Source of the DNA: an uncultured Allomuricauda sp.
GTDB taxonomy: Bacteria; Bacteroidota; Bacteroidia; Flavobacteriales; Flavobacteriaceae
Reading direction: 5' to 3'
Length of the DNA: 64,000 bases
Assembly: GCF_947495325.1 (NCBI RefSeq)
Contig: NZ_CANLYK010000002.1
Coordinates: 496,001-560,000, forward strand
Shown: piece after piece, positions 1 through 64,000 of the stretch
Layout: each line of letters starts with the position of its first letter
Numbering within the stretch: the stretch's first letter is position 1
The notes under the pieces: generated by a model
The model's input: the letters and a program-made list of their open reading frames with translations, nothing else
Database searches by the model: none
What the model was told of the DNA's origin: nothing
Position numbers and translations under genes: made by a program

Positions 1-603
1 AAAAACTTTCATTTTGAGACTATGCGCCACGAAGTTCGGCCGCTTTCATTACAAATGGGAAGAAGCACGGGTAACCTGATCGTAAAACTTAAATCGGGCA
101 ATTTTAAAAACACTATTTCACAAATACAACAACTATGGGACATTAGGTCACCAAGCTTGCCATTTGACTATCAATTTATGGACGAATCTTTCAACAAGGT
201 CTATGAAAATGAGAGACGCTTAGGTGATATTTTCATCATTTTTACTTCGCTTTCAATTTTTATTGCCTGTCTAGGACTCTTTGGGCTAGCTGCATTTAAC
301 GCCCAGAAACGAATTAAGGAAATTGGGGTTAGAAAAGTGTTGGGGGCCACAATCGGTCAAATAACCTATAGATTATCGTTTGACTTTTTAAAACTGGTAT
401 TTATTGCCATTGCTATTGCGCTGCCAATGGGTTGGTTCGCCATGAACAAATGGCTCGAAGATTTTTCCTATAGAGTAGAGATAAAATGGTGGGTCTTGGT
501 ATCAGCGGGGATCCTGGCTATCCTAATTTCCTTACTCACGGTAAGTTACCAGAGCATAAAGGCGGCCATTGTAAATCCCGTAAAGAGCTTACGGACGGAA
601 TAA
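1..603 (+). CDS. MacB/FtsX-type ABC transporter permease, C-terminal part (cut by window edge)
   Basis: The frame is open from the first base with no start codon, so roughly the first 600 residues lie outside the window. What remains is the end of the periplasmic MacB-like core (motif FDYQFMDESF) followed by the last FtsX domain: a membrane helix (IFIACLGLFGLAAF), the cytoplasmic coupling segment EIGVRKVLGA, and two more helices. It ends in NPVKSLRTE, the same tail carried by the next five permeases. This class works as a dimer with a MacB/LolD-type ATPase and moves lipids, lipoproteins or peptides, or transmits mechanical force across the inner membrane. The substrate cannot be told from sequence. 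The next gene starts 23 bp downstream on the same strand. Confidence 0.9.
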   Translation, partial: KNFHFETMRHEVRPLSLQMGRSTGNLIVKLKSGNFKNTISQIQQLWDIRSPSLPFDYQFMDESFNKVYENERRLGDIFIIFTSLSIFIACLGLFGLAAFNAQKRIKEIGVRKVLGATIGQITYRLSFDFLKLVFIAIAIALPMGWFAMNKWLEDFSYRVEIKWWVLVSAGILAILISLLTVSYQSIKAAIVNPVKSLRTE

Positions 604-626
604 TCATCAACCAAAAAACGAGAACC

Positions 627-2984
627 ATGTTGAAACATAATATCGCGCTCTTTTTTAGGAACTTAAAAAAAGATAAAAGTACTTTTTTGATTAACCTAAT
701 AGGCCTATCCACCGGTTTGGCCAGTGTTTTGCTAATCTATTTATGGGTGACTGATGAAATGGCAATTGATAAATATCACCGTAAGGGCGATTATCTCTAC
801 CAGGTGCTATCAAATCATTCGGATGCCAATGGCATTCGCACTTTCAAAGGCGTACCCGGACTCCTGCTCGAAGAGATACAAGCTTCTGTTCCAGAAGTAT
901 CCCATGCCGTGGCAACCACCGATTCCCATGAGTACACACTTTCATTGGATGGAGGCGTGGCGCTAAAATCAAAAGGAAAATTTGCCAGTAAGGATTTCTT
1001 TGAGGTGTTTACATATCCTATGATAGAGGGTGACCCAAGAACTGTATTATCCAATACCTCTGGAATCCTTATAACCGAATCTTTGGCAAAGCGCCTTTTC
1101 CAATCAACGGATGTACTCGGAAAATCAATTGATTGGCATTTCTGGAGCGAATCTCGTTCCTTGGAAATCACTGGGATACTCCAAGACCTTCCAGAACAAA
1201 CTTCTGAAAAGTTTGATTTTTTAATGTCCTGGGATTATTACCATGACGACCTTATCAACTTTAAGGATTGGGGCAACTATTATGGCAGAATACACGTGGT
1301 GCTCCATGATAAAGCAGCTGTTGATGTGGCTTCCGTCAAAATCGACAAAATCCTTAAAGAGAACCAAAAGAAAAGCGATGTTTCCCTTTTTCTGGGCAAA
1401 CACGCCGATCGATATCTCTATAGCAAATATGAAAATGGCAAACAGGCCGGTGGCCGAATAGACTATATAAGATTGTTCACAATTGTGGCCCTTTTTATTT
1501 TGTTCATTGCCTGTATCAACTTCATTAATCTATCCACAGCCAAGGCCTCCCAAAGAGTTAGGGAAATTGGGGCCAAAAAGACCTTTGGGGCCTCCAGAAC
1601 ATCCTTGATGTTTCAATTTTATACGGAATCCATGTTGTTGGGCATCTTTTCACTTTTTATCGCACTCTTACTGGTTTACCTTTTGCTGCCACAGTTCAAT
1701 ATGCTTAGTCAAAAAGAATTATCCCTTAATTTCTCCGCGCCTTTTTACGCGGTATTGCTCAGCATTATCATCGCGGTGGGAATTTTGGCGGGCAGCTATC
1801 CCGCCCTTCACCTATCCGGGTTTAAGGTTGTAAAGGCCATTAAAGGGGGCCGTGTGTCCAAAAAAAGTGAAATCTGGGGCAGAAAGGCACTGGTGGTGGC
1901 TCAATTTACACTCTCAATAATATTAATTGTAGGTGTGGGCGTGGTTCATTTTCAACTGGATTATGTGAAAAGTAAAAACCTGGGTTATGACAGGGAAAAT
2001 ATTGTCTATTTGGAAAGAGAAGGCAAACTTCTTACCCAAACAAAAGCTTTTGTAGAAGAGCTCAAGAACATTCCCGGGGTTGAAGGAGCAGTAAGTTCAG
2101 GGTTTATGGTGGGGGGTGGCAACGCCACTGGTGGTGTCAGTTGGCCCGGCAAAACAAAGGAGGATCAAGTTCAATTTTGGGAGATCAGATCTGGCCATGG
2201 CACGCTGGATCTAATGAACATAGAACTTGCGGAAGGCAGGGACTTTTCGGAAGAATTTATCTCGGACGAAGATGTCATCATCGTAAACGAAAAGGCTGTG
2301 GAAGCTATGGGATTAAAAGATCCTATCGGAAAAACAATTACCCATTATTTAGGGGATAAAAAGATTGTCGGGGTAGTGAAGGACTTTCATCTTACCTCCT
2401 TACACCTTGCTGTGGAGCCAACCCTATTTTTGTACAGGCCGGATCAAACCCATTTTGTTATGGCAAAATTAGGCAAGTTCAATGAAGCGCAGACTTTGGA
2501 TAAAATTGAAGAGCTGTATGCCGAATTCAATCCCGGTTATCCTTTTCAACCCAAATTTTTAGATCAAGATTATCAGGCATTGTATGCCTCTGAGGAGCGC
2601 GTTTCATCGTTGTCAAAATATTTTGCGGGACTTGCTATTTTAATATCCTGCTTGGGTTTATTGGGACTTGCCACCTACACGGCAGAAAGAAGGACGAAAG
2701 AAATCGGAATACGGAAAATTTTGGGTTCAAGCGTTTTGAACATCATGTATTTGCTGACTGGGGATTTTACCAAAATGGTAATGATTGCCATAATCATCGC
2801 CGTGCCCATAAGCTATTATACAGGAACCGCCTGGCTAGAGAACTTTACCTATAAGATTGACTTTAAATGGTGGTCTATCGCCGTTGTGGGTGCAGGAATT
2901 CTTCTGGTCTCTTGGGTTATTGTAGGCTGGCAGACGATAAAGGCTGCATTTGTAAATCCCATACAGAGTTTAAAAACGGAATAG
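627..2984 (+). CDS. MacB/FtsX-type ABC transporter permease (785 aa)
   Basis: Full-length inner-membrane permease with the architecture typical of Bacteroidota: an N-terminal helix (FLINLIGLSTGLASVLLIYL), a large periplasmic MacB-like domain, a first FtsX domain of membrane helices (about residues 280-430, coupling segment REIGAKKTFGASR), a second periplasmic domain and a second FtsX domain (coupling segment KEIGIRKILGSS). It ends in NPIQSLKTE. I chose the ATG at 627 because it directly precedes the conserved amphipathic segment NIALFFRNLKKDKS and leaves a normal 23 bp gap after the preceding gene; an earlier in-frame start at 486 would overlap that gene heavily. It is the second member of the array, and the ATPase is probably the one encoded at 12738. 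Confidence 0.92.
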   Translation: MLKHNIALFFRNLKKDKSTFLINLIGLSTGLASVLLIYLWVTDEMAIDKYHRKGDYLYQVLSNHSDANGIRTFKGVPGLLLEEIQASVPEVSHAVATTDSHEYTLSLDGGVALKSKGKFASKDFFEVFTYPMIEGDPRTVLSNTSGILITESLAKRLFQSTDVLGKSIDWHFWSESRSLEITGILQDLPEQTSEKFDFLMSWDYYHDDLINFKDWGNYYGRIHVVLHDKAAVDVASVKIDKILKENQKKSDVSLFLGKHADRYLYSKYENGKQAGGRIDYIRLFTIVALFILFIACINFINLSTAKASQRVREIGAKKTFGASRTSLMFQFYTESMLLGIFSLFIALLLVYLLLPQFNMLSQKELSLNFSAPFYAVLLSIIIAVGILAGSYPALHLSGFKVVKAIKGGRVSKKSEIWGRKALVVAQFTLSIILIVGVGVVHFQLDYVKSKNLGYDRENIVYLEREGKLLTQTKAFVEELKNIPGVEGAVSSGFMVGGGNATGGVSWPGKTKEDQVQFWEIRSGHGTLDLMNIELAEGRDFSEEFISDEDVIIVNEKAVEAMGLKDPIGKTITHYLGDKKIVGVVKDFHLTSLHLAVEPTLFLYRPDQTHFVMAKLGKFNEAQTLDKIEELYAEFNPGYPFQPKFLDQDYQALYASEERVSSLSKYFAGLAILISCLGLLGLATYTAERRTKEIGIRKILGSSVLNIMYLLTGDFTKMVMIAIIIAVPISYYTGTAWLENFTYKIDFKWWSIAVVGAGILLVSWVIVGWQTIKAAFVNPIQSLKTE

Positions 2985-3007
2985 GGTCAAAAATATATCC
3001 AAGCTAT

Positions 3008-5476
3008 ATGAAAACACAACTGTTTAAATCTGTTTTGAGGAACCTTTTGAAAAAGAAGTTTCTTTCCTCAGTAAAAATCCTTGGGTTGATTGCTGGATAC
3101 GGGGTGTTTATTTTTTTAGCTGAAAAAATTCAGTATGAGACTAGCTATGATCAGTTTTGGAACGAATCAGAATCTGTATACAGGGTTGCTTTGGATGTTT
3201 CCTGCGAAAATGGGGAAGAGGTAGTGTCTGCAAAAAACTTTCATGGCTCAACTGAATTGTTGGATGAGGAATTGGCAGAAGTGGATACCCATTGCAATTT
3301 GAGCAAAGATGTGGTAACCGTTTTCAACGGGCCGCAACAAAAAATTCAAAATGTTGATTTCATCTGGAGTGACCCAACTTTTTTTGAAGTCTTTGACCGT
3401 GAAATCATAGATGCCAAAACGACTTCCCTCCTAGAAAACATTCATGGTGTTGCCATCTCACAATCCTTTGCAAAAAAATTATATGGTGCTGAAAATCCCA
3501 TAGGAAAAGAACTTACAGTAAATGAGGGATGGAAGTTTGTGGTAGATGCAGTTTTTGAGGATATTCCTGAAAACAGCCATCTTAAAGTTGATGTAGTATG
3601 TGCCTACAAAACATTGTTCTATTACATGAAAAACTTTGACAACACTGCACAAGTGTTGGTCGACAATCCAAATTATCAATATGTAAAAGCAGATCCTTAT
3701 ACTCAAAAAAGGTGGCGGGCTCCGGTACAATATCGGCCATATTGTTACATAAAACTGGATAAAGGGTTCACCATCGGCAGTGTATCGAACAAGGTTGGTC
3801 CATTGCTTAAAAAAGTGGCGCTCCCCCAAAATTTAAAAGATGCCACGGTTGATTTTATATTTCAACCAATTGCAGACATTCATCTAAAATCAAAATTAGA
3901 CCACGAATTGTCTGCAAATGGAGAACTTACACAAGTCTTTTTTCTTGGTATAATTATTCTTGTGGTATTATTGGTTTGCCTTATTAATTTCATCAATCTT
4001 AATACCATTTCAACAATAGAAAATGCAAAAAACTATTCTATCCGAATACTCAATGGTTCGCGTTATGGGCAAGTTTTTCAACTACTGTTTATAGAAAGTT
4101 TGCTGTTCAACTTAATTGCCATAGGTGTATCCCTTGTCTTGGCCTATCGTTTAATCATTACACAAATTCCCAGTGGAGGAATCTCTTCTTTTACACTTTT
4201 AATTTTAGTCCTTATTGGTGCTTTAGTGACTTTAGTTGCTTGCATTGTGCCATTTATTTCCGTAGTAAGAAACAAAGCATTTTCCATAGTACGATCAGGA
4301 AGTCAAAAGTTGCAGCAAAAGTGGACCAGCCAAAAAATAATGGTAACAATGCAATTTTCAATTACCATTATATTAATTATTTGCACTATTGGAATTTACA
4401 AACAGATGCAGTTTGTGAACAATTCTGAATTAGGGTTTAGTGGCAATCAAACATTGTTCAGTTTTACACCCATGTCCATGAACCAACATCCTGATCTTGC
4501 GAACAAACTTACTACCTTCAAAAATGAAGTTTCCGCGTTAGGAGGTATCGTCTCGTTTTCAACAAGCTCCTCCATTCCAGGTCGTCCAATTAATCGTCTA
4601 ACAAACCAAGTAAAGGCCATAGATGCCGAAAACCCTTATGCCGCAAGCTTTGAACAAGTTAGTATTGATGATGCCTATATGGAAACCTATTCCATTCCTT
4701 TAATTGCCGGAGGAAATTTGAGTTATCAAAATGATTGGAATTCCAATGACATATTAGTAAACAGAACCGCACTTTCTCACATGGGCTTTGCCAATGAAAA
4801 TGAAGCGGTAGGCAAGTCCATTTCCATTTCCAATAACAACTATGAAATACGGGGAGTGGTTGAAGATTACCACCATGTTTCTTTGCATACCACTGTAAAG
4901 CCAACGATATATTCCCAAAACTTAAGATGGGATCATTCGGTAGGGTTTTATTCATTTCGGTTAAGTTCTAACAATATTGCTGGCACTACTGCGCAAATTC
5001 AATCCATTTGGAATCAATTATACCCGAAAGAGGAGTTTATCTTCAGCTTTTCCAACACTGAATTTGAAGCTCAATATTTGCAAGATCAGAGGTTCAATCA
5101 AATTTTAAGTTATTCAACAATCCTTGCGTTGTTAATTTCATGTTTGGGTCTATTAGGGGTAGCTCTGTTCAATACAAAAAAACGAGTTAAGGAAATAGGT
5201 GTTCGTAAAGTAAACGGCGCCAAAATTCAGCAAATACTGTTCGCGCTTAATAGGGATTTTATAAAATGGGTTGCTATTGCCTATGTTATTGCCTGCCCTA
5301 TGGCATGGTTTGTATTGGATAATTGGTTGGAAAGCTTTGCCTATAAAACCACTATTGGAATATGGATTTATCTTCTTTCAGGACTGGTTGCTCTTATTAT
5401 TGCTATGCTAACTGTCAGCTGGCAAAGTTTTAAAGCAGCTATTGCTAACCCTGTTGAAAGTTTACGAACAGAATAG
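3008..5476 (+). CDS. MacB/FtsX-type ABC transporter permease, divergent (822 aa)
   Basis: Third permease of the array, with the same layout: N-terminal helix, periplasmic core, FtsX domain, second periplasmic core, C-terminal FtsX domain. The first FtsX domain is unusual. Where the paralogues have an EIG-R/K-K-x-x-GA coupling segment, this protein reads NYSIRILNGSRYG, although the three helices around it are intact. The second domain keeps KEIGVRKVNGAK. The KVNGA wording and the tail WQSFKAAIANPVESLRTE are shared only with the gene at 7927, so the two form a subgroup. I chose the ATG at 3008, 23 bp after the previous stop, rather than an in-frame start at 2867 that would overlap the upstream gene by over 100 bp. 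Confidence 0.9.
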   Translation: MKTQLFKSVLRNLLKKKFLSSVKILGLIAGYGVFIFLAEKIQYETSYDQFWNESESVYRVALDVSCENGEEVVSAKNFHGSTELLDEELAEVDTHCNLSKDVVTVFNGPQQKIQNVDFIWSDPTFFEVFDREIIDAKTTSLLENIHGVAISQSFAKKLYGAENPIGKELTVNEGWKFVVDAVFEDIPENSHLKVDVVCAYKTLFYYMKNFDNTAQVLVDNPNYQYVKADPYTQKRWRAPVQYRPYCYIKLDKGFTIGSVSNKVGPLLKKVALPQNLKDATVDFIFQPIADIHLKSKLDHELSANGELTQVFFLGIIILVVLLVCLINFINLNTISTIENAKNYSIRILNGSRYGQVFQLLFIESLLFNLIAIGVSLVLAYRLIITQIPSGGISSFTLLILVLIGALVTLVACIVPFISVVRNKAFSIVRSGSQKLQQKWTSQKIMVTMQFSITIILIICTIGIYKQMQFVNNSELGFSGNQTLFSFTPMSMNQHPDLANKLTTFKNEVSALGGIVSFSTSSSIPGRPINRLTNQVKAIDAENPYAASFEQVSIDDAYMETYSIPLIAGGNLSYQNDWNSNDILVNRTALSHMGFANENEAVGKSISISNNNYEIRGVVEDYHHVSLHTTVKPTIYSQNLRWDHSVGFYSFRLSSNNIAGTTAQIQSIWNQLYPKEEFIFSFSNTEFEAQYLQDQRFNQILSYSTILALLISCLGLLGVALFNTKKRVKEIGVRKVNGAKIQQILFALNRDFIKWVAIAYVIACPMAWFVLDNWLESFAYKTTIGIWIYLLSGLVALIIAMLTVSWQSFKAAIANPVESLRTE

Positions 5477-5500
5477 GTCATTTAAATAAAAACACAAAGT

Positions 5501-7915
5501 ATGATTAAAAATCATTTTAGAACAGCCTGGAGAAGCCTCCTAAAGAATAGAATATTTACCAGTTTAAACATTATTGGGCTGTCCGTTGCTTTTGCTGTTG
5601 CCATTCTGCTATCAATGGCCGGTTTTTTTGACCTATCGTATGATAAGTTTCATACCAACTCCAAAGATATTTATAAGGTGTACTCCATGTGGCAGAACCC
5701 CAAAGGCTCCCAAGTAAGCGTAAGCCATTCCGCACCATTAATGTCCACTATCATGGACGAAGTCCCGGGTATAAAAAAAGCCACCCGCCATTTACAGCAA
5801 GAAGCCGTACTTACGTATGGGGAAAAAGAAATTAATATGGATGCCATTTGGGTGGATGCCGATTTCTTTACGATGTTCACCTTTCCTGCTATTAAGGGAA
5901 AAATGGAAGACCCCTTGGAAAAGCAGTCGGACATCGTCATTACAGAAGAAACGGCAAAAATGTTGTTCGGAGATGAAGAGGCCATAGGCAAAACAGTGCA
6001 AATTCTAATCGATGGAAAAGACCAGCCTTTTACTGTAGGAACTGTAGTCGAGAACAATCCATCACAGAGTACATTAGAGTTTGAAGTTGCTGTACGGTTT
6101 GAAAAAGAATCACATTATTCAGAAAATAAAGATGAATGGGGTGCGAGGTATCACGATATATATGTGCAATTGGCTAAAGATGTTGCTCCAAGCCAATTTG
6201 ATGTGGCAACACGTTCACTGGTGAATGACAATTTTAAAGAACGAATCGATAATGCTAAGCGAGATGGCGCCCAACCTGATGCGGACGGCCTTTTCTATAA
6301 GTTTGAACTTTTGCCATTCTTGGATGAAAATTTTACGACTTTCCGAAATGGATATGTAGAAGTCAGCCGTAGCAATACCTATTTGGTGTTGGGTGTTGCT
6401 TTTTTGATTCTTTTTATAGCCTGTGTCAACTTTGTTAATATGAGCATTGCCAGAAGTGGAGAACGCCTAAAAGAGATAGGTATGCGAAAAACACTTGGGG
6501 CAAAACGCAAACAACTATTTTTTCAGTTTTGGACAGAAAGTTTACTTGTTTTCTTTTTCTCCATAAGTATTGGTCTGCTCATAAGTATGTTGTTGATTGA
6601 TGATTTTAAAACCATTTTTAGGACCGATGTCTCCTTTGGATTGATTTTATCCCCGGTTATAATCCTACTTTTTCTATTGAGTGTACTCATGATAACCTTA
6701 ATTGTAGGAGGGTATCCTGCATTGCTTTTGAGTAAACTGGGCACTATTCAATCTTTAAAAGGAAAACTGGATGTCTCCGGTAAAAATAGGGTTCGGGACG
6801 CCTTAATGGTTTTACAGTTTGGGATAGCCATTTTAATGATAACGGGAACATTGGTACTGCGGAGTCAGTTAGATTTTATGCGCAACAAAGACCTTGGTTT
6901 TAATAAGGAGCAGGTGCTCTCTTTTCCATTGGATGGAAAAAAGAATAGCTATGATGCTTTGGAACTAATGCGAAACGAATTGGCGGGCAATCCGGATATT
7001 TTGGAAATATCTGGAGCCGATAATAATTTGGGATACGGAAAAGATGGTAGTGTCTCCAGTAGTATGTTCGGTTTTGAATACAAGAACAGGGTAATCAATA
7101 CCAACTATCTCACGGTTGATTATGATTATGTGGAGACATTGGATTTGGAACTCGTAGCAGGCAGGAACTTTAGCAGAGAATTTGAAAGTGATAGATCGGG
7201 AGCCGTTATCAACGAGGCCATGGCAAAAGAATTTGGGGAAAAAGACCCATTAACGGCATATATTAGCTTTAGTGATTCATTGCGTTTTCCGGTAATAGGG
7301 GTGGTCAAAGATTACCACTTCGAAAACTTGGATAAGACCATAGCCCCAATTACCATGATGATGAGCCGTGATTACGATCTTTATTATGCCTATGTGAAAG
7401 TAGCACCAGCTAATCTGGCAAAATCATATGAAGCCATTAAAAATGCGTGGACGCGGGTCTCTCCCAACTCAAAATTCCTAGGTTCATTTTTAGATGAGAA
7501 CATTGACCGGACCTTTAGAAAAGAAAAGCGAATGACCACTATGATTACCAGTGGTGCCATTCTGGCAATTGCGTTGAGTTGTATTGGTCTGTTTGCTATT
7601 TCGTTGCTAATTGTAAATCAGCGCACCAAGGAGATAGGGGTTAGAAAAGTAATAGGCGCAAGCGTATCGAACATTACTTTTTTATTAACCAAGGATTTCT
7701 TGAAATTAGTTGGAATATCATTTTTGATTGCTTCGCCAATAGCATGGTGGTTTATGAAAGAATGGTTAAAGAATTATCCGTTTAAAATTGACCTTAGTCC
7801 CTTATTTTTTGTCACGGCGGGCTTGCTGGCCGGCATTATTGCTTTATGTACGGTTGGCAGCAGAACTATTAGAGCAGCAAAGCAAAACCCAATAAAGAGT
7901 CTGAGAACAGAGTAA
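5501..7915 (+). CDS. MacB/FtsX-type ABC transporter permease (804 aa)
   Basis: Fourth permease of the array. It has an N-terminal helix (IGLSVAFAVAILLSMAGFF), a MacB-like periplasmic domain, a first FtsX domain with coupling segment KEIGMRKTLGAK, a second periplasmic domain, and a last FtsX domain with KEIGVRKVIGAS. The tail is NPIKSLRTE. The ATG at 5501 starts the conserved MIKNHFRTAWRSLLKN segment, 24 bp after the previous stop. Inferred role: one of several alternative membrane partners for the single ATPase downstream. No adaptor (HlyD-like) or TolC-like gene is visible in this window to suggest drug efflux. Confidence 0.92.
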   Translation: MIKNHFRTAWRSLLKNRIFTSLNIIGLSVAFAVAILLSMAGFFDLSYDKFHTNSKDIYKVYSMWQNPKGSQVSVSHSAPLMSTIMDEVPGIKKATRHLQQEAVLTYGEKEINMDAIWVDADFFTMFTFPAIKGKMEDPLEKQSDIVITEETAKMLFGDEEAIGKTVQILIDGKDQPFTVGTVVENNPSQSTLEFEVAVRFEKESHYSENKDEWGARYHDIYVQLAKDVAPSQFDVATRSLVNDNFKERIDNAKRDGAQPDADGLFYKFELLPFLDENFTTFRNGYVEVSRSNTYLVLGVAFLILFIACVNFVNMSIARSGERLKEIGMRKTLGAKRKQLFFQFWTESLLVFFFSISIGLLISMLLIDDFKTIFRTDVSFGLILSPVIILLFLLSVLMITLIVGGYPALLLSKLGTIQSLKGKLDVSGKNRVRDALMVLQFGIAILMITGTLVLRSQLDFMRNKDLGFNKEQVLSFPLDGKKNSYDALELMRNELAGNPDILEISGADNNLGYGKDGSVSSSMFGFEYKNRVINTNYLTVDYDYVETLDLELVAGRNFSREFESDRSGAVINEAMAKEFGEKDPLTAYISFSDSLRFPVIGVVKDYHFENLDKTIAPITMMMSRDYDLYYAYVKVAPANLAKSYEAIKNAWTRVSPNSKFLGSFLDENIDRTFRKEKRMTTMITSGAILAIALSCIGLFAISLLIVNQRTKEIGVRKVIGASVSNITFLLTKDFLKLVGISFLIASPIAWWFMKEWLKNYPFKIDLSPLFFVTAGLLAGIIALCTVGSRTIRAAKQNPIKSLRTE

Positions 7916-7926
7916 AAATCAACATC

Positions 7927-10353
7927 ATGTACAAGCTATTTTTTAAGATTGCAACTAGATTTCTATTGAAGAACAAACTATACTCCTTTATCAATATTTT
8001 TGGTTTGGCCATTGGCGTGGCATCTTTTGTATTGATCATGTTGTATGTAAATTATGAACGTAGCTATGATAAGTTTGAGGGCTCAGAAAATGTTTATAGA
8101 CCTTATATGGATTATTTGGAGGGAGACACATTTGCCCCTGGTGATGCCATGACCTATAACCTTTCGGGACCAACCTTAAAAGAGAAGTTTCCAGAGGTGC
8201 TGGATTACGTTCGGTTCTATTATTTTGAAAAGCTAACTTTTAAGGTTGGTGACAGAATATTGGAACAACCCTTGGGGTCATTATCTGACGCATCCTATTT
8301 TGATATTTTCAATTATCCCCTATTGAAAGGGAATAAAGAGGCAGTTCTTGCAGAACCTTATTCTATTGTCCTTTCAAAATCATTTGCGAAAAAGCTTTTT
8401 GGTAATGAAGATCCTTTGCAAAAAACAATTTCTGCCTTTCGTGATGGTCGTGAAGCGGTATTAACCGTTACTGGCGTAATGGAGGACGTTCCCAAAACAG
8501 CTCACTATAGAAATTCCTTTTTAATTTCTTACGAGACGGAGAAAACATGGACAGATTGGGGCCCAAGCGCCCATGAGCTCAACTGGAATATGAATAATTA
8601 CTATACCTATATTAAGGTAGCTCCAAATACTAATGCTGCACTTCTACGTCAAAAAATAATTGATAGTGATATTGAAGAAGACACAGAAGAACGTCACAAT
8701 ATCGAGGCTATTGAAAGTATTCATTTATATTCTAACAAGCCTTACGAAGTATCTGCAAATGGTAGCGTTACACGCATAAAGTTTTTGTCGGCTATAGCAT
8801 TTATTATTCTTATTCTTTCTTGGTTAAATTATGTAAACCTTTCTACAACAAAATCTATGGAGAGGGCAAAGGAGGCAGGAATACGAAAAGTTGCTGGAGC
8901 AAAAAAATCGCAATTAATTATCCAATCTTTAGTAGAGTCGGTTTTGCTCAATTTTATTGCTATGGCAATAGCCCTGACCATAGTTTTAATTTTGTTGCCC
9001 ATTTATAATAATATTACGGGTACAGACCTTAGCCTTACTCTAAAAAGTCTTTTAGGTTTCTTGCCCTATTTCGCTTTCATTCTTTTAGGTATTATAGCAG
9101 CAGGTCTTTACCCTGCACTTTTATTGAGCAGCTACTCGCCTGCCAAGGCACTAAAAGGAAAAATTAGAACCTCAACCCAAGGACTTACTATTAGAAAAGG
9201 ACTTATTGTCACACAATTTTTAGCTACTATAGTTTTATTGGTTGGCACCTTGGTAGTCACTAAGCAAATCAACTTTTTAGAAAGCCAGCCAATAGGAGCT
9301 GATATTAATCAAACTATTGCATTACGCGGCGAAGTAGTTACAAGTGAAGCAGATTCTCTGGTGGTAAATGATTTTAAGGTTTTAAAGGAAGAACTTAAGG
9401 CTTTACCTTTTGTAAACAAGACAGCAATTGCACAAACCTATCCTGGTGATAGTTTTGATAATCTTTCATCTACAAGAGGAATTAAATTGTCAGATGGACG
9501 AAGGGTAGATGATAAAATATTTTATAGTCATCACGCGCAGCCAAATTATTTTGACTTGATAGGATTTGAATTCTTGGCAGGAGGCACTTTTCTTCCATCA
9601 TCAGATTGGGAAGGCAATCAAGTTGTGGTCAATGAAACTTTCTTAAAGACTATGGGTATTTCATCTCCTGAAGAAATTGTGAATAAAACTATTAGCTTCT
9701 GGGGAAACAATGATTGGAGGGTTTCTGGGGTGATTAAAGACTACTATCATTTTGGATTAAAAAGTCCCGTATTGCCCATAGTTATTCGTTATCAAAAAGA
9801 AGTAAGCAACCTTTTGGTAAAACTAGATCCTTCCGTTACCTCTACCGCTGGGTTTGGCTCAGCAATCAGTCAGATTGAAACTAGATGGAAAAAAGTGTTC
9901 CCACAGAGCACCTTCAACTATACATTTTTAGACCAAAAGTTCGAAGCCCAATATGAACAGGATAAGGCATTTAAATCAGCCTTTCAAATCTTTACGTTGC
10001 TTGCTATAATTATTGCATCAATGGGTCTTTTTGGGCTTACATCATATACTGTAGTGCAGCGAAAAAAAGAAATAGGAATACGAAAGGTAAATGGTGCTAG
10101 CATTACCCAGGTACTGACCTTATTGAACAAAGATTTTGTGAAATGGGTTGGTTTGGCATTTATTGCGGCGGTTCCCATCTCTTGGTACGCAATGAACCAA
10201 TGGCTCGAAGGCTTTACGTATAGAACAACACTCAGTTGGTGGATTTTTGCACTTGCCGGGGCCTCTGCATTGATCATTGCCCTATTCACAGTAAGTTGGC
10301 AAAGTTTTAAAGCGGCAATAGCCAACCCCGTGGAAAGTTTACGAACGGAATAA
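7927..10353 (+). CDS. MacB/FtsX-type ABC transporter permease (808 aa)
   Basis: Fifth permease of the array, same two-FtsX-domain layout. The coupling segments are KEAGIRKVAGAK in the first FtsX domain and KEIGIRKVNGAS in the second. The last 20 residues are identical in protein sequence to those of the permease at 3008, while the DNA differs at several third codon positions; this fits an older duplication or conversion between these two members. The start follows the previous stop by 11 bp. Substrate unknown. Confidence 0.92.
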   Translation: MYKLFFKIATRFLLKNKLYSFINIFGLAIGVASFVLIMLYVNYERSYDKFEGSENVYRPYMDYLEGDTFAPGDAMTYNLSGPTLKEKFPEVLDYVRFYYFEKLTFKVGDRILEQPLGSLSDASYFDIFNYPLLKGNKEAVLAEPYSIVLSKSFAKKLFGNEDPLQKTISAFRDGREAVLTVTGVMEDVPKTAHYRNSFLISYETEKTWTDWGPSAHELNWNMNNYYTYIKVAPNTNAALLRQKIIDSDIEEDTEERHNIEAIESIHLYSNKPYEVSANGSVTRIKFLSAIAFIILILSWLNYVNLSTTKSMERAKEAGIRKVAGAKKSQLIIQSLVESVLLNFIAMAIALTIVLILLPIYNNITGTDLSLTLKSLLGFLPYFAFILLGIIAAGLYPALLLSSYSPAKALKGKIRTSTQGLTIRKGLIVTQFLATIVLLVGTLVVTKQINFLESQPIGADINQTIALRGEVVTSEADSLVVNDFKVLKEELKALPFVNKTAIAQTYPGDSFDNLSSTRGIKLSDGRRVDDKIFYSHHAQPNYFDLIGFEFLAGGTFLPSSDWEGNQVVVNETFLKTMGISSPEEIVNKTISFWGNNDWRVSGVIKDYYHFGLKSPVLPIVIRYQKEVSNLLVKLDPSVTSTAGFGSAISQIETRWKKVFPQSTFNYTFLDQKFEAQYEQDKAFKSAFQIFTLLAIIIASMGLFGLTSYTVVQRKKEIGIRKVNGASITQVLTLLNKDFVKWVGLAFIAAVPISWYAMNQWLEGFTYRTTLSWWIFALAGASALIIALFTVSWQSFKAAIANPVESLRTE

Positions 10354-10363
10354 AACAAAAATT

Positions 10364-12727
10364 ATGTTTAGAAACTATCTAAAAATCGCTTGGCGGAATC
10401 TAGCTCGAAACAAGAGTTTTTCACTACTTAATATTTTAGGCCTTTCCATTGGTTTGGCAGTGACCGCCCTTATTCTACTGTGGATCAATTTTGAACTTGG
10501 GTTTAATCAGTTTCACGAAAAGAAAGACCGTATTTATGAAGTATACAATAAGTACGAGATAGATGGTGAAATTTGGACATGGAATTCCACCCCAAAAATA
10601 ATGGCGGCAGCTATCAAAAAGGATTATCCAGAGGTCGAAGCTGTTTCAAGATATTTTTATAACAATACGTTTCTTTTTTCCAAGGATGAAAAGAGAATAA
10701 AATCTACGGGCACCATGGTGGACCCTGATTTTTTGAAGATATTCACTTTTCCTCTTGTGGAAGGAGACGTTGAAACGGTTCTTGAAGATGTAAATTCCGT
10801 GGTCATCACTGAAGATTTTGCAAAAAAAATGTTTGGTAATGAGCCTGCTGTGGGAAAAATAGTTAAGGTAGATAATACCGATAGTTTTAAGGTTACAGGA
10901 ATTTTAAAAAATCTACCATCAAATACCGAATTCAATTTTGAATTTTTGATGCCTTGGAAGTATGTTAAGCAAAAGGGTTGGGATGATGAAAATTGGGGAA
11001 ACAATTCTGTTGCCACCTATGTATTGTTAAAAGAAGGCGTTAATTATGTCGCATTTTCCAAAAAAATCAAATCGTTGCGAAAGTCTTATGATAAGGGCGC
11101 GCCAGATATGGTAACCTTTCTGTATCCATACACTAGGTCACACCTATATTCAGAATTTGAGAACGGAGAGGAGATAGGTGGTCTGATTGATTTAATTCGA
11201 TTGTTTGGCATCATAGCAATTATAGTGTTAGTAATAGCATGTATCAACTTTATGAACTTGAGTACCGCCCGAAGCGAAAAAAGAGCCAAGGAGGTAGGCG
11301 TTAGAAAAGCGGTGGGCGCACAAAAAAAGGCTCTTATTGGTCAGTTTTTGGGGGAATCCATTTTAATTTCTTTTTTGTCCGCTTTGTTGGCATTGGCAAT
11401 CGTTTTAATAGTACTTCCCTCTTTTTCCGAACAAGTGGTAGGCAGAGAGCTTACTATAGAATGGGCCAATCCATGGTTCTGGATTGCAGCAATAAGCATA
11501 ATACTTATTACAGGGATTTTAGCGGGAAGTTATCCTGCCCTGTACCTATCCGCATTCAGACCGTCATCAGTTTTAAAGGGAACTTTCAATAAGAAAAATA
11601 CATTAATAACTCCAAGAAAAGTCTTGGTCATAACACAATTTTCAATTGCAATTATTCTGATTACGAGCACTATTGTGGTTAAAAAACAAATTGACAACGT
11701 TCAAAATCGCCAACTGGGCTACAATAAAAACAGCTTGATCTATATTCAAATGGAAGGCGATATTGAAAAAAACTATGAAATCATCAAATCAGAATTATTG
11801 GACTCAGGAATTGCCTCTTCTATTACAAAAACAAATTCTCCCATTACTGAAAGTTGGAGCAATACATGGGGTTTTGAGTGGAAAGGGAAGGATGAAGAGA
11901 ACAAAACGTTGGTGCATCGGTTAGTGGCCGATGAAACTGTGGTCAGGACCATGGGATTACAACTTATTGAGGGAAGGGATTTTGATTTGAAAAAATATGC
12001 CACGGATTCTACCGCGGCAATACTCAATGAATCTGCCGTATCACTTATGAAACTCAAAAATCCTATAGGACAAACCATAAAGGACAATGGTACTGACTGG
12101 CGTATTGTTGGTGTAGTCAAGGATTTTGTATTTAATTCCCCCTTTCAAAAGATAGAACCAATGGTCATTGAAGGGGCTAGGGCTTGGTTCAATGTTATAC
12201 ATATTAAATTTAACCTTGAAAGGAATATGTCTGATAATTTGGCTTTTACCAAAACCATTTTCAATAAGTACAACCCAGAATATCCATTTAATTACGAATT
12301 TGTTGATGCCGATTATGCAGAAAAGTTTGTTACTGAAGAACGGACTGAAAAACTAGCCAGTCTATTCAGTTTATTGACCATTTTGATTTCTTGTCTTGGA
12401 TTATTTGGACTGGCTAGCTATATGGCCGAAAATAGAATAAAGGAAATAGGTATTCGGAAAGTGCTAGGAGCTTCGGTAAGTGGTATTACGACATTACTTT
12501 CCAAGGATTTTTTAAAGCTGGTTCTAATTTCAATTGTGATAGCAATTCCTATTTCATGGTATGCAATGAACCAATGGCTTGAAGAATTTGATTTTAGGAT
12601 TGCCATTTCTTGGCAGATTTTTGCCATCGCTGGCATTCTTGCAATGGCAATTGCATTTCTAACTGTGAGTTATCAAGCAATCAAGGCGGCAAAATCTAAC
12701 CCAGTAAAAAGTTTGCGAACAGAATAA
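10364..12727 (+). CDS. MacB/FtsX-type ABC transporter permease (787 aa)
   Basis: Sixth and last permease of the array. It opens with MFRNYLKIAWRNLARNKSFS, the amphipathic segment most typical of this family, then a helix (ILGLSIGLAVTALILLWI), a periplasmic core, a first FtsX domain (coupling segment KEVGVRKAVGAQ), a second periplasmic core and a C-terminal FtsX domain (KEIGIRKVLGAS) ending NPVKSLRTE. It sits 10 bp after the previous gene and 10 bp before the ATPase gene, so permease and ATPase are almost certainly co-transcribed. Of the six it is the closest partner candidate for that ATPase by position. Confidence 0.93.
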   Translation: MFRNYLKIAWRNLARNKSFSLLNILGLSIGLAVTALILLWINFELGFNQFHEKKDRIYEVYNKYEIDGEIWTWNSTPKIMAAAIKKDYPEVEAVSRYFYNNTFLFSKDEKRIKSTGTMVDPDFLKIFTFPLVEGDVETVLEDVNSVVITEDFAKKMFGNEPAVGKIVKVDNTDSFKVTGILKNLPSNTEFNFEFLMPWKYVKQKGWDDENWGNNSVATYVLLKEGVNYVAFSKKIKSLRKSYDKGAPDMVTFLYPYTRSHLYSEFENGEEIGGLIDLIRLFGIIAIIVLVIACINFMNLSTARSEKRAKEVGVRKAVGAQKKALIGQFLGESILISFLSALLALAIVLIVLPSFSEQVVGRELTIEWANPWFWIAAISIILITGILAGSYPALYLSAFRPSSVLKGTFNKKNTLITPRKVLVITQFSIAIILITSTIVVKKQIDNVQNRQLGYNKNSLIYIQMEGDIEKNYEIIKSELLDSGIASSITKTNSPITESWSNTWGFEWKGKDEENKTLVHRLVADETVVRTMGLQLIEGRDFDLKKYATDSTAAILNESAVSLMKLKNPIGQTIKDNGTDWRIVGVVKDFVFNSPFQKIEPMVIEGARAWFNVIHIKFNLERNMSDNLAFTKTIFNKYNPEYPFNYEFVDADYAEKFVTEERTEKLASLFSLLTILISCLGLFGLASYMAENRIKEIGIRKVLGASVSGITTLLSKDFLKLVLISIVIAIPISWYAMNQWLEEFDFRIAISWQIFAIAGILAMAIAFLTVSYQAIKAAKSNPVKSLRTE

Positions 12728-12737
12728 ATTAAATATT

Positions 12738-13400
12738 ATGCTTTTACAATTAAACAATATTTTTAAATGGGTCAACTCAGGTGGCCAACGAATTTTTCTT
12801 TTAAAGGATATCAATCTTAATGTTGAAGAGGGAGAGTTTATCTCCATAATGGGGCCTTCCGGTTCTGGAAAATCCACTTTGCTCAATGTTATTGGAATGC
12901 TCGATGGATTTGAAGAGGGAGAGTACCATTTTTTGGATGAATCCGTACATTCCCTAAAGGAAAAACACCGAGCCAATTTGTATAAAGAATATATTGGGTT
13001 CGTATTTCAATCCTATCATCTTTTAGATGATTTGACGGTAAAAGAAAACCTAGAAATGCCACTTCTCTATAAAAAATTTAAAGGTTCTGAACGTAAAGCC
13101 ATGGTTGCCGATATGTTGGACCGATTTAATATTGTTGGAAAAAAGGATTTGTTTCCTGCCCAATTGAGCGGTGGCCAACAACAATTGGTTGGGATAGCAC
13201 GAGCATTAATCTCTAACCCAAAATTGATTTTAGCGGATGAGCCCACCGGAAATTTGAATTCCAAACAAGGAGAGGAAATCATGGAACTGTTCAAACAATT
13301 AAATGAAGAAGGAGTCACTATTATTCAGGTGACACATTCCGAAAAAAATGCAGAATACGGTTCTCGAATTATCAATCTTTTGGATGGCCGTATGATTTAG
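12738..13400 (+). CDS. ABC transporter ATP-binding protein, LolD/MacB family
   Basis: Stand-alone cytoplasmic ATPase of 220 aa, the usual length for LolD/MacB-type subunits. Walker A is GPSGSGKST (residues 39-47), the Q-loop glutamine is residue 91, the signature is LSGGQQQ (143-149), Walker B is LILADEP (163-169) and the H-loop histidine is residue 200. The family couples ATP hydrolysis to FtsX-type permeases. It is the only ATPase gene for the six permeases upstream that fall in this window, so shared use is likely (inference). The stop codon overlaps the convergent oxidoreductase gene by 4 bp. Confidence 0.95.
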   Translation: MLLQLNNIFKWVNSGGQRIFLLKDINLNVEEGEFISIMGPSGSGKSTLLNVIGMLDGFEEGEYHFLDESVHSLKEKHRANLYKEYIGFVFQSYHLLDDLTVKENLEMPLLYKKFKGSERKAMVADMLDRFNIVGKKDLFPAQLSGGQQQLVGIARALISNPKLILADEPTGNLNSKQGEEIMELFKQLNEEGVTIIQVTHSEKNAEYGSRIINLLDGRMI

Positions 13401-14515
13401 TTTGTCAAATCTGCTAGTTGTTTTCCGACCAGACTACCAAGAGCAATACCCATTCCTCCTAAGCGAACTCCACAATATATGTTATTGGAAAGTTGCTTTA
13501 CAATTGGAGTTTTTTGTGGCCCAACCCCCATTATTCCGCTCCAGCGACGGTCAATTTCAACTTGTTGCCTAGGCAAAATAACTGTTTTGAGCAGTTTTTC
13601 AAGTTCATTTTGAACTATTTCAGTCTGCCCAAAGCTATCGGTCTGTTCTGTTGTAAAATCAAGATTTCGTCCACCTCCAAAAAGAATGCGATTGTCAATA
13701 TTTCGGAAATAGTAATACCCTTCATCAAAGTGAAAAGTGCCTTTTATTTTAAGGTCTTTGATTGGCTTGGTAATCAAAACCTGAGCTCTTGCTGGTTTTA
13801 CTGTTTCCGTTTTTAAAAACTGTGAAGAAAATCCATTGGTTGCAATGCATACTTTTTTTGTTTCAAATTCAAAGTTGGAAGTTTTTAAAACCACTTTGCT
13901 TTCCAAATCTTCAATAGCTTCAACGGCAATACCATTAAGAACATATATCCCTTTTTCAAGGCATTTTTGAAGTAATGCCTCCATCATTTTTCCAGTATCC
14001 AACTGACCTTCAAAACTATGGGTAATATAATTTCCGTTGATGTTTTCAAACCCAAAAATATTACTGCTTTTCCTAAAAGGATCAGCTCCAAAAATGGGTT
14101 TTAGTAATTTATTCAGGTGCGTTATGTTCTCTCTACAATCCTCAAATAAGGCCATGTCCTTTTTCAAAAAAAGCTCGTGTCCTCCCTCTTGTTGGAAATC
14201 AATAGTAGTATCGCCCAATAAACTACGAAGTACTTGTATGCCCTCCCAACGCTGTTTAACCAAGTCAAATACTTGCTCTTCCGCGTGTGTCTTTAAATCG
14301 GACAACAGCTCAGAAATACTGCCAAAACATGCAAACCCAGCGTTTTTTGTGCTTGCCCCTTGGGGCAAAGCACCTTTTTCCAGAACTAAAATCTTGCTTT
14401 TTGGGAAACGTTCCTTAAGAGTATATGCACAACTAAGCCCTACTATACCACTGCCAATTATAGTAAAATCTATATTGGACAACCAGGTTTTGTATTCCCA
14501 ATAGCTCAGTTCCAT
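13397..14515 (-). CDS. FAD-dependent oxidoreductase, DAO family
   Basis: Flavoenzyme of 372 aa. The Rossmann FAD-binding motif lies near the N terminus (IIGSGIVGLSCAY, then LVLEKG), and a second FAD-contacting segment near the C terminus reads CGVRLGGMGIALGS. The overall pattern is that of the D-amino-acid oxidase/glycine oxidase superfamily, which oxidises C-N or C-O bonds of amino or hydroxy acids. The substrate cannot be assigned. The gene is convergent with the ABC operon and lies downstream of accC, but a strong hairpin at 14524-14544 separates it from accC, so it is probably expressed separately or only by read-through. Confidence 0.85.
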   Translation of the reverse strand: MELSYWEYKTWLSNIDFTIIGSGIVGLSCAYTLKERFPKSKILVLEKGALPQGASTKNAGFACFGSISELLSDLKTHAEEQVFDLVKQRWEGIQVLRSLLGDTTIDFQQEGGHELFLKKDMALFEDCRENITHLNKLLKPIFGADPFRKSSNIFGFENINGNYITHSFEGQLDTGKMMEALLQKCLEKGIYVLNGIAVEAIEDLESKVVLKTSNFEFETKKVCIATNGFSSQFLKTETVKPARAQVLITKPIKDLKIKGTFHFDEGYYYFRNIDNRILFGGGRNLDFTTEQTDSFGQTEIVQNELEKLLKTVILPRQQVEIDRRWSGIMGVGPQKTPIVKQLSNNIYCGVRLGGMGIALGSLVGKQLADLTN

Positions 14516-14523
14516 AAAGCAAA

Positions 14524-14544
14524 AACCCTGATAAAATCAGGGTT
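14524..14544 (-). terminator. Rho-independent terminator at the end of accC
   Basis: A perfect 9-bp stem (AACCCTGAT / ATCAGGGTT) with a 3-nt loop, followed on the minus strand by a run of T (TTTGCTTT). The stem overlaps the accC stop codon by 2 bp and lies just before the ATG of the FAD oxidoreductase. It should end the accB-accC transcript. Confidence 0.75.
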
Positions 14545-15895
14545 AATCTAAATATTTTGGGTCTATTTCAAAATCTTCCATAAACTTGGTGGTATAATTT
14601 CCCGCCAAATAATCGGGATGATCCATTAACTGTCTGTGAAATGGAATAGTAGTTTTTACGCCTTCTATCACAAATTCGTCAAGAGCCCTTCGCATTTTAT
14701 TAATGGCTTCCTCCCTTGTCTGTGCCGTGGTTATCAATTTGGCAATCATGGAGTCGTAATTTGGTGGAATCATATAGCCACTATATACATGAGTATCTAA
14801 TCGTACGCCGTGTCCACCTGGAGTATGGAGGGTAGTAATTTTACCTGGGGAAGGCCTAAAATCATTAAAAGGGTCTTCGGCATTGATTCTACATTCAATG
14901 GAATGTAGTTTGGGCAGATAATTTTTTCCTGAAATTGGAACACCTCCTGCAACCAAGATCTGTTCCCGAATCAAATCATAATCTACTACTTGCTCCGTAA
15001 TAGGATGTTCCACCTGAATACGGGTGTTCATCTCCATAAAGTAGAAATTCCGATGCTTATCAACCAAAAATTCTACTGTGCCAGCACCTTCGTATTTAAT
15101 GAATTCAGCTGCTTTTACTGCTGCTTTTCCCATATCATCACGAAGAGAGTCCGTCATAAATGGCGATGGTGTTTCTTCCGTAAGTTTTTGGTGCCTGCGC
15201 TGAACGGAGCAATCCCGTTCCGAAAGGTGACAAGCTTTTCCATACTGATCTCCAACAATTTGAATTTCAATATGACGGGGTTCCTCAATTAATTTTTCCA
15301 TGTACATTCCGCCATTGCCAAATGCTGCAGTGGCTTCTTGTACAGCGCTCTCAAAATGATTTTCCATTTCATCTTCAGACCAGACCGCGCGCATTCCTTT
15401 TCCCCCTCCCCCGGCAGTGGCTTTTATCATTACCGGATAGCCCATCTTTTTGGCTATTTTTTTGGCGTCAGCAACATCTTTCAATAATCCTTCAGAGCCT
15501 GGAATTGTTGGCACTCCAGCTTTTTTCATGGTTTCCTTGGCCGTGGCCTTGTCTCCCATTTTATCAATTTGTTCTCCAGAGGCTCCTATAAATTTAATTT
15601 CGTGTTCCGCACAAATCTTGGAGAATTTGGAGTTTTCTGAAAGGAATCCATATCCTGGGTGAATAGCATCCGCATTTGTGATTTCTGCAGCTGCAATAAT
15701 ATTTGGAATCTTTAAATAGGATTCATGGCTTGGTGCGGGCCCAATACAAACGGCTTCATCAGCAAATCTAACATGGAGGCTCTCCTCATCTGCCTTGGAG
15801 TATACCGCCACTGTTTTGATGCCCATTTCCTTGCACGTGCGTATGATACGAAGTGCTATTTCTCCCCTATTTGCAATCAATATTTTTTTAAACAT
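14543..15895 (-). CDS. accC: acetyl-CoA carboxylase, biotin carboxylase subunit
   Basis: Biotin carboxylase (450 aa, normal length) catalyses the ATP- and bicarbonate-dependent carboxylation of the biotin on BCCP, the first half-reaction of malonyl-CoA formation for fatty-acid synthesis. The N-terminal domain begins [17 protein letters not shown]. The ATP-grasp domain has the glycine-rich loop [13 protein letters not shown] and the metal/substrate motif [16 protein letters not shown]. The gene lies 64 bp after accB on the same strand, with fabH just upstream: a fatty-acid initiation cluster. A terminator closes the unit. Confidence 0.98.
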
Positions 15896-15959
15896 AGTCT
15901 TTGATGTTAAACCCTAAAGTTATAAACGTCCTTAAGTCCTTAAACTATTGGAATCTGAT

Positions 15960-16454
15960 TTAAGAAGGATCAACCAAAAATAAAGGCTGATCAAATTCAA
16001 CTGGTGAAGAATCGTCAACCAATACCTTAACTATTTTACCCGAAACCTCTGATTCAATATCATTGAATAACTTCATGGCCTCTATAACACAAAGCACATC
16101 TCCTTGATTGATAGTGCTTCCGACCTCAACAAAAACAGGTTTGTCTGGAGAAGGTTTTCTGTAAAAGGTTCCTATTATTGGGGATTTTATGGTGATATAT
16201 TTTGAATCATCGTTTTCCGCGCCAGCTTGCTCTGATGAAACAGGAGCTGCTTCGGCGGCAGTAACCGGCGTTGAGGCAACAGGAGCAACAGGGGCCTGAG
16301 CCATAGGAATTTGTTGCACGATAGTAGTTTCAGGAGTAACTGAATCGCCACCGGTACGAATGGTAATCTTAATATCCTCCATTTCCAACTTCACCTCGCT
16401 AGCGCCTGATTTAGCTACAAACTTGATTAAACTTTGAATTTCCTTAATATCCAT
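15960..16454 (-). CDS. accB: acetyl-CoA carboxylase biotin carboxyl carrier protein
   Basis: BCCP of 164 aa. An N-terminal region is followed by a flexible Ala/Pro/Val-rich linker (about residues 45-75) and the biotinyl domain, whose biotinylation motif is EAMKLF with Lys128. It carries the biotin cofactor between AccC and the carboxyltransferase. It lies between fabH (26 bp upstream) and accC (64 bp downstream), as expected for one operon. The biotin ligase and the carboxyltransferase subunits are not in the window. Confidence 0.98.
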   Translation of the reverse strand: MDIKEIQSLIKFVAKSGASEVKLEMEDIKITIRTGGDSVTPETTIVQQIPMAQAPVAPVASTPVTAAEAAPVSSEQAGAENDDSKYITIKSPIIGTFYRKPSPDKPVFVEVGSTINQGDVLCVIEAMKLFNDIESEVSGKIVKVLVDDSSPVEFDQPLFLVDPS

Positions 16455-16480
16455 GGAATATGATTTAGTTAGTTTTTGTT

Positions 16481-17476
16481 TTATGAATTATACGCCCATT
16501 TTAAATAAATAGATCCCCAGGTAAAACCTCCACCAAAAGCGGCAAAAATGAGATTATCTCCTTTTTTTAATTGCTTTTCATAGTCAAACAATAACAAAGG
16601 CAATGTTGCAGACGTGGTGTTTCCGTATTTGTGAATGTTAATCATGACTTTTTCCTTATCTACTCCCATTCTATTGGCAGTGGCATCTATTATCCGCTTA
16701 TTTGCTTGATGGGGAACCAACCATTGTACGTCTTCCTTGCTTAGATTGTTTCGTTCCATGATTAATGCGGAAACATCTGCCATATTGGAAACCGCAAACT
16801 TAAACACTGATTTTCCATCTTGATAAACATAGTGTTGTTTGTTCTTTACAGTTTCTTCCGATGCTGGCAAAATAGAGCCCCCGGCATCTATCTTTAAGAA
16901 TTTACGTCCAATACCATCTGTACGCAAATATTCGTCCTGTAGCCCCAAACCTTCATTATTGGGCTCAAATAGTGCTGCACCGGCCCCATCGCCAAAAATA
17001 ATACAGGTTGTTCGGTCGGTATAATCAATTATTGAAGACATTTTATCGGCACCAATTAATAGCACCTTTTTATATCTTCCAGATTCAATATAGCTCGCTG
17101 CCGTAGACATTCCAAAAAGAAAACTGGAACATGCAGCCTGAAGATCATAGGAAAATGCATTGACCGCACCTATCTCCGATGCAACATATGCTGCCGTGGC
17201 GGCAACCATAACATCCGGTGTTGCAGTGGCCACCAAGACAAAATCTATTTCCTTGGGGTCCACACCGCTTTTATTTATTAAATCTTCAGCGGCCTTAATT
17301 GCCATATATGAAGTTCCCTCGTTTTCTTTTTTAAGGATTCTGCGCTCCTTTATTCCCGTTCTTGAAGTAATCCATTCGTCATTGGTTTCAACCATAGTTT
17401 CCAAAACCTTGTTGGATAAAACGAAATCGGGAACATATCCTCCCACAGCTGTGATCGCTGCTGTTTGTTTTTTCAT
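16481..17476 (-). CDS. fabH: beta-ketoacyl-ACP synthase III
   Basis: FabH condenses acetyl-CoA or another primer with malonyl-ACP and starts fatty-acid elongation. With the start chosen here the protein has 331 aa, and its catalytic triad is visible: Cys116 in DLQAACSSF, His256 in VPHQANKR and Asn286 in KYGNTTSA. The in-frame start 42 bp further upstream would add 14 residues without family similarity, so I use the ATG that opens MKKQTAAITAVGGYVPD. It heads the fabH-accB-accC group and lies downstream of a strong terminator that separates it from rpmF. Confidence 0.97.
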   Translation of the reverse strand: MKKQTAAITAVGGYVPDFVLSNKVLETMVETNDEWITSRTGIKERRILKKENEGTSYMAIKAAEDLINKSGVDPKEIDFVLVATATPDVMVAATAAYVASEIGAVNAFSYDLQAACSSFLFGMSTAASYIESGRYKKVLLIGADKMSSIIDYTDRTTCIIFGDGAGAALFEPNNEGLGLQDEYLRTDGIGRKFLKIDAGGSILPASEETVKNKQHYVYQDGKSVFKFAVSNMADVSALIMERNNLSKEDVQWLVPHQANKRIIDATANRMGVDKEKVMINIHKYGNTTSATLPLLLFDYEKQLKKGDNLIFAAFGGGFTWGSIYLKWAYNS

Positions 17477-17599
17477 ATGAGTGTCTTTTTTTGTCAAAAA
17501 AGTTAAAATTTGACCCAAAAACGGTGAAAAATAGTCATTTTCTATGACTTTTTGATTAAAAACGACTTGTTTTTAAAATCCCCCATAGTCCATAAAAAA

Positions 17600-17624
17600 A
17601 CTCCCGTTGTTTGAAAACGGGAGT
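17600..17624 (-). terminator. Rho-independent terminator after rpmF
   Basis: Inverted repeat ACTCCCGTT / AACGGGAGT (9 bp, 7-nt loop) followed on the minus strand by seven T. It lies 25 bp after the rpmF stop and about 125 bp before fabH, so the DUF177-rpmF transcript and the fatty-acid genes are probably separate units. Confidence 0.8.
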
Positions 17625-17648
17625 CGGTATATTGTGAAAGGTTTGCGG

Positions 17649-17849
17649 TTAAGCCGCAGTTTCCTCTTCTGTTTTATCTATCAAAACTTGGCCTCGGTAA
17701 TATAGTTTACCTTCATGCCAATGTGCTCTGTGATACAAATGCATTTCTCCTGTTACAGAATCCTTTGCAATTGTTGGCATTGTTGCCTTGTAGTGGGTTC
17801 TTCTTTTGTCCCTTCTGGTTTTTGATATTTTTCTTTTAGGATGTGCCAT
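17649..17849 (-). CDS. rpmF: 50S ribosomal protein L32
   Basis: Small basic ribosomal protein of 66 aa with the L32 signature [20 protein letters not shown]. It belongs to the zinc-free form: where many bacteria have two Cys-x-x-Cys pairs this sequence has none and reads [11 protein letters not shown]. It lies 8 bp downstream of the DUF177 gene, a very widely conserved pairing, and is followed by a terminator. Confidence 0.97.
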
Positions 17850-17857
17850 TATAAAAC

Positions 17858-18388
17858 CTATTTATCCGTTAGTAACTTCTTTAAATCATCCCATCTGGGA
17901 TCTGTATTTTCTGATTCTTCTTTGATTTCTTTTGGTTGCAATTCTTCCAACTTATCCAATATTTCCGATTGCAACGTACCATCTAATACTCCTGGGTGAA
18001 CACGTTTTTGCGGAACGGCCAAAACTAACATTTCATAGATGTATTGCGAAATATTTATTTGATATTCTCCGTGGGGTATGACTAAAATTTCATCATTTTC
18101 ATCATTATATTCCTCCCCAAACTTGACCACAAGGTGCAAATCTGATGTGATGGGTTGATCAAAAGGCTCCCCTGTTAAATCCCCATCCACATTAACTGTT
18201 CCTTCTGCTTCAATGGTGAGTTCCATCATATTGTTCATTTTGTCCAATATGGCAGTAATCACTATTGAGGCACTGTTAAATTCATGGTATTCAAAAGATT
18301 CAAAGAACGTATTGTCAATCTCATACCCAAACTCATGTTTCCCTAACTTCAATCCCGAAAAAGGAATAAAAAACTCCTTCAGCTTCAT
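17858..18388 (-). CDS. DUF177 (YceD-like) family protein
   Basis: Protein of 176 aa beginning [20 protein letters not shown]. Members of this family are found almost everywhere next to rpmF and are linked to large-subunit ribosome or rRNA processing. Recognisable parts are the acidic central strand region ([18 protein letters not shown]) and the C-terminal segment ending [11 protein letters not shown], typical for the family. Bacteroidota members lack some of the cysteines seen in plants. I start at the second of two adjacent ATGs; a start 48 bp further upstream adds residues that do not look homologous. Confidence 0.85.
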
Positions 18389-18500
18389 CATTTCTACACT
18401 TAAGGTTTGTGTACCAGCCCTTAAAGGCGGGTGCAAAGATACTATTTATTTGGAAAACTACAATTCAATTCCAATAAATATAATGTGTCGGGGTCAAGTT

Positions 18501-19553
18501 CTAACTTGCCCGTTTTACCTTCTGTTTTTGCAGAGGGTTTTTATTCAGTTTTATGTGCTCTTCCCTGTTTTTAAAAACCTTGATAGCAGTAAAAACAGCT
18601 TCTTTAAATGAGCTTTCATCTGCCTCTCCTTTTCCCGCAATCTCATAGGCCGTTCCATGATCCGGCGATGTTCTTACTTTTTCCAATCCTGCGGTGTAGT
18701 TTACTCCTTTACCAAAGGACAAGGTCTTAAAGGGAATAAGTCCTTGGTCATGATACGCTGCAAGTATGGCATCAAAACTTGAATGTGTGTTGGAACCGAA
18801 AAAACTATCTGCGGAATATGGGCCATAAACCAAGGTTCCTTGATTAAACAATTCCTGCATGGCAGGTTTTAATATCTTTTCGTCTTCCTCACCTATGGTA
18901 CCGTTATCACCGCTATGCGGATTAATGCCCAATAAGGCTATTTTGGGCCTACGTATTCCAAAATCCATTTTTAAGGATTTTTCCATAGTCGCCACCTTTT
19001 CATAGATTAATTTTGGTGTAATTGCTTGGGCTACATCTTTAACTGCAATATGATCGGTTAACAAGCCAACTCTTAAGGTATCCGCGACCATAAACATAAG
19101 GCTCTCCCCATTCAATTCTTGGGCGAGAAAATCAGTATGTCCGGGAAATTTAAAATCTTCGGCCTGAATATTGTTTTTGTTTATTGGAGCTGTGACCAAA
19201 ACATCTAGGGTATTACTTTTCAAGGCGGCTACAGCAGCCCTTAAAGATTTAATTGCATATTCTCCACCTTGATCCGTTGCTTTACCATACTCAAGTTGAG
19301 GTGCTTCTTTCCATACGTTAACTACATTGATTTTCCCATCAACGGCTTGAGACGGATTGTTTATTCCATTAAAGCTGATGTTGAGCTCCAAATCGGACTT
19401 TTGCTGAGATATTAATTTATTGGATGCAAAGATTATTGGTGTACAAAAATCCAGCATTCTTGGGTCCTGAAACGTTTTCAATGCCACCTCACATCCTATA
19501 CCATTGAAATCGCCTATAGAAATCCCAAGTTTTATTTTCCCCTTTTCCTTCAT
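18501..19553 (-). CDS. pdxA: 4-hydroxythreonine-4-phosphate dehydrogenase
   Basis: PdxA (350 aa) oxidises 4-phosphohydroxy-L-threonine with NAD, giving the aminoketone that PdxJ condenses to pyridoxine 5'-phosphate. Metal-binding histidines lie in PGHTDFLAQE, in AAYHDQGLIPFK and in RTSPDHGTAYEIAGKG, all diagnostic. The N terminus KLGISIGDFNGIGCEV matches the family's GDPxGIG region, though here the motif reads GDFNGIG. The gene is divergent from ribE, with a 58-bp shared upstream region. Confidence 0.95.
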   Translation of the reverse strand: MKEKGKIKLGISIGDFNGIGCEVALKTFQDPRMLDFCTPIIFASNKLISQQKSDLELNISFNGINNPSQAVDGKINVVNVWKEAPQLEYGKATDQGGEYAIKSLRAAVAALKSNTLDVLVTAPINKNNIQAEDFKFPGHTDFLAQELNGESLMFMVADTLRVGLLTDHIAVKDVAQAITPKLIYEKVATMEKSLKMDFGIRRPKIALLGINPHSGDNGTIGEEDEKILKPAMQELFNQGTLVYGPYSADSFFGSNTHSSFDAILAAYHDQGLIPFKTLSFGKGVNYTAGLEKVRTSPDHGTAYEIAGKGEADESSFKEAVFTAIKVFKNREEHIKLNKNPLQKQKVKRAS

Positions 19554-19586
19554 AAAATCAATGCTGATATAGCTACATTTACATTA

Positions 19587-19594
19587 CAAAACTA
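19587..19594 (-). promoter_or_regulatory. candidate -7 box of the pdxA promoter
   Basis: On the minus strand the bases read TAGTTTTG, an exact match to the Bacteroidota -7 consensus TAnnTTTG, about 33 bp before the pdxA ATG. I see no clear -33 TTG element, so this is only a candidate. Confidence 0.35.
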
Positions 19595-19611
19595 CTCAAT
19601 TAAAAAGATTC

Positions 19612-20202
19612 ATGTTTACAGGTATTATTGAGACTTTGGGGAAGGTAGAAAAGCTTGAAAAAGAAGGTGATAATTTTCATATCACCATCGCGTCAGAAAT
19701 CACCTCAGAATTAAAGATAGATCAAAGTGTTGCCCATAATGGGGTTTGCTTAACTGTTATTTCCATTGATGGTGAATGCTTTACCGTCACGGCTATTGAA
19801 GAAACACTAAACAAGACCAATTTAGATGAATTGGAGGTTGGTGATGTAATGAATCTTGAACGTGCCATGGTTCTGGGCGCAAGATTGGATGGTCATATTG
19901 TGCAGGGTCATGTAGACCAGACGGCTGTTTGCATTTCAACAGAAGAAAAGGATGGGAGTTGGATTTTTACTTTTGAATATGATTCTGCTCTCAACAATGT
20001 AACCATTGAAAAAGGTTCAATTACAGTGGATGGAGTAAGTTTGACGGTTGTTGATTCTAAAAACAACAGCTTTAGTGTGGCGATAATTCCTTATACCTAT
20101 GAACACACTCGATTTAATACCTATAAAAAGGGAACTACTGTAAATTTAGAATTTGATGTGATTGGGAAATATGTGGCGCGGTTGATGGAATTCCGGGTCT
20201 AA
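19612..20202 (+). CDS. ribE: riboflavin synthase subunit alpha
   Basis: Protein of 196 aa made of two similar lumazine-binding domains. The first starts MFTGIIETLGKV and contains NGVCLTV; the second holds ARLDGHIVQGHVDQ and VDGVSLTVVDS. It dismutates two molecules of 6,7-dimethyl-8-ribityllumazine to riboflavin. The length is near the family norm. It is transcribed away from pdxA and its 3' end overlaps the convergent acyltransferase gene by 4 bp. Confidence 0.97.
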   Translation: MFTGIIETLGKVEKLEKEGDNFHITIASEITSELKIDQSVAHNGVCLTVISIDGECFTVTAIEETLNKTNLDELEVGDVMNLERAMVLGARLDGHIVQGHVDQTAVCISTEEKDGSWIFTFEYDSALNNVTIEKGSITVDGVSLTVVDSKNNSFSVAIIPYTYEHTRFNTYKKGTTVNLEFDVIGKYVARLMEFRV

Positions 20203-21287
20203 ACTTTTATAAAAATCCTTCTTTTATAAAGTACATATGCCAAGAGGCAATAGAAAGACACGACACTTAGTCCGTATAGTAATGATGACAGCTCCATTGT
20301 CATAAAATCATGTGCATAGATTTTATTGAAAATCCAGCCATGTAAAGAAGTGTCCTCATCAACTTTTATGGTATAAAACAATTTGGTGATGAAACTGGAT
20401 AAAAAATATACGGTAATGGCGTTGGCCCCTGCATATTTGAAGATACTTCCGAGCTTTATTTTTTTAACATCAGTAAGAAAATAGATCAATGCCAAAACAA
20501 TGTTGGCCCAACCTGCTGTGACCAAAACAAAACTGCTTGTCCAAAGTGCCTTGTTAATGGGAAATATGAAATCCCAAAGATGTCCAACCAATAACATTGA
20601 ACCCCCTATGCCAAATAACAGCATCGTTTTTTTATCATGCTTTGAAGTAAGTATCAAACCAGTGAAAATTCCCAAAAGCGAACTTACAATTGCCGGTATT
20701 GTACTCAATAATCCTTCAGGGTCGTAATCCGGTTTGTAATTATGGGTTCCAAAAATCTGGACATCCACGTAATTGGCCAAGTTATTTGGCGCTCTCTCCA
20801 AGGTTGATGCTACTCCTTCCACAGGAACAAAAACCATTAACAGCCAATAGCCGATTAACAAAATTGCAGCAACCCAAATCAGTTTTTTCCAATTTAGATT
20901 TAAAAACAATACTGCAGTAAAAAAGAAAACCACCCCTATACGCTGTAAAACTCCTGGGAAGCGTATTTCAGCAAAATCCTTGAAAAACGGAAAAGTAATT
21001 GTAAATGCTCCAAGAAAAAGTCCTAGCCCAATTAACTTTAGGCTTCGAACCGCAATTTTTTTATAAACAGCGGTGCTTGTAGACTTGTTTTGATAAGCAA
21101 GTGCAATAGACGTTCCTACAATAAACAAGAAAAAAGGGAAAACCAAATCTGTTGGTGTATATCCATGCCATTTGGCATGCAATAAAGGCGCATAGACATT
21201 GGACCATGTGCCGGGAGTATTCACCAAAATCATTAGCACTATGGTCATGCCCCTAAAAATATCAACCGACAAAACCCTGTTTTTCAT
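20199..21287 (-). CDS. NagX-like / DUF5009 multipass membrane acyltransferase
   Basis: Multipass membrane protein of 362 aa, about ten hydrophobic helices. The opening RVLSVDIFRGMTIVLMILVNTPGTW and the loop HAKWHGYTPTDLVFPFFLF are typical of the heparan-alpha-glucosaminide N-acetyltransferase/NagX (DUF5009) family, whose active-site His-Gly is in the WHG segment. Family members transfer acetyl groups across the membrane to glucosamine, or accompany N-acetylglucosamine uptake. It lies 6 bp downstream of the SSS symporter gene, so sugar or amino-sugar transport is a reasonable guess, but the substrate is not shown by the sequence. Confidence 0.8.
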   Translation of the reverse strand: MKNRVLSVDIFRGMTIVLMILVNTPGTWSNVYAPLLHAKWHGYTPTDLVFPFFLFIVGTSIALAYQNKSTSTAVYKKIAVRSLKLIGLGLFLGAFTITFPFFKDFAEIRFPGVLQRIGVVFFFTAVLFLNLNWKKLIWVAAILLIGYWLLMVFVPVEGVASTLERAPNNLANYVDVQIFGTHNYKPDYDPEGLLSTIPAIVSSLLGIFTGLILTSKHDKKTMLLFGIGGSMLLVGHLWDFIFPINKALWTSSFVLVTAGWANIVLALIYFLTDVKKIKLGSIFKYAGANAITVYFLSSFITKLFYTIKVDEDTSLHGWIFNKIYAHDFMTMELSSLLYGLSVVSFYCLLAYVLYKRRIFIKV

Positions 21288-21293
21288 ATCCCT

Positions 21294-23105
21294 CTATAAA
21301 ATAGTATCTTTCATTTTACCCCATGCTTTTATGAGCAAAAAAACAGATAGCGTCGCTACTCCAGTAAGTATCAAAGCTAAACTTGTTTCGCCATAAATCC
21401 AATATCCTGTGGCAAACATAATTGTATAGATTAATATAACACCCAATAACATTGCAGTAATTCCAGAAGGGACACTCCATTTTTCTTTACTGTTCATAAT
21501 TATGATATTATCTGCTTTTGCTTCTGCTACAACCTTTGCCCAACCTGGTCCGCCTGGTTGAATCTTTTGATAAAAGCTGCGTAAAACATCTTTGGTCTCT
21601 GGTTGGGTAACAAAAGTAGCCGTGACCCAAATGATGGTGGTGACTATCATAATAAAGGGAAGTTCGGCCCAATCTGGAAACAAACCATAATCGGCATGAA
21701 AAAGAAGGTCTCCCAATTGTGTTGTCTCCAAAACAATGGCCAAAATACCTGATGAGAACATAGCTGTAATTTCGCTCCATGCATTAATGCGCCACCAAAA
21801 CCATCTCAATATGAAAATAAGTCCAGTTCCAGCTCCAAATGATAACAACAAATTGAAAACACCCATAGCATTTTGCAGGGCCAATGCCAAGAGCGCGCTA
21901 AGCAACATTAAAATTACCGTTGATAATCTACCAACATTGACCATCTGTTTTTCAGTCGCATTTGGATTAATCTGTTGTTTGTAAAAGTCATAAACTATAT
22001 AAGATGACCCCCAGTTTAATTGTGTAGAAATTGTACTCATATAAGCCGCCACCAATGAAGCCAAAACAATACCTAACAATCCACTTGGAAGTTTGGTCAA
22101 CATTGCCGAATAGGCCAAATCGTGCCCTAATTTATCTTCCGCTATATTTGGGAATGCCTCATGTATACTTGCAATATCTGGATAAACCACTAAAGATGCT
22201 AGGGCTACCAAAATCCAGGGCCACGGGCGCAGTGCATAGTGCATAATATTAAAGAAGAATGTGGCTCCTATGGCATGGTTCTCATTTTTTGCTGCCAACA
22301 TACGCTGTGCAATATATCCGCCTCCCCCGGGTTCGCCTCCTGGGTACCAAGAACTCCACCATTGTACCGCCAAGGGAATAATCAACATGGTGATTACGGC
22401 TTTTTTATCGGTCAGGTCGGGTAAGATACTCAGCTTGTTTTTTACATTTTCATTTTCCATGATAGCCTCAAGTCCGCCGACCTCAGGAATATTTACTAAA
22501 TAATATGCCGCTCCAATGGCTCCGGCCATGGCCACAAAAAAGAGCAAAAAATCGCTGTAGACCACTCCTTTAAATCCACCAAGGGCGCTAAAAACCACAG
22601 TAATCAGACCAGCGCTAACCACGGTTTCCCAAGGTTCAAGGCCAAGCATGACCCCTCCAATTTTTATTGCTGCCAATGTTACCGCTGCCATTGTAATTAC
22701 ATTAAAAAGAACTCCAAGATAAATGGCTCTAAACTTTCTCAAAAAGCTAGCGGCCTTTCCGCCATAGCGGAGTTCATAAAATTCCAGGTCTGTTTTTACA
22801 TTGGATTTCCTCCATAATTTGGCGTAGACAAAAACGGTAAGCATTCCTGTTATTAAAAAACACCACCAGCCCCAATTCCCAGAAACTCCATTGGTTCTAA
22901 CTAAATCCGTTACAAGGTTTGGTGTGTCTGTGGAAAAAGTAGTTGCTACCATGGAGAGGCCCAATAACCACCAGGGCATGGTCCTACCTGACAGGAAATA
23001 TTCCGAAGAGCTTTTCCCAGATTTTTTGGAAACATAAATGCCTATAAAAAGTACAATTCCGAAAAAGCCAAATATAAGTACGTAATCAAGTGTCTGTAAA
23101 TCCAT
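21294..23105 (-). CDS. sodium:solute symporter (SSS family)
   Basis: Large SSS-family transporter (603 aa) with at least 13 hydrophobic segments. The N terminus YVLIFGFFGIVLFIGIYVSKK, the segment SSSEYFLSGRTMPWWLLG and the following SMVATTFSTDTPNLV are classic for the family, and ALGGFKGVVYSDFL lies mid-protein. These proteins import sugars, sialic acids, carboxylates or amino acids with Na+. Pairing with the NagX-like gene suggests a sugar or amino-sugar substrate (inference). A C-terminal extension with several helices beyond the core matches the longer subgroup common in Bacteroidota. Confidence 0.9.
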   Translation of the reverse strand: MDLQTLDYVLIFGFFGIVLFIGIYVSKKSGKSSSEYFLSGRTMPWWLLGLSMVATTFSTDTPNLVTDLVRTNGVSGNWGWWCFLITGMLTVFVYAKLWRKSNVKTDLEFYELRYGGKAASFLRKFRAIYLGVLFNVITMAAVTLAAIKIGGVMLGLEPWETVVSAGLITVVFSALGGFKGVVYSDFLLFFVAMAGAIGAAYYLVNIPEVGGLEAIMENENVKNKLSILPDLTDKKAVITMLIIPLAVQWWSSWYPGGEPGGGGYIAQRMLAAKNENHAIGATFFFNIMHYALRPWPWILVALASLVVYPDIASIHEAFPNIAEDKLGHDLAYSAMLTKLPSGLLGIVLASLVAAYMSTISTQLNWGSSYIVYDFYKQQINPNATEKQMVNVGRLSTVILMLLSALLALALQNAMGVFNLLLSFGAGTGLIFILRWFWWRINAWSEITAMFSSGILAIVLETTQLGDLLFHADYGLFPDWAELPFIMIVTTIIWVTATFVTQPETKDVLRSFYQKIQPGGPGWAKVVAEAKADNIIIMNSKEKWSVPSGITAMLLGVILIYTIMFATGYWIYGETSLALILTGVATLSVFLLIKAWGKMKDTIL

Positions 23106-23190
23106 GGTTTGGTTTTGGTTGTTGGCTAAAGTATAATTTTTTAAAATACCTTTACCCTTTGTTCGCTAAACAACAGTTTTGACATTCTTT

Positions 23191-23934
23191 ATGACATTGG
23201 AGTCTTCCTTAGTGGTTTGGTCCATGGCCGCTACAGCAGCATTTTTAATGGGTATTTCAAAAGCGGGCCTAAAGGGGCTTTCCATTTTTAATGTTACCCT
23301 CATGGCGTTGGCTTTTGGTGCCAGGGAATCTACAGGCTTAATTATTCCGTTGTTATTGGTGGGCGACGTATTTGCTGTGGTCTACTACAATCGGCATACA
23401 CAGTGGAGCTATATCATAAAATTTCTGCCTTGGATGATTCTAGGGATTCTTATAGGTGTTTTTATTGGAAAAGATTTACCTGAAAAGGAATTTAAGCTTA
23501 GCATGGTAGTCGTTATTTTTATAAGCTTGGCTGTTCTTATTTGGTGGGACAAGAGAAAGTCGCAAGCAATTCCAAAACACTGGTTGTTTTCTGGTTCAAT
23601 AGGAATTATTGCAGGTATTTGCACAATGATAGGCAACCTAGCAGGTGCTTTTACCAATATTTTCTTTTTAGCAATGCGACTTCCTAAAAATGAGTTTGTT
23701 GGTACTGCCGCGTGGTTATTTCTAATTACTAACTTGTTTAAATTACCCTTTCACATCTTTGTTTGGAAGACTATTTCCACAGAGTCATTGTTGATTAATC
23801 TAAAGTTGCTTCCATCTATTCTTTTGGGTCTTTTTGCTGGGGTAGCCATTGTAAAATTGATTAATGATAAAAATTATAAAAGATTCATTTTGATTGTAAC
23901 AGCTGTTGGGGCTATCGCCATTTTATTTAAATAA
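23191..23934 (+). CDS. TauE/SafE-family permease (sulfite exporter-like)
   Basis: Membrane protein of 247 aa with about eight helices and the two-fold repeat of the TauE/SafE family: MGISKAGLKGLSIFNVTLMA near the N terminus and a matching half after GIIAGICTMIGNLAGAF. The family exports sulfite, sulfonates or related small anions, but the substrate of a given member is rarely predictable. I start at the ATG at 23191; a TTG 12 bp upstream is in frame but less likely. Divergent from the symporter gene. There is no sulfur-metabolism gene beside it. Confidence 0.88.
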   Translation: MTLESSLVVWSMAATAAFLMGISKAGLKGLSIFNVTLMALAFGARESTGLIIPLLLVGDVFAVVYYNRHTQWSYIIKFLPWMILGILIGVFIGKDLPEKEFKLSMVVVIFISLAVLIWWDKRKSQAIPKHWLFSGSIGIIAGICTMIGNLAGAFTNIFFLAMRLPKNEFVGTAAWLFLITNLFKLPFHIFVWKTISTESLLINLKLLPSILLGLFAGVAIVKLINDKNYKRFILIVTAVGAIAILFK

Positions 23935-23952
23935 AGAAGCCATGCCGTAATT

Positions 23953-25416
23953 TTACTTTCCTCTTATTTTAAACACCCATGCGTCTGTTGCACCAACTTG
24001 GGCAATATGCTTTTCGGAAATCTGAATAATTAACCCCGATTTTTCATCATACTTCCAAGCTAGTGGTTCAACGGCTCCCAAAAGGTAAATTTCCGATGCT
24101 TCGTTAGGGATTATGGCCTTTAAGACCAACTCGTTTTTTGGCCGCTCCAATGCTATGGCGAAGTAGTCCGAAGTACCCTTTTTCTTTGTGAAACGAATGT
24201 TTTCGCCTTCCTTGTAGTTGGTCCCCAGTGATTCAACAGCGAAAATTGCTTCCCCATTTACCTTGACCCATTTTCCCACTCCGTCCAAGCGGTCTAAGGT
24301 TGGTTGAGGAATGGTGCCATCACCCATTGGGCCAATATTTAAGAGATAATTACCTCCTTTTGCCGTTGCATCTATCAAGTTATGCACCAGCATTTTTACA
24401 GATTTCCAGTCATGGTCTGATTTGCGATACCCCCAAGTATCATTAATGGTCATGCATGCTTCCCAATCCATGGTTGAGGTACCGTCCAAAATCTCCTTTT
24501 CAGGAGTGCCAAAATCACCCACATAGTGTTCGCCTTCCTTGTTCATGCCCATAAGTCCCTGTCTTCCAATATCGATACGGTTATTGATGATAATGCTCGG
24601 TTTTAAGGATTTCACATATTGATAAAGGTCCAGGGCATCTTCGTGGTCATACTCTGGTATCCATTCCCCATCGAACCAAAGGATTTCAGGGTCATAATTG
24701 TCTATCAATTCTTTCAACTGGACTTTTAGATAAGCTTCGTAGTATTTTGGAAATTCAGGGTTGTACAACGTGCTGTCCTTTTCCCCGGCATTATAATTTG
24801 GCTCATTAATGGCCTGTGCCTGCGGGTGGTGCCAATCCATAATGGAATGGTAGAGGCCAAATTTGATTCCATACTTTTTACATGCTTCCGACAGTTGTTT
24901 CAAAATGTCTTTTCCGTAAGGAGAAAAGTCGACAATATCATAGTCCGAGACTTTGGAATCCCACAATCCAAACCCATCATGGTGTTTAGAGGTGATGACC
25001 ACATACTTCATCCCCGTGTCCTTCATTAACTTGGCATAGGCATCCGCATCAAAATTGGTAGGGTTAAATTGTTTAGAGAATTTCTCATATTCCTTGATAG
25101 GGATTTCCCCATCGTTCATGATCCATTCCGCACCTACCCAACCCGCAATGGTTTCGCCTTTATACTCTCCTCCGGCCACGGAATAAGGTCCCCAGTGTAT
25201 AAACATGCCAAATTGTGCATCTCGCCACCAGGCCATACGCTTATTGAAATCTTCTTTGGATTCTTCCAAATAATTTATGTGGGGAGTCTCTGCATTTGTT
25301 ATTATATCCGGATTGGTTTTCTTTTCTTTACAAGAGACCAATGCCATCACCATAAAGAACATGCTATAAGCTCTTGATGGTAATCTAAATTTGCTGGGAA
25401 TTTTATTTGGGTTCAT
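23953..25416 (-). CDS. alpha-L-fucosidase, GH29, lipoprotein
   Basis: GH29 retaining alpha-L-fucosidase of 487 aa. The start at 25416 gives a lipoprotein signal ending in ALVSC, so the enzyme is probably anchored in the membrane facing the periplasm or outside. Catalytic-domain motifs are MFIHWGPYSVAGGEY, TSKHHDGFGLWDS and, with the expected nucleophile Asp, EILWFDGEW. A C-terminal beta domain follows. The extra 15 codons upstream to 25461 would overlap the dehydrogenase gene and put the signal peptide out of place. It is the last gene of the minus-strand catabolic cluster and removes fucose from oligosaccharides such as algal fucans (inference on substrate). Confidence 0.93.
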   Translation of the reverse strand: MNPNKIPSKFRLPSRAYSMFFMVMALVSCKEKKTNPDIITNAETPHINYLEESKEDFNKRMAWWRDAQFGMFIHWGPYSVAGGEYKGETIAGWVGAEWIMNDGEIPIKEYEKFSKQFNPTNFDADAYAKLMKDTGMKYVVITSKHHDGFGLWDSKVSDYDIVDFSPYGKDILKQLSEACKKYGIKFGLYHSIMDWHHPQAQAINEPNYNAGEKDSTLYNPEFPKYYEAYLKVQLKELIDNYDPEILWFDGEWIPEYDHEDALDLYQYVKSLKPSIIINNRIDIGRQGLMGMNKEGEHYVGDFGTPEKEILDGTSTMDWEACMTINDTWGYRKSDHDWKSVKMLVHNLIDATAKGGNYLLNIGPMGDGTIPQPTLDRLDGVGKWVKVNGEAIFAVESLGTNYKEGENIRFTKKKGTSDYFAIALERPKNELVLKAIIPNEASEIYLLGAVEPLAWKYDEKSGLIIQISEKHIAQVGATDAWVFKIRGK

Positions 25417-25438
25417 TATATGTTGTCTTAGTGTTTTT

Positions 25439-26926
25439 TTACATTGTGGTATTGAGAGCAACCACCGCTTTTTTTATTCCAGCTTGAACAATTTTATCAT
25501 AGGCCGTGGTATAGGAAGCCACAAATCTTTCTGAGTTGTTTAAGTCACCAAAAACACCTGTTATATTCAAAAACGCTTTACTATCCATTTTAGCGGCCAC
25601 TGCCTTTTCATGAAGTTGCTCTTTCATGGCATCAATAATAGTTAACTTATTGCCCTGTTCATCAGTACCAAGACTGTAGATGGCCCATGCGGCTATGACA
25701 AAAGAGGCTTGATCTATAGGTCCTTTGCTTTCCAATTGTTGCTTCAAGGTGGGCAGTAAGAATTTTGGGATTTTGGCAGAACTCTCTGAACATATTCGAG
25801 ACACTTGGTCTTTGATATTGTGGTTGCCAAAACGATCGATTAATGATTTTTTGTATGAAGGCAAATCGACCCCGGAAAGATTTTCAAGCGTCGGTGTTAC
25901 CTCGTTATCCATAAAATTGGTCAGGAATTTTTTCAACGAGGGATCATTTACCGCTTCATCTATGGTCCCGTAACCCAATAATGCTCCCAAAATACCTAGC
26001 ACGGAATGCCCTGCATTAAGCAGCTGCAACTTCATTTTTTCATAAGGTGCAACATCGACCACAAATTCAGCTCCAAGGTTTTCCCACTTTGGTCTACCCG
26101 CTTTAAAATTATCCGTAATGACCCACTGCTTAAAGGGTTCGCAAGTCACGGGCCAACTATCTACTATTCCATAATCTTCCTTTAATTTTTGAATGTCTTT
26201 TTCTTCTGTAACAGGAGTAATACGGTCTACCATACTATTAGGGAAGGAAATATTATCCTCAACCCAATTCAATAGGCTTGGTTCGGCAACTTTTATATAG
26301 GTCTTTAAAGTTTTCTTCATTACCTCCCCATTGCCCTGTACATTATCACAAGATTGTATGGCACAACCTGCTGTGCCATTGGCTTTTCTAAGTTTTAATG
26401 CTTGTGTCAAATAGCCAAAAACCGTTTTTGGCTGTTCGGGATGAGATATATCGTGCTGAATCATGGGGTTATCCAAATTGAATTCTCCAGTTATTTCATC
26501 AATATTATAACCCCCTTCGGTAATGGTCAGGGTTACAATTTTTGTAGTGGGATTTGCTATTTTTTCTATTACCGTTTTCGGATTTTCTGGAGCAAATAAA
26601 TATTCAGTGATTGATCCAATAATTTTTGGTGACCAGCTACCATCCAGTTCTTTTACAATTAGGGTATATAGTCCATCTTGTGTTTTAAGCGTGTTGTAAA
26701 TTTTATCATCATGTTCTAATAATGCCACTCCACAGATTCCCCAATTCAAATCATGACCCTGCTCTAACAAACTATCACAATAAACCGCTTGATGGGAACG
26801 GTGAAAACCACCAATACCAATATGAACAATACCTGTATTTACGTTACTCCTGTCGTATGTAGGGATCTCTATAATCTTGGTTAATAGAGGCATATTTTTT
26901 TGGTTTAATAAAATAGATTCTTTCAT
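25439..26926 (-). CDS. mannitol 2-dehydrogenase family oxidoreductase
   Basis: Cytoplasmic NAD(P)-dependent long-chain polyol dehydrogenase (495 aa, usual length). The dinucleotide-binding motif is HIGIGGFHRSHQAVY near residue 36. The segment KLQLLNAGHSVLG carries the catalytic Lys, Asn and His in the K-x5-N... K-x8-H spacing known for Pseudomonas mannitol 2-dehydrogenase, and SCDNVQGNG holds a further conserved Asn. The family also includes fructuronate and tagaturonate reductases (UxuB, UxaB), so mannitol/fructose interconversion is the best but not the only reading. Mannitol is the main storage polyol of brown algae, which fits the neighbouring fucosidases. Confidence 0.85.
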   Translation of the reverse strand: MKESILLNQKNMPLLTKIIEIPTYDRSNVNTGIVHIGIGGFHRSHQAVYCDSLLEQGHDLNWGICGVALLEHDDKIYNTLKTQDGLYTLIVKELDGSWSPKIIGSITEYLFAPENPKTVIEKIANPTTKIVTLTITEGGYNIDEITGEFNLDNPMIQHDISHPEQPKTVFGYLTQALKLRKANGTAGCAIQSCDNVQGNGEVMKKTLKTYIKVAEPSLLNWVEDNISFPNSMVDRITPVTEEKDIQKLKEDYGIVDSWPVTCEPFKQWVITDNFKAGRPKWENLGAEFVVDVAPYEKMKLQLLNAGHSVLGILGALLGYGTIDEAVNDPSLKKFLTNFMDNEVTPTLENLSGVDLPSYKKSLIDRFGNHNIKDQVSRICSESSAKIPKFLLPTLKQQLESKGPIDQASFVIAAWAIYSLGTDEQGNKLTIIDAMKEQLHEKAVAAKMDSKAFLNITGVFGDLNNSERFVASYTTAYDKIVQAGIKKAVVALNTTM

Positions 26927-26941
26927 AGGAGCTGGTTTTGA

Positions 26942-28660
26942 CTACTGTTTTTTCTGTAACGCTTTATTTCTAAGTAACGCCCAATATGCCGAAACAAAAT
27001 AAGTTAGAGTACCTATGAAGCCATAAGTGTAAAAGGTATTTCTGTTCATTTTATAGGCTTCTATATCTGGACTCCAAAACATTGTGATTACAGCTAGGAC
27101 CAAGGTTAGGATGAGGCTCACAAGAGCTATGACACGTAATAATTTAGTGGCCAAGGAAACGTCTTTTTTATGAGGTTGCTCCTGGCTCGCCTGCAGCTTT
27201 TGAAACACTTTAATTTTTTTATTTCGCTCTTCTTCTTTGGCCTCCTCTTCTGGATATTTTTCAGAAGCCCCATATTTTTTGGCCAGCAAAGTATATAGTA
27301 AGATGGTGAAAATCCAAGTGGGAATGAACAGGTAATAGAATGACATGACATTAAGTGCATTTAAACCAAACCCAAAAACTAGACCCAAGCCCCATGAAGC
27401 GACAGCGGGCGTGCTATGATTTAAATTTTTATAGCTGACCCAATATCGGGTAAGCCCAATACGCGGAAAAATAACATGTTCAGCAAACACGATTGCACCT
27501 ACGGGCACAACCAGCAATCCAGCGTAGGTCAATAAAGGAAGTATTTGCGAAAACACAAAAGGGAAGCATGCCACAACCACTGTTACGACACCCACGGCCA
27601 TTGTTGTTGTTTTACGAGAATATTTGGTAAAAATTGCCTGTGCGGCCAATCCGGCACGGTACAAATTTGCATTAGCCGTGGTCCACCCTGCAATAATGAC
27701 AATAACAAAACCTGATAATCCCAATGCATAATAGGCCACATCACCCGGGTCAAGGTCCACGATACTTTTTTTAAGTAATACAGCTGTTCCAGCACCCATA
27801 ATTCCTGCAGCTATCCACGCAATAAAATGTCCGAAAAGCATGCCTGAACTCGTTGCCAAACCATATTCTTTCTTTTTGGCATAGCGTAACAAGGCCATGT
27901 CTATCAATCCAAAATGGGTAATGGTATTCGCTGCCCAGGCGAATCCAACAACCTCTAATAACCCTATGCCTGGTTCCCCATTACTATTTATCCCCGTCCA
28001 AATAGATGAATTTCCTATTTCTAAAAATGCTTGCCAGCTTTCTACTATAGTAGTCCCCAAAACTGATTCAGATAAAGCTGGGAACAGCACTAAGGCTCCA
28101 CTAGTGAACATTACAAAAAGCCATGGTGCGCAAATGCCAGAAAATCCCGAGACTGCGTTAAAACCATACATGGCAATTAATACCACAATGATTCCTACCC
28201 CTAAAACAATAAGAACGAACCATGCATTGGTAGGATACCAATTAAGCTGTGCAGGAATGTCAAAAGCAAATCTTACTGCCGTGGAAGATACCGTTATCAT
28301 AGCTGCTGAAATAACCGTAAAAATGAGAACGTTGGCCCAGTTATACAGCTTGGTCATAGAATCACCTGCTATTTTGTTCAAATAGGTGTAGAGACTCATT
28401 CTTGTTTCAACCGCAATCGGGGAGGTGATTAGCGTCCAACTAAGTACTGCTAAAATGTTTCCAATTAGCAATCCCCAAATAATATCCATGGTCTTGGCAC
28501 CCAGCGCGACAAAAGTTGCACCAATTACAAACTCGGTTGCCGCTACGTGTTCTCCTGCGTATAATCCCAGAATATGCGTCCAACCATGTAATTTATGTTC
28601 TGCTATAGGGAGTTGTTCCTCGCCAAGGTTTTCAAATGTCTGGTTGGTTTCTGTATCCAT
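26942..28660 (-). CDS. NCS1-family permease (cytosine/purine permease-like)
   Basis: Inner-membrane transporter of 572 aa with about 12 helices. The opening HGWTHILGLYAGEHVAATEF and later GWTTANANLYRAGLA are typical of the purine-cytosine permease branch of the NCS1 family, normally importers of nucleobases, hydantoins or vitamins with H+ or Na+. A charged cytoplasmic loop of about 45 residues (around residues 455-500, rich in Lys/Glu) interrupts the last helices. It is unusual to find this family between two fucosidase genes; it may import a sugar or polyol product of the cluster, which is inference only. Confidence 0.85.
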   Translation of the reverse strand: MDTETNQTFENLGEEQLPIAEHKLHGWTHILGLYAGEHVAATEFVIGATFVALGAKTMDIIWGLLIGNILAVLSWTLITSPIAVETRMSLYTYLNKIAGDSMTKLYNWANVLIFTVISAAMITVSSTAVRFAFDIPAQLNWYPTNAWFVLIVLGVGIIVVLIAMYGFNAVSGFSGICAPWLFVMFTSGALVLFPALSESVLGTTIVESWQAFLEIGNSSIWTGINSNGEPGIGLLEVVGFAWAANTITHFGLIDMALLRYAKKKEYGLATSSGMLFGHFIAWIAAGIMGAGTAVLLKKSIVDLDPGDVAYYALGLSGFVIVIIAGWTTANANLYRAGLAAQAIFTKYSRKTTTMAVGVVTVVVACFPFVFSQILPLLTYAGLLVVPVGAIVFAEHVIFPRIGLTRYWVSYKNLNHSTPAVASWGLGLVFGFGLNALNVMSFYYLFIPTWIFTILLYTLLAKKYGASEKYPEEEAKEEERNKKIKVFQKLQASQEQPHKKDVSLATKLLRVIALVSLILTLVLAVITMFWSPDIEAYKMNRNTFYTYGFIGTLTYFVSAYWALLRNKALQKKQ

Positions 28661-28732
28661 AGTACTATTTGTTGGCTTTAAGTTATATACTTTTCAGTTC
28701 AATAGATCTTGCCTAAGATATACTTTTCAAGA

Positions 28733-29848
28733 TTATTGTTTTATTTTCCTAGCTGCTTCCAGCAACGCTTTTATATCTTCTTCAGGGAAGGATCCATCAC
28801 CTTTTGGGCCAACGTTCAATAGCAGGTTGGCATTCATTTTTTTTGCGTCTTTAAGCATCGCGATGATTTCTTCTGCACTTTTGTGGTTTCCATCATGCTT
28901 TTTATTGTACCCCCATGCATGTGGCTGAAGGGTGTTGCATATTTCTCTGGGTTTATCCTTATTCTTTTCATATACTGCCCTTGCTACTTCAAACTGTTGA
29001 CCAACTTTGGCGTTTCCGCCTCTTTCAGGTGCCATAAAATCTTCATTTCCGTTGGCTCCTTGTTTAAATGAAATTAAGGCATGGGATGACAGATTTCTAA
29101 CCAATGAATACGTAGAATCTATTGGAAACAAATCAGGTCTGTTGTATACCCCCATGATGGGATCAAACCAAATACCTGCAATATTTGGGTACTGCATCAA
29201 AAGCTCTTTTAGTTGCACGTGAACAAAATCGATATATATCTTAAAATCTTCATCCGTTTTAAACTTATATTCAGGTTGTGGTTCTTTGTAAGCGGGCCTG
29301 GCATATTCCCAACCTGCCTCCCTTGGATAAAAATAGGGGTGCTTCCAGTCAGCGGCATAAGAATAATACAAGAACAGCCCTAAACCCTTTGCTTCACATG
29401 CCTCATAGAGTTCGTTGATTAAATCACGCTTTGCAGGAGAGTTCAAACTATTAAAATCACTTGCCTTAGTGTCAAACAAAGCAAAGCCATCGTGGTGTTT
29501 GGCAGTAATGGTTATGTACTTCATCCCTGAATCAATAGCAGTATTTGTTATTACATTGGCATCGAATTTTTCGGCGGTAAACCTGTCTTTAAGTTTTGCA
29601 TAGGCTGCGACAGGAATCGTATCTCTCAACTGTACCCATTCCCCCTTTTCCAAAAGACTGTACAAACCATAATGTATAAACATCCCATATTTGGCATCCT
29701 TGAACCAATTTAAATTGGCTTTTCTTGGGTCTTGGGCATATTCCTCGCTATAATTCTTCAAATACGATGGAATTTCTTGCCCTTGTGAACACAACGTAAA
29801 TAACAAGGCGACTATTACTATATTTAGAACTAGGTTTCGTTTTTTCAT
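28733..29848 (-). CDS. alpha-L-fucosidase, GH29, short secreted form
   Basis: Second GH29 enzyme, 371 aa, with a signal peptide (NIVIVALLFTLCSQGQ). The catalytic domain is recognisable from KYGMFIHYGLYSLLEKGEW, TAKHHDGFALFDT and GIWFDPIMG, the Asp being the expected nucleophile. It ends soon after the barrel and lacks the C-terminal beta domain of the first enzyme, so the two may have different linkage or chain-length preferences. Similarity to the enzyme at 23953 is limited to the motifs, so this is not a recent duplicate. Confidence 0.92.
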   Translation of the reverse strand: MKKRNLVLNIVIVALLFTLCSQGQEIPSYLKNYSEEYAQDPRKANLNWFKDAKYGMFIHYGLYSLLEKGEWVQLRDTIPVAAYAKLKDRFTAEKFDANVITNTAIDSGMKYITITAKHHDGFALFDTKASDFNSLNSPAKRDLINELYEACEAKGLGLFLYYSYAADWKHPYFYPREAGWEYARPAYKEPQPEYKFKTDEDFKIYIDFVHVQLKELLMQYPNIAGIWFDPIMGVYNRPDLFPIDSTYSLVRNLSSHALISFKQGANGNEDFMAPERGGNAKVGQQFEVARAVYEKNKDKPREICNTLQPHAWGYNKKHDGNHKSAEEIIAMLKDAKKMNANLLLNVGPKGDGSFPEEDIKALLEAARKIKQ

Positions 29849-29865
29849 TATATACTTATTTATTA

Positions 29866-31152
29866 TTATTGATTGTCAACAGGCAATTCGAATACAGTTG
29901 TTATTTCCAAAATAGAAACCCCCAATAATTGCTTTGATAGGCTGTCCAATGCTATTTCATCCCCCTCAAAATGGCATGTGAGTTGGCAGTGTGAGGCGTT
30001 TTCACCCGCTTTTAGCGCCAAGGCTGGAGAAGAGGTTTCCAACTCATAAAATTGACCTAATTGCTTTTCTCCTGGCGAAGGTGGTCCGTCATTATATGAG
30101 TTGACCACGTCACCTTTGTAAGGTTGATCCTGTATTTCCCATAATGAGTTTACATAATCAGATACGCCATCCGGTTTGCTAAACTTTATAATGGTTAACA
30201 CTTGATTTGATCCATCGTAGGAACCCATAATATTTTTGGCGCGGCTTGGTGACAGCCCTATTTTACTTCTGAATTTTGCATCACCGGAGAAATAGAGCAC
30301 GCTGTCTTTAACAATGAGACGCTCAGCCGGAACTTTACCAAAATAATCGTCGGTCACGGGTTTTCCTAGTATTTCATCTTCCCCTGGGTGAAATGGAATA
30401 ACCACCGTGATTGCAGGTGATGCATTATACATGCCCAATAACCATATGGACAAAAGCCCTGTTTCTTTTTGCCAATCTCTTGTACCAAGATTAGTTAGGG
30501 AATTGGTGGTTAGATACGCCACGGACTTGACAGATGGAGGTATATCTAAGTCCAATTCCTGAGATATTTTATCTGAGGGGCATAATTCAACTTTTCGTTC
30601 AATCCCTAATTCAAAAGTGTAGTCAGCATAGTTGGTCAGCGTAGCATTTTTTACAAAAGAAACACTACTTGTTTTTCTCTCTTTGATTTCAAAAGGGTCT
30701 AGATCTATGAAGCGTGGGGTGTACCAATTGTCTAGATTGAAATCATCCCCTTTTTTAAAGAAAATGGAGTATTGTCCGCCTTCGGGTCCTAACCAAAATC
30801 GTTCCTCACCTCCATAGATATTGATATGAGGCAAGGTATCGCCGGATTTAAAAAGTTCTCGGTTGACCCAACCGTAACTTCTACCGGAATCACCAAAAGA
30901 ACTGCTTGTCATTACCCTACCTTGTAATTGCGGGGCAACGGCTACTTTTTCTTCTCCCGATGCCGAGTTCAGTTCCACCACATCTATAAACGATTCCATG
31001 AACTTTACCTCATCACCATAGCTTATATATTCTACATTAACAATACCCTTGTTTTTGCCATCTGCTTCGTTTTCCTTCTTCTGTTTACATGCCAGCACGA
31101 TAGTCGTTAAAATAAAAAACACCGCTAATTTGATTATGCCCTTTGTCTCCAT
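29866..31152 (-). CDS. DUF6786-like lipoprotein
   Basis: Lipoprotein of 428 aa (signal ending TIVLAC). The body looks all-beta, with motifs such as YGGEERFWLGPEGGQYSIFF and GWVNRELF, reminiscent of the beta-sandwich fold of aldose-epimerase and carbohydrate-binding proteins. I match it from memory to the DUF6786 family often found in Bacteroidota polysaccharide loci; the biochemical role is not known. It lies between a fucosidase gene (17 bp away) and the GH172 gene (2 bp away), so it is surely part of the same transcript. Confidence 0.7.
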   Translation of the reverse strand: METKGIIKLAVFFILTTIVLACKQKKENEADGKNKGIVNVEYISYGDEVKFMESFIDVVELNSASGEEKVAVAPQLQGRVMTSSSFGDSGRSYGWVNRELFKSGDTLPHINIYGGEERFWLGPEGGQYSIFFKKGDDFNLDNWYTPRFIDLDPFEIKERKTSSVSFVKNATLTNYADYTFELGIERKVELCPSDKISQELDLDIPPSVKSVAYLTTNSLTNLGTRDWQKETGLLSIWLLGMYNASPAITVVIPFHPGEDEILGKPVTDDYFGKVPAERLIVKDSVLYFSGDAKFRSKIGLSPSRAKNIMGSYDGSNQVLTIIKFSKPDGVSDYVNSLWEIQDQPYKGDVVNSYNDGPPSPGEKQLGQFYELETSSPALALKAGENASHCQLTCHFEGDEIALDSLSKQLLGVSILEITTVFELPVDNQ

Positions 31153-31154
31153 AG

Positions 31155-32855
31155 TTAATCAATGGGTTCCTTTTTGTTGGTTGTCAGCTTCATCAATCCT
31201 TCAGCATCTGGTCTTCGGTTGGATATTGTAGCTGCATCACCGTACCAATAGACACCGACGCCATACTCCATGTGGACATCTTCCGTCCAGCTCCAGACTT
31301 CCATATCCAGCTGTAAAGAACTGCCAAAGGGCATGACGTCCAAGGCACGGGAACGTGTTTCGGTACTATAGCCCTGTGTATTTCTTGTGCCGAATTCAGC
31401 TTCGGGTTTTCTATTGTTCTTATTGTAAACATTGGAACTGGTTTGTGCGTGAAACGGGTGTTCATAGAAATCATTGCTCATTCCTCCCCAGGAATACCCA
31501 TAATAGTCTTCCGTACCCGTTCCAAAAATGGACGGGAAATCTTCCCCATCGACCCATATTTTCTCATCCCCTTCGCCCCACCAGCGCTTCACAGGGTTCC
31601 AAATGGTCAATGCATCGCCCACGTATACACCTCGCCCTTTCAGCGTTACATAGTTCCAATCGGAGAACGGTCTTGTGGATACGGGGTATTCTCCCCGCCA
31701 TGCAGCGTTAAAGTACATACTGTTTTCGTCCCATTCCCAATCACCAATGGTGGCATTTAACTCGACATCCACAGGTTCTTCGCCTAGATTGAGCACCGAT
31801 ATCTTTCCTGATCTTTGGTACGGCATTACCCAACGACTTGACATTGTTCCATCATTTTCAACAGTTCTATACCACCCTTGAAAAGGATTTAACCCAATGC
31901 CGCTACCAAAGAAATCTCCTATTGGACACCATACGGTCTCTTGTCCATCGAACTCCATTTTTAGGACGACCGAACGGGTTACCGTTGAATCTTGATAGTC
32001 TCCAAGCTTTAGGGAAAGTGAGCGAACTGCTCCCGTTCCTTCAGGCAGAGCAATAGACCTCTCTTCTTCCTTTTTCAACGTTTCCTTCATTTCCAAGACT
32101 TTGCCAACTAAGTTGTTTTTTGGTGACAACAATGTTCTGCAAACTTCTTTTGTCAGTGCGCCTGCCTTTTTGAAGTCTTCCATAGTGAAGGTCTCTACGG
32201 CCGTGCCCTCATCGTACGTTCTATACGTGAACTGGTAAAAAAAGGGTCTTTCGGTAACGGTGACCTTACAACTTTTTGCATAGGTTATCGGAAAAAAGGA
32301 AACCGAGGACCGCAATGATTTGTGTGCCAACGGAAAAGGAAAAAGTCCGGTCCCGTTCAAAAGCCCGAGCATGTTTCCCTCCAGAACGGGTTCGGTTGCA
32401 CCATCCAGATAAATCTTGATCGTACTTGTGGTGCTAGGGTCTTTTGGGTTCGAATACGGCATCCAGGTCCGCACAATTGCCCCCGGACCCTTATGGTCCA
32501 TCAGCACCCATTCTTTTGTGCCATTGTACTCTTCGACACGAAGAAAATTATGGTGCCCTTCTTTGGTATTGAAGTCTGCATTGGTGAACCAACCTATGGT
32601 ATCCTGTGGAGTCTTGGAAACCCTGTTATAACTACTTTCCTGATTTAAGCGGAAATTGTTTTGGGGGAATTTGGCGACCATATCGCGGTCTGTCATCTCT
32701 TTGAGCAAAGATATTATGGTCACTATTTGGCTTTCATCGCCTTTAACTTTTTTTGGTTCGTTTACACATCCTGTAAAAACGAGCGTAGTGAATAGTACTG
32801 TTATACTATTTATGTTTATTGGTGAGGTAAACCGTGTTAACTTAAAGTTCAGCAT
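31155..32855 (-). CDS. GH172 (DUF2961) lipoprotein
   Basis: Lipoprotein of 566 aa (signal ending VFTGC). It has the DUF2961 core, including GPGAIVRTWMPYSNPKDPS, PFPLAHKSLRS, the aromatic segment RWWGEGDEKIWVDGE with FPSIFGTGTEDYYGYSWG, and the C-terminal segment SWTEDVHMEYGVGVYWYGD. Characterised GH172 members act on fructofuranosides (difructose dianhydride) or D-arabinofuranosides. The actual substrate here is unknown. It is the most upstream intact gene of the catabolic cluster. Confidence 0.88.
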   Translation of the reverse strand: MLNFKLTRFTSPININSITVLFTTLVFTGCVNEPKKVKGDESQIVTIISLLKEMTDRDMVAKFPQNNFRLNQESSYNRVSKTPQDTIGWFTNADFNTKEGHHNFLRVEEYNGTKEWVLMDHKGPGAIVRTWMPYSNPKDPSTTSTIKIYLDGATEPVLEGNMLGLLNGTGLFPFPLAHKSLRSSVSFFPITYAKSCKVTVTERPFFYQFTYRTYDEGTAVETFTMEDFKKAGALTKEVCRTLLSPKNNLVGKVLEMKETLKKEEERSIALPEGTGAVRSLSLKLGDYQDSTVTRSVVLKMEFDGQETVWCPIGDFFGSGIGLNPFQGWYRTVENDGTMSSRWVMPYQRSGKISVLNLGEEPVDVELNATIGDWEWDENSMYFNAAWRGEYPVSTRPFSDWNYVTLKGRGVYVGDALTIWNPVKRWWGEGDEKIWVDGEDFPSIFGTGTEDYYGYSWGGMSNDFYEHPFHAQTSSNVYNKNNRKPEAEFGTRNTQGYSTETRSRALDVMPFGSSLQLDMEVWSWTEDVHMEYGVGVYWYGDAATISNRRPDAEGLMKLTTNKKEPID

Positions 32856-32984
32856 AGTGGATATTTAATTTGACTAATAATTTTTCGAATATTGTATCTA
32901 TTTGACTTCTCCAATAGGTCTTTGATTGGTTTAAATTTCCAAAATATGTTCCAATAGAACCGTTTTTAATTTCGAAATAATTTC

Positions 32985-33158
32985 TTAGTTTTTCCCTGGC
33001 TCGGTAACCAGTTGGGATTTGTGCGGCAAAATAAGTTTCCATTCGCCCATCCTAACAGTGGTCTTGTTATAAAAATAGGCTTCATGTCCACCGACCACTT
33101 CATTTCCTGTCAAAATACCGGTTATATTTTTGCCATCGATTTTTTGATAGAGATGCCC
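32985..33158 (-). pseudogene. remnant of a sulfatase (C-terminal part)
   Basis: A minus-strand frame, open between two stops and without its own start, translates to a segment with IDGKNITGILTG, GGHEAYFYN and VRMGEWKLILPHKS in that order. These are the signature pieces of the end of a formylglycine-dependent arylsulfatase (ID-GK-..-LL-G, HEA-F-Y, VR-GKWKL). Everything before it, including the catalytic Cys/Ser-x-Pro-x-Arg site, is gone, and the frame stops 20 residues later. It lies upstream of GH172 in the same direction, so the cluster once contained a sulfatase, as expected for sulfated algal fucans. Confidence 0.7.
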
Positions 33159-33190
33159 CTAAAATGCCCAACATTTTAGGCACAAAAAAG

Positions 33191-33228
33191 AAACCCCTTA
33201 ACCTAACTGATTGTAGGTTAAAGGGTTT
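33191..33228 (-). terminator. terminator downstream of the tRNA gene
   Basis: Inverted repeat of 14 bp with one mismatch (AAACCCCTTAACCT against AGGTTAAAGGGTTT, 10-nt loop). On the minus strand the second arm runs into CTTTTTT. It lies 13 bp after the tRNA 3' end and should terminate the tRNA transcript; the T-run on the plus strand also allows weak termination there. Confidence 0.75.
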
Positions 33229-33241
33229 TTGCATTTCTATG

Positions 33242-33315
33242 TGGTCCCACATGGGCTCGAACCATGGACCCCCTGATTATGAGTCAGGTGCTCTAACCAG
33301 CTGAGCTATAGGACC
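33242..33315 (-). tRNA. tRNA with CAU anticodon (elongator Met or Ile2)
   Basis: A 74-nt cloverleaf on the minus strand. The acceptor stem is GGTCCTA paired with TGGGACC, the D-arm contains AGCTCAGCTGGTTAGAGC, the anticodon loop is CTCATAA (anticodon CAT) on the stem CCTGA/TCAGG, and the T-arm has GGTTCGAGCCC. The discriminator is A and CCA is not encoded. It is not the initiator, since the first base pair is intact and the anticodon stem lacks the three G-C pairs. Whether it reads AUG or, after lysidine modification, AUA cannot be told by eye. Confidence 0.93.
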
Positions 33316-33375
33316 TGCAATTTTGCGGATGCAATATTACTATTTATTTTCCTTCATCGCAAGGTTTTAGTACAA

Positions 33376-33783
33376 CTACCCCTCATTTATTTCCTGACAA
33401 AGCTCTACCAATACCCCGTTGGTTCCCTTTGGATGCAAAAACGCAACCAATTTGTTGTCCGCCCCTTGTTTGGGCACTTCATTTAAAACGGTAAAACCTT
33501 CCTCTTTCAATCGTGTAATTTCCACTTCAATATCGTCAACGGCAAAGGCAATATGGTGAACCCCTTCGCCTTTCTTTTCCAAAAACTTTGCAATTGGACT
33601 ATCTGGTGCAGTAGCTTCCAACAACTCTATTTTATTGGGTCCGGATTTAAAAAAAGATGTACGCACCCCTTCGGATGCAACTTCTTCCATTTTATAGTGG
33701 GATGTTCCCAAGAGTTTTGCAAACAAACTGTTGGAGTCTTTCAAATCCTTTACGGCAATCCCAATATGTTCTATTTTATCCAT
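33376..33783 (-). CDS. mce: methylmalonyl-CoA epimerase
   Basis: Glyoxalase-fold enzyme of 135 aa that interconverts (S)- and (R)-methylmalonyl-CoA in the propionate/succinate pathway. Metal ligands are visible in HIGIAVKDL, in GVHHIAFAVDDIE and in the final GVLVELCQ. I use the ATG at 33783, which opens MDKIEHIGIAV, rather than an in-frame start 78 bp upstream that adds residues not seen in the family. Methylmalonyl-CoA mutase genes are not in the window. Confidence 0.93.
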   Translation of the reverse strand: MDKIEHIGIAVKDLKDSNSLFAKLLGTSHYKMEEVASEGVRTSFFKSGPNKIELLEATAPDSPIAKFLEKKGEGVHHIAFAVDDIEVEITRLKEEGFTVLNEVPKQGADNKLVAFLHPKGTNGVLVELCQEINEG

Positions 33784-33887
33784 CTGATACCACTTTAAGT
33801 ATATGTGAACTAACTGAATGTACACTATTTTCTTCAAAAATAAACACTGGATTTGTATCATATCATGAGGTTCGTCATTAATTCCAC

Positions 33888-33895
33888 TATTTTTG
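33888..33895 (+). promoter_or_regulatory. candidate -7 box of the rbfA promoter
   Basis: TATTTTTG matches the Bacteroidota -7 consensus TAnnTTTG exactly and ends only 4 bp before the rbfA ATG at 33900. If used, transcription would start at or within a few bases of the ATG, giving a leaderless or nearly leaderless mRNA. Confidence 0.35.
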
Positions 33896-33899
33896 TGCT

Positions 33900-34292
33900 A
33901 TGGAAACACAACGGCAGAAGAAAATTGGGGGAATCATCCAAAAGGATATCGTAGATATTTTGCAGCGTGCCGCCACAGATGGTGGATTAAAGGGAACCTT
34001 GATTTCTGTTTCAAAAGTTTCCGTTACTACGGATCTTTCCATCGCCAAGGTATATGTAAGTATCTTTCCAAATAAAAGTGCCAACGAACTGTTGGAAGGA
34101 ATAAAATCCAACCAAAACCTTATTAAGCATGAGTTGGCCCAACGCACAAAAAATCAATTAAGACGTGTCCCTGAACTGAGTTTTTATTTGGATGATTCCT
34201 TGGAGTATATTGATAAGATTGAAAAATCGCTTAAAGGAGAAGAAAACCCCATTGAAAATAGAGGTTTACTGGACAAACGCAAGAAATCCTGA
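33900..34292 (+). CDS. rbfA: 30S ribosome-binding factor A
   Basis: Single KH-domain protein (130 aa, normal length) that helps mature the 5' end of 16S rRNA and late 30S assembly. Family segments are QKKIGGIIQKDIVDILQR at the start, TLISVSKVSVTTDLSIAKVYVS in the middle and RRVPELSFYLDDSLEY near the end. The gene ends 2 bp before the LolC/E-like permease, a neighbourhood common in Flavobacteriia. Confidence 0.96.
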   Translation: METQRQKKIGGIIQKDIVDILQRAATDGGLKGTLISVSKVSVTTDLSIAKVYVSIFPNKSANELLEGIKSNQNLIKHELAQRTKNQLRRVPELSFYLDDSLEYIDKIEKSLKGEENPIENRGLLDKRKKS

Positions 34293-34294
34293 TT

Positions 34295-35503
34295 TTGAAC
34301 TTTCCTTTCTATATCGCTAAGCGCTATCTCCGCTCAAAAAGCAGTCAAAATGCGGTAAATATTATCAATTTCATCACATTTTTGGTCATTGTCATTGGAT
34401 CGGCAGCATTATTTGTTGTGCTCTCCGCATTTGCAGGCTTAAAAACATTCAGTCTTTCCTTTACCAATACATTTGACCCAGATTTAAAAGCGTCCCCTAT
34501 AACCGGAAAGCATTTTTCCATTACTCCAGATGAGGAGAAATCTCTTCTAAAGATCGATGGGTTGGCAAATTATTCCAAAGAACTTGAGGAAAGGGCATAC
34601 CTTACTTTTCGGGAAAAGAGTTGCATTGCTTATATAAAGGGAATAGACAATAATTACCGTTCTGTGACAGGCGTGGATAGTACGTTGTACTTCGGTAATT
34701 GGGGAGTTATGGAGTATAATGGCGTAATGGGCATTGGTATTTATAATTTGTTGGGAGTGCCTATTGATAACTATCAAACCCCAATGACCGTTCTTGTTCC
34801 CAAACCAGGAAAAGGTTCTATTTCACAACAAGGGTTGAATGCCAAACCTTACAATGAGTTGCCATTGGTTGTCAGTGGGGTTTATGCAGTAGAAGAAAAT
34901 TTGGATAAAAAGTATGTGTTTGCCCAACTACCTTTGGTCCAGGCTTTGCTAGAAAAAGACAGTACCCAAGTTTCAGGAATTAATTTTAAACTGGATAAAG
35001 AGGCGTCAATTGAATCTGTGAAAGACCATATTAAGGCTATTCTAGGAGATAAGATTTTGGTTCTTGACCGACAAGAACAGAACAGCACCCTTTATCGCAT
35101 GCTCAATACTGAAAATTTAGCTACCTATCTCATATTTACCTTAGTATTGATAATTGCGCTCTTCAATGTTGTAGGCGCCATTATCATGATGATATTGGAC
35201 AAGCAACAAAACTCAAAAACACTGTTCAGTATGGGAGCTACAATTAAAGAGTTGCGTCGTGTGTATTTTATTCAAGGACTATTGGTCACTTCATTAGGAG
35301 GGTTGATTGGGGTGCTGATCGGTTTATTTCTAATCGGTTCACAATTGGCTTTTAGTTGGTTAAAAATTACGCCTTCACTTGCCTATCCCGTAGAATACAA
35401 CATTATGAATGTTCTAGTGGTTTTGGCCACAATTGTTGTCTTGGGCTTTATCTCTTCAAAAATTGCAAGTAGTAGAATAACAAAACGGTTGGTTACCGCT
35501 TAA
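34295..35503 (+). CDS. LolC/LolE-like ABC transporter permease
   Basis: FtsX-family permease of 402 aa with one N-terminal helix, a periplasmic domain, and three C-terminal helices: the layout of LolC/LolE. These proteins extract lipoproteins from the inner membrane together with the LolD ATPase. Motifs are FYIAKRYLRSKSSQNAVNII at the start and LFSMGATIKELRRVYFIQG, the coupling segment. The start is TTG at 34295, 2 bp after rbfA; no ATG fits the conserved N terminus. No LolD gene lies beside it. Its 3' end overlaps the convergent dus gene by 4 bp. Confidence 0.88.
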   Translation: MNFPFYIAKRYLRSKSSQNAVNIINFITFLVIVIGSAALFVVLSAFAGLKTFSLSFTNTFDPDLKASPITGKHFSITPDEEKSLLKIDGLANYSKELEERAYLTFREKSCIAYIKGIDNNYRSVTGVDSTLYFGNWGVMEYNGVMGIGIYNLLGVPIDNYQTPMTVLVPKPGKGSISQQGLNAKPYNELPLVVSGVYAVEENLDKKYVFAQLPLVQALLEKDSTQVSGINFKLDKEASIESVKDHIKAILGDKILVLDRQEQNSTLYRMLNTENLATYLIFTLVLIIALFNVVGAIIMMILDKQQNSKTLFSMGATIKELRRVYFIQGLLVTSLGGLIGVLIGLFLIGSQLAFSWLKITPSLAYPVEYNIMNVLVVLATIVVLGFISSKIASSRITKRLVTA

Positions 35504-36492
35504 GCAAACTGGAAATCACCAAATTTCTCCAAAACCTCATCAAAAGCGGCAAAAACATCAGCTGATTCATCACTGGTCACCATTTTCATTCGGTATTCCT
35601 TAAAATGGGGAATTCCCTTAAAATAATTCGTGTAGTGTCTTCTTGTTTCAAAAACCCCTAGTTTCTCCCCTTTCCAATCAATGGCCATTTGCAAATGCCT
35701 ACGAGCCGCTTCCACTCGCTCTTCCATAGTTGGAAGGCTTAGGTGTGTGCCTGTCTTAAAATAATGCTTTACCTGCTTAAAAAACCATGGATTGCCAATA
35801 CTCGCCCTTCCGATCATGGCACCATCAAGCCCATAATCATCACGCATTCTTACTGCTGCCTCTGGCGTGTCCACATCTCCATTTCCAAAAACGGGAATAT
35901 GCATTCTAGGGTTGTTCTTCACTTGGGCTATGGGTTTCCAATCTGCTTCTCCCTTGTACATCTGTACCCGTGTACGACCATGAATGGCGATGGCTTTAAC
36001 GCCCACATCTTGCAGTCGTTCCGCTACCTCAACAATTTTAATGGATGGAGTGTCCCACCCCAACCTAGTTTTCACGGTAACTGGCAATTTGGTTCTTTTT
36101 ACCATTGCCTCAGTAAGTTTTACCATCAAAGGTATATCACGCAGAATCCCTGCCCCTGCATTTTTACAGACCACTTTTTTTACTGGACAGCCAAAATTAA
36201 TATCGATGATATCCGGGTTGGATTTCTCCACAATATCCACAGCTTGAAGCATTGAATCCAGTTCAGCCCCAAATATCTGGATGCCTACAGGGCGTTCCTT
36301 TTCATAAATATCCAGTTTGATAACACTTTTAGCGGCATCACGAATAAGTCCTTCGGAAGAAATAAATTCCGTATAAACGACATCCGCTCCTTGTTCCTTG
36401 CACAAAGCACGAAAAGGGGGGTCACTAACATCTTCCATTGGGGCAAGAAGTAGCGGAAAATCAGGAAGTTCTATGTCTGCAATTTTTACCAA
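35500..36492 (-). CDS. dusB: tRNA-dihydrouridine synthase
   Basis: FMN enzyme of 330 aa that reduces uridines in the D-loop of tRNA. The TIM barrel begins LLLAPMEDVSDPPFRALC; the active-site Cys is in CPVKKVVCKNAGAG; NADPH/FMN-loop segments are HGRTRVQMYKGEADW, VFGNGDVDTPEAA and GAMIGRASIGNPWFF. The DusB subgroup is assigned from general similarity and from being the usual Dus of this phylum, not from a decisive residue. Single gene, convergent with the LolC/E-like permease. Confidence 0.94.
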   Translation of the reverse strand: MVKIADIELPDFPLLLAPMEDVSDPPFRALCKEQGADVVYTEFISSEGLIRDAAKSVIKLDIYEKERPVGIQIFGAELDSMLQAVDIVEKSNPDIIDINFGCPVKKVVCKNAGAGILRDIPLMVKLTEAMVKRTKLPVTVKTRLGWDTPSIKIVEVAERLQDVGVKAIAIHGRTRVQMYKGEADWKPIAQVKNNPRMHIPVFGNGDVDTPEAAVRMRDDYGLDGAMIGRASIGNPWFFKQVKHYFKTGTHLSLPTMEERVEAARRHLQMAIDWKGEKLGVFETRRHYTNYFKGIPHFKEYRMKMVTSDESADVFAAFDEVLEKFGDFQFA

Positions 36493-36534
36493 AACCCTTA
36501 TTTTTTGGACAGCAAAAGTACAAAAAACAAGCTG

Positions 36535-38952
36535 TTATTCATTTTGAAGCCTATCCCTCTCCTTTTTGTCAATACCTCGTTCGTTATCCTGTAATTTGAA
36601 ATTTCCAAAATTATAGGTAAAGCCCAATCGGATAAATTGGGTTTCAGGTCGCCTTCTGTAGAAATTATCCTGGTTTAAGTACCTTGAGGTGTAGGTTGGG
36701 TTGTATCGCTCCAAAATATCTTCGGCAGCAATTGAAATTGTAGCTCTGTTCTTGAATAGGGATTTGCGCAATCCCAATGTCAGGTTCAATTGCTCATCAG
36801 AAACATAAGATCCAAATAAAAACTTGGAAATATAGGTCATTGTAAGTTCTCCGGTGAATGTCCCATCTTTTGAGAGGGTTAAATAGTTGGCCAAATAACC
36901 ATACACCCCGTTAATCTCATTCGTAAATTGCTCGTTACCACTTTCAACGGCCAAGAACGTTTCTTCTTCATGAAAAACTGAAGTATAGGCATATAAAAAC
37001 CAAGAAGGGAGAACACCCTTGCTTACCGTAAAATCCAATCCATACGATTTACTCTCCAAAACGTTTTGCTTAAGTTCCACCAGTGTTTGATTATCGTTAT
37101 TTTGGAATACCAAATCCGCAATGTTTCTTCCATTATCCCTATAATAGATATCAAAGAAAAACTCACTGTTGAGCGTATAATTTAAGTTGAAGTTATTGGA
37201 AAAACTGGGAAACAATGTTGGGTTACCTTCTTCAAAATCATTTTCATTAAAAAAATATCTGAAGGGGTTAAGGTCATTATATTTTGGTCGGTCAACATTT
37301 CTTCCGTAGTCAAAAGCAAAGCTATGTTTGTCCGACGGGGAATAAAGCACATAAACGGACGGAAAAGGCTCAAAAAAGTCTTGGGTGTTTGTTTCATTAA
37401 GGGTCAATGATGTTCCTTCAGCTTCAGTCAATTCTCCTCGTAATCCAAGTTTTATCGACCATTTCTCCCAGTTTTTTACCAAACTAAAGTATGCCGCGTA
37501 CACATTTTCATCATACACATAATTATCGGACAAAGATGCATCCACCGCATCATCTGTCCCAATAAAGTTCAAAAAATCAATAGTGCTCTCTGATGCAATG
37601 GATGAGACTTTCATACCCGTTTCAATGGATGCGTTTCCAATTGGAGTTGAAAAATCAGCCTGTCCTGTAAAAATCTGAATGTCCTGCTGGGAATCAGTAT
37701 CAAATCCAAAATCTCTTAAAAAACTACCTCCACCATCAAAATAGGTAGAACTCAAATTCTGTTCGGATTGCCCATCATAATTTGTATAGTGTCCATTGAA
37801 GGACAATCTCGCCCCTGGCTTTTTTAACTTATGCACATAAGTTAGATCAAAGGCCAAATTGGTATTGTCAAAAGCCGTACTATTTTGGGTCATAAAGGTT
37901 GAATCTAAAACACTTTGGGCGTTTCTAATTTCGTTGTTCAATACAGTTTCCTGCTCTTGTCCTGGATTAAAGAGCATGTTTGAAGTAAGGTTGAGACTGT
38001 TCCTTTCATTGAAATCATAATCGACTATGAGGTTTGCATTTTGCGCCAGAGAACGATTTATCTGATTGTAATCTGTAGACCATCTTGAAAACACTTCGTC
38101 TGTATCATCAATAAAATTGATTCCCTTATCTGTTTTTCGTAATTCCTTTTTTGGGCTGATGGAGTAATTCGCAAAAATATTTAGCTTATTTGTCTTAAAA
38201 TAGTGGCTTGTGCCAAAGCTATATTTTGGAAAAACAGCTTGTGTGTAGGTTCCGTTGATACTTCCTTTATAGCCCGGAATAATATTCTTGTTGGTGACAA
38301 TGTTCAAAATTGGCCCTCCTTCAGCTTCATATCTAGCCGGTGGATTGGCAATGATTTCAACCGACTTTATAGTGGTCCCAGAAAGCCCATCGAGTAGATC
38401 TTTCACCTCTTGTCCTGAAAGCTGAATTTTCCTATCATTAAGATATACCGTTGCGCTCTCACCACGGATCAGAAGCTCTTCTTGATTTACTATTACTCCC
38501 GGAGTGCCTCTAAGAATATCCCACGAAGTGCCTTGCGATATAACTGTGTTCTCAACTGAAAAGACCAGTCTGTCCGGTAATTTTTTAAGCGTTGGTCTTC
38601 TGGAGGTTACAACAACTTCATCAAGGTTATTTTCCTCCAAAGGAATAATTAAAGCGCCGAGTGAAATATCACTGGTAATATCCAAAGCACGCGGTTCCGA
38701 ACCCTTCCCCACAAAACTGGCCTGTAACAAATAGAGGTCTGGGTCTACTTCTGAAAGAACAAAATAACCACTATCATCTGCCGAGGTTCCCTGAACAAAT
38801 GTTGAATCAATTGCCTGTAAAAGTAAAATGTTAGCGTAGGGAATTATTTTATTCCCCCTGTCCACCACCTTTCCCTTTATCTGGAAGGTTTGACCAGTGG
38901 CACTTGTGAAGGTTAAAAACACTAGAAATAAAAAAAACGCAAAGTGTTTCAT
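36535..38952 (-). CDS. outer-membrane beta-barrel protein (TonB-receptor-like, OMP_b-brl type)
   Basis: Protein of 805 aa. It has a signal peptide (FLFLVFLTFTSATGQ), then a carboxypeptidase-regulatory-like beta domain (about residues 24-100), a plug-like domain with LDEVVVTSRRPTLKKLPD and IRGESATVYLNDRKI, and a long barrel of alternating strands ending RLGFTYNFGNFKLQD. Such proteins sit in the outer membrane. Unlike SusC receptors it has no SusD partner and no carbohydrate genes next to it. The ligand is unknown; many relatives bind iron chelates or peptides or serve as structural porins. Confidence 0.88.
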   Translation of the reverse strand: MKHFAFFLFLVFLTFTSATGQTFQIKGKVVDRGNKIIPYANILLLQAIDSTFVQGTSADDSGYFVLSEVDPDLYLLQASFVGKGSEPRALDITSDISLGALIIPLEENNLDEVVVTSRRPTLKKLPDRLVFSVENTVISQGTSWDILRGTPGVIVNQEELLIRGESATVYLNDRKIQLSGQEVKDLLDGLSGTTIKSVEIIANPPARYEAEGGPILNIVTNKNIIPGYKGSINGTYTQAVFPKYSFGTSHYFKTNKLNIFANYSISPKKELRKTDKGINFIDDTDEVFSRWSTDYNQINRSLAQNANLIVDYDFNERNSLNLTSNMLFNPGQEQETVLNNEIRNAQSVLDSTFMTQNSTAFDNTNLAFDLTYVHKLKKPGARLSFNGHYTNYDGQSEQNLSSTYFDGGGSFLRDFGFDTDSQQDIQIFTGQADFSTPIGNASIETGMKVSSIASESTIDFLNFIGTDDAVDASLSDNYVYDENVYAAYFSLVKNWEKWSIKLGLRGELTEAEGTSLTLNETNTQDFFEPFPSVYVLYSPSDKHSFAFDYGRNVDRPKYNDLNPFRYFFNENDFEEGNPTLFPSFSNNFNLNYTLNSEFFFDIYYRDNGRNIADLVFQNNDNQTLVELKQNVLESKSYGLDFTVSKGVLPSWFLYAYTSVFHEEETFLAVESGNEQFTNEINGVYGYLANYLTLSKDGTFTGELTMTYISKFLFGSYVSDEQLNLTLGLRKSLFKNRATISIAAEDILERYNPTYTSRYLNQDNFYRRRPETQFIRLGFTYNFGNFKLQDNERGIDKKERDRLQNE

Positions 38953-39057
38953 TTCTATTTGGGGTTACAGACCAAATCTAAGAAAATATTTTAGAGCGCC
39001 TAAAAACCTACAACTTCCATATTTGCAAAAAACCAAGACTAGGGTATTGAAAAGAGC

Positions 39058-39065
39058 TATATTTG
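39058..39065 (+). promoter_or_regulatory. candidate -7 box of the lepA promoter
   Basis: TATATTTG matches the TAnnTTTG consensus exactly and lies 45 bp before the lepA ATG. The -33 region is not well conserved, so the assignment rests on the -7 box and position. Confidence 0.4.
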
Positions 39066-39109
39066 CATTTGCTTAAAAGCCCTTATTGTTTGATTGGGTG
39101 TAGGATATT

Positions 39110-40906
39110 ATGGAGAAGATTAGAAATTTTTGCATCATTGCACATATTGATCATGGCAAAAGTACCTTGGCCGATAGGTTATTGGACTTTACAGGTTCTG
39201 TTACGGAACGTGAAAAACAGGACCAGCTTCTTGACAGTATGGATTTGGAACGGGAACGTGGCATTACTATAAAAAGCCATGCCATTCAAATGGATTATGT
39301 GCACGAGGGTGAAAAGTATGTTCTTAATTTAATCGATACTCCCGGGCATGTTGATTTTTCATATGAAGTTTCCCGATCTATTGCCGCATGTGAAGGCGCT
39401 CTTTTGGTAGTAGATGCTGCACAGAGTATACAAGCACAGACCATATCCAACCTATACCTTGCCTTGGAAAACGACCTGGAAATTATTCCAGTCCTCAATA
39501 AAGTAGATCTCCCTAGCGCCAATCCTGAAGAGGTTACCGATGATATTGTGGATTTGTTGGGATGTAAGCCAGAAGAAGTAATCCCTGCAAGCGCCAAAAC
39601 AGGAATTGGGATTGAAGACATTCTTACTGCAATCATAGAACGTGTTCCTTCTCCTAAGGGAAATCCAAACGAGTCCCTTCAAGCTTTGGTTTTTGATTCT
39701 GTTTATAACCCTTTTAGAGGTGTTGAAACCTATTTTAGAATTATAAATGGTGAAATTAAAAAAGGGCAAAAGATAAAATTTGTAGCAACTGATAAGGATT
39801 ATTTTGCTGATGAAATAGGCACCTTAAAGTTGACCCAGGTTCCGAAAACTGCCATTTCTACAGGAGATGTTGGGTATTTGATTACAGGAATAAAAGATGC
39901 TCGAGAGGTAAAAGTTGGTGATACGATTACCGATGCCGCCAAGCCAACGCAAAATGCCATTGAAGGTTTTGAAGATGTAAAACCTATGGTTTTTGCTGGA
40001 ATCTATCCGGTTGATACCGAAGATTTTGAAGAACTGCGATCCTCAATGGAAAAGCTGCAGCTAAATGATGCCTCTTTGGTATTTACTCCTGAGAGTAGTG
40101 CCGCATTGGGGTTTGGCTTTCGTTGTGGGTTTTTGGGAATGCTGCACATGGAAATCATTCAGGAACGACTGGAGCGTGAGTTTAACATGACGGTCATCAC
40201 CACTGTTCCCAATGTTAGTTATCATGCGTACACCACCAAAGATCGAGAAACCGCTTTTATCGTAAACAACCCTTCAGATCTGCCGGACCCTTCTACCGTG
40301 GATCGTGTTGAGGAACCTTATATAAAAGCCACAATTATTACAAAGTCTGATTTTGTGGGCAATGTAATGTCTTTGTGCATAGAAAAACGGGGGCAAATAA
40401 CCAATCAAACCTATTTGACCACAGAGCGGGTAGAACTTATTTTTGATATGCCCTTGGCTGAAATCGTTTTCGATTTTTATGACCGATTGAAAACCGTTTC
40501 AAAGGGCTATGCTTCTTTTGACTATACCCCAATAGGAATGCGAACCTCCAAATTGGTCCGCGTGGATATCCTTTTAAACGCACAGCCTGTTGACGCTTTA
40601 TCCGCATTGGTTCATTTTGATAATGCACATACCATTGGAAAAAAGATGTGTGAAAAATTAAAAGAGCTTATCCCAAGGCAACAGTTTGATATCCCAATTC
40701 AAGCTGCAATTGGCTCCAAAATCATTTCTAGGGAAACCATAAAGGCGTTACGTAAAGATGTTACCGCCAAATGCTATGGTGGTGATATTTCCCGTAAACG
40801 GAAACTTTTGGAAAAGCAGAAAAAAGGGAAAAAGCGTATGCGCCAAGTGGGGAATGTGGAGATTCCACAGCAAGCATTTATGGCCGTGCTAAAGTTGAAT
40901 GACTAA
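39110..40906 (+). CDS. lepA: elongation factor 4 (LepA), ribosomal back-translocase GTPase
   Basis: Translation GTPase of 598 aa, the standard length. G-motifs are AHIDHGKST (residues 11-19), [12 protein letters not shown] and NKVDLP. The C terminus holds the LepA-specific domain, including [20 protein letters not shown] and [14 protein letters not shown]. LepA acts on stalled or mispositioned ribosomes and in 30S biogenesis. Its last part has a degraded second copy about 550 bp downstream (41337-41458), evidence of a local duplication. Confidence 0.98.
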
Positions 40907-40937
40907 TGGGGTGTACTTTTAAAAGATTCATTCATTC

Positions 40938-41210
40938 TTAATACTCCCCATCTTCTATACATGCCATTTGCACCAATTCTCTTAGCGTAAGTTCTTCATA
41001 ATCCAATATTTCTTGTAGTTCCTGCTCAGATATTAAATCAACTTCATCTCCAGCTCTTGTCAAATATGTTCCATCTCCATTGTCACAGACTTCAAATTTT
41101 GTTCCTGCATCGGAAGTACATGATTCGCATTTAGACCCCTCATCATCATTGGAACATCCCAATAAGAACACACCTATTGCGAAGCACAACAGTAAACGTA
41201 TCTTTTTCAT
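40938..41210 (-). CDS. small cysteine-containing lipoprotein, copy 1 (90 aa)
   Basis: Predicted lipoprotein with signal MKKIRLLLCFAIGVFLLGC. The mature part begins with a short acidic spacer, then CESCTSDAGTKFEVCDNGDGTY, then an acidic helix-prone tail with one more Cys (MACIEDGEY). That gives four Cys besides the lipid-anchored one, a set that could form two disulfides. No known family comes to mind. It is convergent with lepA (31 bp gap) and closely related to the gene at 41455, which has the same order and orientation next to a lepA remnant. Function unknown; the cell location is likely the periplasmic side of a membrane. Confidence 0.75.
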   Translation of the reverse strand: MKKIRLLLCFAIGVFLLGCSNDDEGSKCESCTSDAGTKFEVCDNGDGTYLTRAGDEVDLISEQELQEILDYEELTLRELVQMACIEDGEY

Positions 41211-41336
41211 CTTTAAAAGTTTGGAAAATTATTGGGCAATATTATTTTTAAAAGGACAGAAATAAGGATGAAAATCAATGAATCACTTCTATGAATTGAT
41301 GAATAGACCTAAATGCCCTACGGACCATCGTTATGT

Positions 41337-41458
41337 ATTCCAATTCTAGACGCCAATGGCTCTAAAATTATTTCTAAGGAAAAAAACGCATGCACCAAGT
41401 GGGGAATGTTGAAATTCCCTAACAGGTATTTATGGCTGTTTTAAAACTTAATGATTAA
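41337..41458 (+). pseudogene. decayed duplicate of the lepA 3' end
   Basis: The bases translate piecewise to the end of LepA. First comes IPILDANGSKIISKE (Lep[16 protein letters not shown]), then, after a deletion of about 100 bp and a frame change, [13 protein letters not shown], a stop codon, and [10 protein letters not shown] followed by TAA (Lep[26 protein letters not shown]). The internal deletion, the frameshift and the in-frame stop show it is not expressed as protein. Its stop overlaps the end of the convergent lipoprotein gene by 2 bp, mirroring the arrangement at real lepA. Confidence 0.85.
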
Positions 41459-41715
41459 AACTCTAAATCAAATGCGCAAGCCGATTCAACCGCTAATTTT
41501 ACAGAAACCCCTCCTAAATCTTCTTCTGTAATTGTTTCTGACACACCATTTTCCGATGCAGTGTAAGTTCCATCTCCGTTATCGCAAATTTCAAACGTAT
41601 TTCCTGCATCAGATTTACATGATTCACAGTTAGATTTAGTTGCATCATCATCACTTGAGCAGCTTAAAAACACCAAGGTTGCGGTAAGACTTATTACTAA
41701 AAAGAATTTTTTCAT
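41455..41715 (-). CDS. small cysteine-containing lipoprotein, copy 2 (86 aa)
   Basis: Paralogue of the lipoprotein at 40938. Signal MKKFFLVISLTATLVFLSC, then a Ser/Asp spacer and CESCKSDAGNTFEICDNGDGTY, nearly identical to copy 1 in this core. The tail (about 35 residues) has diverged but keeps one Cys (ESACAFDLEF). Both the core and the position of all four Cys are preserved although the neighbouring lepA copy has decayed, so the gene is likely kept by selection. Function unknown. Confidence 0.75.
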   Translation of the reverse strand: MKKFFLVISLTATLVFLSCSSDDDATKSNCESCKSDAGNTFEICDNGDGTYTASENGVSETITEEDLGGVSVKLAVESACAFDLEF

Positions 41716-41893
41716 AATTATGTTTTATAAGGTTTTTTAATTGTTGGCCAATGTACTGTACCATAGAACCAATCCATTTGAACAATTAATGAATGCCGTA
41801 AACGAATTGATAGATAGATCAAAAAGTTGTTTTCAAAAACAAATTGCAACCCACTAATCTTTTTGTACCTTACTTCACCTATTATATGGCGAT

Positions 41894-42490
41894 GTGAATA
41901 ACCCACCCATCAAAATTATTATCTGTGAAGACCATCAAATTGTTATTGATGGCCTTTGTTCCTTACTACTTAATTTTTCCGACTTTCAGGTTGTAGATAC
42001 AGTAAATGGTTTTCAGCATCTCTATCCTTCCATGGAAAAACATTCTCCAGATATTCTCTTGCTGGATTTAAATCTTCTTAATAAAAATGGCATGGAAATT
42101 CTTCAAGAACTCCGGCAGAGAAACAATGCAATAAAAGTTCTGATCTTAACTATGTACAACAAAAGAACAATTGTAAACAAAGCTATTAGTAAGGGGCGAA
42201 TGGATTTTTGCTCAAAAAATGTTCTTCAGAAGACATGTACAATACCTTAAAACATGTTTAATTTGAAAGCGGATTTTATTATGGAGAAGGTGTTATCAAA
42301 ACAAAAAAGACCAAGACAAAACCAGGGGATGATGAGGTTGGTTTTTCACTTTCAAAAAAATAAGGTTGCCGTTCCCATTGGCAAAACAAGACATGATTTT
42401 CACAAAAACATATTAGTTTTAGGTACAATTTCATTCAGGTTCAGGAAGCGATTTATGTTTTCAACAAGTGTCTATAACCTAAGTTGGAAT
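41894..42490 (+). pseudogene. inactivated LuxR/NarL-type response regulator
   Basis: Starts (GTG) with an intact-looking receiver domain: KIIICEDHQIVIDGL with the acidic pair, DILLLDLNL with the phospho-acceptor Asp, and VLILTMYNKR with the Thr. Then a one-base loss in the G-run at 42193-42196 shifts the frame. The restored frame continues ANGFLLKKCSSEDMYNTLKHV, meets a stop, resumes FESGFYYGEGV, and needs a further shift near 42360 to give a trace of the helix-turn-helix linker (LAKQDMIF). Several independent lesions mean a real pseudogene, not one sequencing error. No histidine kinase gene is adjacent. Confidence 0.75.
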
Positions 42491-42498
42491 TGAATGAT

Positions 42499-42533
42499 TA
42501 AAAAAAAAGGCTCATTATCGTGAGCCTTTTTTT
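42499..42533. terminator. bidirectional Rho-independent terminator
   Basis: AGGCTCA / TGAGCCT stem with a 6-nt loop, preceded by eight or more A and followed by seven T, so it works on both strands. It ends the pseudogene region on the plus strand and the lipoprotein gene at 42549 on the minus strand. Confidence 0.85.
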
Positions 42534-42548
42534 AATTGTTTCAGCAAT

Positions 42549-42818
42549 CTAAATCTCAAAATCCAGATCTAAATCTCCACTGCAAATCGTATCGGCAAAA
42601 GTATCGAAATCCTCTCCTTCCAAATCAAAAACATCAGATTCACCTTCAATCGTAATGGTTGCGGTTCCATCTTCATTATCCTGAATTGTAGTTGGAATAA
42701 GACCTAAAACATTGCAGGTCCTGCTGGAACCTGAGTTATCATCTTTTGAACATCCAACAAAAAGAACAATTGTAATCAGTGCTAAGAACAAAATGTTGTT
42801 TCTCTTGCTATTTTTCAT
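42549..42818 (-). CDS. small lipoprotein, distant third paralogue (89 aa)
   Basis: Signal FLALITIVLFVGC followed by KDDNSGSS. The mature part is short, with RTCNVLGLIPTTIQDNEDGTA, where DNEDGTA corresponds to the DNGDGTY of the other two lipoproteins, an acidic region, and a Cys near the end (DTICSGDL). Only two Cys remain beside the anchored one. Same orientation as the two paralogues, 1.1 kb and 1.6 kb away. I infer a shared origin from signal type, size, the D-N-x-D-G-T motif and location. Function unknown. Confidence 0.7.
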   Translation of the reverse strand: MKNSKRNNILFLALITIVLFVGCSKDDNSGSSRTCNVLGLIPTTIQDNEDGTATITIEGESDVFDLEGEDFDTFADTICSGDLDLDFEI

Positions 42819-42972
42819 ATTTACTTGGGGTTTTAGTCATTTAGACAAACGCAACGACCACCCTAGTAGTATAGTTGAAAAACAAAATGTTGTGAAACAA
42901 AGATATTAAAGAGCCAAGAGCCCTATATTAGAATATGAGTCCTAAACCTCTTCCCAGAAAAGATTTTTTAGT

Positions 42973-44793
42973 CTATGTGAACATTTTTCCTAAATAGACC
43001 AGCTTGTGGCCTTCTCCGCTAGGTAAAAAATCCTTTCTGTTGGCTGGGATGATTTCTATACTCCCGTTAGGTGACTTCGTAAATACGGGAATGATATCGT
43101 TATCTTTTAGGGTTATGTCAATTAGGCTATCGTAATGTGACTTGTCCTTTATGTCGATTTCGTGAATGGTTGGGTATTTACGAACTGCATCCATAAGCTT
43201 GATAAAGTCATCTGTATGTGAAAAAAGTCCTTCTGCCGGATTGTTTTCCGGGTCGTTGATTTCTTCAGAATTGACCAATCGAAAAGCGCCGTTCTCACCG
43301 AACTGGTCCTTAAACTTATCAATGGCAAATTTGTTGATGTCTGAATTTCCGGTGAGGGCCATAAGGTATCCCATATCGTTCAATTCAATATTGTCCGTTA
43401 ATGTATCTGAAAAAATATTGGCGGACATGGCTTCCAAACCTAAGCTTTTTGCTTTCTCAACATTAGCGTCATTATTATCGATAAGAACAACATGTCTGTT
43501 ATTCTTTTTGAGGTAATTCCCTATCAACCTAGAGACTTTTGACGCCCCAATAATCAAAATCCCCTCGGATTTTGTCAAGAACACTCCTATCAATTTTGCA
43601 AAGAGCCTTGCTGTTGTGGCATTCAACAAAACCGTCCCCAAAACAATCATAAAAACCAGAGGTGTAATGTACTCTGCCCCAGGTACATCTTTGGCCAATA
43701 GTTTAGAACCGAACAGGGAGGCAATTCCTGCTGCAACTATACCTCTTGGCCCCACCCAGCCTATAAAAAGCTTTTCATTAAATTTTAAGCCTGATCCTTG
43801 GGCACTTATAAAAACACCTAGGGGCCGTATAATAAAAACAATTATTGCGAACAGCGCTGCGGTATTCCAGTTAAAAATAAGTTCCATATCGCTAATGTTG
43901 ATATTTGCCGATAGCAAGATGAAAAGAATGGATATCAACAAAACACTCAAAGATTCTTTAAAGTAAAGTAGTTCTTTAAGATTGGGCAGGTTCATATTGC
44001 CCATTACCATCCCCATGACCACAACGGCCAACAGTCCAGATTCATGTGCAAAAACATCAGACTCCACAAATACAAGAAGCACAACGGAAAGGGACACCAC
44101 ATTCATTAAATAATGGGGAATCAAATCCTTTTTAATAGCAAATGCCAATGCGTGGGCAAACGTAAAACCGAAGGTGGTTCCAAAAAGCAAGATTTTACCA
44201 AATTCCACTAAGGCCGTTTGGGTAAAAGCGCTGCCTTCCCCAACACTGATAAACTCAAAAACCAATACTGCTACCAAGGCTCCAATAGGGTCTATTAGAA
44301 TTCCCTCCCATTTTAGAACCGCCGAGACGTCTTTTTTAAGTGGGATGTTTCTAAGGATTGGTGTTATTACCGTTGGTCCTGTAACAATGATCAAGGCTGA
44401 AAATAAAAAGGAAATTTGCCATGATAACCCAAAAATATAGTGAGCTGCAACGCCCGCGCCAAAAAAAGTAACGATAGATCCTATGGTTATCAACTTGGTA
44501 ATTACCGGGCCAACATTTTTAATTTCGGCCCGTTTAAGAGTGAGGCCTCCTTCAAAAAGAATGATACTAATGGCCAAGGAAACAAAGTAGTACAGGCCAT
44601 CGCCAGGGAAAAGACCTTTCTCCCCATTCCATATGGGTTCAATAAGTTTTCCACTATCTTCTGTATACAATGTCGCTATTGGCCCAACCAATAATCCAAT
44701 CAAAATCAAAGGTAAAATAGCTGGCAATTTAAAGCGCCAAGCAACCCATTGTGCAATAATGCCTAGAATTATGATTCCCGCAAGTTCTAGCAT
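42973..44793 (-). CDS. cation/proton antiporter with C-terminal nucleotide-binding domain
   Basis: Protein of 606 aa with about twelve membrane helices followed by a cytoplasmic domain starting about residue 410. The transport part has SIILFEGGLTLKRAEIKNVG and WVGPRGIVAAGIASL, typical of CPA1-type Na+(K+)/H+ antiporters (NhaP family). The C-terminal part, GILIIGASKVSRLIGNYL then VVLIDNNDANVEKAKSLGLEA, is a TrkA-N/RCK Rossmann domain that probably gates activity by NAD(H) or another nucleotide. Exchanges monovalent cations for protons in pH and salt homeostasis. Divergent from the USP-SulP pair. Confidence 0.92.
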   Translation of the reverse strand: MLELAGIIILGIIAQWVAWRFKLPAILPLILIGLLVGPIATLYTEDSGKLIEPIWNGEKGLFPGDGLYYFVSLAISIILFEGGLTLKRAEIKNVGPVITKLITIGSIVTFFGAGVAAHYIFGLSWQISFLFSALIIVTGPTVITPILRNIPLKKDVSAVLKWEGILIDPIGALVAVLVFEFISVGEGSAFTQTALVEFGKILLFGTTFGFTFAHALAFAIKKDLIPHYLMNVVSLSVVLLVFVESDVFAHESGLLAVVVMGMVMGNMNLPNLKELLYFKESLSVLLISILFILLSANINISDMELIFNWNTAALFAIIVFIIRPLGVFISAQGSGLKFNEKLFIGWVGPRGIVAAGIASLFGSKLLAKDVPGAEYITPLVFMIVLGTVLLNATTARLFAKLIGVFLTKSEGILIIGASKVSRLIGNYLKKNNRHVVLIDNNDANVEKAKSLGLEAMSANIFSDTLTDNIELNDMGYLMALTGNSDINKFAIDKFKDQFGENGAFRLVNSEEINDPENNPAEGLFSHTDDFIKLMDAVRKYPTIHEIDIKDKSHYDSLIDITLKDNDIIPVFTKSPNGSIEIIPANRKDFLPSGEGHKLVYLGKMFT

Positions 44794-44855
44794 TGTTTTA
44801 GTTTTCTCGAAATTTACTCTTTTTCTTCCATATTTTATGAAATAAAGATGGGCTA

Positions 44856-45767
44856 TTGAACTCTTTGCGCATTATACACTATATTGGCGCTTCATCAGAT
44901 AAAAAAGCTTCCTTGAACAAGCCTTTTAAAACTGTTTTATTTGGATTTGCCTTTTCGCCCACATTAAAAACCAATGTCCTGGAAACTTCAAGGATTGCTC
45001 ATTTTTTTGGAGCAAAGCTCCTCTTGCTCCATGTTGGTGAAAAGACAGAGGAAAAAGAGCGGCAAATCCATGAAATTTTATCTTACGTAGAACATAAAGA
45101 TCTTGAGATTTCCATTGAATGGAAAGTAGGAAGCCCAGATGAGGTATTAGTAAATGCGTGCCAAAATTCTGGTATTGATCTTTTAATTCTTGGTGCACTT
45201 CAACATGAAAATCTGTATCAATTTTATGTTGGTTCCATTGCAAGAAAACTGACCCGTAATGTATGCTGTTCGGTTTTGTTGTTGATAAGGCCCTCAGAAG
45301 AAAGAGTGCCCTGCAAGCATGTTGTGGTAAATGGCCTGGAAGACGAGGATACCCCATTTGCTATTTCAAATGCCTTTTATGTTTCGCATGCCTTGGGTGC
45401 AAAGCAGCTAACCATTGTTGAGGAAATTAGGCAAAGAGAAGTTGCAGTGAGTATAGAAGATGACAAATCCTTGAAAAAAGCTACCATAGCAAAAGAGCGA
45501 CTCAAGAATCGTGAGGATTCAAGAATCCGGAAGGTCTTAAAATCCATTCCAGAAGAATTTTTTAAAAACCTAAAAATAAAGACGCAAAGTATATTTGGGG
45601 AAAGAGGATATTCTATAGGTCATTACGCAGAAGTTGTCCGGGCTGATTTGTTGGTCATGAACGCACCAAAAAAATCTGGAATTTTAGATCGTATTTTTCC
45701 TCATGATATTGAATACATTTTATCCGATTTACCAACCGATCTTTTGATTGTTAGAAAGAAAAATTGA
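44856..45767 (+). CDS. tandem universal stress protein
   Basis: Cytoplasmic protein of 303 aa with two USP-type alpha/beta domains. The first contains KLLLLHVGE and DLLILGALQHENLYQFYVGSIARKL, close to the nucleotide-loop pattern G-x2-x9-G-S/T; the second ends ADLLVMNAPKKSGILDRIFPHDIEYIL. USPs bind ATP or AMP and respond to stress. The start is TTG at 44856, because an ATG at 44849 is followed at once by a stop. Its stop overlaps the TTG start of the SulP gene by 3 bp, so the two are translationally coupled and the USP may regulate the transporter (inference). Confidence 0.85.
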   Translation: MNSLRIIHYIGASSDKKASLNKPFKTVLFGFAFSPTLKTNVLETSRIAHFFGAKLLLLHVGEKTEEKERQIHEILSYVEHKDLEISIEWKVGSPDEVLVNACQNSGIDLLILGALQHENLYQFYVGSIARKLTRNVCCSVLLLIRPSEERVPCKHVVVNGLEDEDTPFAISNAFYVSHALGAKQLTIVEEIRQREVAVSIEDDKSLKKATIAKERLKNREDSRIRKVLKSIPEEFFKNLKIKTQSIFGERGYSIGHYAEVVRADLLVMNAPKKSGILDRIFPHDIEYILSDLPTDLLIVRKKN

Positions 45768-47986
45768 CGCCAAAAACCAATCATACCAATCAATTTATCA
45801 AAGACCTACCAAAAAACTTCTTTTCTGGCTTTGTAGTTTCCCTAATAGCCCTTCCCCTAGGTTTGGGTTTGGCAATTGCAAGTGATGCACCTCCTATTTC
45901 TGGAATCATTGCAGCCATTGTTGGGGGCACAGTAGTCGCTTTATTGGGTGGTTCCAATGTCACCATTACAGGCCCGGGAAATGGCTTGGTCATTGTGCTC
46001 TTAGGTGCGATCACCACATTAGGGGCTGGAGATCTTTATCAAGGGTATCTGTTCACTCTTGCGGCCATTGTTATTTCAGGTATTCTAATGTTACTGTTAG
46101 GGTTTTTAAAAATGGGCCGCTTGGCAGATTTTTTCCCTGCATCTGCAATTGAAGGCATGTTGGCTGCCATTGGCTGGGGAATTTTTGCAAAGCAATTCCA
46201 TATTATGATTGGTCATAACAACGAGCATGGCAGTATTGTAAAGTTACTTGTCCAAATTCCAAATGGGTTACTGGATTTGTTCCAACATGCAACCACTGAG
46301 GAATTGGTGGCTTCGGGGATTGGCTTTCTCAGTCTTTTAATTATGATTTTTTATTCCAAGATTCGGAATCCCTATTTTCAGTTGATTCCGGCACCCATGT
46401 GGATTTTAATCCTTTCTATTGGCTTTAGTTATTCCTTTGGGTGGTTGAATTTGCCATTTCCTATGGACTCTTCCTATCTTATAAATATTCCAGAAAATGT
46501 CTTGTCGAATTTGGCTTTTCCTGATTTTTCAAAAATACTGCAGAAGGAATTTATTGTAAGTGTTTTTGCAATAACCCTCATTGCAAGCATAGAATCGTTG
46601 CTGAGCATTAAGGCCGTTGATAAACTTGATTCCCAAAGCAGAAGGTCAAATGTAAATAAGGATTTAAAGGCTCTTGGATTGGCAACCTCATTAAGCGGTT
46701 TGGTTGGAGGACTCAATGTCGTTACCGTTATTGCACGAAGCTCAGTAAACGTAAACAATGGTGCAACAAATAGATCGGCCAACTTTTTTCATGCCTCATT
46801 TCTTGTCATTTTTATTCTGTTGTTCCAAGACCAGCTCAAAAGAATACCTCTAGCGGCATTAGCCGCCATATTAGTGTATACGGGATATAAACTTGCCACA
46901 CCTAAGACTTTTCGGAAAATTGCCAAAATTGGGAAAGAACAGATTGTTATTTTCTTGACCACCCTGATAGTAACGCTTTTTACAAACCTTATTACTGGAA
47001 TCACAGTCGGTATTCTGGCCACCTTGGTAATTCACATGTTCATCAATAAAAGTGCCTTTTTGTTTTTGACCAATATCTTCAAGCCCAATGTATTGCTGTT
47101 TCAAGAACATGAAGAAAAAAGTTATTATATCAGTGTAAAATACTTCTGCAGTTTTCTGAATTTTTACAAACTCAAGAATAAACTGGATGCGGTACCTGAA
47201 GATCAAAACGTAATTGTGGATTTTTCTATGTGCAGTTTTGTGGACCATACGGTTATGGAAGGATTGGAAAATTATTTGGACACTTTTGCAAAAAAAGGCG
47301 GGAGTATAGAACTCATAGGACTGGATAAGCATAGTACAGATTCCAAACACCCCTTTGCCATACGAAAAATACTTCCTATGGAGACATTAAGACCCATTGA
47401 GAAGTACTTTACCCGAAGGCAGACTAACCTAAGGGATACAGCCGCAGAGTACGGGTGGTCCTATCAAGCCAAAAAAAGCACAAAAACGTATTTTTTATCC
47501 AATTTTATCTTCTTCAAATCTCGGGAAATAGGCTATTTGTACAATAGGCTTTTCGATGAAAAAGAAAATTGCAACGTTTTTGATGTTGAATTTACGGAAG
47601 GCGCTTTTGTTGCTAAGGAAGTGGTAAAAACAACTGTAATGCATATTGCCCTTCCAAAGCAGCTTCCAATATTTTCCTTGGACAGGGAGGGTCTTTTGGA
47701 ACGTATATACAAACTGGCGGGGTTTAAAGACATTCCTATTGAAAACTATCCAGATTTTAATCGGCGATTTTTTCTAAGTGGTGAAAAAACAGTAGAAATT
47801 CAGAATCTGTTTCACAATGAGCTTATCATATTTTTAGAAAGTAACCCCTACTACCATATAGAATCCAATGGGCATTCTTTGTTTATTCTAAAGAAAGAAC
47901 GACTATTGAGCGTTCAAGAGATAAAGGCAATGATTTATTTTGGGCAACAACTTCAAAAACTCTTAAAGTATTCTTTGCAGGATTAA
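45764..47986 (+). CDS. SulP-family anion transporter with STAS and an extra C-terminal domain
   Basis: Protein of 740 aa, start TTG inside TTGA overlapping the upstream stop. Residues about 15-430 form the SulP membrane core, with LPLGLGLAIASDAPPISGIIA, GSNVTITGPGNGL and VVTVIARSSVNVNNGATN. Around 450-560 is a STAS-like domain (NVIVDFSMCSFVDHTVMEGL). The last 180 residues, including VMHIALPKQLPIFSLDREG and a segment with NPYYHIESNGHSLFI, are not part of standard SulP proteins and I do not recognise them. The family transports sulfate, bicarbonate or related anions; the branch containing GSNVTITGPGNG often handles bicarbonate or is of unknown substrate. Confidence 0.88.
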   Translation: MTPKTNHTNQFIKDLPKNFFSGFVVSLIALPLGLGLAIASDAPPISGIIAAIVGGTVVALLGGSNVTITGPGNGLVIVLLGAITTLGAGDLYQGYLFTLAAIVISGILMLLLGFLKMGRLADFFPASAIEGMLAAIGWGIFAKQFHIMIGHNNEHGSIVKLLVQIPNGLLDLFQHATTEELVASGIGFLSLLIMIFYSKIRNPYFQLIPAPMWILILSIGFSYSFGWLNLPFPMDSSYLINIPENVLSNLAFPDFSKILQKEFIVSVFAITLIASIESLLSIKAVDKLDSQSRRSNVNKDLKALGLATSLSGLVGGLNVVTVIARSSVNVNNGATNRSANFFHASFLVIFILLFQDQLKRIPLAALAAILVYTGYKLATPKTFRKIAKIGKEQIVIFLTTLIVTLFTNLITGITVGILATLVIHMFINKSAFLFLTNIFKPNVLLFQEHEEKSYYISVKYFCSFLNFYKLKNKLDAVPEDQNVIVDFSMCSFVDHTVMEGLENYLDTFAKKGGSIELIGLDKHSTDSKHPFAIRKILPMETLRPIEKYFTRRQTNLRDTAAEYGWSYQAKKSTKTYFLSNFIFFKSREIGYLYNRLFDEKENCNVFDVEFTEGAFVAKEVVKTTVMHIALPKQLPIFSLDREGLLERIYKLAGFKDIPIENYPDFNRRFFLSGEKTVEIQNLFHNELIIFLESNPYYHIESNGHSLFILKKERLLSVQEIKAMIYFGQQLQKLLKYSLQD

Positions 47987-48072
47987 TTTTGTTAAAATAG
48001 GGCTAATAAACTCCTGTTTTTTATCCATTTGAGTTTGGCTTTTCTTATTTTGCACGCCATTTCCTTTTTTGA

Positions 48073-48939
48073 ATGACTATTTATCCCATTGAGACCGGTA
48101 ATTTTAAACTAGATGGTGGTGCTATGTTTGGTGTAGTTCCAAAATCCATTTGGAACAGAACCAATCCTGCCGATTCTAACAATATGATTGATATTGCGGC
48201 TAGATGTCTCCTTATTGAAGATGGTGATAGGCTCATTTTAGTGGATAGTGGAATGGGAAACAAGCAATCAGAGAAGTTCTTTGGATATTATTATCAGTGG
48301 GGTAACCATTCAATAGATAATTCTTTAAAGGAACTAGGCTTCCATAGAGATGATATTACCGATGTCTTTATGACCCACCTCCATTTTGACCATTGCGGGG
48401 GCAGTATACAATGGAATCAGGATAGAACAGGATATGAACCAGCTTTCAAGAATGCTAGCTTTTGGACCAATGAAGATCATTGGGAATGGGCTACGAATCC
48501 TAATGCACGTGAAAAAGCTTCCTTTTTAAAAGAGAACCTATTGCCCATGCAAGAAAGTGGACGACTGCATTTTGTACAACGGAACGGCTCCTCTTTTTTG
48601 GAAGAATCAGAATTGGGGTTTGGTATTCTTTTTGTTGATGGACATACGGAAAAGCAAATGCTACCTTATTTAAAATACAAAGGCAAAAACATGGTCTTCG
48701 TGGCTGATTTGGTGCCAACCGTTGGTCATATTCCCTTGCCCTACGTAATGGGATATGACACTCGACCCCTTTTAACATTGAATGAAAAGGGTAAATTTTT
48801 GAATGAAATTGCTCAAAACAATTTTTTGCTGTTCTTTGAGCATGATGCCCATAATGAATTGTGCACATTAAAACAAACCGAGAAAGGAGTACGATTAGAC
48901 GAATTGTTTTCCTTTAATGAAATATTCAACCCACAATAA
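48073..48939 (+). CDS. MBL-fold metallo-hydrolase
   Basis: Metallo-beta-lactamase-fold hydrolase of 288 aa. The metal-binding motif is HLHFDHCGG; further ligands are in FVDGHTEKQML and FEHDAHNELC. The layout (LLIEDGDRLILVDSGMG first) is that of the lactonase-like and quorum-quenching MBL branch, but the phosphorylcholine or lactone specificity cannot be predicted. No signal peptide is seen, so it is cytoplasmic. It lies 27 bp upstream of the S8 peptidase gene on the same strand. Confidence 0.88.
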   Translation: MTIYPIETGNFKLDGGAMFGVVPKSIWNRTNPADSNNMIDIAARCLLIEDGDRLILVDSGMGNKQSEKFFGYYYQWGNHSIDNSLKELGFHRDDITDVFMTHLHFDHCGGSIQWNQDRTGYEPAFKNASFWTNEDHWEWATNPNAREKASFLKENLLPMQESGRLHFVQRNGSSFLEESELGFGILFVDGHTEKQMLPYLKYKGKNMVFVADLVPTVGHIPLPYVMGYDTRPLLTLNEKGKFLNEIAQNNFLLFFEHDAHNELCTLKQTEKGVRLDELFSFNEIFNPQ

Positions 48940-48966
48940 AGTTTTACATTTTTATATATACTACAT

Positions 48967-50616
48967 ATGATTCATACATACATTAAACCCTCTTTTACAT
49001 TAGTATCCATTTCGCTTTTCCTTATGGGATGTGGAGCAACATCATTGGTTTCCACACCGGTGCAAAATATTGATACAATCCCGCTTAAAATTTCTGAGCT
49101 AACAGAAACACAAAAAAAGAATTGGGGTCATGCCGATCTTATTTCGGATACCATTCCAGGGATGAGTGTGAATAAAGCCTACAAGGAAATCATCAAAAAT
49201 AAAAACGGTAAAACGGTAATTGTCGCCGTTGTGGATTCTGGAATGGACCTTGAACACGAAGATTTGGATGATGTGTTATGGACCAATAAAGGAGAAAGAC
49301 CAAACAATGGGAAAGATGATGATGGCAACGGTTATATAGATGATATTCATGGGTATAATTTTCTAGGTGAAGCGTACAATGAACAGTTGGAATATGTGCG
49401 CATGCTTCGGCTTAATATTGGTGACGCTTCGGCAAGAGCAAAAGCGCGTTTAAAATTAGATGAGGAATATCCAAAAGCACTTCAAAACAAACAACAATAT
49501 GAGCAAATATTGCAAGTAGTGAAAACTGCGGATGAAGCTGTTAAAAAGGAACTTGGAAAAGATTCATATACCAAAAAAGAGTTACTTTCCATAGAGCCCA
49601 AAACGGAACAAATGCAGCAGAATGTTGCCGTATTAACACAAATGTATACCTACGGGGATAGTATACCCAGCGTTATAGAGGAACTTACCGAAGGCATTAC
49701 CTATTTTGCAGATCAGGTAAATTTTAATCTCAACAAAGATTTTGACGGGAGAACTCCTGTAGGAGACAGCCCATATGACGTTACTGACACCTCTTATGGA
49801 AATGGAAATCCGAAGAACCGGGTTGATACCGAAAGTCATGGAACCCATGTGGCCGGAATCATTGCCGCGGAAAGAAATAATGGAAAAGGAGTGAATGGGG
49901 TTGCCAAAAACGTGAAATTAATGAGTTTGCGTGCCGTACCAAATGGAGATGAGTACGACAAAGACATTGCCATGGCGATAAGATATGCAGCTGATAATGG
50001 TGCTAAAATCATTAACTGCAGTTTTGGCAAGTCTTTTTCGCCAAATGCCGAATGGGTTTACGACGCAATCAAATATGCCGCTTCAAAAGACGTGTTGATT
50101 GTTCACGCTGCTGGAAATGATGGCAGTAATTTGGATGATGCTGAAAATCCCAATTTCCCAAATGACCATAAATATGTAGGTTCTGAGTTTACAAACAATG
50201 TAATTACCGTTGGCGCCCTTACAAGTAGTTATGGTTCAGAAATGGTGGCCAACTTTTCTAATTATGGAAAACAGAATGTAGATGTTTTTGCTCCCGGTGA
50301 TGCCATTTATTCCACATTACCCAATAATGACTATGATTTTCAAGGTGGAACCTCAATGGCGGCACCTGCTGTTGCTGGTGTTGCTGCATTGGTAAGATCA
50401 TATTATCCTCAATTGACAGCTTCGCAGGTAAAACAGGTTATAATGCAATCTGGATTAAGCTCAAAAGCATCCGTAATTGTTGATGGAGACCAATCTAAGG
50501 CAACTACTTTTGACAAAGTCTCAAAATCAGGAAAAATGGTCAATGCATACAACGCACTTTTGTTGGCCGAAAATATTTCAAAAGGTAAAATGACCTTGAA
50601 CAATAATACCAAATAA
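48967..50616 (+). CDS. S8 subtilisin-like peptidase, lipoprotein
   Basis: Secreted serine protease of 549 aa, anchored as a lipoprotein (signal ending LFLMGC). The catalytic triad is Asp90 in VVDSGMD, His291 in SHGTHVAG and Ser463 in GGTSMAAP. An insertion of about 150 residues between the Asp and the His (helical, with many Lys/Glu) is typical of Bacteroidota S8 peptidases. Probably degrades proteins outside the cell or in the periplasm. One base separates it from the M1 peptidase, so they form one unit. Confidence 0.95.
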   Translation: MIHTYIKPSFTLVSISLFLMGCGATSLVSTPVQNIDTIPLKISELTETQKKNWGHADLISDTIPGMSVNKAYKEIIKNKNGKTVIVAVVDSGMDLEHEDLDDVLWTNKGERPNNGKDDDGNGYIDDIHGYNFLGEAYNEQLEYVRMLRLNIGDASARAKARLKLDEEYPKALQNKQQYEQILQVVKTADEAVKKELGKDSYTKKELLSIEPKTEQMQQNVAVLTQMYTYGDSIPSVIEELTEGITYFADQVNFNLNKDFDGRTPVGDSPYDVTDTSYGNGNPKNRVDTESHGTHVAGIIAAERNNGKGVNGVAKNVKLMSLRAVPNGDEYDKDIAMAIRYAADNGAKIINCSFGKSFSPNAEWVYDAIKYAASKDVLIVHAAGNDGSNLDDAENPNFPNDHKYVGSEFTNNVITVGALTSSYGSEMVANFSNYGKQNVDVFAPGDAIYSTLPNNDYDFQGGTSMAAPAVAGVAALVRSYYPQLTASQVKQVIMQSGLSSKASVIVDGDQSKATTFDKVSKSGKMVNAYNALLLAENISKGKMTLNNNTK

Positions 50617-50617
50617 G

Positions 50618-52468
50618 ATGAAAAGAACACAATTATTCTTTTTTGCGGTTTTCACTTCTGTTTCACTTCTGTCTGCACAAAACAATACTTCGTATTGGCA
50701 ACAACATGTAGATTATAAGATGGACGTTACCATGGATGTTAAAACCTATCAATATTCAGGAACACAAAAGCTTACCTACACGAATAACTCCCCAGATGTA
50801 TTAAATAGAGTTTATTATCATTTATATTTTAACGCATTTCAACCTGGAAGTGAGATGGATGTAAGGCTTCAACAAGTCAAAGATCCAGATGGTAGAATGC
50901 TCAATGAAGGAAAAAGTAGAATTGCGGCTCTTTCGGAAAGTGAAATGGGTCATTTGCATGTGCAATCTCTAACCCAAGATGGAGCAGCTGTTTCTTTTAA
51001 TGAAGAAGGTACCATATTGGTTGTGGATTTGGCCAACCCTATCCCTTCAGGTGGAAAAACTGTTTTGGATATGGAGTTTAAAGGGCAGGTGCCATTACAG
51101 ATTAGACGATCTGGAAGGAACAATAAAGAAGGAGTTGCTCTTTCCATGAGCCAATGGTATCCAAAGCTTTCAGAATATGATTTTGAAGGATGGCATCCCA
51201 ATCCATACATCTCAAGGGAGTTTCACGGAGTTTGGGGTGATTTTGATGTGAAACTCACCATTGACAAAGACTATACCGTTGGAGGTTCGGGTTATTTACA
51301 AAACCCCCAGGAAATTGGGCATGGATATGAAACACCAGGAACCAAGGTAAAAACAAAGGGCAAAACCCTAACATGGCATTTTAAAGCACCCAATGTGCAT
51401 GACTTTATGTGGGCCGCCGATCCAGACTATATACATGATATTGTTAAAATGGATGACGGTCCAGATTTACATTTCTACTACAAAAATGACCCTGAAATCA
51501 TAGAAAATTGGAAGAATCTTCAGCCAAAAACAGCAGATGCCATGCGTTTTTTCAGCAAAAATATCGGCAAATACCCGTATGACCAGTATTCTGTTGTGCA
51601 AGGAGGAGATGGAGGTATGGAATATGCCATGAGTACATTAATTACGGGCAAAAGAAAATTTGGAAGTCTAGTCGGGGTAATGGTACATGAGATGGCCCAT
51701 TCCTGGTTTCAGCATGTTTTGGCCACTAACGAATCCAAATACGAATGGATGGACGAAGGCTTCACAACCTTTATAAGTAGCCTTTGCATGAATGAAGTGA
51801 TGGAACAAGGTCTGGAGAATCCTTTTGAAGGTTCGTACAAAGGGTATTATGCCTTGGTAAATTCTGGTTTGGAGCTTCCACAAGGCACCCATGCAGATCG
51901 CTATGCAACAAACTTTGCCTACGGTATTTCAGCATACAGTAAAGGTTCTATTTTTTTGTCCCAGCTCGGTTATATCATCGGTCAGGATAAATTAATGGAA
52001 ACGATACGAAAATATTTTGAAGACTTTAAGTTTAAGCATCCAGTACCCAATGACATTAAAAGAACCGCTGAAAAAGTATCGGGAATGGAATTGGATTGGT
52101 ATGTAACGGATTGGACCCAAACCACAAATACCATTGATTATGCCATTAAAAGTGTTGATGCTGATGGCGAAAAAACAAAGGTGGTACTTGAACGTATTGG
52201 CGAAATGCCCATGCCCTTAGATCTTTTAATTGCTTTTGAGGGTGATGTTCAAGAAACGTATTATGTTCCGTTGCAAATGATGCGTGGAGAAAAGGAAAAT
52301 CCGTATCCAACACTTAAAAGAGCGGTAGTTGAAGATTGGGCTTGGGCTCATCCAACATACGAACTTATCATTGATAAGCCCTTAAGCTCTATAAAGGCAA
52401 TTGTAATCGATCCGTCTCAGCTTATGGCTGATGTAGATGGAGAAAACAATGTATATCAACCAGAATAG
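50618..52468 (+). CDS. M1 family zinc metallopeptidase (secreted aminopeptidase)
   Basis: Zinc aminopeptidase-type protein of 616 aa with a signal peptide (FFAVFTSVSLLSAQ). The zinc site is HEMAH (His357, Glu358, His361) with the third ligand Glu380 in WMDEGFTTF. The exopeptidase motif is GGMEYAMS, close to GAMEN of other M1 enzymes but with Gly in place of Ala. It probably completes peptide breakdown begun by the S8 peptidase directly upstream. Confidence 0.95.
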   Translation: MKRTQLFFFAVFTSVSLLSAQNNTSYWQQHVDYKMDVTMDVKTYQYSGTQKLTYTNNSPDVLNRVYYHLYFNAFQPGSEMDVRLQQVKDPDGRMLNEGKSRIAALSESEMGHLHVQSLTQDGAAVSFNEEGTILVVDLANPIPSGGKTVLDMEFKGQVPLQIRRSGRNNKEGVALSMSQWYPKLSEYDFEGWHPNPYISREFHGVWGDFDVKLTIDKDYTVGGSGYLQNPQEIGHGYETPGTKVKTKGKTLTWHFKAPNVHDFMWAADPDYIHDIVKMDDGPDLHFYYKNDPEIIENWKNLQPKTADAMRFFSKNIGKYPYDQYSVVQGGDGGMEYAMSTLITGKRKFGSLVGVMVHEMAHSWFQHVLATNESKYEWMDEGFTTFISSLCMNEVMEQGLENPFEGSYKGYYALVNSGLELPQGTHADRYATNFAYGISAYSKGSIFLSQLGYIIGQDKLMETIRKYFEDFKFKHPVPNDIKRTAEKVSGMELDWYVTDWTQTTNTIDYAIKSVDADGEKTKVVLERIGEMPMPLDLLIAFEGDVQETYYVPLQMMRGEKENPYPTLKRAVVEDWAWAHPTYELIIDKPLSSIKAIVIDPSQLMADVDGENNVYQPE

Positions 52469-52505
52469 AGGTTAGTAACCCTTAAACTGTATTGGGTTGT
52501 AAACG

Positions 52506-52513
52506 TATCTTTG
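52506..52513 (+). promoter_or_regulatory. candidate -7 box of the rnpA promoter
   Basis: TATCTTTG, an exact TAnnTTTG match, lies 16 bp before the rnpA start. The -33 element is weak. It would give a short leader of roughly ten bases. Confidence 0.4.
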
Positions 52514-52529
52514 TTGTAATAACCCACTC

Positions 52530-52958
52530 ATGGTGGTCATTATGTACGAAAACCCAATAGAGGAACATAAAAACCTTGTTTTTCCAAAAAAGGAGAAGCT
52601 CAAAAACAAAAAGCTTTTTGAGCAACTCTTTAGTGAAGGAAAAAGCATGAGTGCATTTCCCATAAAATTACTGTATACCAAAGCCGTTTTTGATGATGAT
52701 GTCAGTATTAAAGTAGGTGTTGTTGCCCCAAAGAAAAAGTTTAAGACAGCAGTAAAGCGAAATAGGGTTAAACGGCTGCTTAGGGAAGTATACAGAAGCA
52801 ACAAGCCCCTAGTTTTTAACAACATAGAGGGAAACTATGCGTTTCTGTTTTTATATCTTAGTAATAAGATGCCCAATTATGAGGAAGTGGACGGAGCAAT
52901 GAAAGAGCTTTTAAAAACCTTCCTAAAAAAAGAGTCCCATGAAAAGATTGATACATAA
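52530..52958 (+). CDS. rnpA: ribonuclease P protein component
   Basis: Basic protein of 142 aa that supports the RNase P RNA in tRNA 5' maturation. The signature KRNRVKRLLREVYR is present, with KKLFEQLFSEGKSMSAFPIK upstream. Two in-frame ATGs are possible (52530 and 52542); I give the longer. Unlike the classic arrangement it is not next to rpmH; here it overlaps the S41 peptidase gene by 20 bp, a linkage seen in Flavobacteriia. Confidence 0.95.
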   Translation: MVVIMYENPIEEHKNLVFPKKEKLKNKKLFEQLFSEGKSMSAFPIKLLYTKAVFDDDVSIKVGVVAPKKKFKTAVKRNRVKRLLREVYRSNKPLVFNNIEGNYAFLFLYLSNKMPNYEEVDGAMKELLKTFLKKESHEKIDT

Positions 52959-54564
52959 GAAAGTCTTAATTCCCGTAATAGCCGTTGCCTTTTTGGTAGT
53001 AGGGAGTAGTTATAAAAGCGATTTTTTTGAGATTGCCAAGCAGATTGAAATTTTCACTACACTGTTCAAAGAGTTGAACATGAATTATGTGGATGAAACC
53101 AATCCTGCGGAGCTCATGGATTCTGCGATTAAAAACATGCTGGATGGATTAGATCCGTACACCCGGTTTTTAAATGAACAGGATGTTGAAGCATATAAAA
53201 TCAATAATGCGGGCGAATATTCAGGTATTGGTGCCTTGGTCCGTTCTTATGAAAGCAAATTGGTCATTGTGGAACCGTACAAAGACTATCCAGCAGATAA
53301 AGCGGGATTAAAGGCAGGGGATGAAATTATCAAAATTGGAGCTACAAAAGTGTCCGACTTTGATGATAATGCAAGTGAGCTTTTAAAAGGCGCAAATGGC
53401 ACCAGTGTGGATATTACTTTTGTTAGACAGGCAGAAACTAAGACTGCGGTCTTAAAACGTGAAGGTGTAGAAGTGGATGCAGTTCCATTTTATGACATGA
53501 TCGATGACAAAACGGGATATGTAGTACTTTCCAAATTCAACAGAAAAGCTTCGAGCCAAACCAAATCCGCCATCCAAGACTTAAAAGGAAAAGGTATGGA
53601 GCGTTTGGTATTGGATCTACGGGGAAATCCAGGCGGACTGCTTTCGGAAGCTATCAATGTTACCAATCTGTTTGTTCCAAAAGGGGAATTGATCGTTACC
53701 ACAAAATCAAAGGTCAAAAAATTCAACCAAGAATATAAGACCAAAAACCAGCCTGAGGATTTGGATATTCCTTTAGTGGTTCTTGTGGATGGCAAAAGTG
53801 CTTCGGCCAGTGAAATTGTATCCGGGGGGCTACAAGATTTGGACCGTGCTGTTATTGTTGGCGCCAGAAGTTTTGGAAAAGGCCTGGTTCAACGACCCTT
53901 AAAACTTACGTATGGAACACAATTGAAAGTGACCATTTCACGATATTATACCCCTTCAGGCCGTTGTATTCAATCTCTGGATTATTGGAATAGGGACGAG
54001 GGCGGTAACGCTGTTAGGAACACCACTTTTAAAGAATTTACAACACGAAATGGGCGCAAAGTTCAAGATGGGGGTGGAGTAATGCCCGATGTTGAAATTA
54101 CTTCCTTAAAATCCAACACTTTGATAGACGCCCTTCAAAGAAATAGCATCATTTTTGATTTTGCTACGGATTTTTATTACGATAATTCATTCGCTTCTGT
54201 AAATGATTTTAATTTTTCTGGAGCCGATTTCAATGCTTTTAAGGATTATGCGAGGCAACAGAATTTTTCTTTTCAAACAGAAACAGAGGAATTATTGGAG
54301 CAAACCATAAATGCCGAAGAACATTTGTTGGGTCCGGAAGTACAGGAAAAATACAAGGATCTTTTGTTGGCAACCAACAAGGGGAAAATTGTTGCGCTGG
54401 ACACTTTTAAGGAAGAGATCCAAAAAAATATTGAAGACGAAATCATCAAACGTTATTTTTATAGGGCTGGTCTTTATTCGTACTATTTAAAACATGATGA
54501 CGCCATTCTTACAGCAAAAGAACTTTTGGGCAATACTGCAGAATATCAGCGTATATTAAAATAG
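52939..54564 (+). CDS. S41 C-terminal processing peptidase
   Basis: Carboxyl-terminal protease (CtpA/Prc type) of 541 aa, held by an N-terminal helix (VLIPVIAVAFLVVG) and facing the periplasm. A PDZ domain spans about residues 95-175 (PADKAGLKAGDEIIKIG). The catalytic dyad is Ser289 in GKSASASE and Lys314 in SFGKGLVQ, 25 residues apart as expected. The last 150 residues are a helical extension. It processes or degrades envelope proteins. The start lies inside the end of rnpA (20 bp overlap), and the next gene starts 2 bp after the stop. Confidence 0.96.
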   Translation: MKRLIHKKVLIPVIAVAFLVVGSSYKSDFFEIAKQIEIFTTLFKELNMNYVDETNPAELMDSAIKNMLDGLDPYTRFLNEQDVEAYKINNAGEYSGIGALVRSYESKLVIVEPYKDYPADKAGLKAGDEIIKIGATKVSDFDDNASELLKGANGTSVDITFVRQAETKTAVLKREGVEVDAVPFYDMIDDKTGYVVLSKFNRKASSQTKSAIQDLKGKGMERLVLDLRGNPGGLLSEAINVTNLFVPKGELIVTTKSKVKKFNQEYKTKNQPEDLDIPLVVLVDGKSASASEIVSGGLQDLDRAVIVGARSFGKGLVQRPLKLTYGTQLKVTISRYYTPSGRCIQSLDYWNRDEGGNAVRNTTFKEFTTRNGRKVQDGGGVMPDVEITSLKSNTLIDALQRNSIIFDFATDFYYDNSFASVNDFNFSGADFNAFKDYARQQNFSFQTETEELLEQTINAEEHLLGPEVQEKYKDLLLATNKGKIVALDTFKEEIQKNIEDEIIKRYFYRAGLYSYYLKHDDAILTAKELLGNTAEYQRILK

Positions 54565-54566
54565 GA

Positions 54567-55766
54567 ATGATGTTAAAACGTCTTCTTTTATTTTTTGTAT
54601 GTTGCTGTCAGGGGTTTTTCACACAGGCCCAGGCAACTTTAGAAAAAGGGGTTGTTCATGATTCTATTTTGGTTTCAGGCACCACTGATGAAACCTTTGC
54701 AGTTTACCTTCCCAATTCTTTTACGGCAACTAAACCAAGTTCCATAGTTGTTGTTTTTGAGCCTGCGGCAAGGGGTGCAAGAGGCATTCAGCCTTTTATT
54801 GATGCTTCGGAAAAATACGGGCATCTCTTAGTTTGCTCCAACAATTCCAGAAACGGACCGTATGATCGAAATTTTGGCATAGCCAATAGATTGTTCGACC
54901 ATATTTTCGATAAATTTCTCATCAACCAAGATGAAATGTACCTCTCCGGATTTTCGGGTGGTTCCCGTTTGGTCAGTGCTATTGCTTCACTAACAGAACG
55001 GTTTGCTGGGGTTGTGGGCTGTGGCGCAGGATTTTCAAATGTTCCCGAACACATGCCTTCAATCCAGACGTATGCTTATGTTGGACTGTGTGGGGACCGA
55101 GATATGAATTATAAGGAAATGTTGGACAGCAAAAAATATTTGGATTTAAGGGGCTTTACCAACACACTCATTACATTTGATGGAAAGCATAGATGGCCAC
55201 CCAAGGAACAGATCACCCGTGCAATGGATTGGTTATACCTTCAAAAACTAAAAAACAATGAAAGTTCACAACCAGAAGATTTGGCGGTTCTCTATAAATC
55301 CGATTACGATAGGATCCAAGAATTTAAGGACAAGGAACAGTTTTTATTTGCCTCAGAACAGTATGAAAGAATTCTAAAAGATTACAAAGGGCACCTTAAT
55401 CTGGATAGCCTTATAGTGGAGCAACAGTTTTTTGTAAATTCCAAACCCTATAAAAATCAATCGGCAGCGTTGGTGCGTGCCTTAAATCAGGAACAAAAAC
55501 TGAAACCGAAACTCGTAAAGCAGATGTCTTTGGATTTTAAAACCCCTTCAAAAATGGATCCTGATTGGTGGGAGAAAGAAATGACCAAATTGAATCGGTT
55601 AAAGGAAAAAGGGGATAAAGAAACCCAAAAAATGATATACCGGCTCAAGTTTGACCTTTTTGGGCGGGTTTACGCCAGAAAAAATCCATTGATGCATACT
55701 ACTGATAAGGCCCAGGCAGAACTTGTTGAGGTTTTTTTAGACATTATTTATCCTAAGTCGGATTGA
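54567..55766 (+). CDS. secreted alpha/beta-hydrolase-like (PHB-depolymerase/esterase-type) protein
   Basis: Protein of 399 aa with a signal peptide (LLLFFVCCCQGFFTQAQ). The first 220 residues look like a serine alpha/beta-hydrolase: VVVFEPAARGARGIQPF, the nucleophile elbow GFSGGSRLV, and FDGKHRWPPKEQ, where the His could be the catalytic base. The substrate is unknown. The second half is Lys/Glu-rich and helical, with no match I recognise. It follows the S41 peptidase gene by 2 bp, in the same transcript, and a terminator follows at 55896. Confidence 0.75.
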   Translation: MMLKRLLLFFVCCCQGFFTQAQATLEKGVVHDSILVSGTTDETFAVYLPNSFTATKPSSIVVVFEPAARGARGIQPFIDASEKYGHLLVCSNNSRNGPYDRNFGIANRLFDHIFDKFLINQDEMYLSGFSGGSRLVSAIASLTERFAGVVGCGAGFSNVPEHMPSIQTYAYVGLCGDRDMNYKEMLDSKKYLDLRGFTNTLITFDGKHRWPPKEQITRAMDWLYLQKLKNNESSQPEDLAVLYKSDYDRIQEFKDKEQFLFASEQYERILKDYKGHLNLDSLIVEQQFFVNSKPYKNQSAALVRALNQEQKLKPKLVKQMSLDFKTPSKMDPDWWEKEMTKLNRLKEKGDKETQKMIYRLKFDLFGRVYARKNPLMHTTDKAQAELVEVFLDIIYPKSD

Positions 55767-55895
55767 CCTAGATTACACCCAAATCATCCAATGGGCTTTT
55801 AACTTTTTTGATAATTTTGTTGAACTTTTTCGCTATAGTTCCATTGAAATTCCAACACTGTTTTTTCACCTAAAACATATATTTTCAGACTAAAG

Positions 55896-55917
55896 AACCC
55901 CATTGGAAGATGGGGTT
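55896..55917 (+). terminator. Rho-independent terminator after the esterase-like gene
   Basis: Perfect 8-bp stem AACCCCAT / ATGGGGTT with a 6-nt loop, followed by GGATTTTTAC. It lies 130 bp after the stop at 55766 and probably ends the rnpA-S41-esterase unit. Confidence 0.7.
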
Positions 55918-55989
55918 GGATTTTTACGTTAAAATTCCCGAACTTCACTTATCATTCGCTAAGACAATTAAAACAGTCCTTAGCTTAAC

Positions 55990-56003
55990 GTTAGCAAACA
56001 GTT
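55990..56003 (+). repeat. left inverted repeat of a one-gene cassette
   Basis: GTTAGCAAACAGTT. The inner 10 bases are the exact reverse complement of GTTTGCTAAC at 57013-57022; over 14 bases there is one mismatch. The two copies enclose the orphan gene at 56061. Confidence 0.65.
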
Positions 56004-56060
56004 GAAAAAGCTTTATTTCAATAATAAAAAATGATTATTCCTTTTTAATATATTAAGCTA

Positions 56061-56960
56061 TTGATGACAAATATTTATTGGCCTGTTTATAAGAATTTAG
56101 AAAAGGAACTATTGAATTTAACATATTCAATACATATAGATGATACTCAATTAAATGTATATTCCTCAAAAATCTTAGACCTTATTATTAGGTGCGCAAT
56201 TGAAATTGAATCAATTTCTAAAGAACTATATCTGCAAGAGGGAGGGACAAAAAAAGGTAATATCAAATATGATGAGACTGCTATTAAATTATTGAATAAA
56301 AAATGGTCGCTAGACAAAAAAATTGTCATAATAAGTTCTGCTAATTGTTTCCAAACAAATAGAATATTAATCCCTCTTGAAAAAAAAGAACCACGAGAAA
56401 ATGGTAAACTAACGTTCAAATGGAATCTTTGCTATCAAGCCATTAAACATAACCGTAGAGAGAATCTTCCAGATGGAAATTTAGAGAATCTTTTTAGTAT
56501 TCTGTCGGCATTGTTTTTACTAAATGTATACTTTAAGAAAGAAGAGTTCAAATTAGGAGAAGACTCAAAAGGGAATAATTTTTCACATAGTCTAGGTTCC
56601 GAAATATTTTCTATTAAGGTTCATCCTAGTGGTGGATTTAATCAATATTTAGACATCAGTAAAGGCAAGAATTTTGAAGAATGTTCTTATTACGTTCGAC
56701 TGGAGGAATATCATGAGAAAAAATTAAAAGAGTTTCTACAAAATGCAAATCAACAGTTTTTTGAGCTAGTAAAAACCCGAAAAGGCTTCGATGAATTAGA
56801 ACTCAATGCCGATAATACATCCCTTATATTTAACACAAAAATTGAAAGGTTTCTTGGTCCTGATGAATATATGAAATTGATTAATGTGGCATTTAGAGGA
56901 ATGCAAGAAGTCACAAATAATTCAAGGTATTTGGGCAAAATAAATATCAATGAAATTTAA
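56061..56960 (+). CDS. hypothetical protein of unknown function in a repeat-bounded cassette (299 aa)
   Basis: I do not recognise the family. No signal peptide or membrane helix is visible, so it should be cytoplasmic. The protein is Lys/Asn/Ile-rich and its DNA is much richer in AT than the neighbours, a sign of transfer. The segment CYQAIKHNRRENLPDGNLENLFSIL, followed by a hydrophobic helix, resembles the YN-x-x-KH-x-R pattern of helical HEPN-like proteins found in accessory and defence regions; this is resemblance only. It stands alone, 100 bp or more from any gene, between perfect 10-bp inverted repeats. Confidence 0.75.
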   Translation: MMTNIYWPVYKNLEKELLNLTYSIHIDDTQLNVYSSKILDLIIRCAIEIESISKELYLQEGGTKKGNIKYDETAIKLLNKKWSLDKKIVIISSANCFQTNRILIPLEKKEPRENGKLTFKWNLCYQAIKHNRRENLPDGNLENLFSILSALFLLNVYFKKEEFKLGEDSKGNNFSHSLGSEIFSIKVHPSGGFNQYLDISKGKNFEECSYYVRLEEYHEKKLKEFLQNANQQFFELVKTRKGFDELELNADNTSLIFNTKIERFLGPDEYMKLINVAFRGMQEVTNNSRYLGKININEI

Positions 56961-57008
56961 TTAATTGCGAATAAAAGACTGGAAGAAATAAAGCCAGCTC
57001 AAAAGAAA

Positions 57009-57022
57009 AACCGTTTGCTAAC
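57009..57022 (-). repeat. right inverted repeat of a one-gene cassette
   Basis: AACCGTTTGCTAAC, the reverse complement of the left copy with one mismatch in 14. It lies 48 bp after the stop of the orphan gene. Confidence 0.65.
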
Positions 57023-57163
57023 AAAACCTATAAACAATAAGGGCTTCGGGCTTAATCGAATGGTTTGCATATTTTTATAATGTCCTCAAAATCTTTGGGA
57101 TTTTGCTCAGGACTGGAAAAAATAAATCAAAACCAAAAGCTTTCGCTATGTGCGTGGCGGAAG

Positions 57164-57179
57164 GCAAACGCTAGTTTGC
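57164..57179. repeat. short palindrome downstream of the cassette
   Basis: GCAAAC and GTTTGC arms of 6 bp around GCTA. The arms repeat the GCAAAC core of the cassette's terminal repeats, which suggests a common recognition sequence. Confidence 0.5.
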
Positions 57180-57271
57180 TCCCGTACTGTTCATAGCTCA
57201 ACCGATAAGTGAAATCCAAATAGTACCAGATGCGTTTGGAAGGGTATCTTCTTAACTCGGAAATCTAATCC

Positions 57272-57841
57272 TTATCCTAAGATTTCATCTATCTGCACCA
57301 TATGGCGTTCCATATGACAAAGCAGAAACTCAAAACACTCTGGCAAATAAAAGTTAACAATGGGACCAATAGCAGAAGTGATTTTTATTTTGGAAACATC
57401 CTTGGTTCTGCTTTTTAGAATGGATTCCTTTAAATGGCTGTGAAGCTTAAAGAATTCATCAAAGATGGAGTCAATTTTTTCAGGGGTCAACTCATCTTCG
57501 TTTAGCATTGGCCTAAAACGTTTTAGAGTTTTCAGTTTCATTTTTCTAACCCCATTTTTGGGTCGTTGCCCCTCAATCACAAACCTTTGCCATGCCCGGG
57601 CCTTGAATTCTATGGAACCTGATTCTTGAGAAGGCAAGGTTTCCAAAGCCTTGTCCAGTTTGGGGACATAAAAGCGATACGCAATGTTCAAATGGGCAAT
57701 TACTTCAAGTACATTCCAAGATTTTGGACGTGGCTTTATTTGTACTTGAGAAGTATCCAATTCTTGAAGCGATTTCACCTTCGCAACCATTTGGTTCAGG
57801 CGCTGAATTTGGTTTTCAGAAGTAAGCAGTAAGCTTGCCAT
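57272..57841 (-). CDS. DinB-like superfamily protein
   Basis: Four-helix metal-binding fold protein of 189 aa. The N-terminal helix has PRPKSWNVLEVIAHLNIAYRFYV, where the His matches the first DinB ligand, and the C terminus has CHMERHMVQIDEIL, which supplies the second pair. Family members include thiol-dependent transferases and damage-inducible proteins of unknown reaction. I start at the ATG at 57841; the in-frame start 27 bp upstream adds a basic stretch without similarity. Confidence 0.8.
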   Translation of the reverse strand: MASLLLTSENQIQRLNQMVAKVKSLQELDTSQVQIKPRPKSWNVLEVIAHLNIAYRFYVPKLDKALETLPSQESGSIEFKARAWQRFVIEGQRPKNGVRKMKLKTLKRFRPMLNEDELTPEKIDSIFDEFFKLHSHLKESILKSRTKDVSKIKITSAIGPIVNFYLPECFEFLLCHMERHMVQIDEILG

Positions 57842-57935
57842 AACTGTTCGTTTTTTTGATTGGAACAAAGTTCTGCGATAGAAGGCGAACAGATATTGAT
57901 ATACATCAAGAAATTACTGTGAAAGTTTTCAATCA

Positions 57936-58427
57936 TTAAATGCTTTTAGGCATTTTGTCATATTCAATTGCTGTTTTTATTGCATAGGTTAAAGCTGCCA
58001 GAATCATGATTTTCCAGATAACACCTTTAAACATATTAGACGGCTCAAGGTAAGCTGAGAATCCATACATAGCAATAACAAATATTGTTCCCATTATAAC
58101 ACTAGGGATTGGATAATCATTGGTAGCAAAACCACATATGGTTATCATCAAACTCAATCCAGCGAGGAACAAAAAACCACTGGTTTCAATTGCAGATAGA
58201 TAAAAAGAATAAAATTGAAAAACCAAAGTACTAATACCTATTGCAAATAGAATCCACTTTGCCCTTTGCAAAGCATTCAGAGCTTCTTGGAGTTTCTCAT
58301 TTGTTCTAAAGATATTTGTTATGTGATTGGATTTTTCGGCTTCGCTGCCATCAAACGGAAGGCCACAGTTTTGACAGCTTTTCTCTTCAGAGCCTTTCTT
58401 TGTTTTACAAAAATCGCAATAGTCCAT
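57936..58427 (-). CDS. zinc-ribbon membrane protein of unknown function
   Basis: Protein of 163 aa. The first 25 residues hold CDFCKTKKG and CQNCGLPF, a zinc ribbon with two Cys-x2-Cys pairs on the cytoplasmic side. Three or four hydrophobic helices follow (WILFAIGISTLVFQF, FLFLAGLSLMITICG, SVIMGTIFVIAMYGF, KIMILAALTYAI). I do not know the family's function. It lies between the DinB-like and AhpD-like genes, same strand, with gaps of 94 and 22 bp. Confidence 0.7.
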   Translation of the reverse strand: MDYCDFCKTKKGSEEKSCQNCGLPFDGSEAEKSNHITNIFRTNEKLQEALNALQRAKWILFAIGISTLVFQFYSFYLSAIETSGFLFLAGLSLMITICGFATNDYPIPSVIMGTIFVIAMYGFSAYLEPSNMFKGVIWKIMILAALTYAIKTAIEYDKMPKSI

Positions 58428-58449
58428 ATAATTTTATAGAGATTAAAAT

Positions 58450-59052
58450 CTAGTATCTAGATCCATCATGTTTTCCTTCTTCCCAGCCATGTTTGCCCAA
58501 ATACTGTTCACCACTTTCCACAGCACCTTCTTCAATAGAGGTACCCATAGAATCGTTCCAACGGTTGAGGTAACCAAACAAGGAAATCACCCCTAACATT
58601 TCTACAATCTCGCCTTCGTTCCAATGTTTATATAAACGCGCCTTTATTTCAGCATCCACTGCATTGGGAACTTGGGAGGCAGCCAAAGAAAAATCCAAAG
58701 CAGCACGTTCGGCCTCAGAAAAAGCTGGATGCGTTCTATATTCCCAAATATTATCCAATTGTTCCTGCTCCGCTCCGTAGCGTTCCGCTGCCCGTATAGC
58801 ATGTGCCTGGCAATAGCGACATCCGGTGGAATTGCTGCTTACCCAGGCAATCATACGTTTTAAAGCTGAGGTTACCCTTCCTTCATTCGCCATTACCGCT
58901 TTGTTCAAGTTAATAAACGCCTTTGAAATAGCAGGCCTATGCTGCATGGTCAAGACTGAATTTGGGCAAAACCCAAGGGTCTCGTTAAAGAATTCAGCTA
59001 GCTTTTTTGTCTCTGAATCATGATTAGGGTCAAGCGGATTTACTAAGGCCAT
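58450..59052 (-). CDS. carboxymuconolactone decarboxylase/AhpD-like (peroxidase-related) protein
   Basis: Protein of 200 aa. The AhpD-type redox motif is GCRYCQAHAIRAAERYG, with two Cys and the His that normally supports them; further helices include EAERAALDFSLAASQVPNAV and EGEIVEMLGVISLFGYLNRWNDSM, as in the peroxidase-related CMD subfamily. It likely reduces peroxides or acts as a redox partner. It is divergent from and 55 bp away from the OsmC gene, another peroxide-related protein; the shared region may carry both promoters. Confidence 0.88.
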   Translation of the reverse strand: MALVNPLDPNHDSETKKLAEFFNETLGFCPNSVLTMQHRPAISKAFINLNKAVMANEGRVTSALKRMIAWVSSNSTGCRYCQAHAIRAAERYGAEQEQLDNIWEYRTHPAFSEAERAALDFSLAASQVPNAVDAEIKARLYKHWNEGEIVEMLGVISLFGYLNRWNDSMGTSIEEGAVESGEQYLGKHGWEEGKHDGSRY

Positions 59053-59107
59053 GAATGTAGTTTTAAATTGTATTTTTGAAAGCTACAAGAAACGAAAATT
59101 TGACTTC

Positions 59108-59530
59108 ATGACAAATCATATAACTACCAAATGGCTGGGCGAAATGGCCTTTGAAAGCAACAACCCCTCAGGGTTAAATTTAAAGATTGATGCGGGCCCG
59201 GATAGTGGTGGGAAGGGGGAAGGCTTCCGCCCTAAAGCTTTGATGCTTTCCGCTCTTGCAGGTTGTTCAGGACTGGATGTGGCTTCGCTAATAAAAAAAA
59301 TGAAACTGGAAGTAGATGATTTTTCAATTGAAACCATTGCAAACTTAACCGACGAGCACCCCAAATACTACGATTCGGTTACAATAGAATATCATTTTCA
59401 CGGTGCTGATTTGAAGGAAGGGAAATTAAAAAAGGCGGTGGACTTATCGGTGGAAAAATACTGTGGGGTTATGGAGATGTTCCGAAAATTTGCCAAATTG
59501 GAGATTAAGACGATTTTTCATCATAAGTAA
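59108..59530 (+). CDS. OsmC-family protein (peroxide-reducing type)
   Basis: Protein of 140 aa. The two redox cysteines lie in LAGCSGLDVASLI and EKYCGVMEMF, the OsmC/Ohr pattern of thiol peroxidases that detoxify organic hydroperoxides. I use the ATG at 59108; the in-frame start at 59051 would overlap the divergent AhpD-like gene and add 19 unlike residues. Confidence 0.9.
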   Translation: MTNHITTKWLGEMAFESNNPSGLNLKIDAGPDSGGKGEGFRPKALMLSALAGCSGLDVASLIKKMKLEVDDFSIETIANLTDEHPKYYDSVTIEYHFHGADLKEGKLKKAVDLSVEKYCGVMEMFRKFAKLEIKTIFHHK

Positions 59531-59536
59531 AACGAG

Positions 59537-59570
59537 TTCAAACTCAAACTCAAGTTTAAACTCAAATTCA
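59537..59570 (+). repeat. degenerate tandem AAACTC-type repeat before the four-helix-bundle gene
   Basis: Five to six imperfect copies of a hexamer reading TTCAAACTC, AAACTCAAG, TTTAAACTC, AAATTCA. A related stretch in the opposite sense, TTGAACTTGAACTTC, follows the gene at 60014-60028. Confidence 0.5.
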
Positions 59571-59638
59571 GACATCAAGTACAAGTTTCAGAAACAGCTG
59601 GAATAGATTTTATTTCAACCTCAAATTAATTTTAGTCA

Positions 59639-59998
59639 ATGATTTTTATGGACAAAAAATTTGATTTAGAGGATAGATTTGTTGATTTTGCGGCGAAGGT
59701 TGCCCTATTTTGCAAGGACCTGCCCAACGATTTTACGGGACAATATTATGGAAATCAACTTCTACGTTCAGGAGGAAGTGCTGCCCTAAACTTTGGTGAA
59801 GCCCTTGGAACAAATACGAATAAAGATTATATCTACAAGGCTTCACTAACCTTAAAGGAACTTAAGGAATCACGGATCAACATAAAGATTTTAAACCGAA
59901 TCGAGTACGGCTCCTATGAAATTAAAAATAGCCTGTTAAATGAATTAGAGCAGTTGATTAAGATAATTGCCACCATAATCAAAAACAAAACCCCTTGA
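59639..59998 (+). CDS. four helix bundle protein (23S rRNA intervening-sequence type)
   Basis: Protein of 119 aa, almost entirely helical. The segments EDRFVDFAAKVALFCKDLP, YYGNQLLRSGGSAALNFGEA and LKELKESRINIKIL follow the pattern of the S23/IVP family, first seen as ORFs inside rRNA intervening sequences and now common as single genes in Bacteroidota. Function unknown; possible RNA or nucleoprotein binder. Start at 59639, with a second in-frame ATG at 59648. Short repeated motifs lie on both sides, and the gene interrupts the space between OsmC and recJ. Confidence 0.85.
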   Translation: MIFMDKKFDLEDRFVDFAAKVALFCKDLPNDFTGQYYGNQLLRSGGSAALNFGEALGTNTNKDYIYKASLTLKELKESRINIKILNRIEYGSYEIKNSLLNELEQLIKIIATIIKNKTP

Positions 59999-60032
59999 AT
60001 TTGCACTTAATTTTTGAACTTGAACTTCACCC

Positions 60033-61721
60033 ATGAGATGGACCATAAAACCAAGACCTACCCAACAAGAGATAGATCAGCTTTCTAAAGAACTTAAGGT
60101 AGAAAGTCTGGTATCGCAACTTTTGCTGCAACGAGGGATCACAACTTATGAAGAGGCGAGGGACTTTTTTCGCCCAGAATTATCCCACTTGCACAATCCT
60201 TTTTTAATGAAGGATATGGACAAGGCGGTTGAGCGCATTGAAAAAGCCATTGCTTCCAATGAAAATATTTTGGTATATGGCGACTATGATGTGGACGGTA
60301 CTACATCCGTTGCCCTGTTATCATCATACCTCATGGAAGAGTACCCCAATGTGGCCACTTATATTCCAGACCGATATTCAGAAGGGTATGGGGTGTCACT
60401 TCAGGGAATAGATTTTGCCTCAGACAATGGGTTTTCCTTGATAATTGCCTTGGATTGTGGGGTAAAAGCCATTGAACAGGTAAAATATGGCAAAGAGAAA
60501 GAAATAGATTTTATCATATGTGATCATCATAGGCCCGGAGATACGTTGCCGGAAGCAATTGCTATTCTTGACCCAAAACGAGCAGATTGCGAATATCCAT
60601 ACAAAGAACTTTGTGGTTGCGGAGTGGGTTTTAAGCTAATTCAGGCTTTGGCATCCAAAAAAGGGGAAACCGTGGAAGACCTTATGTTGCATTTGGATTT
60701 GGTGGCCACCGCCATTGGAGCCGACATTGTTCCCATAACCGGAGAGAATCGAGTATTGGCATATTATGGATTGCAGGTAATAAATGCCAATCCAAGAATT
60801 GGGTTCAAAGCGATTATTGACCAAATCAAAAAGCAAACATTGACCATAACCGATGTTGTCTTTATAATAGCTCCGCGAATCAATGCTGCTGGTAGAATGA
60901 AACATGGTCAACATGCCGTAAACCTTTTGGTTGAAACGGATTTGAATGTTGCACAAAAATTTGCAAAAGAGATTGAACAGTTTAATTCGGATAGAAGAAA
61001 CCTGGATAAAGAAATTACAAAAGAAGCATTGCTGCAGATTCAGAAAAATGAGGAAGAAGATAGATTTACATCTGTTGTTTACGACGAAAACTGGCATAAA
61101 GGAGTCATTGGGATTGTAGCTTCACGACTTACGGAAACGTACTATCGCCCCACATTGGTCTTTACCAAAAGCGGAGACAAGTTGGCCGCCTCTGCGCGAT
61201 CTGTAAAAGGGTTTGATGTATACGAAGCTTTGGAAGGGTGTACGGAATGTTTGGAACAATTTGGTGGTCACAAGTATGCTGCAGGACTGACATTGCTGGA
61301 AGAAAACTACGAAAAGTTTAAAACCCAATTTGAAAAAGTAGTTTCTGAAAGTATTGACCCAAGTTTATTGCAGCCGGAACTTACCATCGATACCAATATT
61401 GAGTTAGACCAAGTTACCCCAAAATTGATGCGGATCCTAAAACAGTTCGCTCCTTTTGGCCCCGGAAATATGACCCCAGTTTTTATGGCTGAAAAAATTC
61501 ATGATACCGGATATGCAAAATGTGTGGGTGAAGACGAGAAGCACTTGAAACTAACAGCTTGTCAAAATGGTTCAGCACCTATTGGAGCAATTGGTTTTAA
61601 CCTGGGCAACAAAATGGAAAACGTTAAAAACAAGAGGACATTTGATGCTGCTTTTTCCTTGGATGAGAATGAATGGAACGGGAGTGTGAGCCTACAGTTG
61701 AAACTAAGAGATATTCGTTAG
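60033..61721 (+). CDS. recJ: single-stranded-DNA-specific exonuclease RecJ
   Basis: 5'-3' exonuclease of 562 aa acting in recombination and mismatch repair. Metal-binding motifs of the DHH domain are GDYDVDGTTS (Asp84, Asp86, Asp88) and CDHHRPGD (residues 163-170). The DHHA1 domain has SARSVKGFDVYEAL and FGGHKYAAGLTL, and an OB-like C-terminal domain follows. The MFS gene starts 6 bp after the stop. Confidence 0.97.
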   Translation: MRWTIKPRPTQQEIDQLSKELKVESLVSQLLLQRGITTYEEARDFFRPELSHLHNPFLMKDMDKAVERIEKAIASNENILVYGDYDVDGTTSVALLSSYLMEEYPNVATYIPDRYSEGYGVSLQGIDFASDNGFSLIIALDCGVKAIEQVKYGKEKEIDFIICDHHRPGDTLPEAIAILDPKRADCEYPYKELCGCGVGFKLIQALASKKGETVEDLMLHLDLVATAIGADIVPITGENRVLAYYGLQVINANPRIGFKAIIDQIKKQTLTITDVVFIIAPRINAAGRMKHGQHAVNLLVETDLNVAQKFAKEIEQFNSDRRNLDKEITKEALLQIQKNEEEDRFTSVVYDENWHKGVIGIVASRLTETYYRPTLVFTKSGDKLAASARSVKGFDVYEALEGCTECLEQFGGHKYAAGLTLLEENYEKFKTQFEKVVSESIDPSLLQPELTIDTNIELDQVTPKLMRILKQFAPFGPGNMTPVFMAEKIHDTGYAKCVGEDEKHLKLTACQNGSAPIGAIGFNLGNKMENVKNKRTFDAAFSLDENEWNGSVSLQLKLRDIR

Positions 61722-61727
61722 ATTTTT

Positions 61728-62984
61728 ATGGATCCATACGCAGCCCTCCGTTATAAGGAATTCAATATTTTTTTATTGGCAAGGTTTGCCATGGTCTTTG
61801 CATGGTCCATGCAGTTTATTGTAATTGAATGGCAAGTCTATTCATTGACCAAGGATCCATTGTCACTTGGAATTATTGGGCTAATGGAAGTAATACCTGC
61901 AGTAGGCATGGCCCTTTTTGCCGGACACATTGTGGATCAAAAAGAAAAGCGAAATCTATTGATTAAATGCATCTTAGGATTTTCGGTTGTGAGTTTGGGA
62001 TTGTTCTTTTTAAGTCTTCCCTCTTTGGAAACCAGTCTGGCACCTAAAAAACTATTGTACAGCATTTATCTTTTAGTGTTTTTTGGGGGATTGGTAAGAG
62101 CTTTTTTAGGCCCTACTATTTTTTCCTTGATAGCGCTGATCGTTCCCAAGAAAATTTATCCCAATGCCGCAACATGGAGTAGTACCACATGGCAAATGGC
62201 CTCTGTTTTGGGACCTGCCTTGGCCGGTTTTTCTATAAGTTGGATTGGGGTACATTGGTCTATGTGCGTCATTTTTGCATTCTCAATTATCGCTTTGGTG
62301 TTTGTTTTGAGAATTTCACGGAAACCAATATTAAACCCAAAAATTGGAGAGCCTGTTTTAAAAAGCCTTAAGGATGGATTAAAGTTTGTTTTCAATAGTC
62401 AAGCTATTTCAGGGGCCTTAACAATTGATATGATAGCGGTGCTGTTTGGTGGTGCGGTGGCGCTTTTGCCTATATATGCACAGGATATTTTGCATGTTGG
62501 TGCTGAAGGTTTTGGTCTTTTAAGAGCAGCTCCAGCAGTTGGCGCCTTAATTACCATGGTAGGCTCAACAAGATTTCCGTTACACAAATATGCAGGTAAA
62601 AAACTACTGCTATCCGTATTGGCATTTGGAGTTTGTATTCTAGTTTTTGGTGTTTCAACCTCTTTTTGGCTTTCAGTGATTGCCTTGTTTTTAAGTGGTG
62701 CCGTAGATGGGGTTTCCATGGTAATCCGCCAAACCATCCTACAACTAAAAACACCGGATCATATGCGGGGTAGGGTTGCTTCGGTAAATTCAATATTTGT
62801 AGGGTCGTCCAACGAACTTGGGGCTTTTGAAAGTGGTCTGGCCGCCAAACTTTTGGGAACGGTAAACGCAGTTATTTTTGGAGGTTGCATGACCATATTG
62901 ACCGTTGGAGTAACTACTTTGGTTTCGCCAAGTTTTAGAAAACTGGATTTATCAAAAGAAGTTGAGGAACATGAGTCAGTATAG
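61728..62984 (+). CDS. MFS transporter (DHA3-like)
   Basis: Twelve-helix major facilitator of 418 aa. Features are RYKEFNIFLLARFAMVFAWSMQFI at the start, the loop AGHIVDQKEKRNLLI (the family's G-x-x-x-D-R-x-x-R/K loop between helices 2 and 3), and LKTPDHMRGRVASVNSIFVGSSNELG, typical of the DHA3/EntS-type exporters. Probably exports a small molecule such as a siderophore or drug; the substrate is unknown. Co-transcribed with recJ by spacing. Confidence 0.88.
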   Translation: MDPYAALRYKEFNIFLLARFAMVFAWSMQFIVIEWQVYSLTKDPLSLGIIGLMEVIPAVGMALFAGHIVDQKEKRNLLIKCILGFSVVSLGLFFLSLPSLETSLAPKKLLYSIYLLVFFGGLVRAFLGPTIFSLIALIVPKKIYPNAATWSSTTWQMASVLGPALAGFSISWIGVHWSMCVIFAFSIIALVFVLRISRKPILNPKIGEPVLKSLKDGLKFVFNSQAISGALTIDMIAVLFGGAVALLPIYAQDILHVGAEGFGLLRAAPAVGALITMVGSTRFPLHKYAGKKLLLSVLAFGVCILVFGVSTSFWLSVIALFLSGAVDGVSMVIRQTILQLKTPDHMRGRVASVNSIFVGSSNELGAFESGLAAKLLGTVNAVIFGGCMTILTVGVTTLVSPSFRKLDLSKEVEEHESV

Positions 62985-63000
62985 CGGCTTGAATTTAATT

Positions 63001-63039
63001 CGTCAGTTCGAGTTTTTGCGAAAGCAAAAGTATCGAGAA
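63001..63039 (+). repeat. left two-part repeat of a GIY-YIG element
   Basis: Two blocks, CGTCAGTTCGAGT (63001-63013) and GTATCGAGAA (63030-63039), separated by a hairpin TTTTGC-GAAA-GCAAAA (63014-63029). Both blocks recur exactly in reverse complement after the nuclease gene. Confidence 0.75.
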
Positions 63040-63082
63040 CAAGTAATTTTGATAAAACCAGAATTGTATTGAGAAGTAAATA

Positions 63083-63373
63083 ATGAAACAGTCATTTGTC
63101 TATATTTTGGAATGTTCCGATGGGACATATTATACAGGGGTTACTTCTAATTTGGAACAAAGATTGTTTGAACATGAATCGGGGAAACATATAAATAGTT
63201 ATACGTATTTGCGAAGACCGGTTACTTTGGTTTTTTATGGCGAATTCACAGACATAAATTCAGCTATAGAAAAAGAAAAACAAATTAAAAAATGGTCAAA
63301 AGCCAAAAAGAAAGCTTTGATTGATGGGGCTTATGATAAGCTTCCAAATCTTGCTAAAAAGAAGTTTCAGTAG
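63083..63373 (+). CDS. GIY-YIG nuclease family protein (stand-alone domain)
   Basis: Single-domain protein of 96 aa. The GIY-YIG core is visible in YILECSDGTYYTGVTSNLEQRLFEHESGKH, with Tyr, Arg (QRLFEH) and the Glu of AIEKEKQIKKW as catalytic residues. This is the UvrC/homing-endonuclease fold; the solitary form is common in Flavobacteriia and its job is unknown. It is enclosed by two-part inverted repeats, the right copy beginning 4 bp after the stop, so gene and repeats likely move as one unit. Confidence 0.9.
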   Translation: MKQSFVYILECSDGTYYTGVTSNLEQRLFEHESGKHINSYTYLRRPVTLVFYGEFTDINSAIEKEKQIKKWSKAKKKALIDGAYDKLPNLAKKKFQ

Positions 63374-63376
63374 TGA

Positions 63377-63419
63377 TTCTCGATACATTCCGAACAAGTT
63401 CGAAACACTCGAACTGACG
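63377..63419 (-). repeat. right two-part repeat of a GIY-YIG element
   Basis: In reverse complement the blocks read CGTCAGTTCGAGT (63407-63419) and GTATCGAGAA (63377-63386), each an exact match to the left copy. The spacer differs in sequence but is again able to fold, with TTCG-AAC and GTT-CGGAA arms. Confidence 0.75.
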
Positions 63420-63530
63420 TGTTTTTACTTTCCGAAACATTTTAGATTTTAGATTCCTTCAATCTGTAAAAAGACATTGAGGAGTATCAAATAATCCATT
63501 CCCAAAAATTGGTTATACCCCAAAACAGGC

Positions 63531-64000
63531 TCAAGGTGATATAAGTTCAAATTTTTCCAAGGACAGTTTTTCCCCATCAAAAACGGCATAGGTAAAATAA
63601 GAAATCCAATCTCCTAAATTGGTATATCTGGACTTATCATTAAGTTGAATTTCCATAGGAAGGTGTCGATGGCCAAAAATAAAGTGGTCGTAGTGCTTTT
63701 GTTCCAGTTTTCTTTTGGCATACAGCACTAGCCATTCCTTATCTTCTCCCAGAAATTTGGCATCCGCATCGCCGGAAATGATTTTATTGTTTATGGAAAG
63801 GTGTTGTGCCAACCGAACCCCTATATCTGGATGCAACCATTTAAAGAACCATTTGGCCACAGGGTTGATAAACACTTTTTTCATGCGTTTATATCCTTTG
63901 TCATGAGGACCTAGTCCATCGCCGTGACCAATAAAAAATGAGGTGCCATTTATGGTATATTGTTCAGGTTTGTGAAAAACAGGAATGTTTAGCTCTTCCT
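63531..64000 (-). CDS. UDP-2,3-diacylglucosamine diphosphatase-like phosphoesterase (LpxH-like), cut by window edge
   Basis: The minus-strand frame is open through the right edge of the window, so the N terminus lies outside. Visible are GHGDGLGPHDKGYKRM, a metallophosphoesterase metal-binding motif, then the cap region and HFIFGHRHLPMEI with the last metal-binding His pair. This matches the LpxH family that hydrolyses UDP-diacylglucosamine in lipid A synthesis. An internal ATG at 63884 is not the start, since the homologous sequence continues upstream of it. Confidence 0.88.
   Translation of the reverse strand, partial: EELNIPVFHKPEQYTINGTSFFIGHGDGLGPHDKGYKRMKKVFINPVAKWFFKWLHPDIGVRLAQHLSINNKIISGDADAKFLGEDKEWLVLYAKRKLEQKHYDHFIFGHRHLPMEIQLNDKSRYTNLGDWISYFTYAVFDGEKLSLEKFELISP

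Follow-up and report, generated by a model that had tools for sequence, protein, structure and literature searches.

Small GIY-YIG nuclease genes between inverted CGTC-tagged repeats: a possible counterpart of the REP-RAYT partnership

In the genome of an uncultured Allomuricauda a small gene for a GIY-YIG nuclease lies between two inverted copies of a two-part repeat, which raises the question of whether nuclease and repeat belong together and, if they do, what sort of entity they form. A ready comparison is with REP sequences, REPINs and their RAYTs. Here too a small nuclease gene is enclosed by its own palindromic repeats, gene-less copies exist and repeats occur as inverted dimers, whereas the enzyme is of the GIY-YIG type and the tag CGTC, in place of the HUH tyrosine transposase and the GTAG tag of REP-RAYT systems and REPINs.

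CGTC-tagged REPs were defined in five phyla by Di Nocera et al. 2013 (PMC3733652) as elements with a CGTC or TGTC head, a palindromic stem and a short tail, arranged mostly as HH dimers; Gramella forsetii and Bradyrhizobium are named among the carriers, and the Neisseria dRS3 is listed as a CGTC-1 element. In the part of that survey's text at hand, these REPs 'apparently lack a dedicated transposase': CGTC repeats flanked none of the tyrosine transposase genes, the few associations with others were fortuitous, and what makes and keeps the repeats was left open. The locus described here differs in that the repeats enclose a GIY-YIG gene.

The locus, its repeat and its nuclease

The window – the whole stretch of 64,000 nucleotides that was analysed – holds most of the features collected in Table 1. 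A first-pass annotation had described two sequence blocks before the gene that return, exactly inverted, after it, and both are present just as it stated. It had also put the right copy 4 bp after the stop codon: the repeat does begin on the fourth base, but only three bases lie between. Within the window the 13-mer CGTCAGTTCGAGT, with up to two mismatches allowed, occurs twice against 0.38 occurrences expected by chance (two or more matches arose in 6 of 100 shuffles of the window), and no match was found there beyond the two flanking copies.

Table 1. Features of the locus and of a related unit elsewhere in the genome (window positions unless a locus is named)
Feature	Position	Strand	Basis or remark
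OsmC-like gene and OsmC-recJ gap (gene names presumed)	59051..60032	+	site of relatives' nuclease unit
MFS transporter, left neighbour	61728..62984	+	name read from sequence
Left (upstream) CGTC-tagged two-part repeat	63001..63039	+	exact match; DNA fold z -2.97
Parts of left repeat, in order			CGTCAGTTCGAGT, inner hairpin TTTTGC-GAAA-GCAAAA, GTATCGAGAA
Block CGTCAGTTCGAGT, left copy	63001-63013	+	
Block GTATCGAGAA, left copy	63030-63039	+	
Probable decayed 3' part of ancestral upstream repeat	63045..63076	+	by eye against relatives' GATTCTGATAAAATCAGAATTGTATCGAGAAG
Stand-alone GIY-YIG nuclease, 96 aa, intact	63083..63373	+	PF01541, 62.4 bits; stop codon ends at 63373
Right (downstream) repeat copy, inverted	63377..63419	-	exact match
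Block GTATCGAGAA, right copy	63377-63386	-	
Block CGTCAGTTCGAGT, right copy	63407-63419	-	
Phosphoesterase-like gene (presumably LpxH-like), right neighbour	63531..63998	-	ORF list; runs off the window
Unit of ~183 bp	L003:1397-1579; L004:1397-1578		8-bp terminal inverted repeats ACCCGTAG/CTACGGGT, enclosing a window-type repeat pair

Relatives carry an upstream repeat containing GATTCTGATAAAATCAGAATTGTATCGAGAAG directly before the gene and, read by eye, the window holds what looks like its remnant between the left repeat and the ATG. With this probable decayed repeat of the relatives' type in that position, the left repeat looks newer than the gene.

The structure of the repeat was examined in 46 distinct window-type repeats, gathered by a scan of collected loci and the window. 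The outer pair, formed by the bases that follow CGTCA and GAGAA, is complementary in all 46 (32 G-C, 12 C-G and 2 G-T), a count in which independent changes are not separated, the two pair classes at orthologs being largely the upstream and the downstream copies. The spacer contains a stem of 6 or more bp in 38 of 44 distinct cases, against 11% of shuffled spacers. Given the pairing of the outer bases and the spacer stems, the ends of the window type are conserved and paired, and the inner hairpin varies in sequence and length while mostly staying palindromic. The hairpin spacers proposed in the first-pass annotation thus hold for the class and for the left copy but only weakly for the right one, whose best predicted fold differs from the two-part fold (z -1.77, fold of the single copy).

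The window repeat begins with CGTC, one of the heads (CGTC, TGTC or CCTC) of the CGTC-tagged REPs, and like them has a palindromic stem. It lacks their stem of 8-9 bp that starts with complementary A/T, their loop of 4-5 and their CCA tail; in place of these it has a short outer stem and a variable inner hairpin. Conserved ends around a variable hairpin are at odds with the stem and tail given in the available text of PMC3733652, and for this reason we regard the window type, on its sequence, as a two-part variant of CGTC-tagged REPs. A CCA tail is present, by eye, in repeats at many GIY-YIG genes of Proteobacteria.

That the gene encodes a member of the GIY-YIG nuclease superfamily is clear: the Pfam domain lies well above its cut-off of 22.6 bits, the signature Y, Y-x-G, R and E residues are conserved, and Y7, Y17-T18-G19, R27, H31 and E65 are invariant across 15 aligned relatives. 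These we take to be the positions that are catalytic in I-TevI and UvrC. An AlphaFold model (mean pLDDT 88.2) has its best PDB matches in the UPF0213 proteins 1zg2 (BH0048) and 1ywl (EF2693), at E values of at most 0.001, with Slx1 weaker (E 0.012 and above); a sequence search of solved structures likewise places 1zg2 and 1ywl closest, and they are the nearest solved structures by both sequence and fold. We know of no repeat association for UPF0213 proteins. The protein is no RAYT: Pfam finds only the GIY-YIG domain in it, and neither an HUH motif nor a catalytic tyrosine was matched. Homing in group I introns was considered and rejected, all matches to TIGR01453 falling below the cut-off.

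Copies of the repeat and their pairing with nuclease lineages

A search of the whole 4.11-Mb genome for CGTCAGTTCGAGT-N(0-30)-GTATCGAGAA gave four matches, and the backwards control none. Two of the four enclose the window gene, and the other copies that the first-pass annotation had suggested seeking are therefore two in number, at L003 and L004. Each is half of an inverted pair whose partner, by eye, is the variant CGTCAATTCGAG..GAGAAT, in which the complementary outer pair is kept. In a local alignment of 300-bp stretches the two loci match over ~183 bp, bounded by ACCCGTAG and CTACGGGT; L004 has ACTCGTAG where L003 has ACCCGTAG. Because these solitary copies belong to a separate unit that has 8-bp terminal inverted repeats of its own, they may have spread by another route than the window enzyme, and the unit is possibly a MITE of another transposase.

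Of the six GIY-YIG proteins that Pfam finds in this genome, three are larger, and the other three come from short stand-alone ORFs, whose open frames span 97, 115 and 122 codons. The other two stand-alone genes, L007 and L005, also lie among repeats, TGTC-tagged and of distinct sequence. L007 has TGTCATTCTGA..AAGAATCT on both sides, a pattern with two matches in the genome, both beside its gene; around L005 are members of a TGTCATTTCGA..GAAATCT repeat group that has further members elsewhere in the genome. PADLOC, a search for defence systems, gave no match for the window protein or that of L007 and weak matches of the L005 protein to UzuA and PDC-S14 (E 4e-4 to 6e-4 over 32-33 aa); the L005 protein also has weak uvrC-type matches below the cut-off.

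The search was extended with the window protein to 59 genomes (36 of one genus, its own included), and 38 contained a match. In six orthologs (L012-L014, L016, L018 and L020) the upstream repeat, CGTCACTTCGAGTG-hairpin-TTGTATCGAGAAG, ends 11-19 bp before the start codon and the downstream inverted repeat follows exactly four bases after the stop; the flank table of relatives left out L015 and L017, which lie on short contigs, and direct-orientation scores in it are inflated by palindromes and other flank repeats. Other nuclease lineages of the same genus have different repeats, for example GGTGGCTGAGCGnAGTCGAAGCCAC or TGTCAGGTCGAGCGCAGTCGAGACC. Two small GIY-YIG genes of another lineage, L037 and L039, were seen by eye to lie just after a tmRNA- or tRNA-like 3' end together with short repeated segments.

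A relaxed form of the window-type pattern had 148 matches in 25 of the 59 genomes, and its backwards control had none. The check proposed at the outset, whether solitary copies outnumber gene-bearing ones, comes out in favour of the former: by eye, a GIY-YIG gene found by the protein search is immediately next to 17 of the 148 and not to the other 131. The repeat type is present in 11 of the 12 genomes whose ortholog is at least 64% identical and in 14 of the 47 others; the window repeat is not rare where a close ortholog is lacking. Copy number ranges from the four exact copies of the window's own genome to 34 in a relative (G052), where most stand in clusters of near-identical copies, many of them ~160-330 bp apart. 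Outward dimers were recognised by eye in five genomes (G006, G023, G027, G032 and G039), and the other orientation occurs also in G039 and G052.

A critical issue is whether each nuclease keeps its own repeat. When non-syntenic loci from different genomes were compared, the similarity of the proteins was correlated with that of the flanks (r = 0.52; 67 loci, 2052 pairs). In the permutations that served as null model, flanks were exchanged between paralogs within each genome (56 loci in 21 genomes), such that the repeat content of each genome was kept; the mean correlation was then 0.10, the maximum 0.32, and none of 2000 permutations reached the observed value. The comparison was label-free – repeat-type labels drawn by eye entered no test – and kept 67 of 70 loci, L230, L037 and L039 being left out (contig edge, tmRNA-type genes). 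In 61 of the 67 cases the locus with the closest protein also had a flank more similar than the median of the other flanks. A crossed-flank control between related genomes was uninformative, since these share repeat families and its 95th percentile, 19, was as high as many true scores. Among relatives, then, repeat type tends to go with nuclease lineage.

Enclosure across phyla and the turnover of sites

A wider survey began from an alignment of five Bacteroidota proteins and took the best 80 of at least 566 confirmed candidates, chosen by protein similarity alone. By title the 80 loci come from Bacteroidota, Alpha-, Gamma- and other Proteobacteria, Planctomycetes, Verrucomicrobia, Patescibacteria, Clostridia, Bifidobacterium and more; about ten are from Bradyrhizobium, and the loci are not all independent. 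The detector looked on both sides, within 150 bp, for an outward-facing (C/T)GTC tag leading into a stem of 7 bp or more; it was devised after these flanks had been viewed, and neighbour ORFs of at least 100 aa from the same loci, longer than many GIY-YIG genes, were scored in the same way. Repeats of this kind enclose 42 of the 80 GIY-YIG genes (the count includes L076, L081, L094 and L120, which have short flanks) against 7 of 209 neighbour ORFs. Inverted flank similarity with a score of 14 or more was found at 51 of 80 against 6 of 209. Direct-orientation similarity at the same score, which palindromes permit, was found at 39 of 80 GIY-YIG genes and 14 of 209 neighbour ORFs; because it too is common at the former, the inverted score is weak evidence when taken alone. 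By either measure (outward repeats or inverted similarity) 62 of the 80 stand out and 18 do not; tags face inward on both sides in ten. An origin of the flanking repeats by chance or as terminators was also considered, and is unlikely by the neighbour-ORF and orientation controls.

The enclosures are tight. Among the 42 loci the start codon lies a median 20 bp from its repeat and the stop codon a median 6.5 bp, the repeat overlaps the reading frame in ten of them, and at several survey loci the stop codon TGA belongs to the TGACA of the repeat. Five loci from a plasmid collection (L150-L154), read by eye, gave outward CGTC repeats on both sides in three and none at L153; on plasmid AZO_p3 of Azospirillum lipoferum CGTC repeat pairs lie before and after a GIY-YIG gene (L150:1492-1785) that is placed between sufB and sufC.

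The GIY-YIG family may not be alone in this arrangement. At Bradyrhizobium genes for DUF559 proteins (PF04480; L260-L289, of which L287-L289 are weaker matches in proteins of ~400 aa or more) an inverted flank score of at least 14 was reached by 10 of 25 genes and by 0 of 27 neighbour ORFs, 5 of the 30 loci having been set aside for short flanks; direct similarity of that score was found in 8 of the 25. The flanks often hold inverted repeats of CCCTCTCCC..GGGTGAGGGG type, and DUF559 with CCCTCTCCC-type repeats is possibly a second nuclease family with its own repeats.

Whether the enclosed genes move is a separate matter. Among the relatives of the window protein seven orthologs share both flanks of an OsmC-recJ site (the gap was examined in five), and an eighth has one flank in common with them; many orthologs stand in synteny and have the look of vertical inheritance. 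The window nuclease unit lies ~3 kb from this site, after the MFS gene, and on its sequence would be a differently placed copy of the relatives' OsmC-recJ unit. A four-helix-bundle gene, presumably S23-like, occupies window positions 59639-59998 and fills the gap where relatives hold the GIY-YIG unit. Read by eye, the 260 bp after the MFS counterpart contain no GIY-YIG gene in 23 other genomes; in four of these (L166, L173, L167 and L175) the junction carries other (C/T)GTC repeat families. Read by eye, the intergenic DNA of the MFS-lpxH junction showed no recognisable counterpart even in the closest relatives, and no insertion ends were definable there.

A second view of placement comes from the dnaN-recF gap of Bradyrhizobium, where 116 of 117 genomes yielded the dnaN end and 30 loci were examined (L190-L219; gene names by eye). 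Eight hold full units, and four hold repeat pairs without an intact gene. One of the four, L207, has both outer repeats and the first ~46 bases of the gene with the middle missing, and reads as a natural internal deletion. Thirteen have DUF559-like motifs (short patterns within 1,200 bp), four another repeat, and one, L210, is unclassified. A bare gap was not seen among the 30, of which 29 hold a recognised repeat or nuclease gene. Taken together, the sequences show signs of turnover of units between genomic sites. The first-pass annotation had likened the locus to REP sequences with their RAYT nucleases and supposed that the enzyme may mobilise or propagate its repeats, a reading that is partly upheld: the parallel is borne out in the linkage across phyla, the own repeat type in relatives, the solitary copies and the varied sites, but a clean empty site with defined ends and a target duplication were found at neither the MFS-lpxH nor the dnaN-recF gaps.

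What the enclosed nucleases may be

A compact unit of selfish type – a small GIY-YIG nuclease and two inverted copies of a repeat that it is predicted to recognise by binding – is, in our estimate, just on the probable side. The enzyme would bind the hairpin form of its repeat on DNA that is single-stranded during replication, repair or DNA uptake, and would cut near the CGTC tag. The outward tags would delimit a segment holding the gene, or the repeat pair alone, and host repair might then copy or move that segment into other intergenic sites. Gene-less pairs and single repeats would be dependents or leftovers, as REPs are to RAYT enzymes. Counting against such a unit are the 18 of 80 survey loci that stand out by neither measure, the inward tags at the gonococcal L152 and the lack of repeats at L153, the L007-type pattern with its two matches beside that gene alone, the repeat type in 14 of 47 genomes that lack a close ortholog, the syntenic orthologs and the solitary copies within the ~183-bp unit. 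To our knowledge, a GIY-YIG enzyme acting on hairpins of single-stranded DNA is a mode known for no prokaryotic transposon.

Part of this picture has a precedent. Chenal, Veyrier and co-workers reportedly described, in Nature Communications in 2025, 'Ssn' GIY-YIG enzymes of Neisseria meningitidis that cut single-stranded DNA at their own repeats; these repeats are said to exist in hundreds of copies, the enzymes to have thousands of homologs, and transformation to be affected. Like the window system, Ssn pairs a small stand-alone GIY-YIG enzyme with a cognate genome-wide repeat. A gonococcal homolog (L152), presumably Ssn itself, relates the window protein to that family with 44% identity over 78 aa (E 8e-16, a single pair). 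No start codon was found in frame at the L152 match. Two bases after this gene comes CGTCATTCCCGC..GCGGGAATCCGG, which we take to be close to the dRS3 element, and a second repeat follows further on; their tags point towards the gene, opposite to the enclosed units, and the gene is not outward-enclosed. Among the matches listed by a literature search, no paper joined GIY-YIG with REPs. The nuclease-repeat partnership has probably been published already; as far as checked, the newer elements are the enclosed unit, the cognate-pairing test, the link to CGTC-tagged REPs and the evidence of turnover.

These parallels sustain a different reading, a minority possibility that deserves weight: the enzyme may be a genome-dynamics factor of the Ssn type and not a transposon, cutting single-stranded DNA at repeats and so shaping natural transformation and recombination, with ordinary recombination spreading the repeats and the flanking copies aiding exchange of the gene between strains. 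The reported effect on transformation, the gonococcal homolog with its inward-tagged dRS3-like repeats and no enclosed unit, and the many units that stay at one site all fit such a role. It accounts less readily for units and gene-less pairs at different sites in relatives, and for repeat types that track protein lineage even at non-syntenic sites. Another enzyme, an HUH RAYT or a DDE transposase, might instead move the repeats, the GIY-YIG gene being a passenger or a homing-type parasite of REP clusters; the ~183-bp unit that holds the solitary copies of the window's own genome, with its 8-bp terminal inverted repeats, and the DUF559 genes with other repeats that the dnaN-recF gap also takes are consistent with this, but cognate pairing points to the GIY-YIG enzyme itself and the available text of the 2013 survey (PMC3733652) reports no tyrosine transposase gene flanked by CGTC repeats, so that we judge it improbable. 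Least credible is that terminators or ordinary REPs have piled up around many small genes, with the GIY-YIG link a by-product of REP-rich genomes: REPs are indeed common between genes (one lies upstream of 31 and one downstream of 39 of the 209 neighbour ORFs) and hidden bias in gene size or position could rescue the idea, but it is largely contradicted by both-sided outward repeats being ~15 times commoner at GIY-YIG genes and by repeat types that track protein lineage within genomes.

Returning to the nuclease and its repeats as a selfish-type unit, a wider proposal may be ventured, tentatively and as something short of probable: stand-alone GIY-YIG nucleases would be the dedicated enzymes of CGTC-tagged REPs across phyla, the repeat-nuclease-repeat units autonomous mobile elements that act on single-stranded hairpins, and the repeat pairs their non-autonomous offspring, with DUF559 as perhaps a parallel case. 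Because relatives in many phyla are often built in the same way, we suggest small GIY-YIG nucleases as the missing partners of the orphan class of CGTC-tagged REPs. Our survey ties CGTC repeats, lineage by lineage, to a small purifiable nuclease, and the GIY-YIG enzyme would stand where RAYTs stand for GTAG REPs. For annotators, the flanks of each nuclease gene would serve to predict where that enzyme recognises DNA, a useful guide if the enzymes cut single-stranded DNA at defined sites. Should the DUF559 pattern hold, small nucleases may repeatedly have taken to living between repeats that they themselves recognise.
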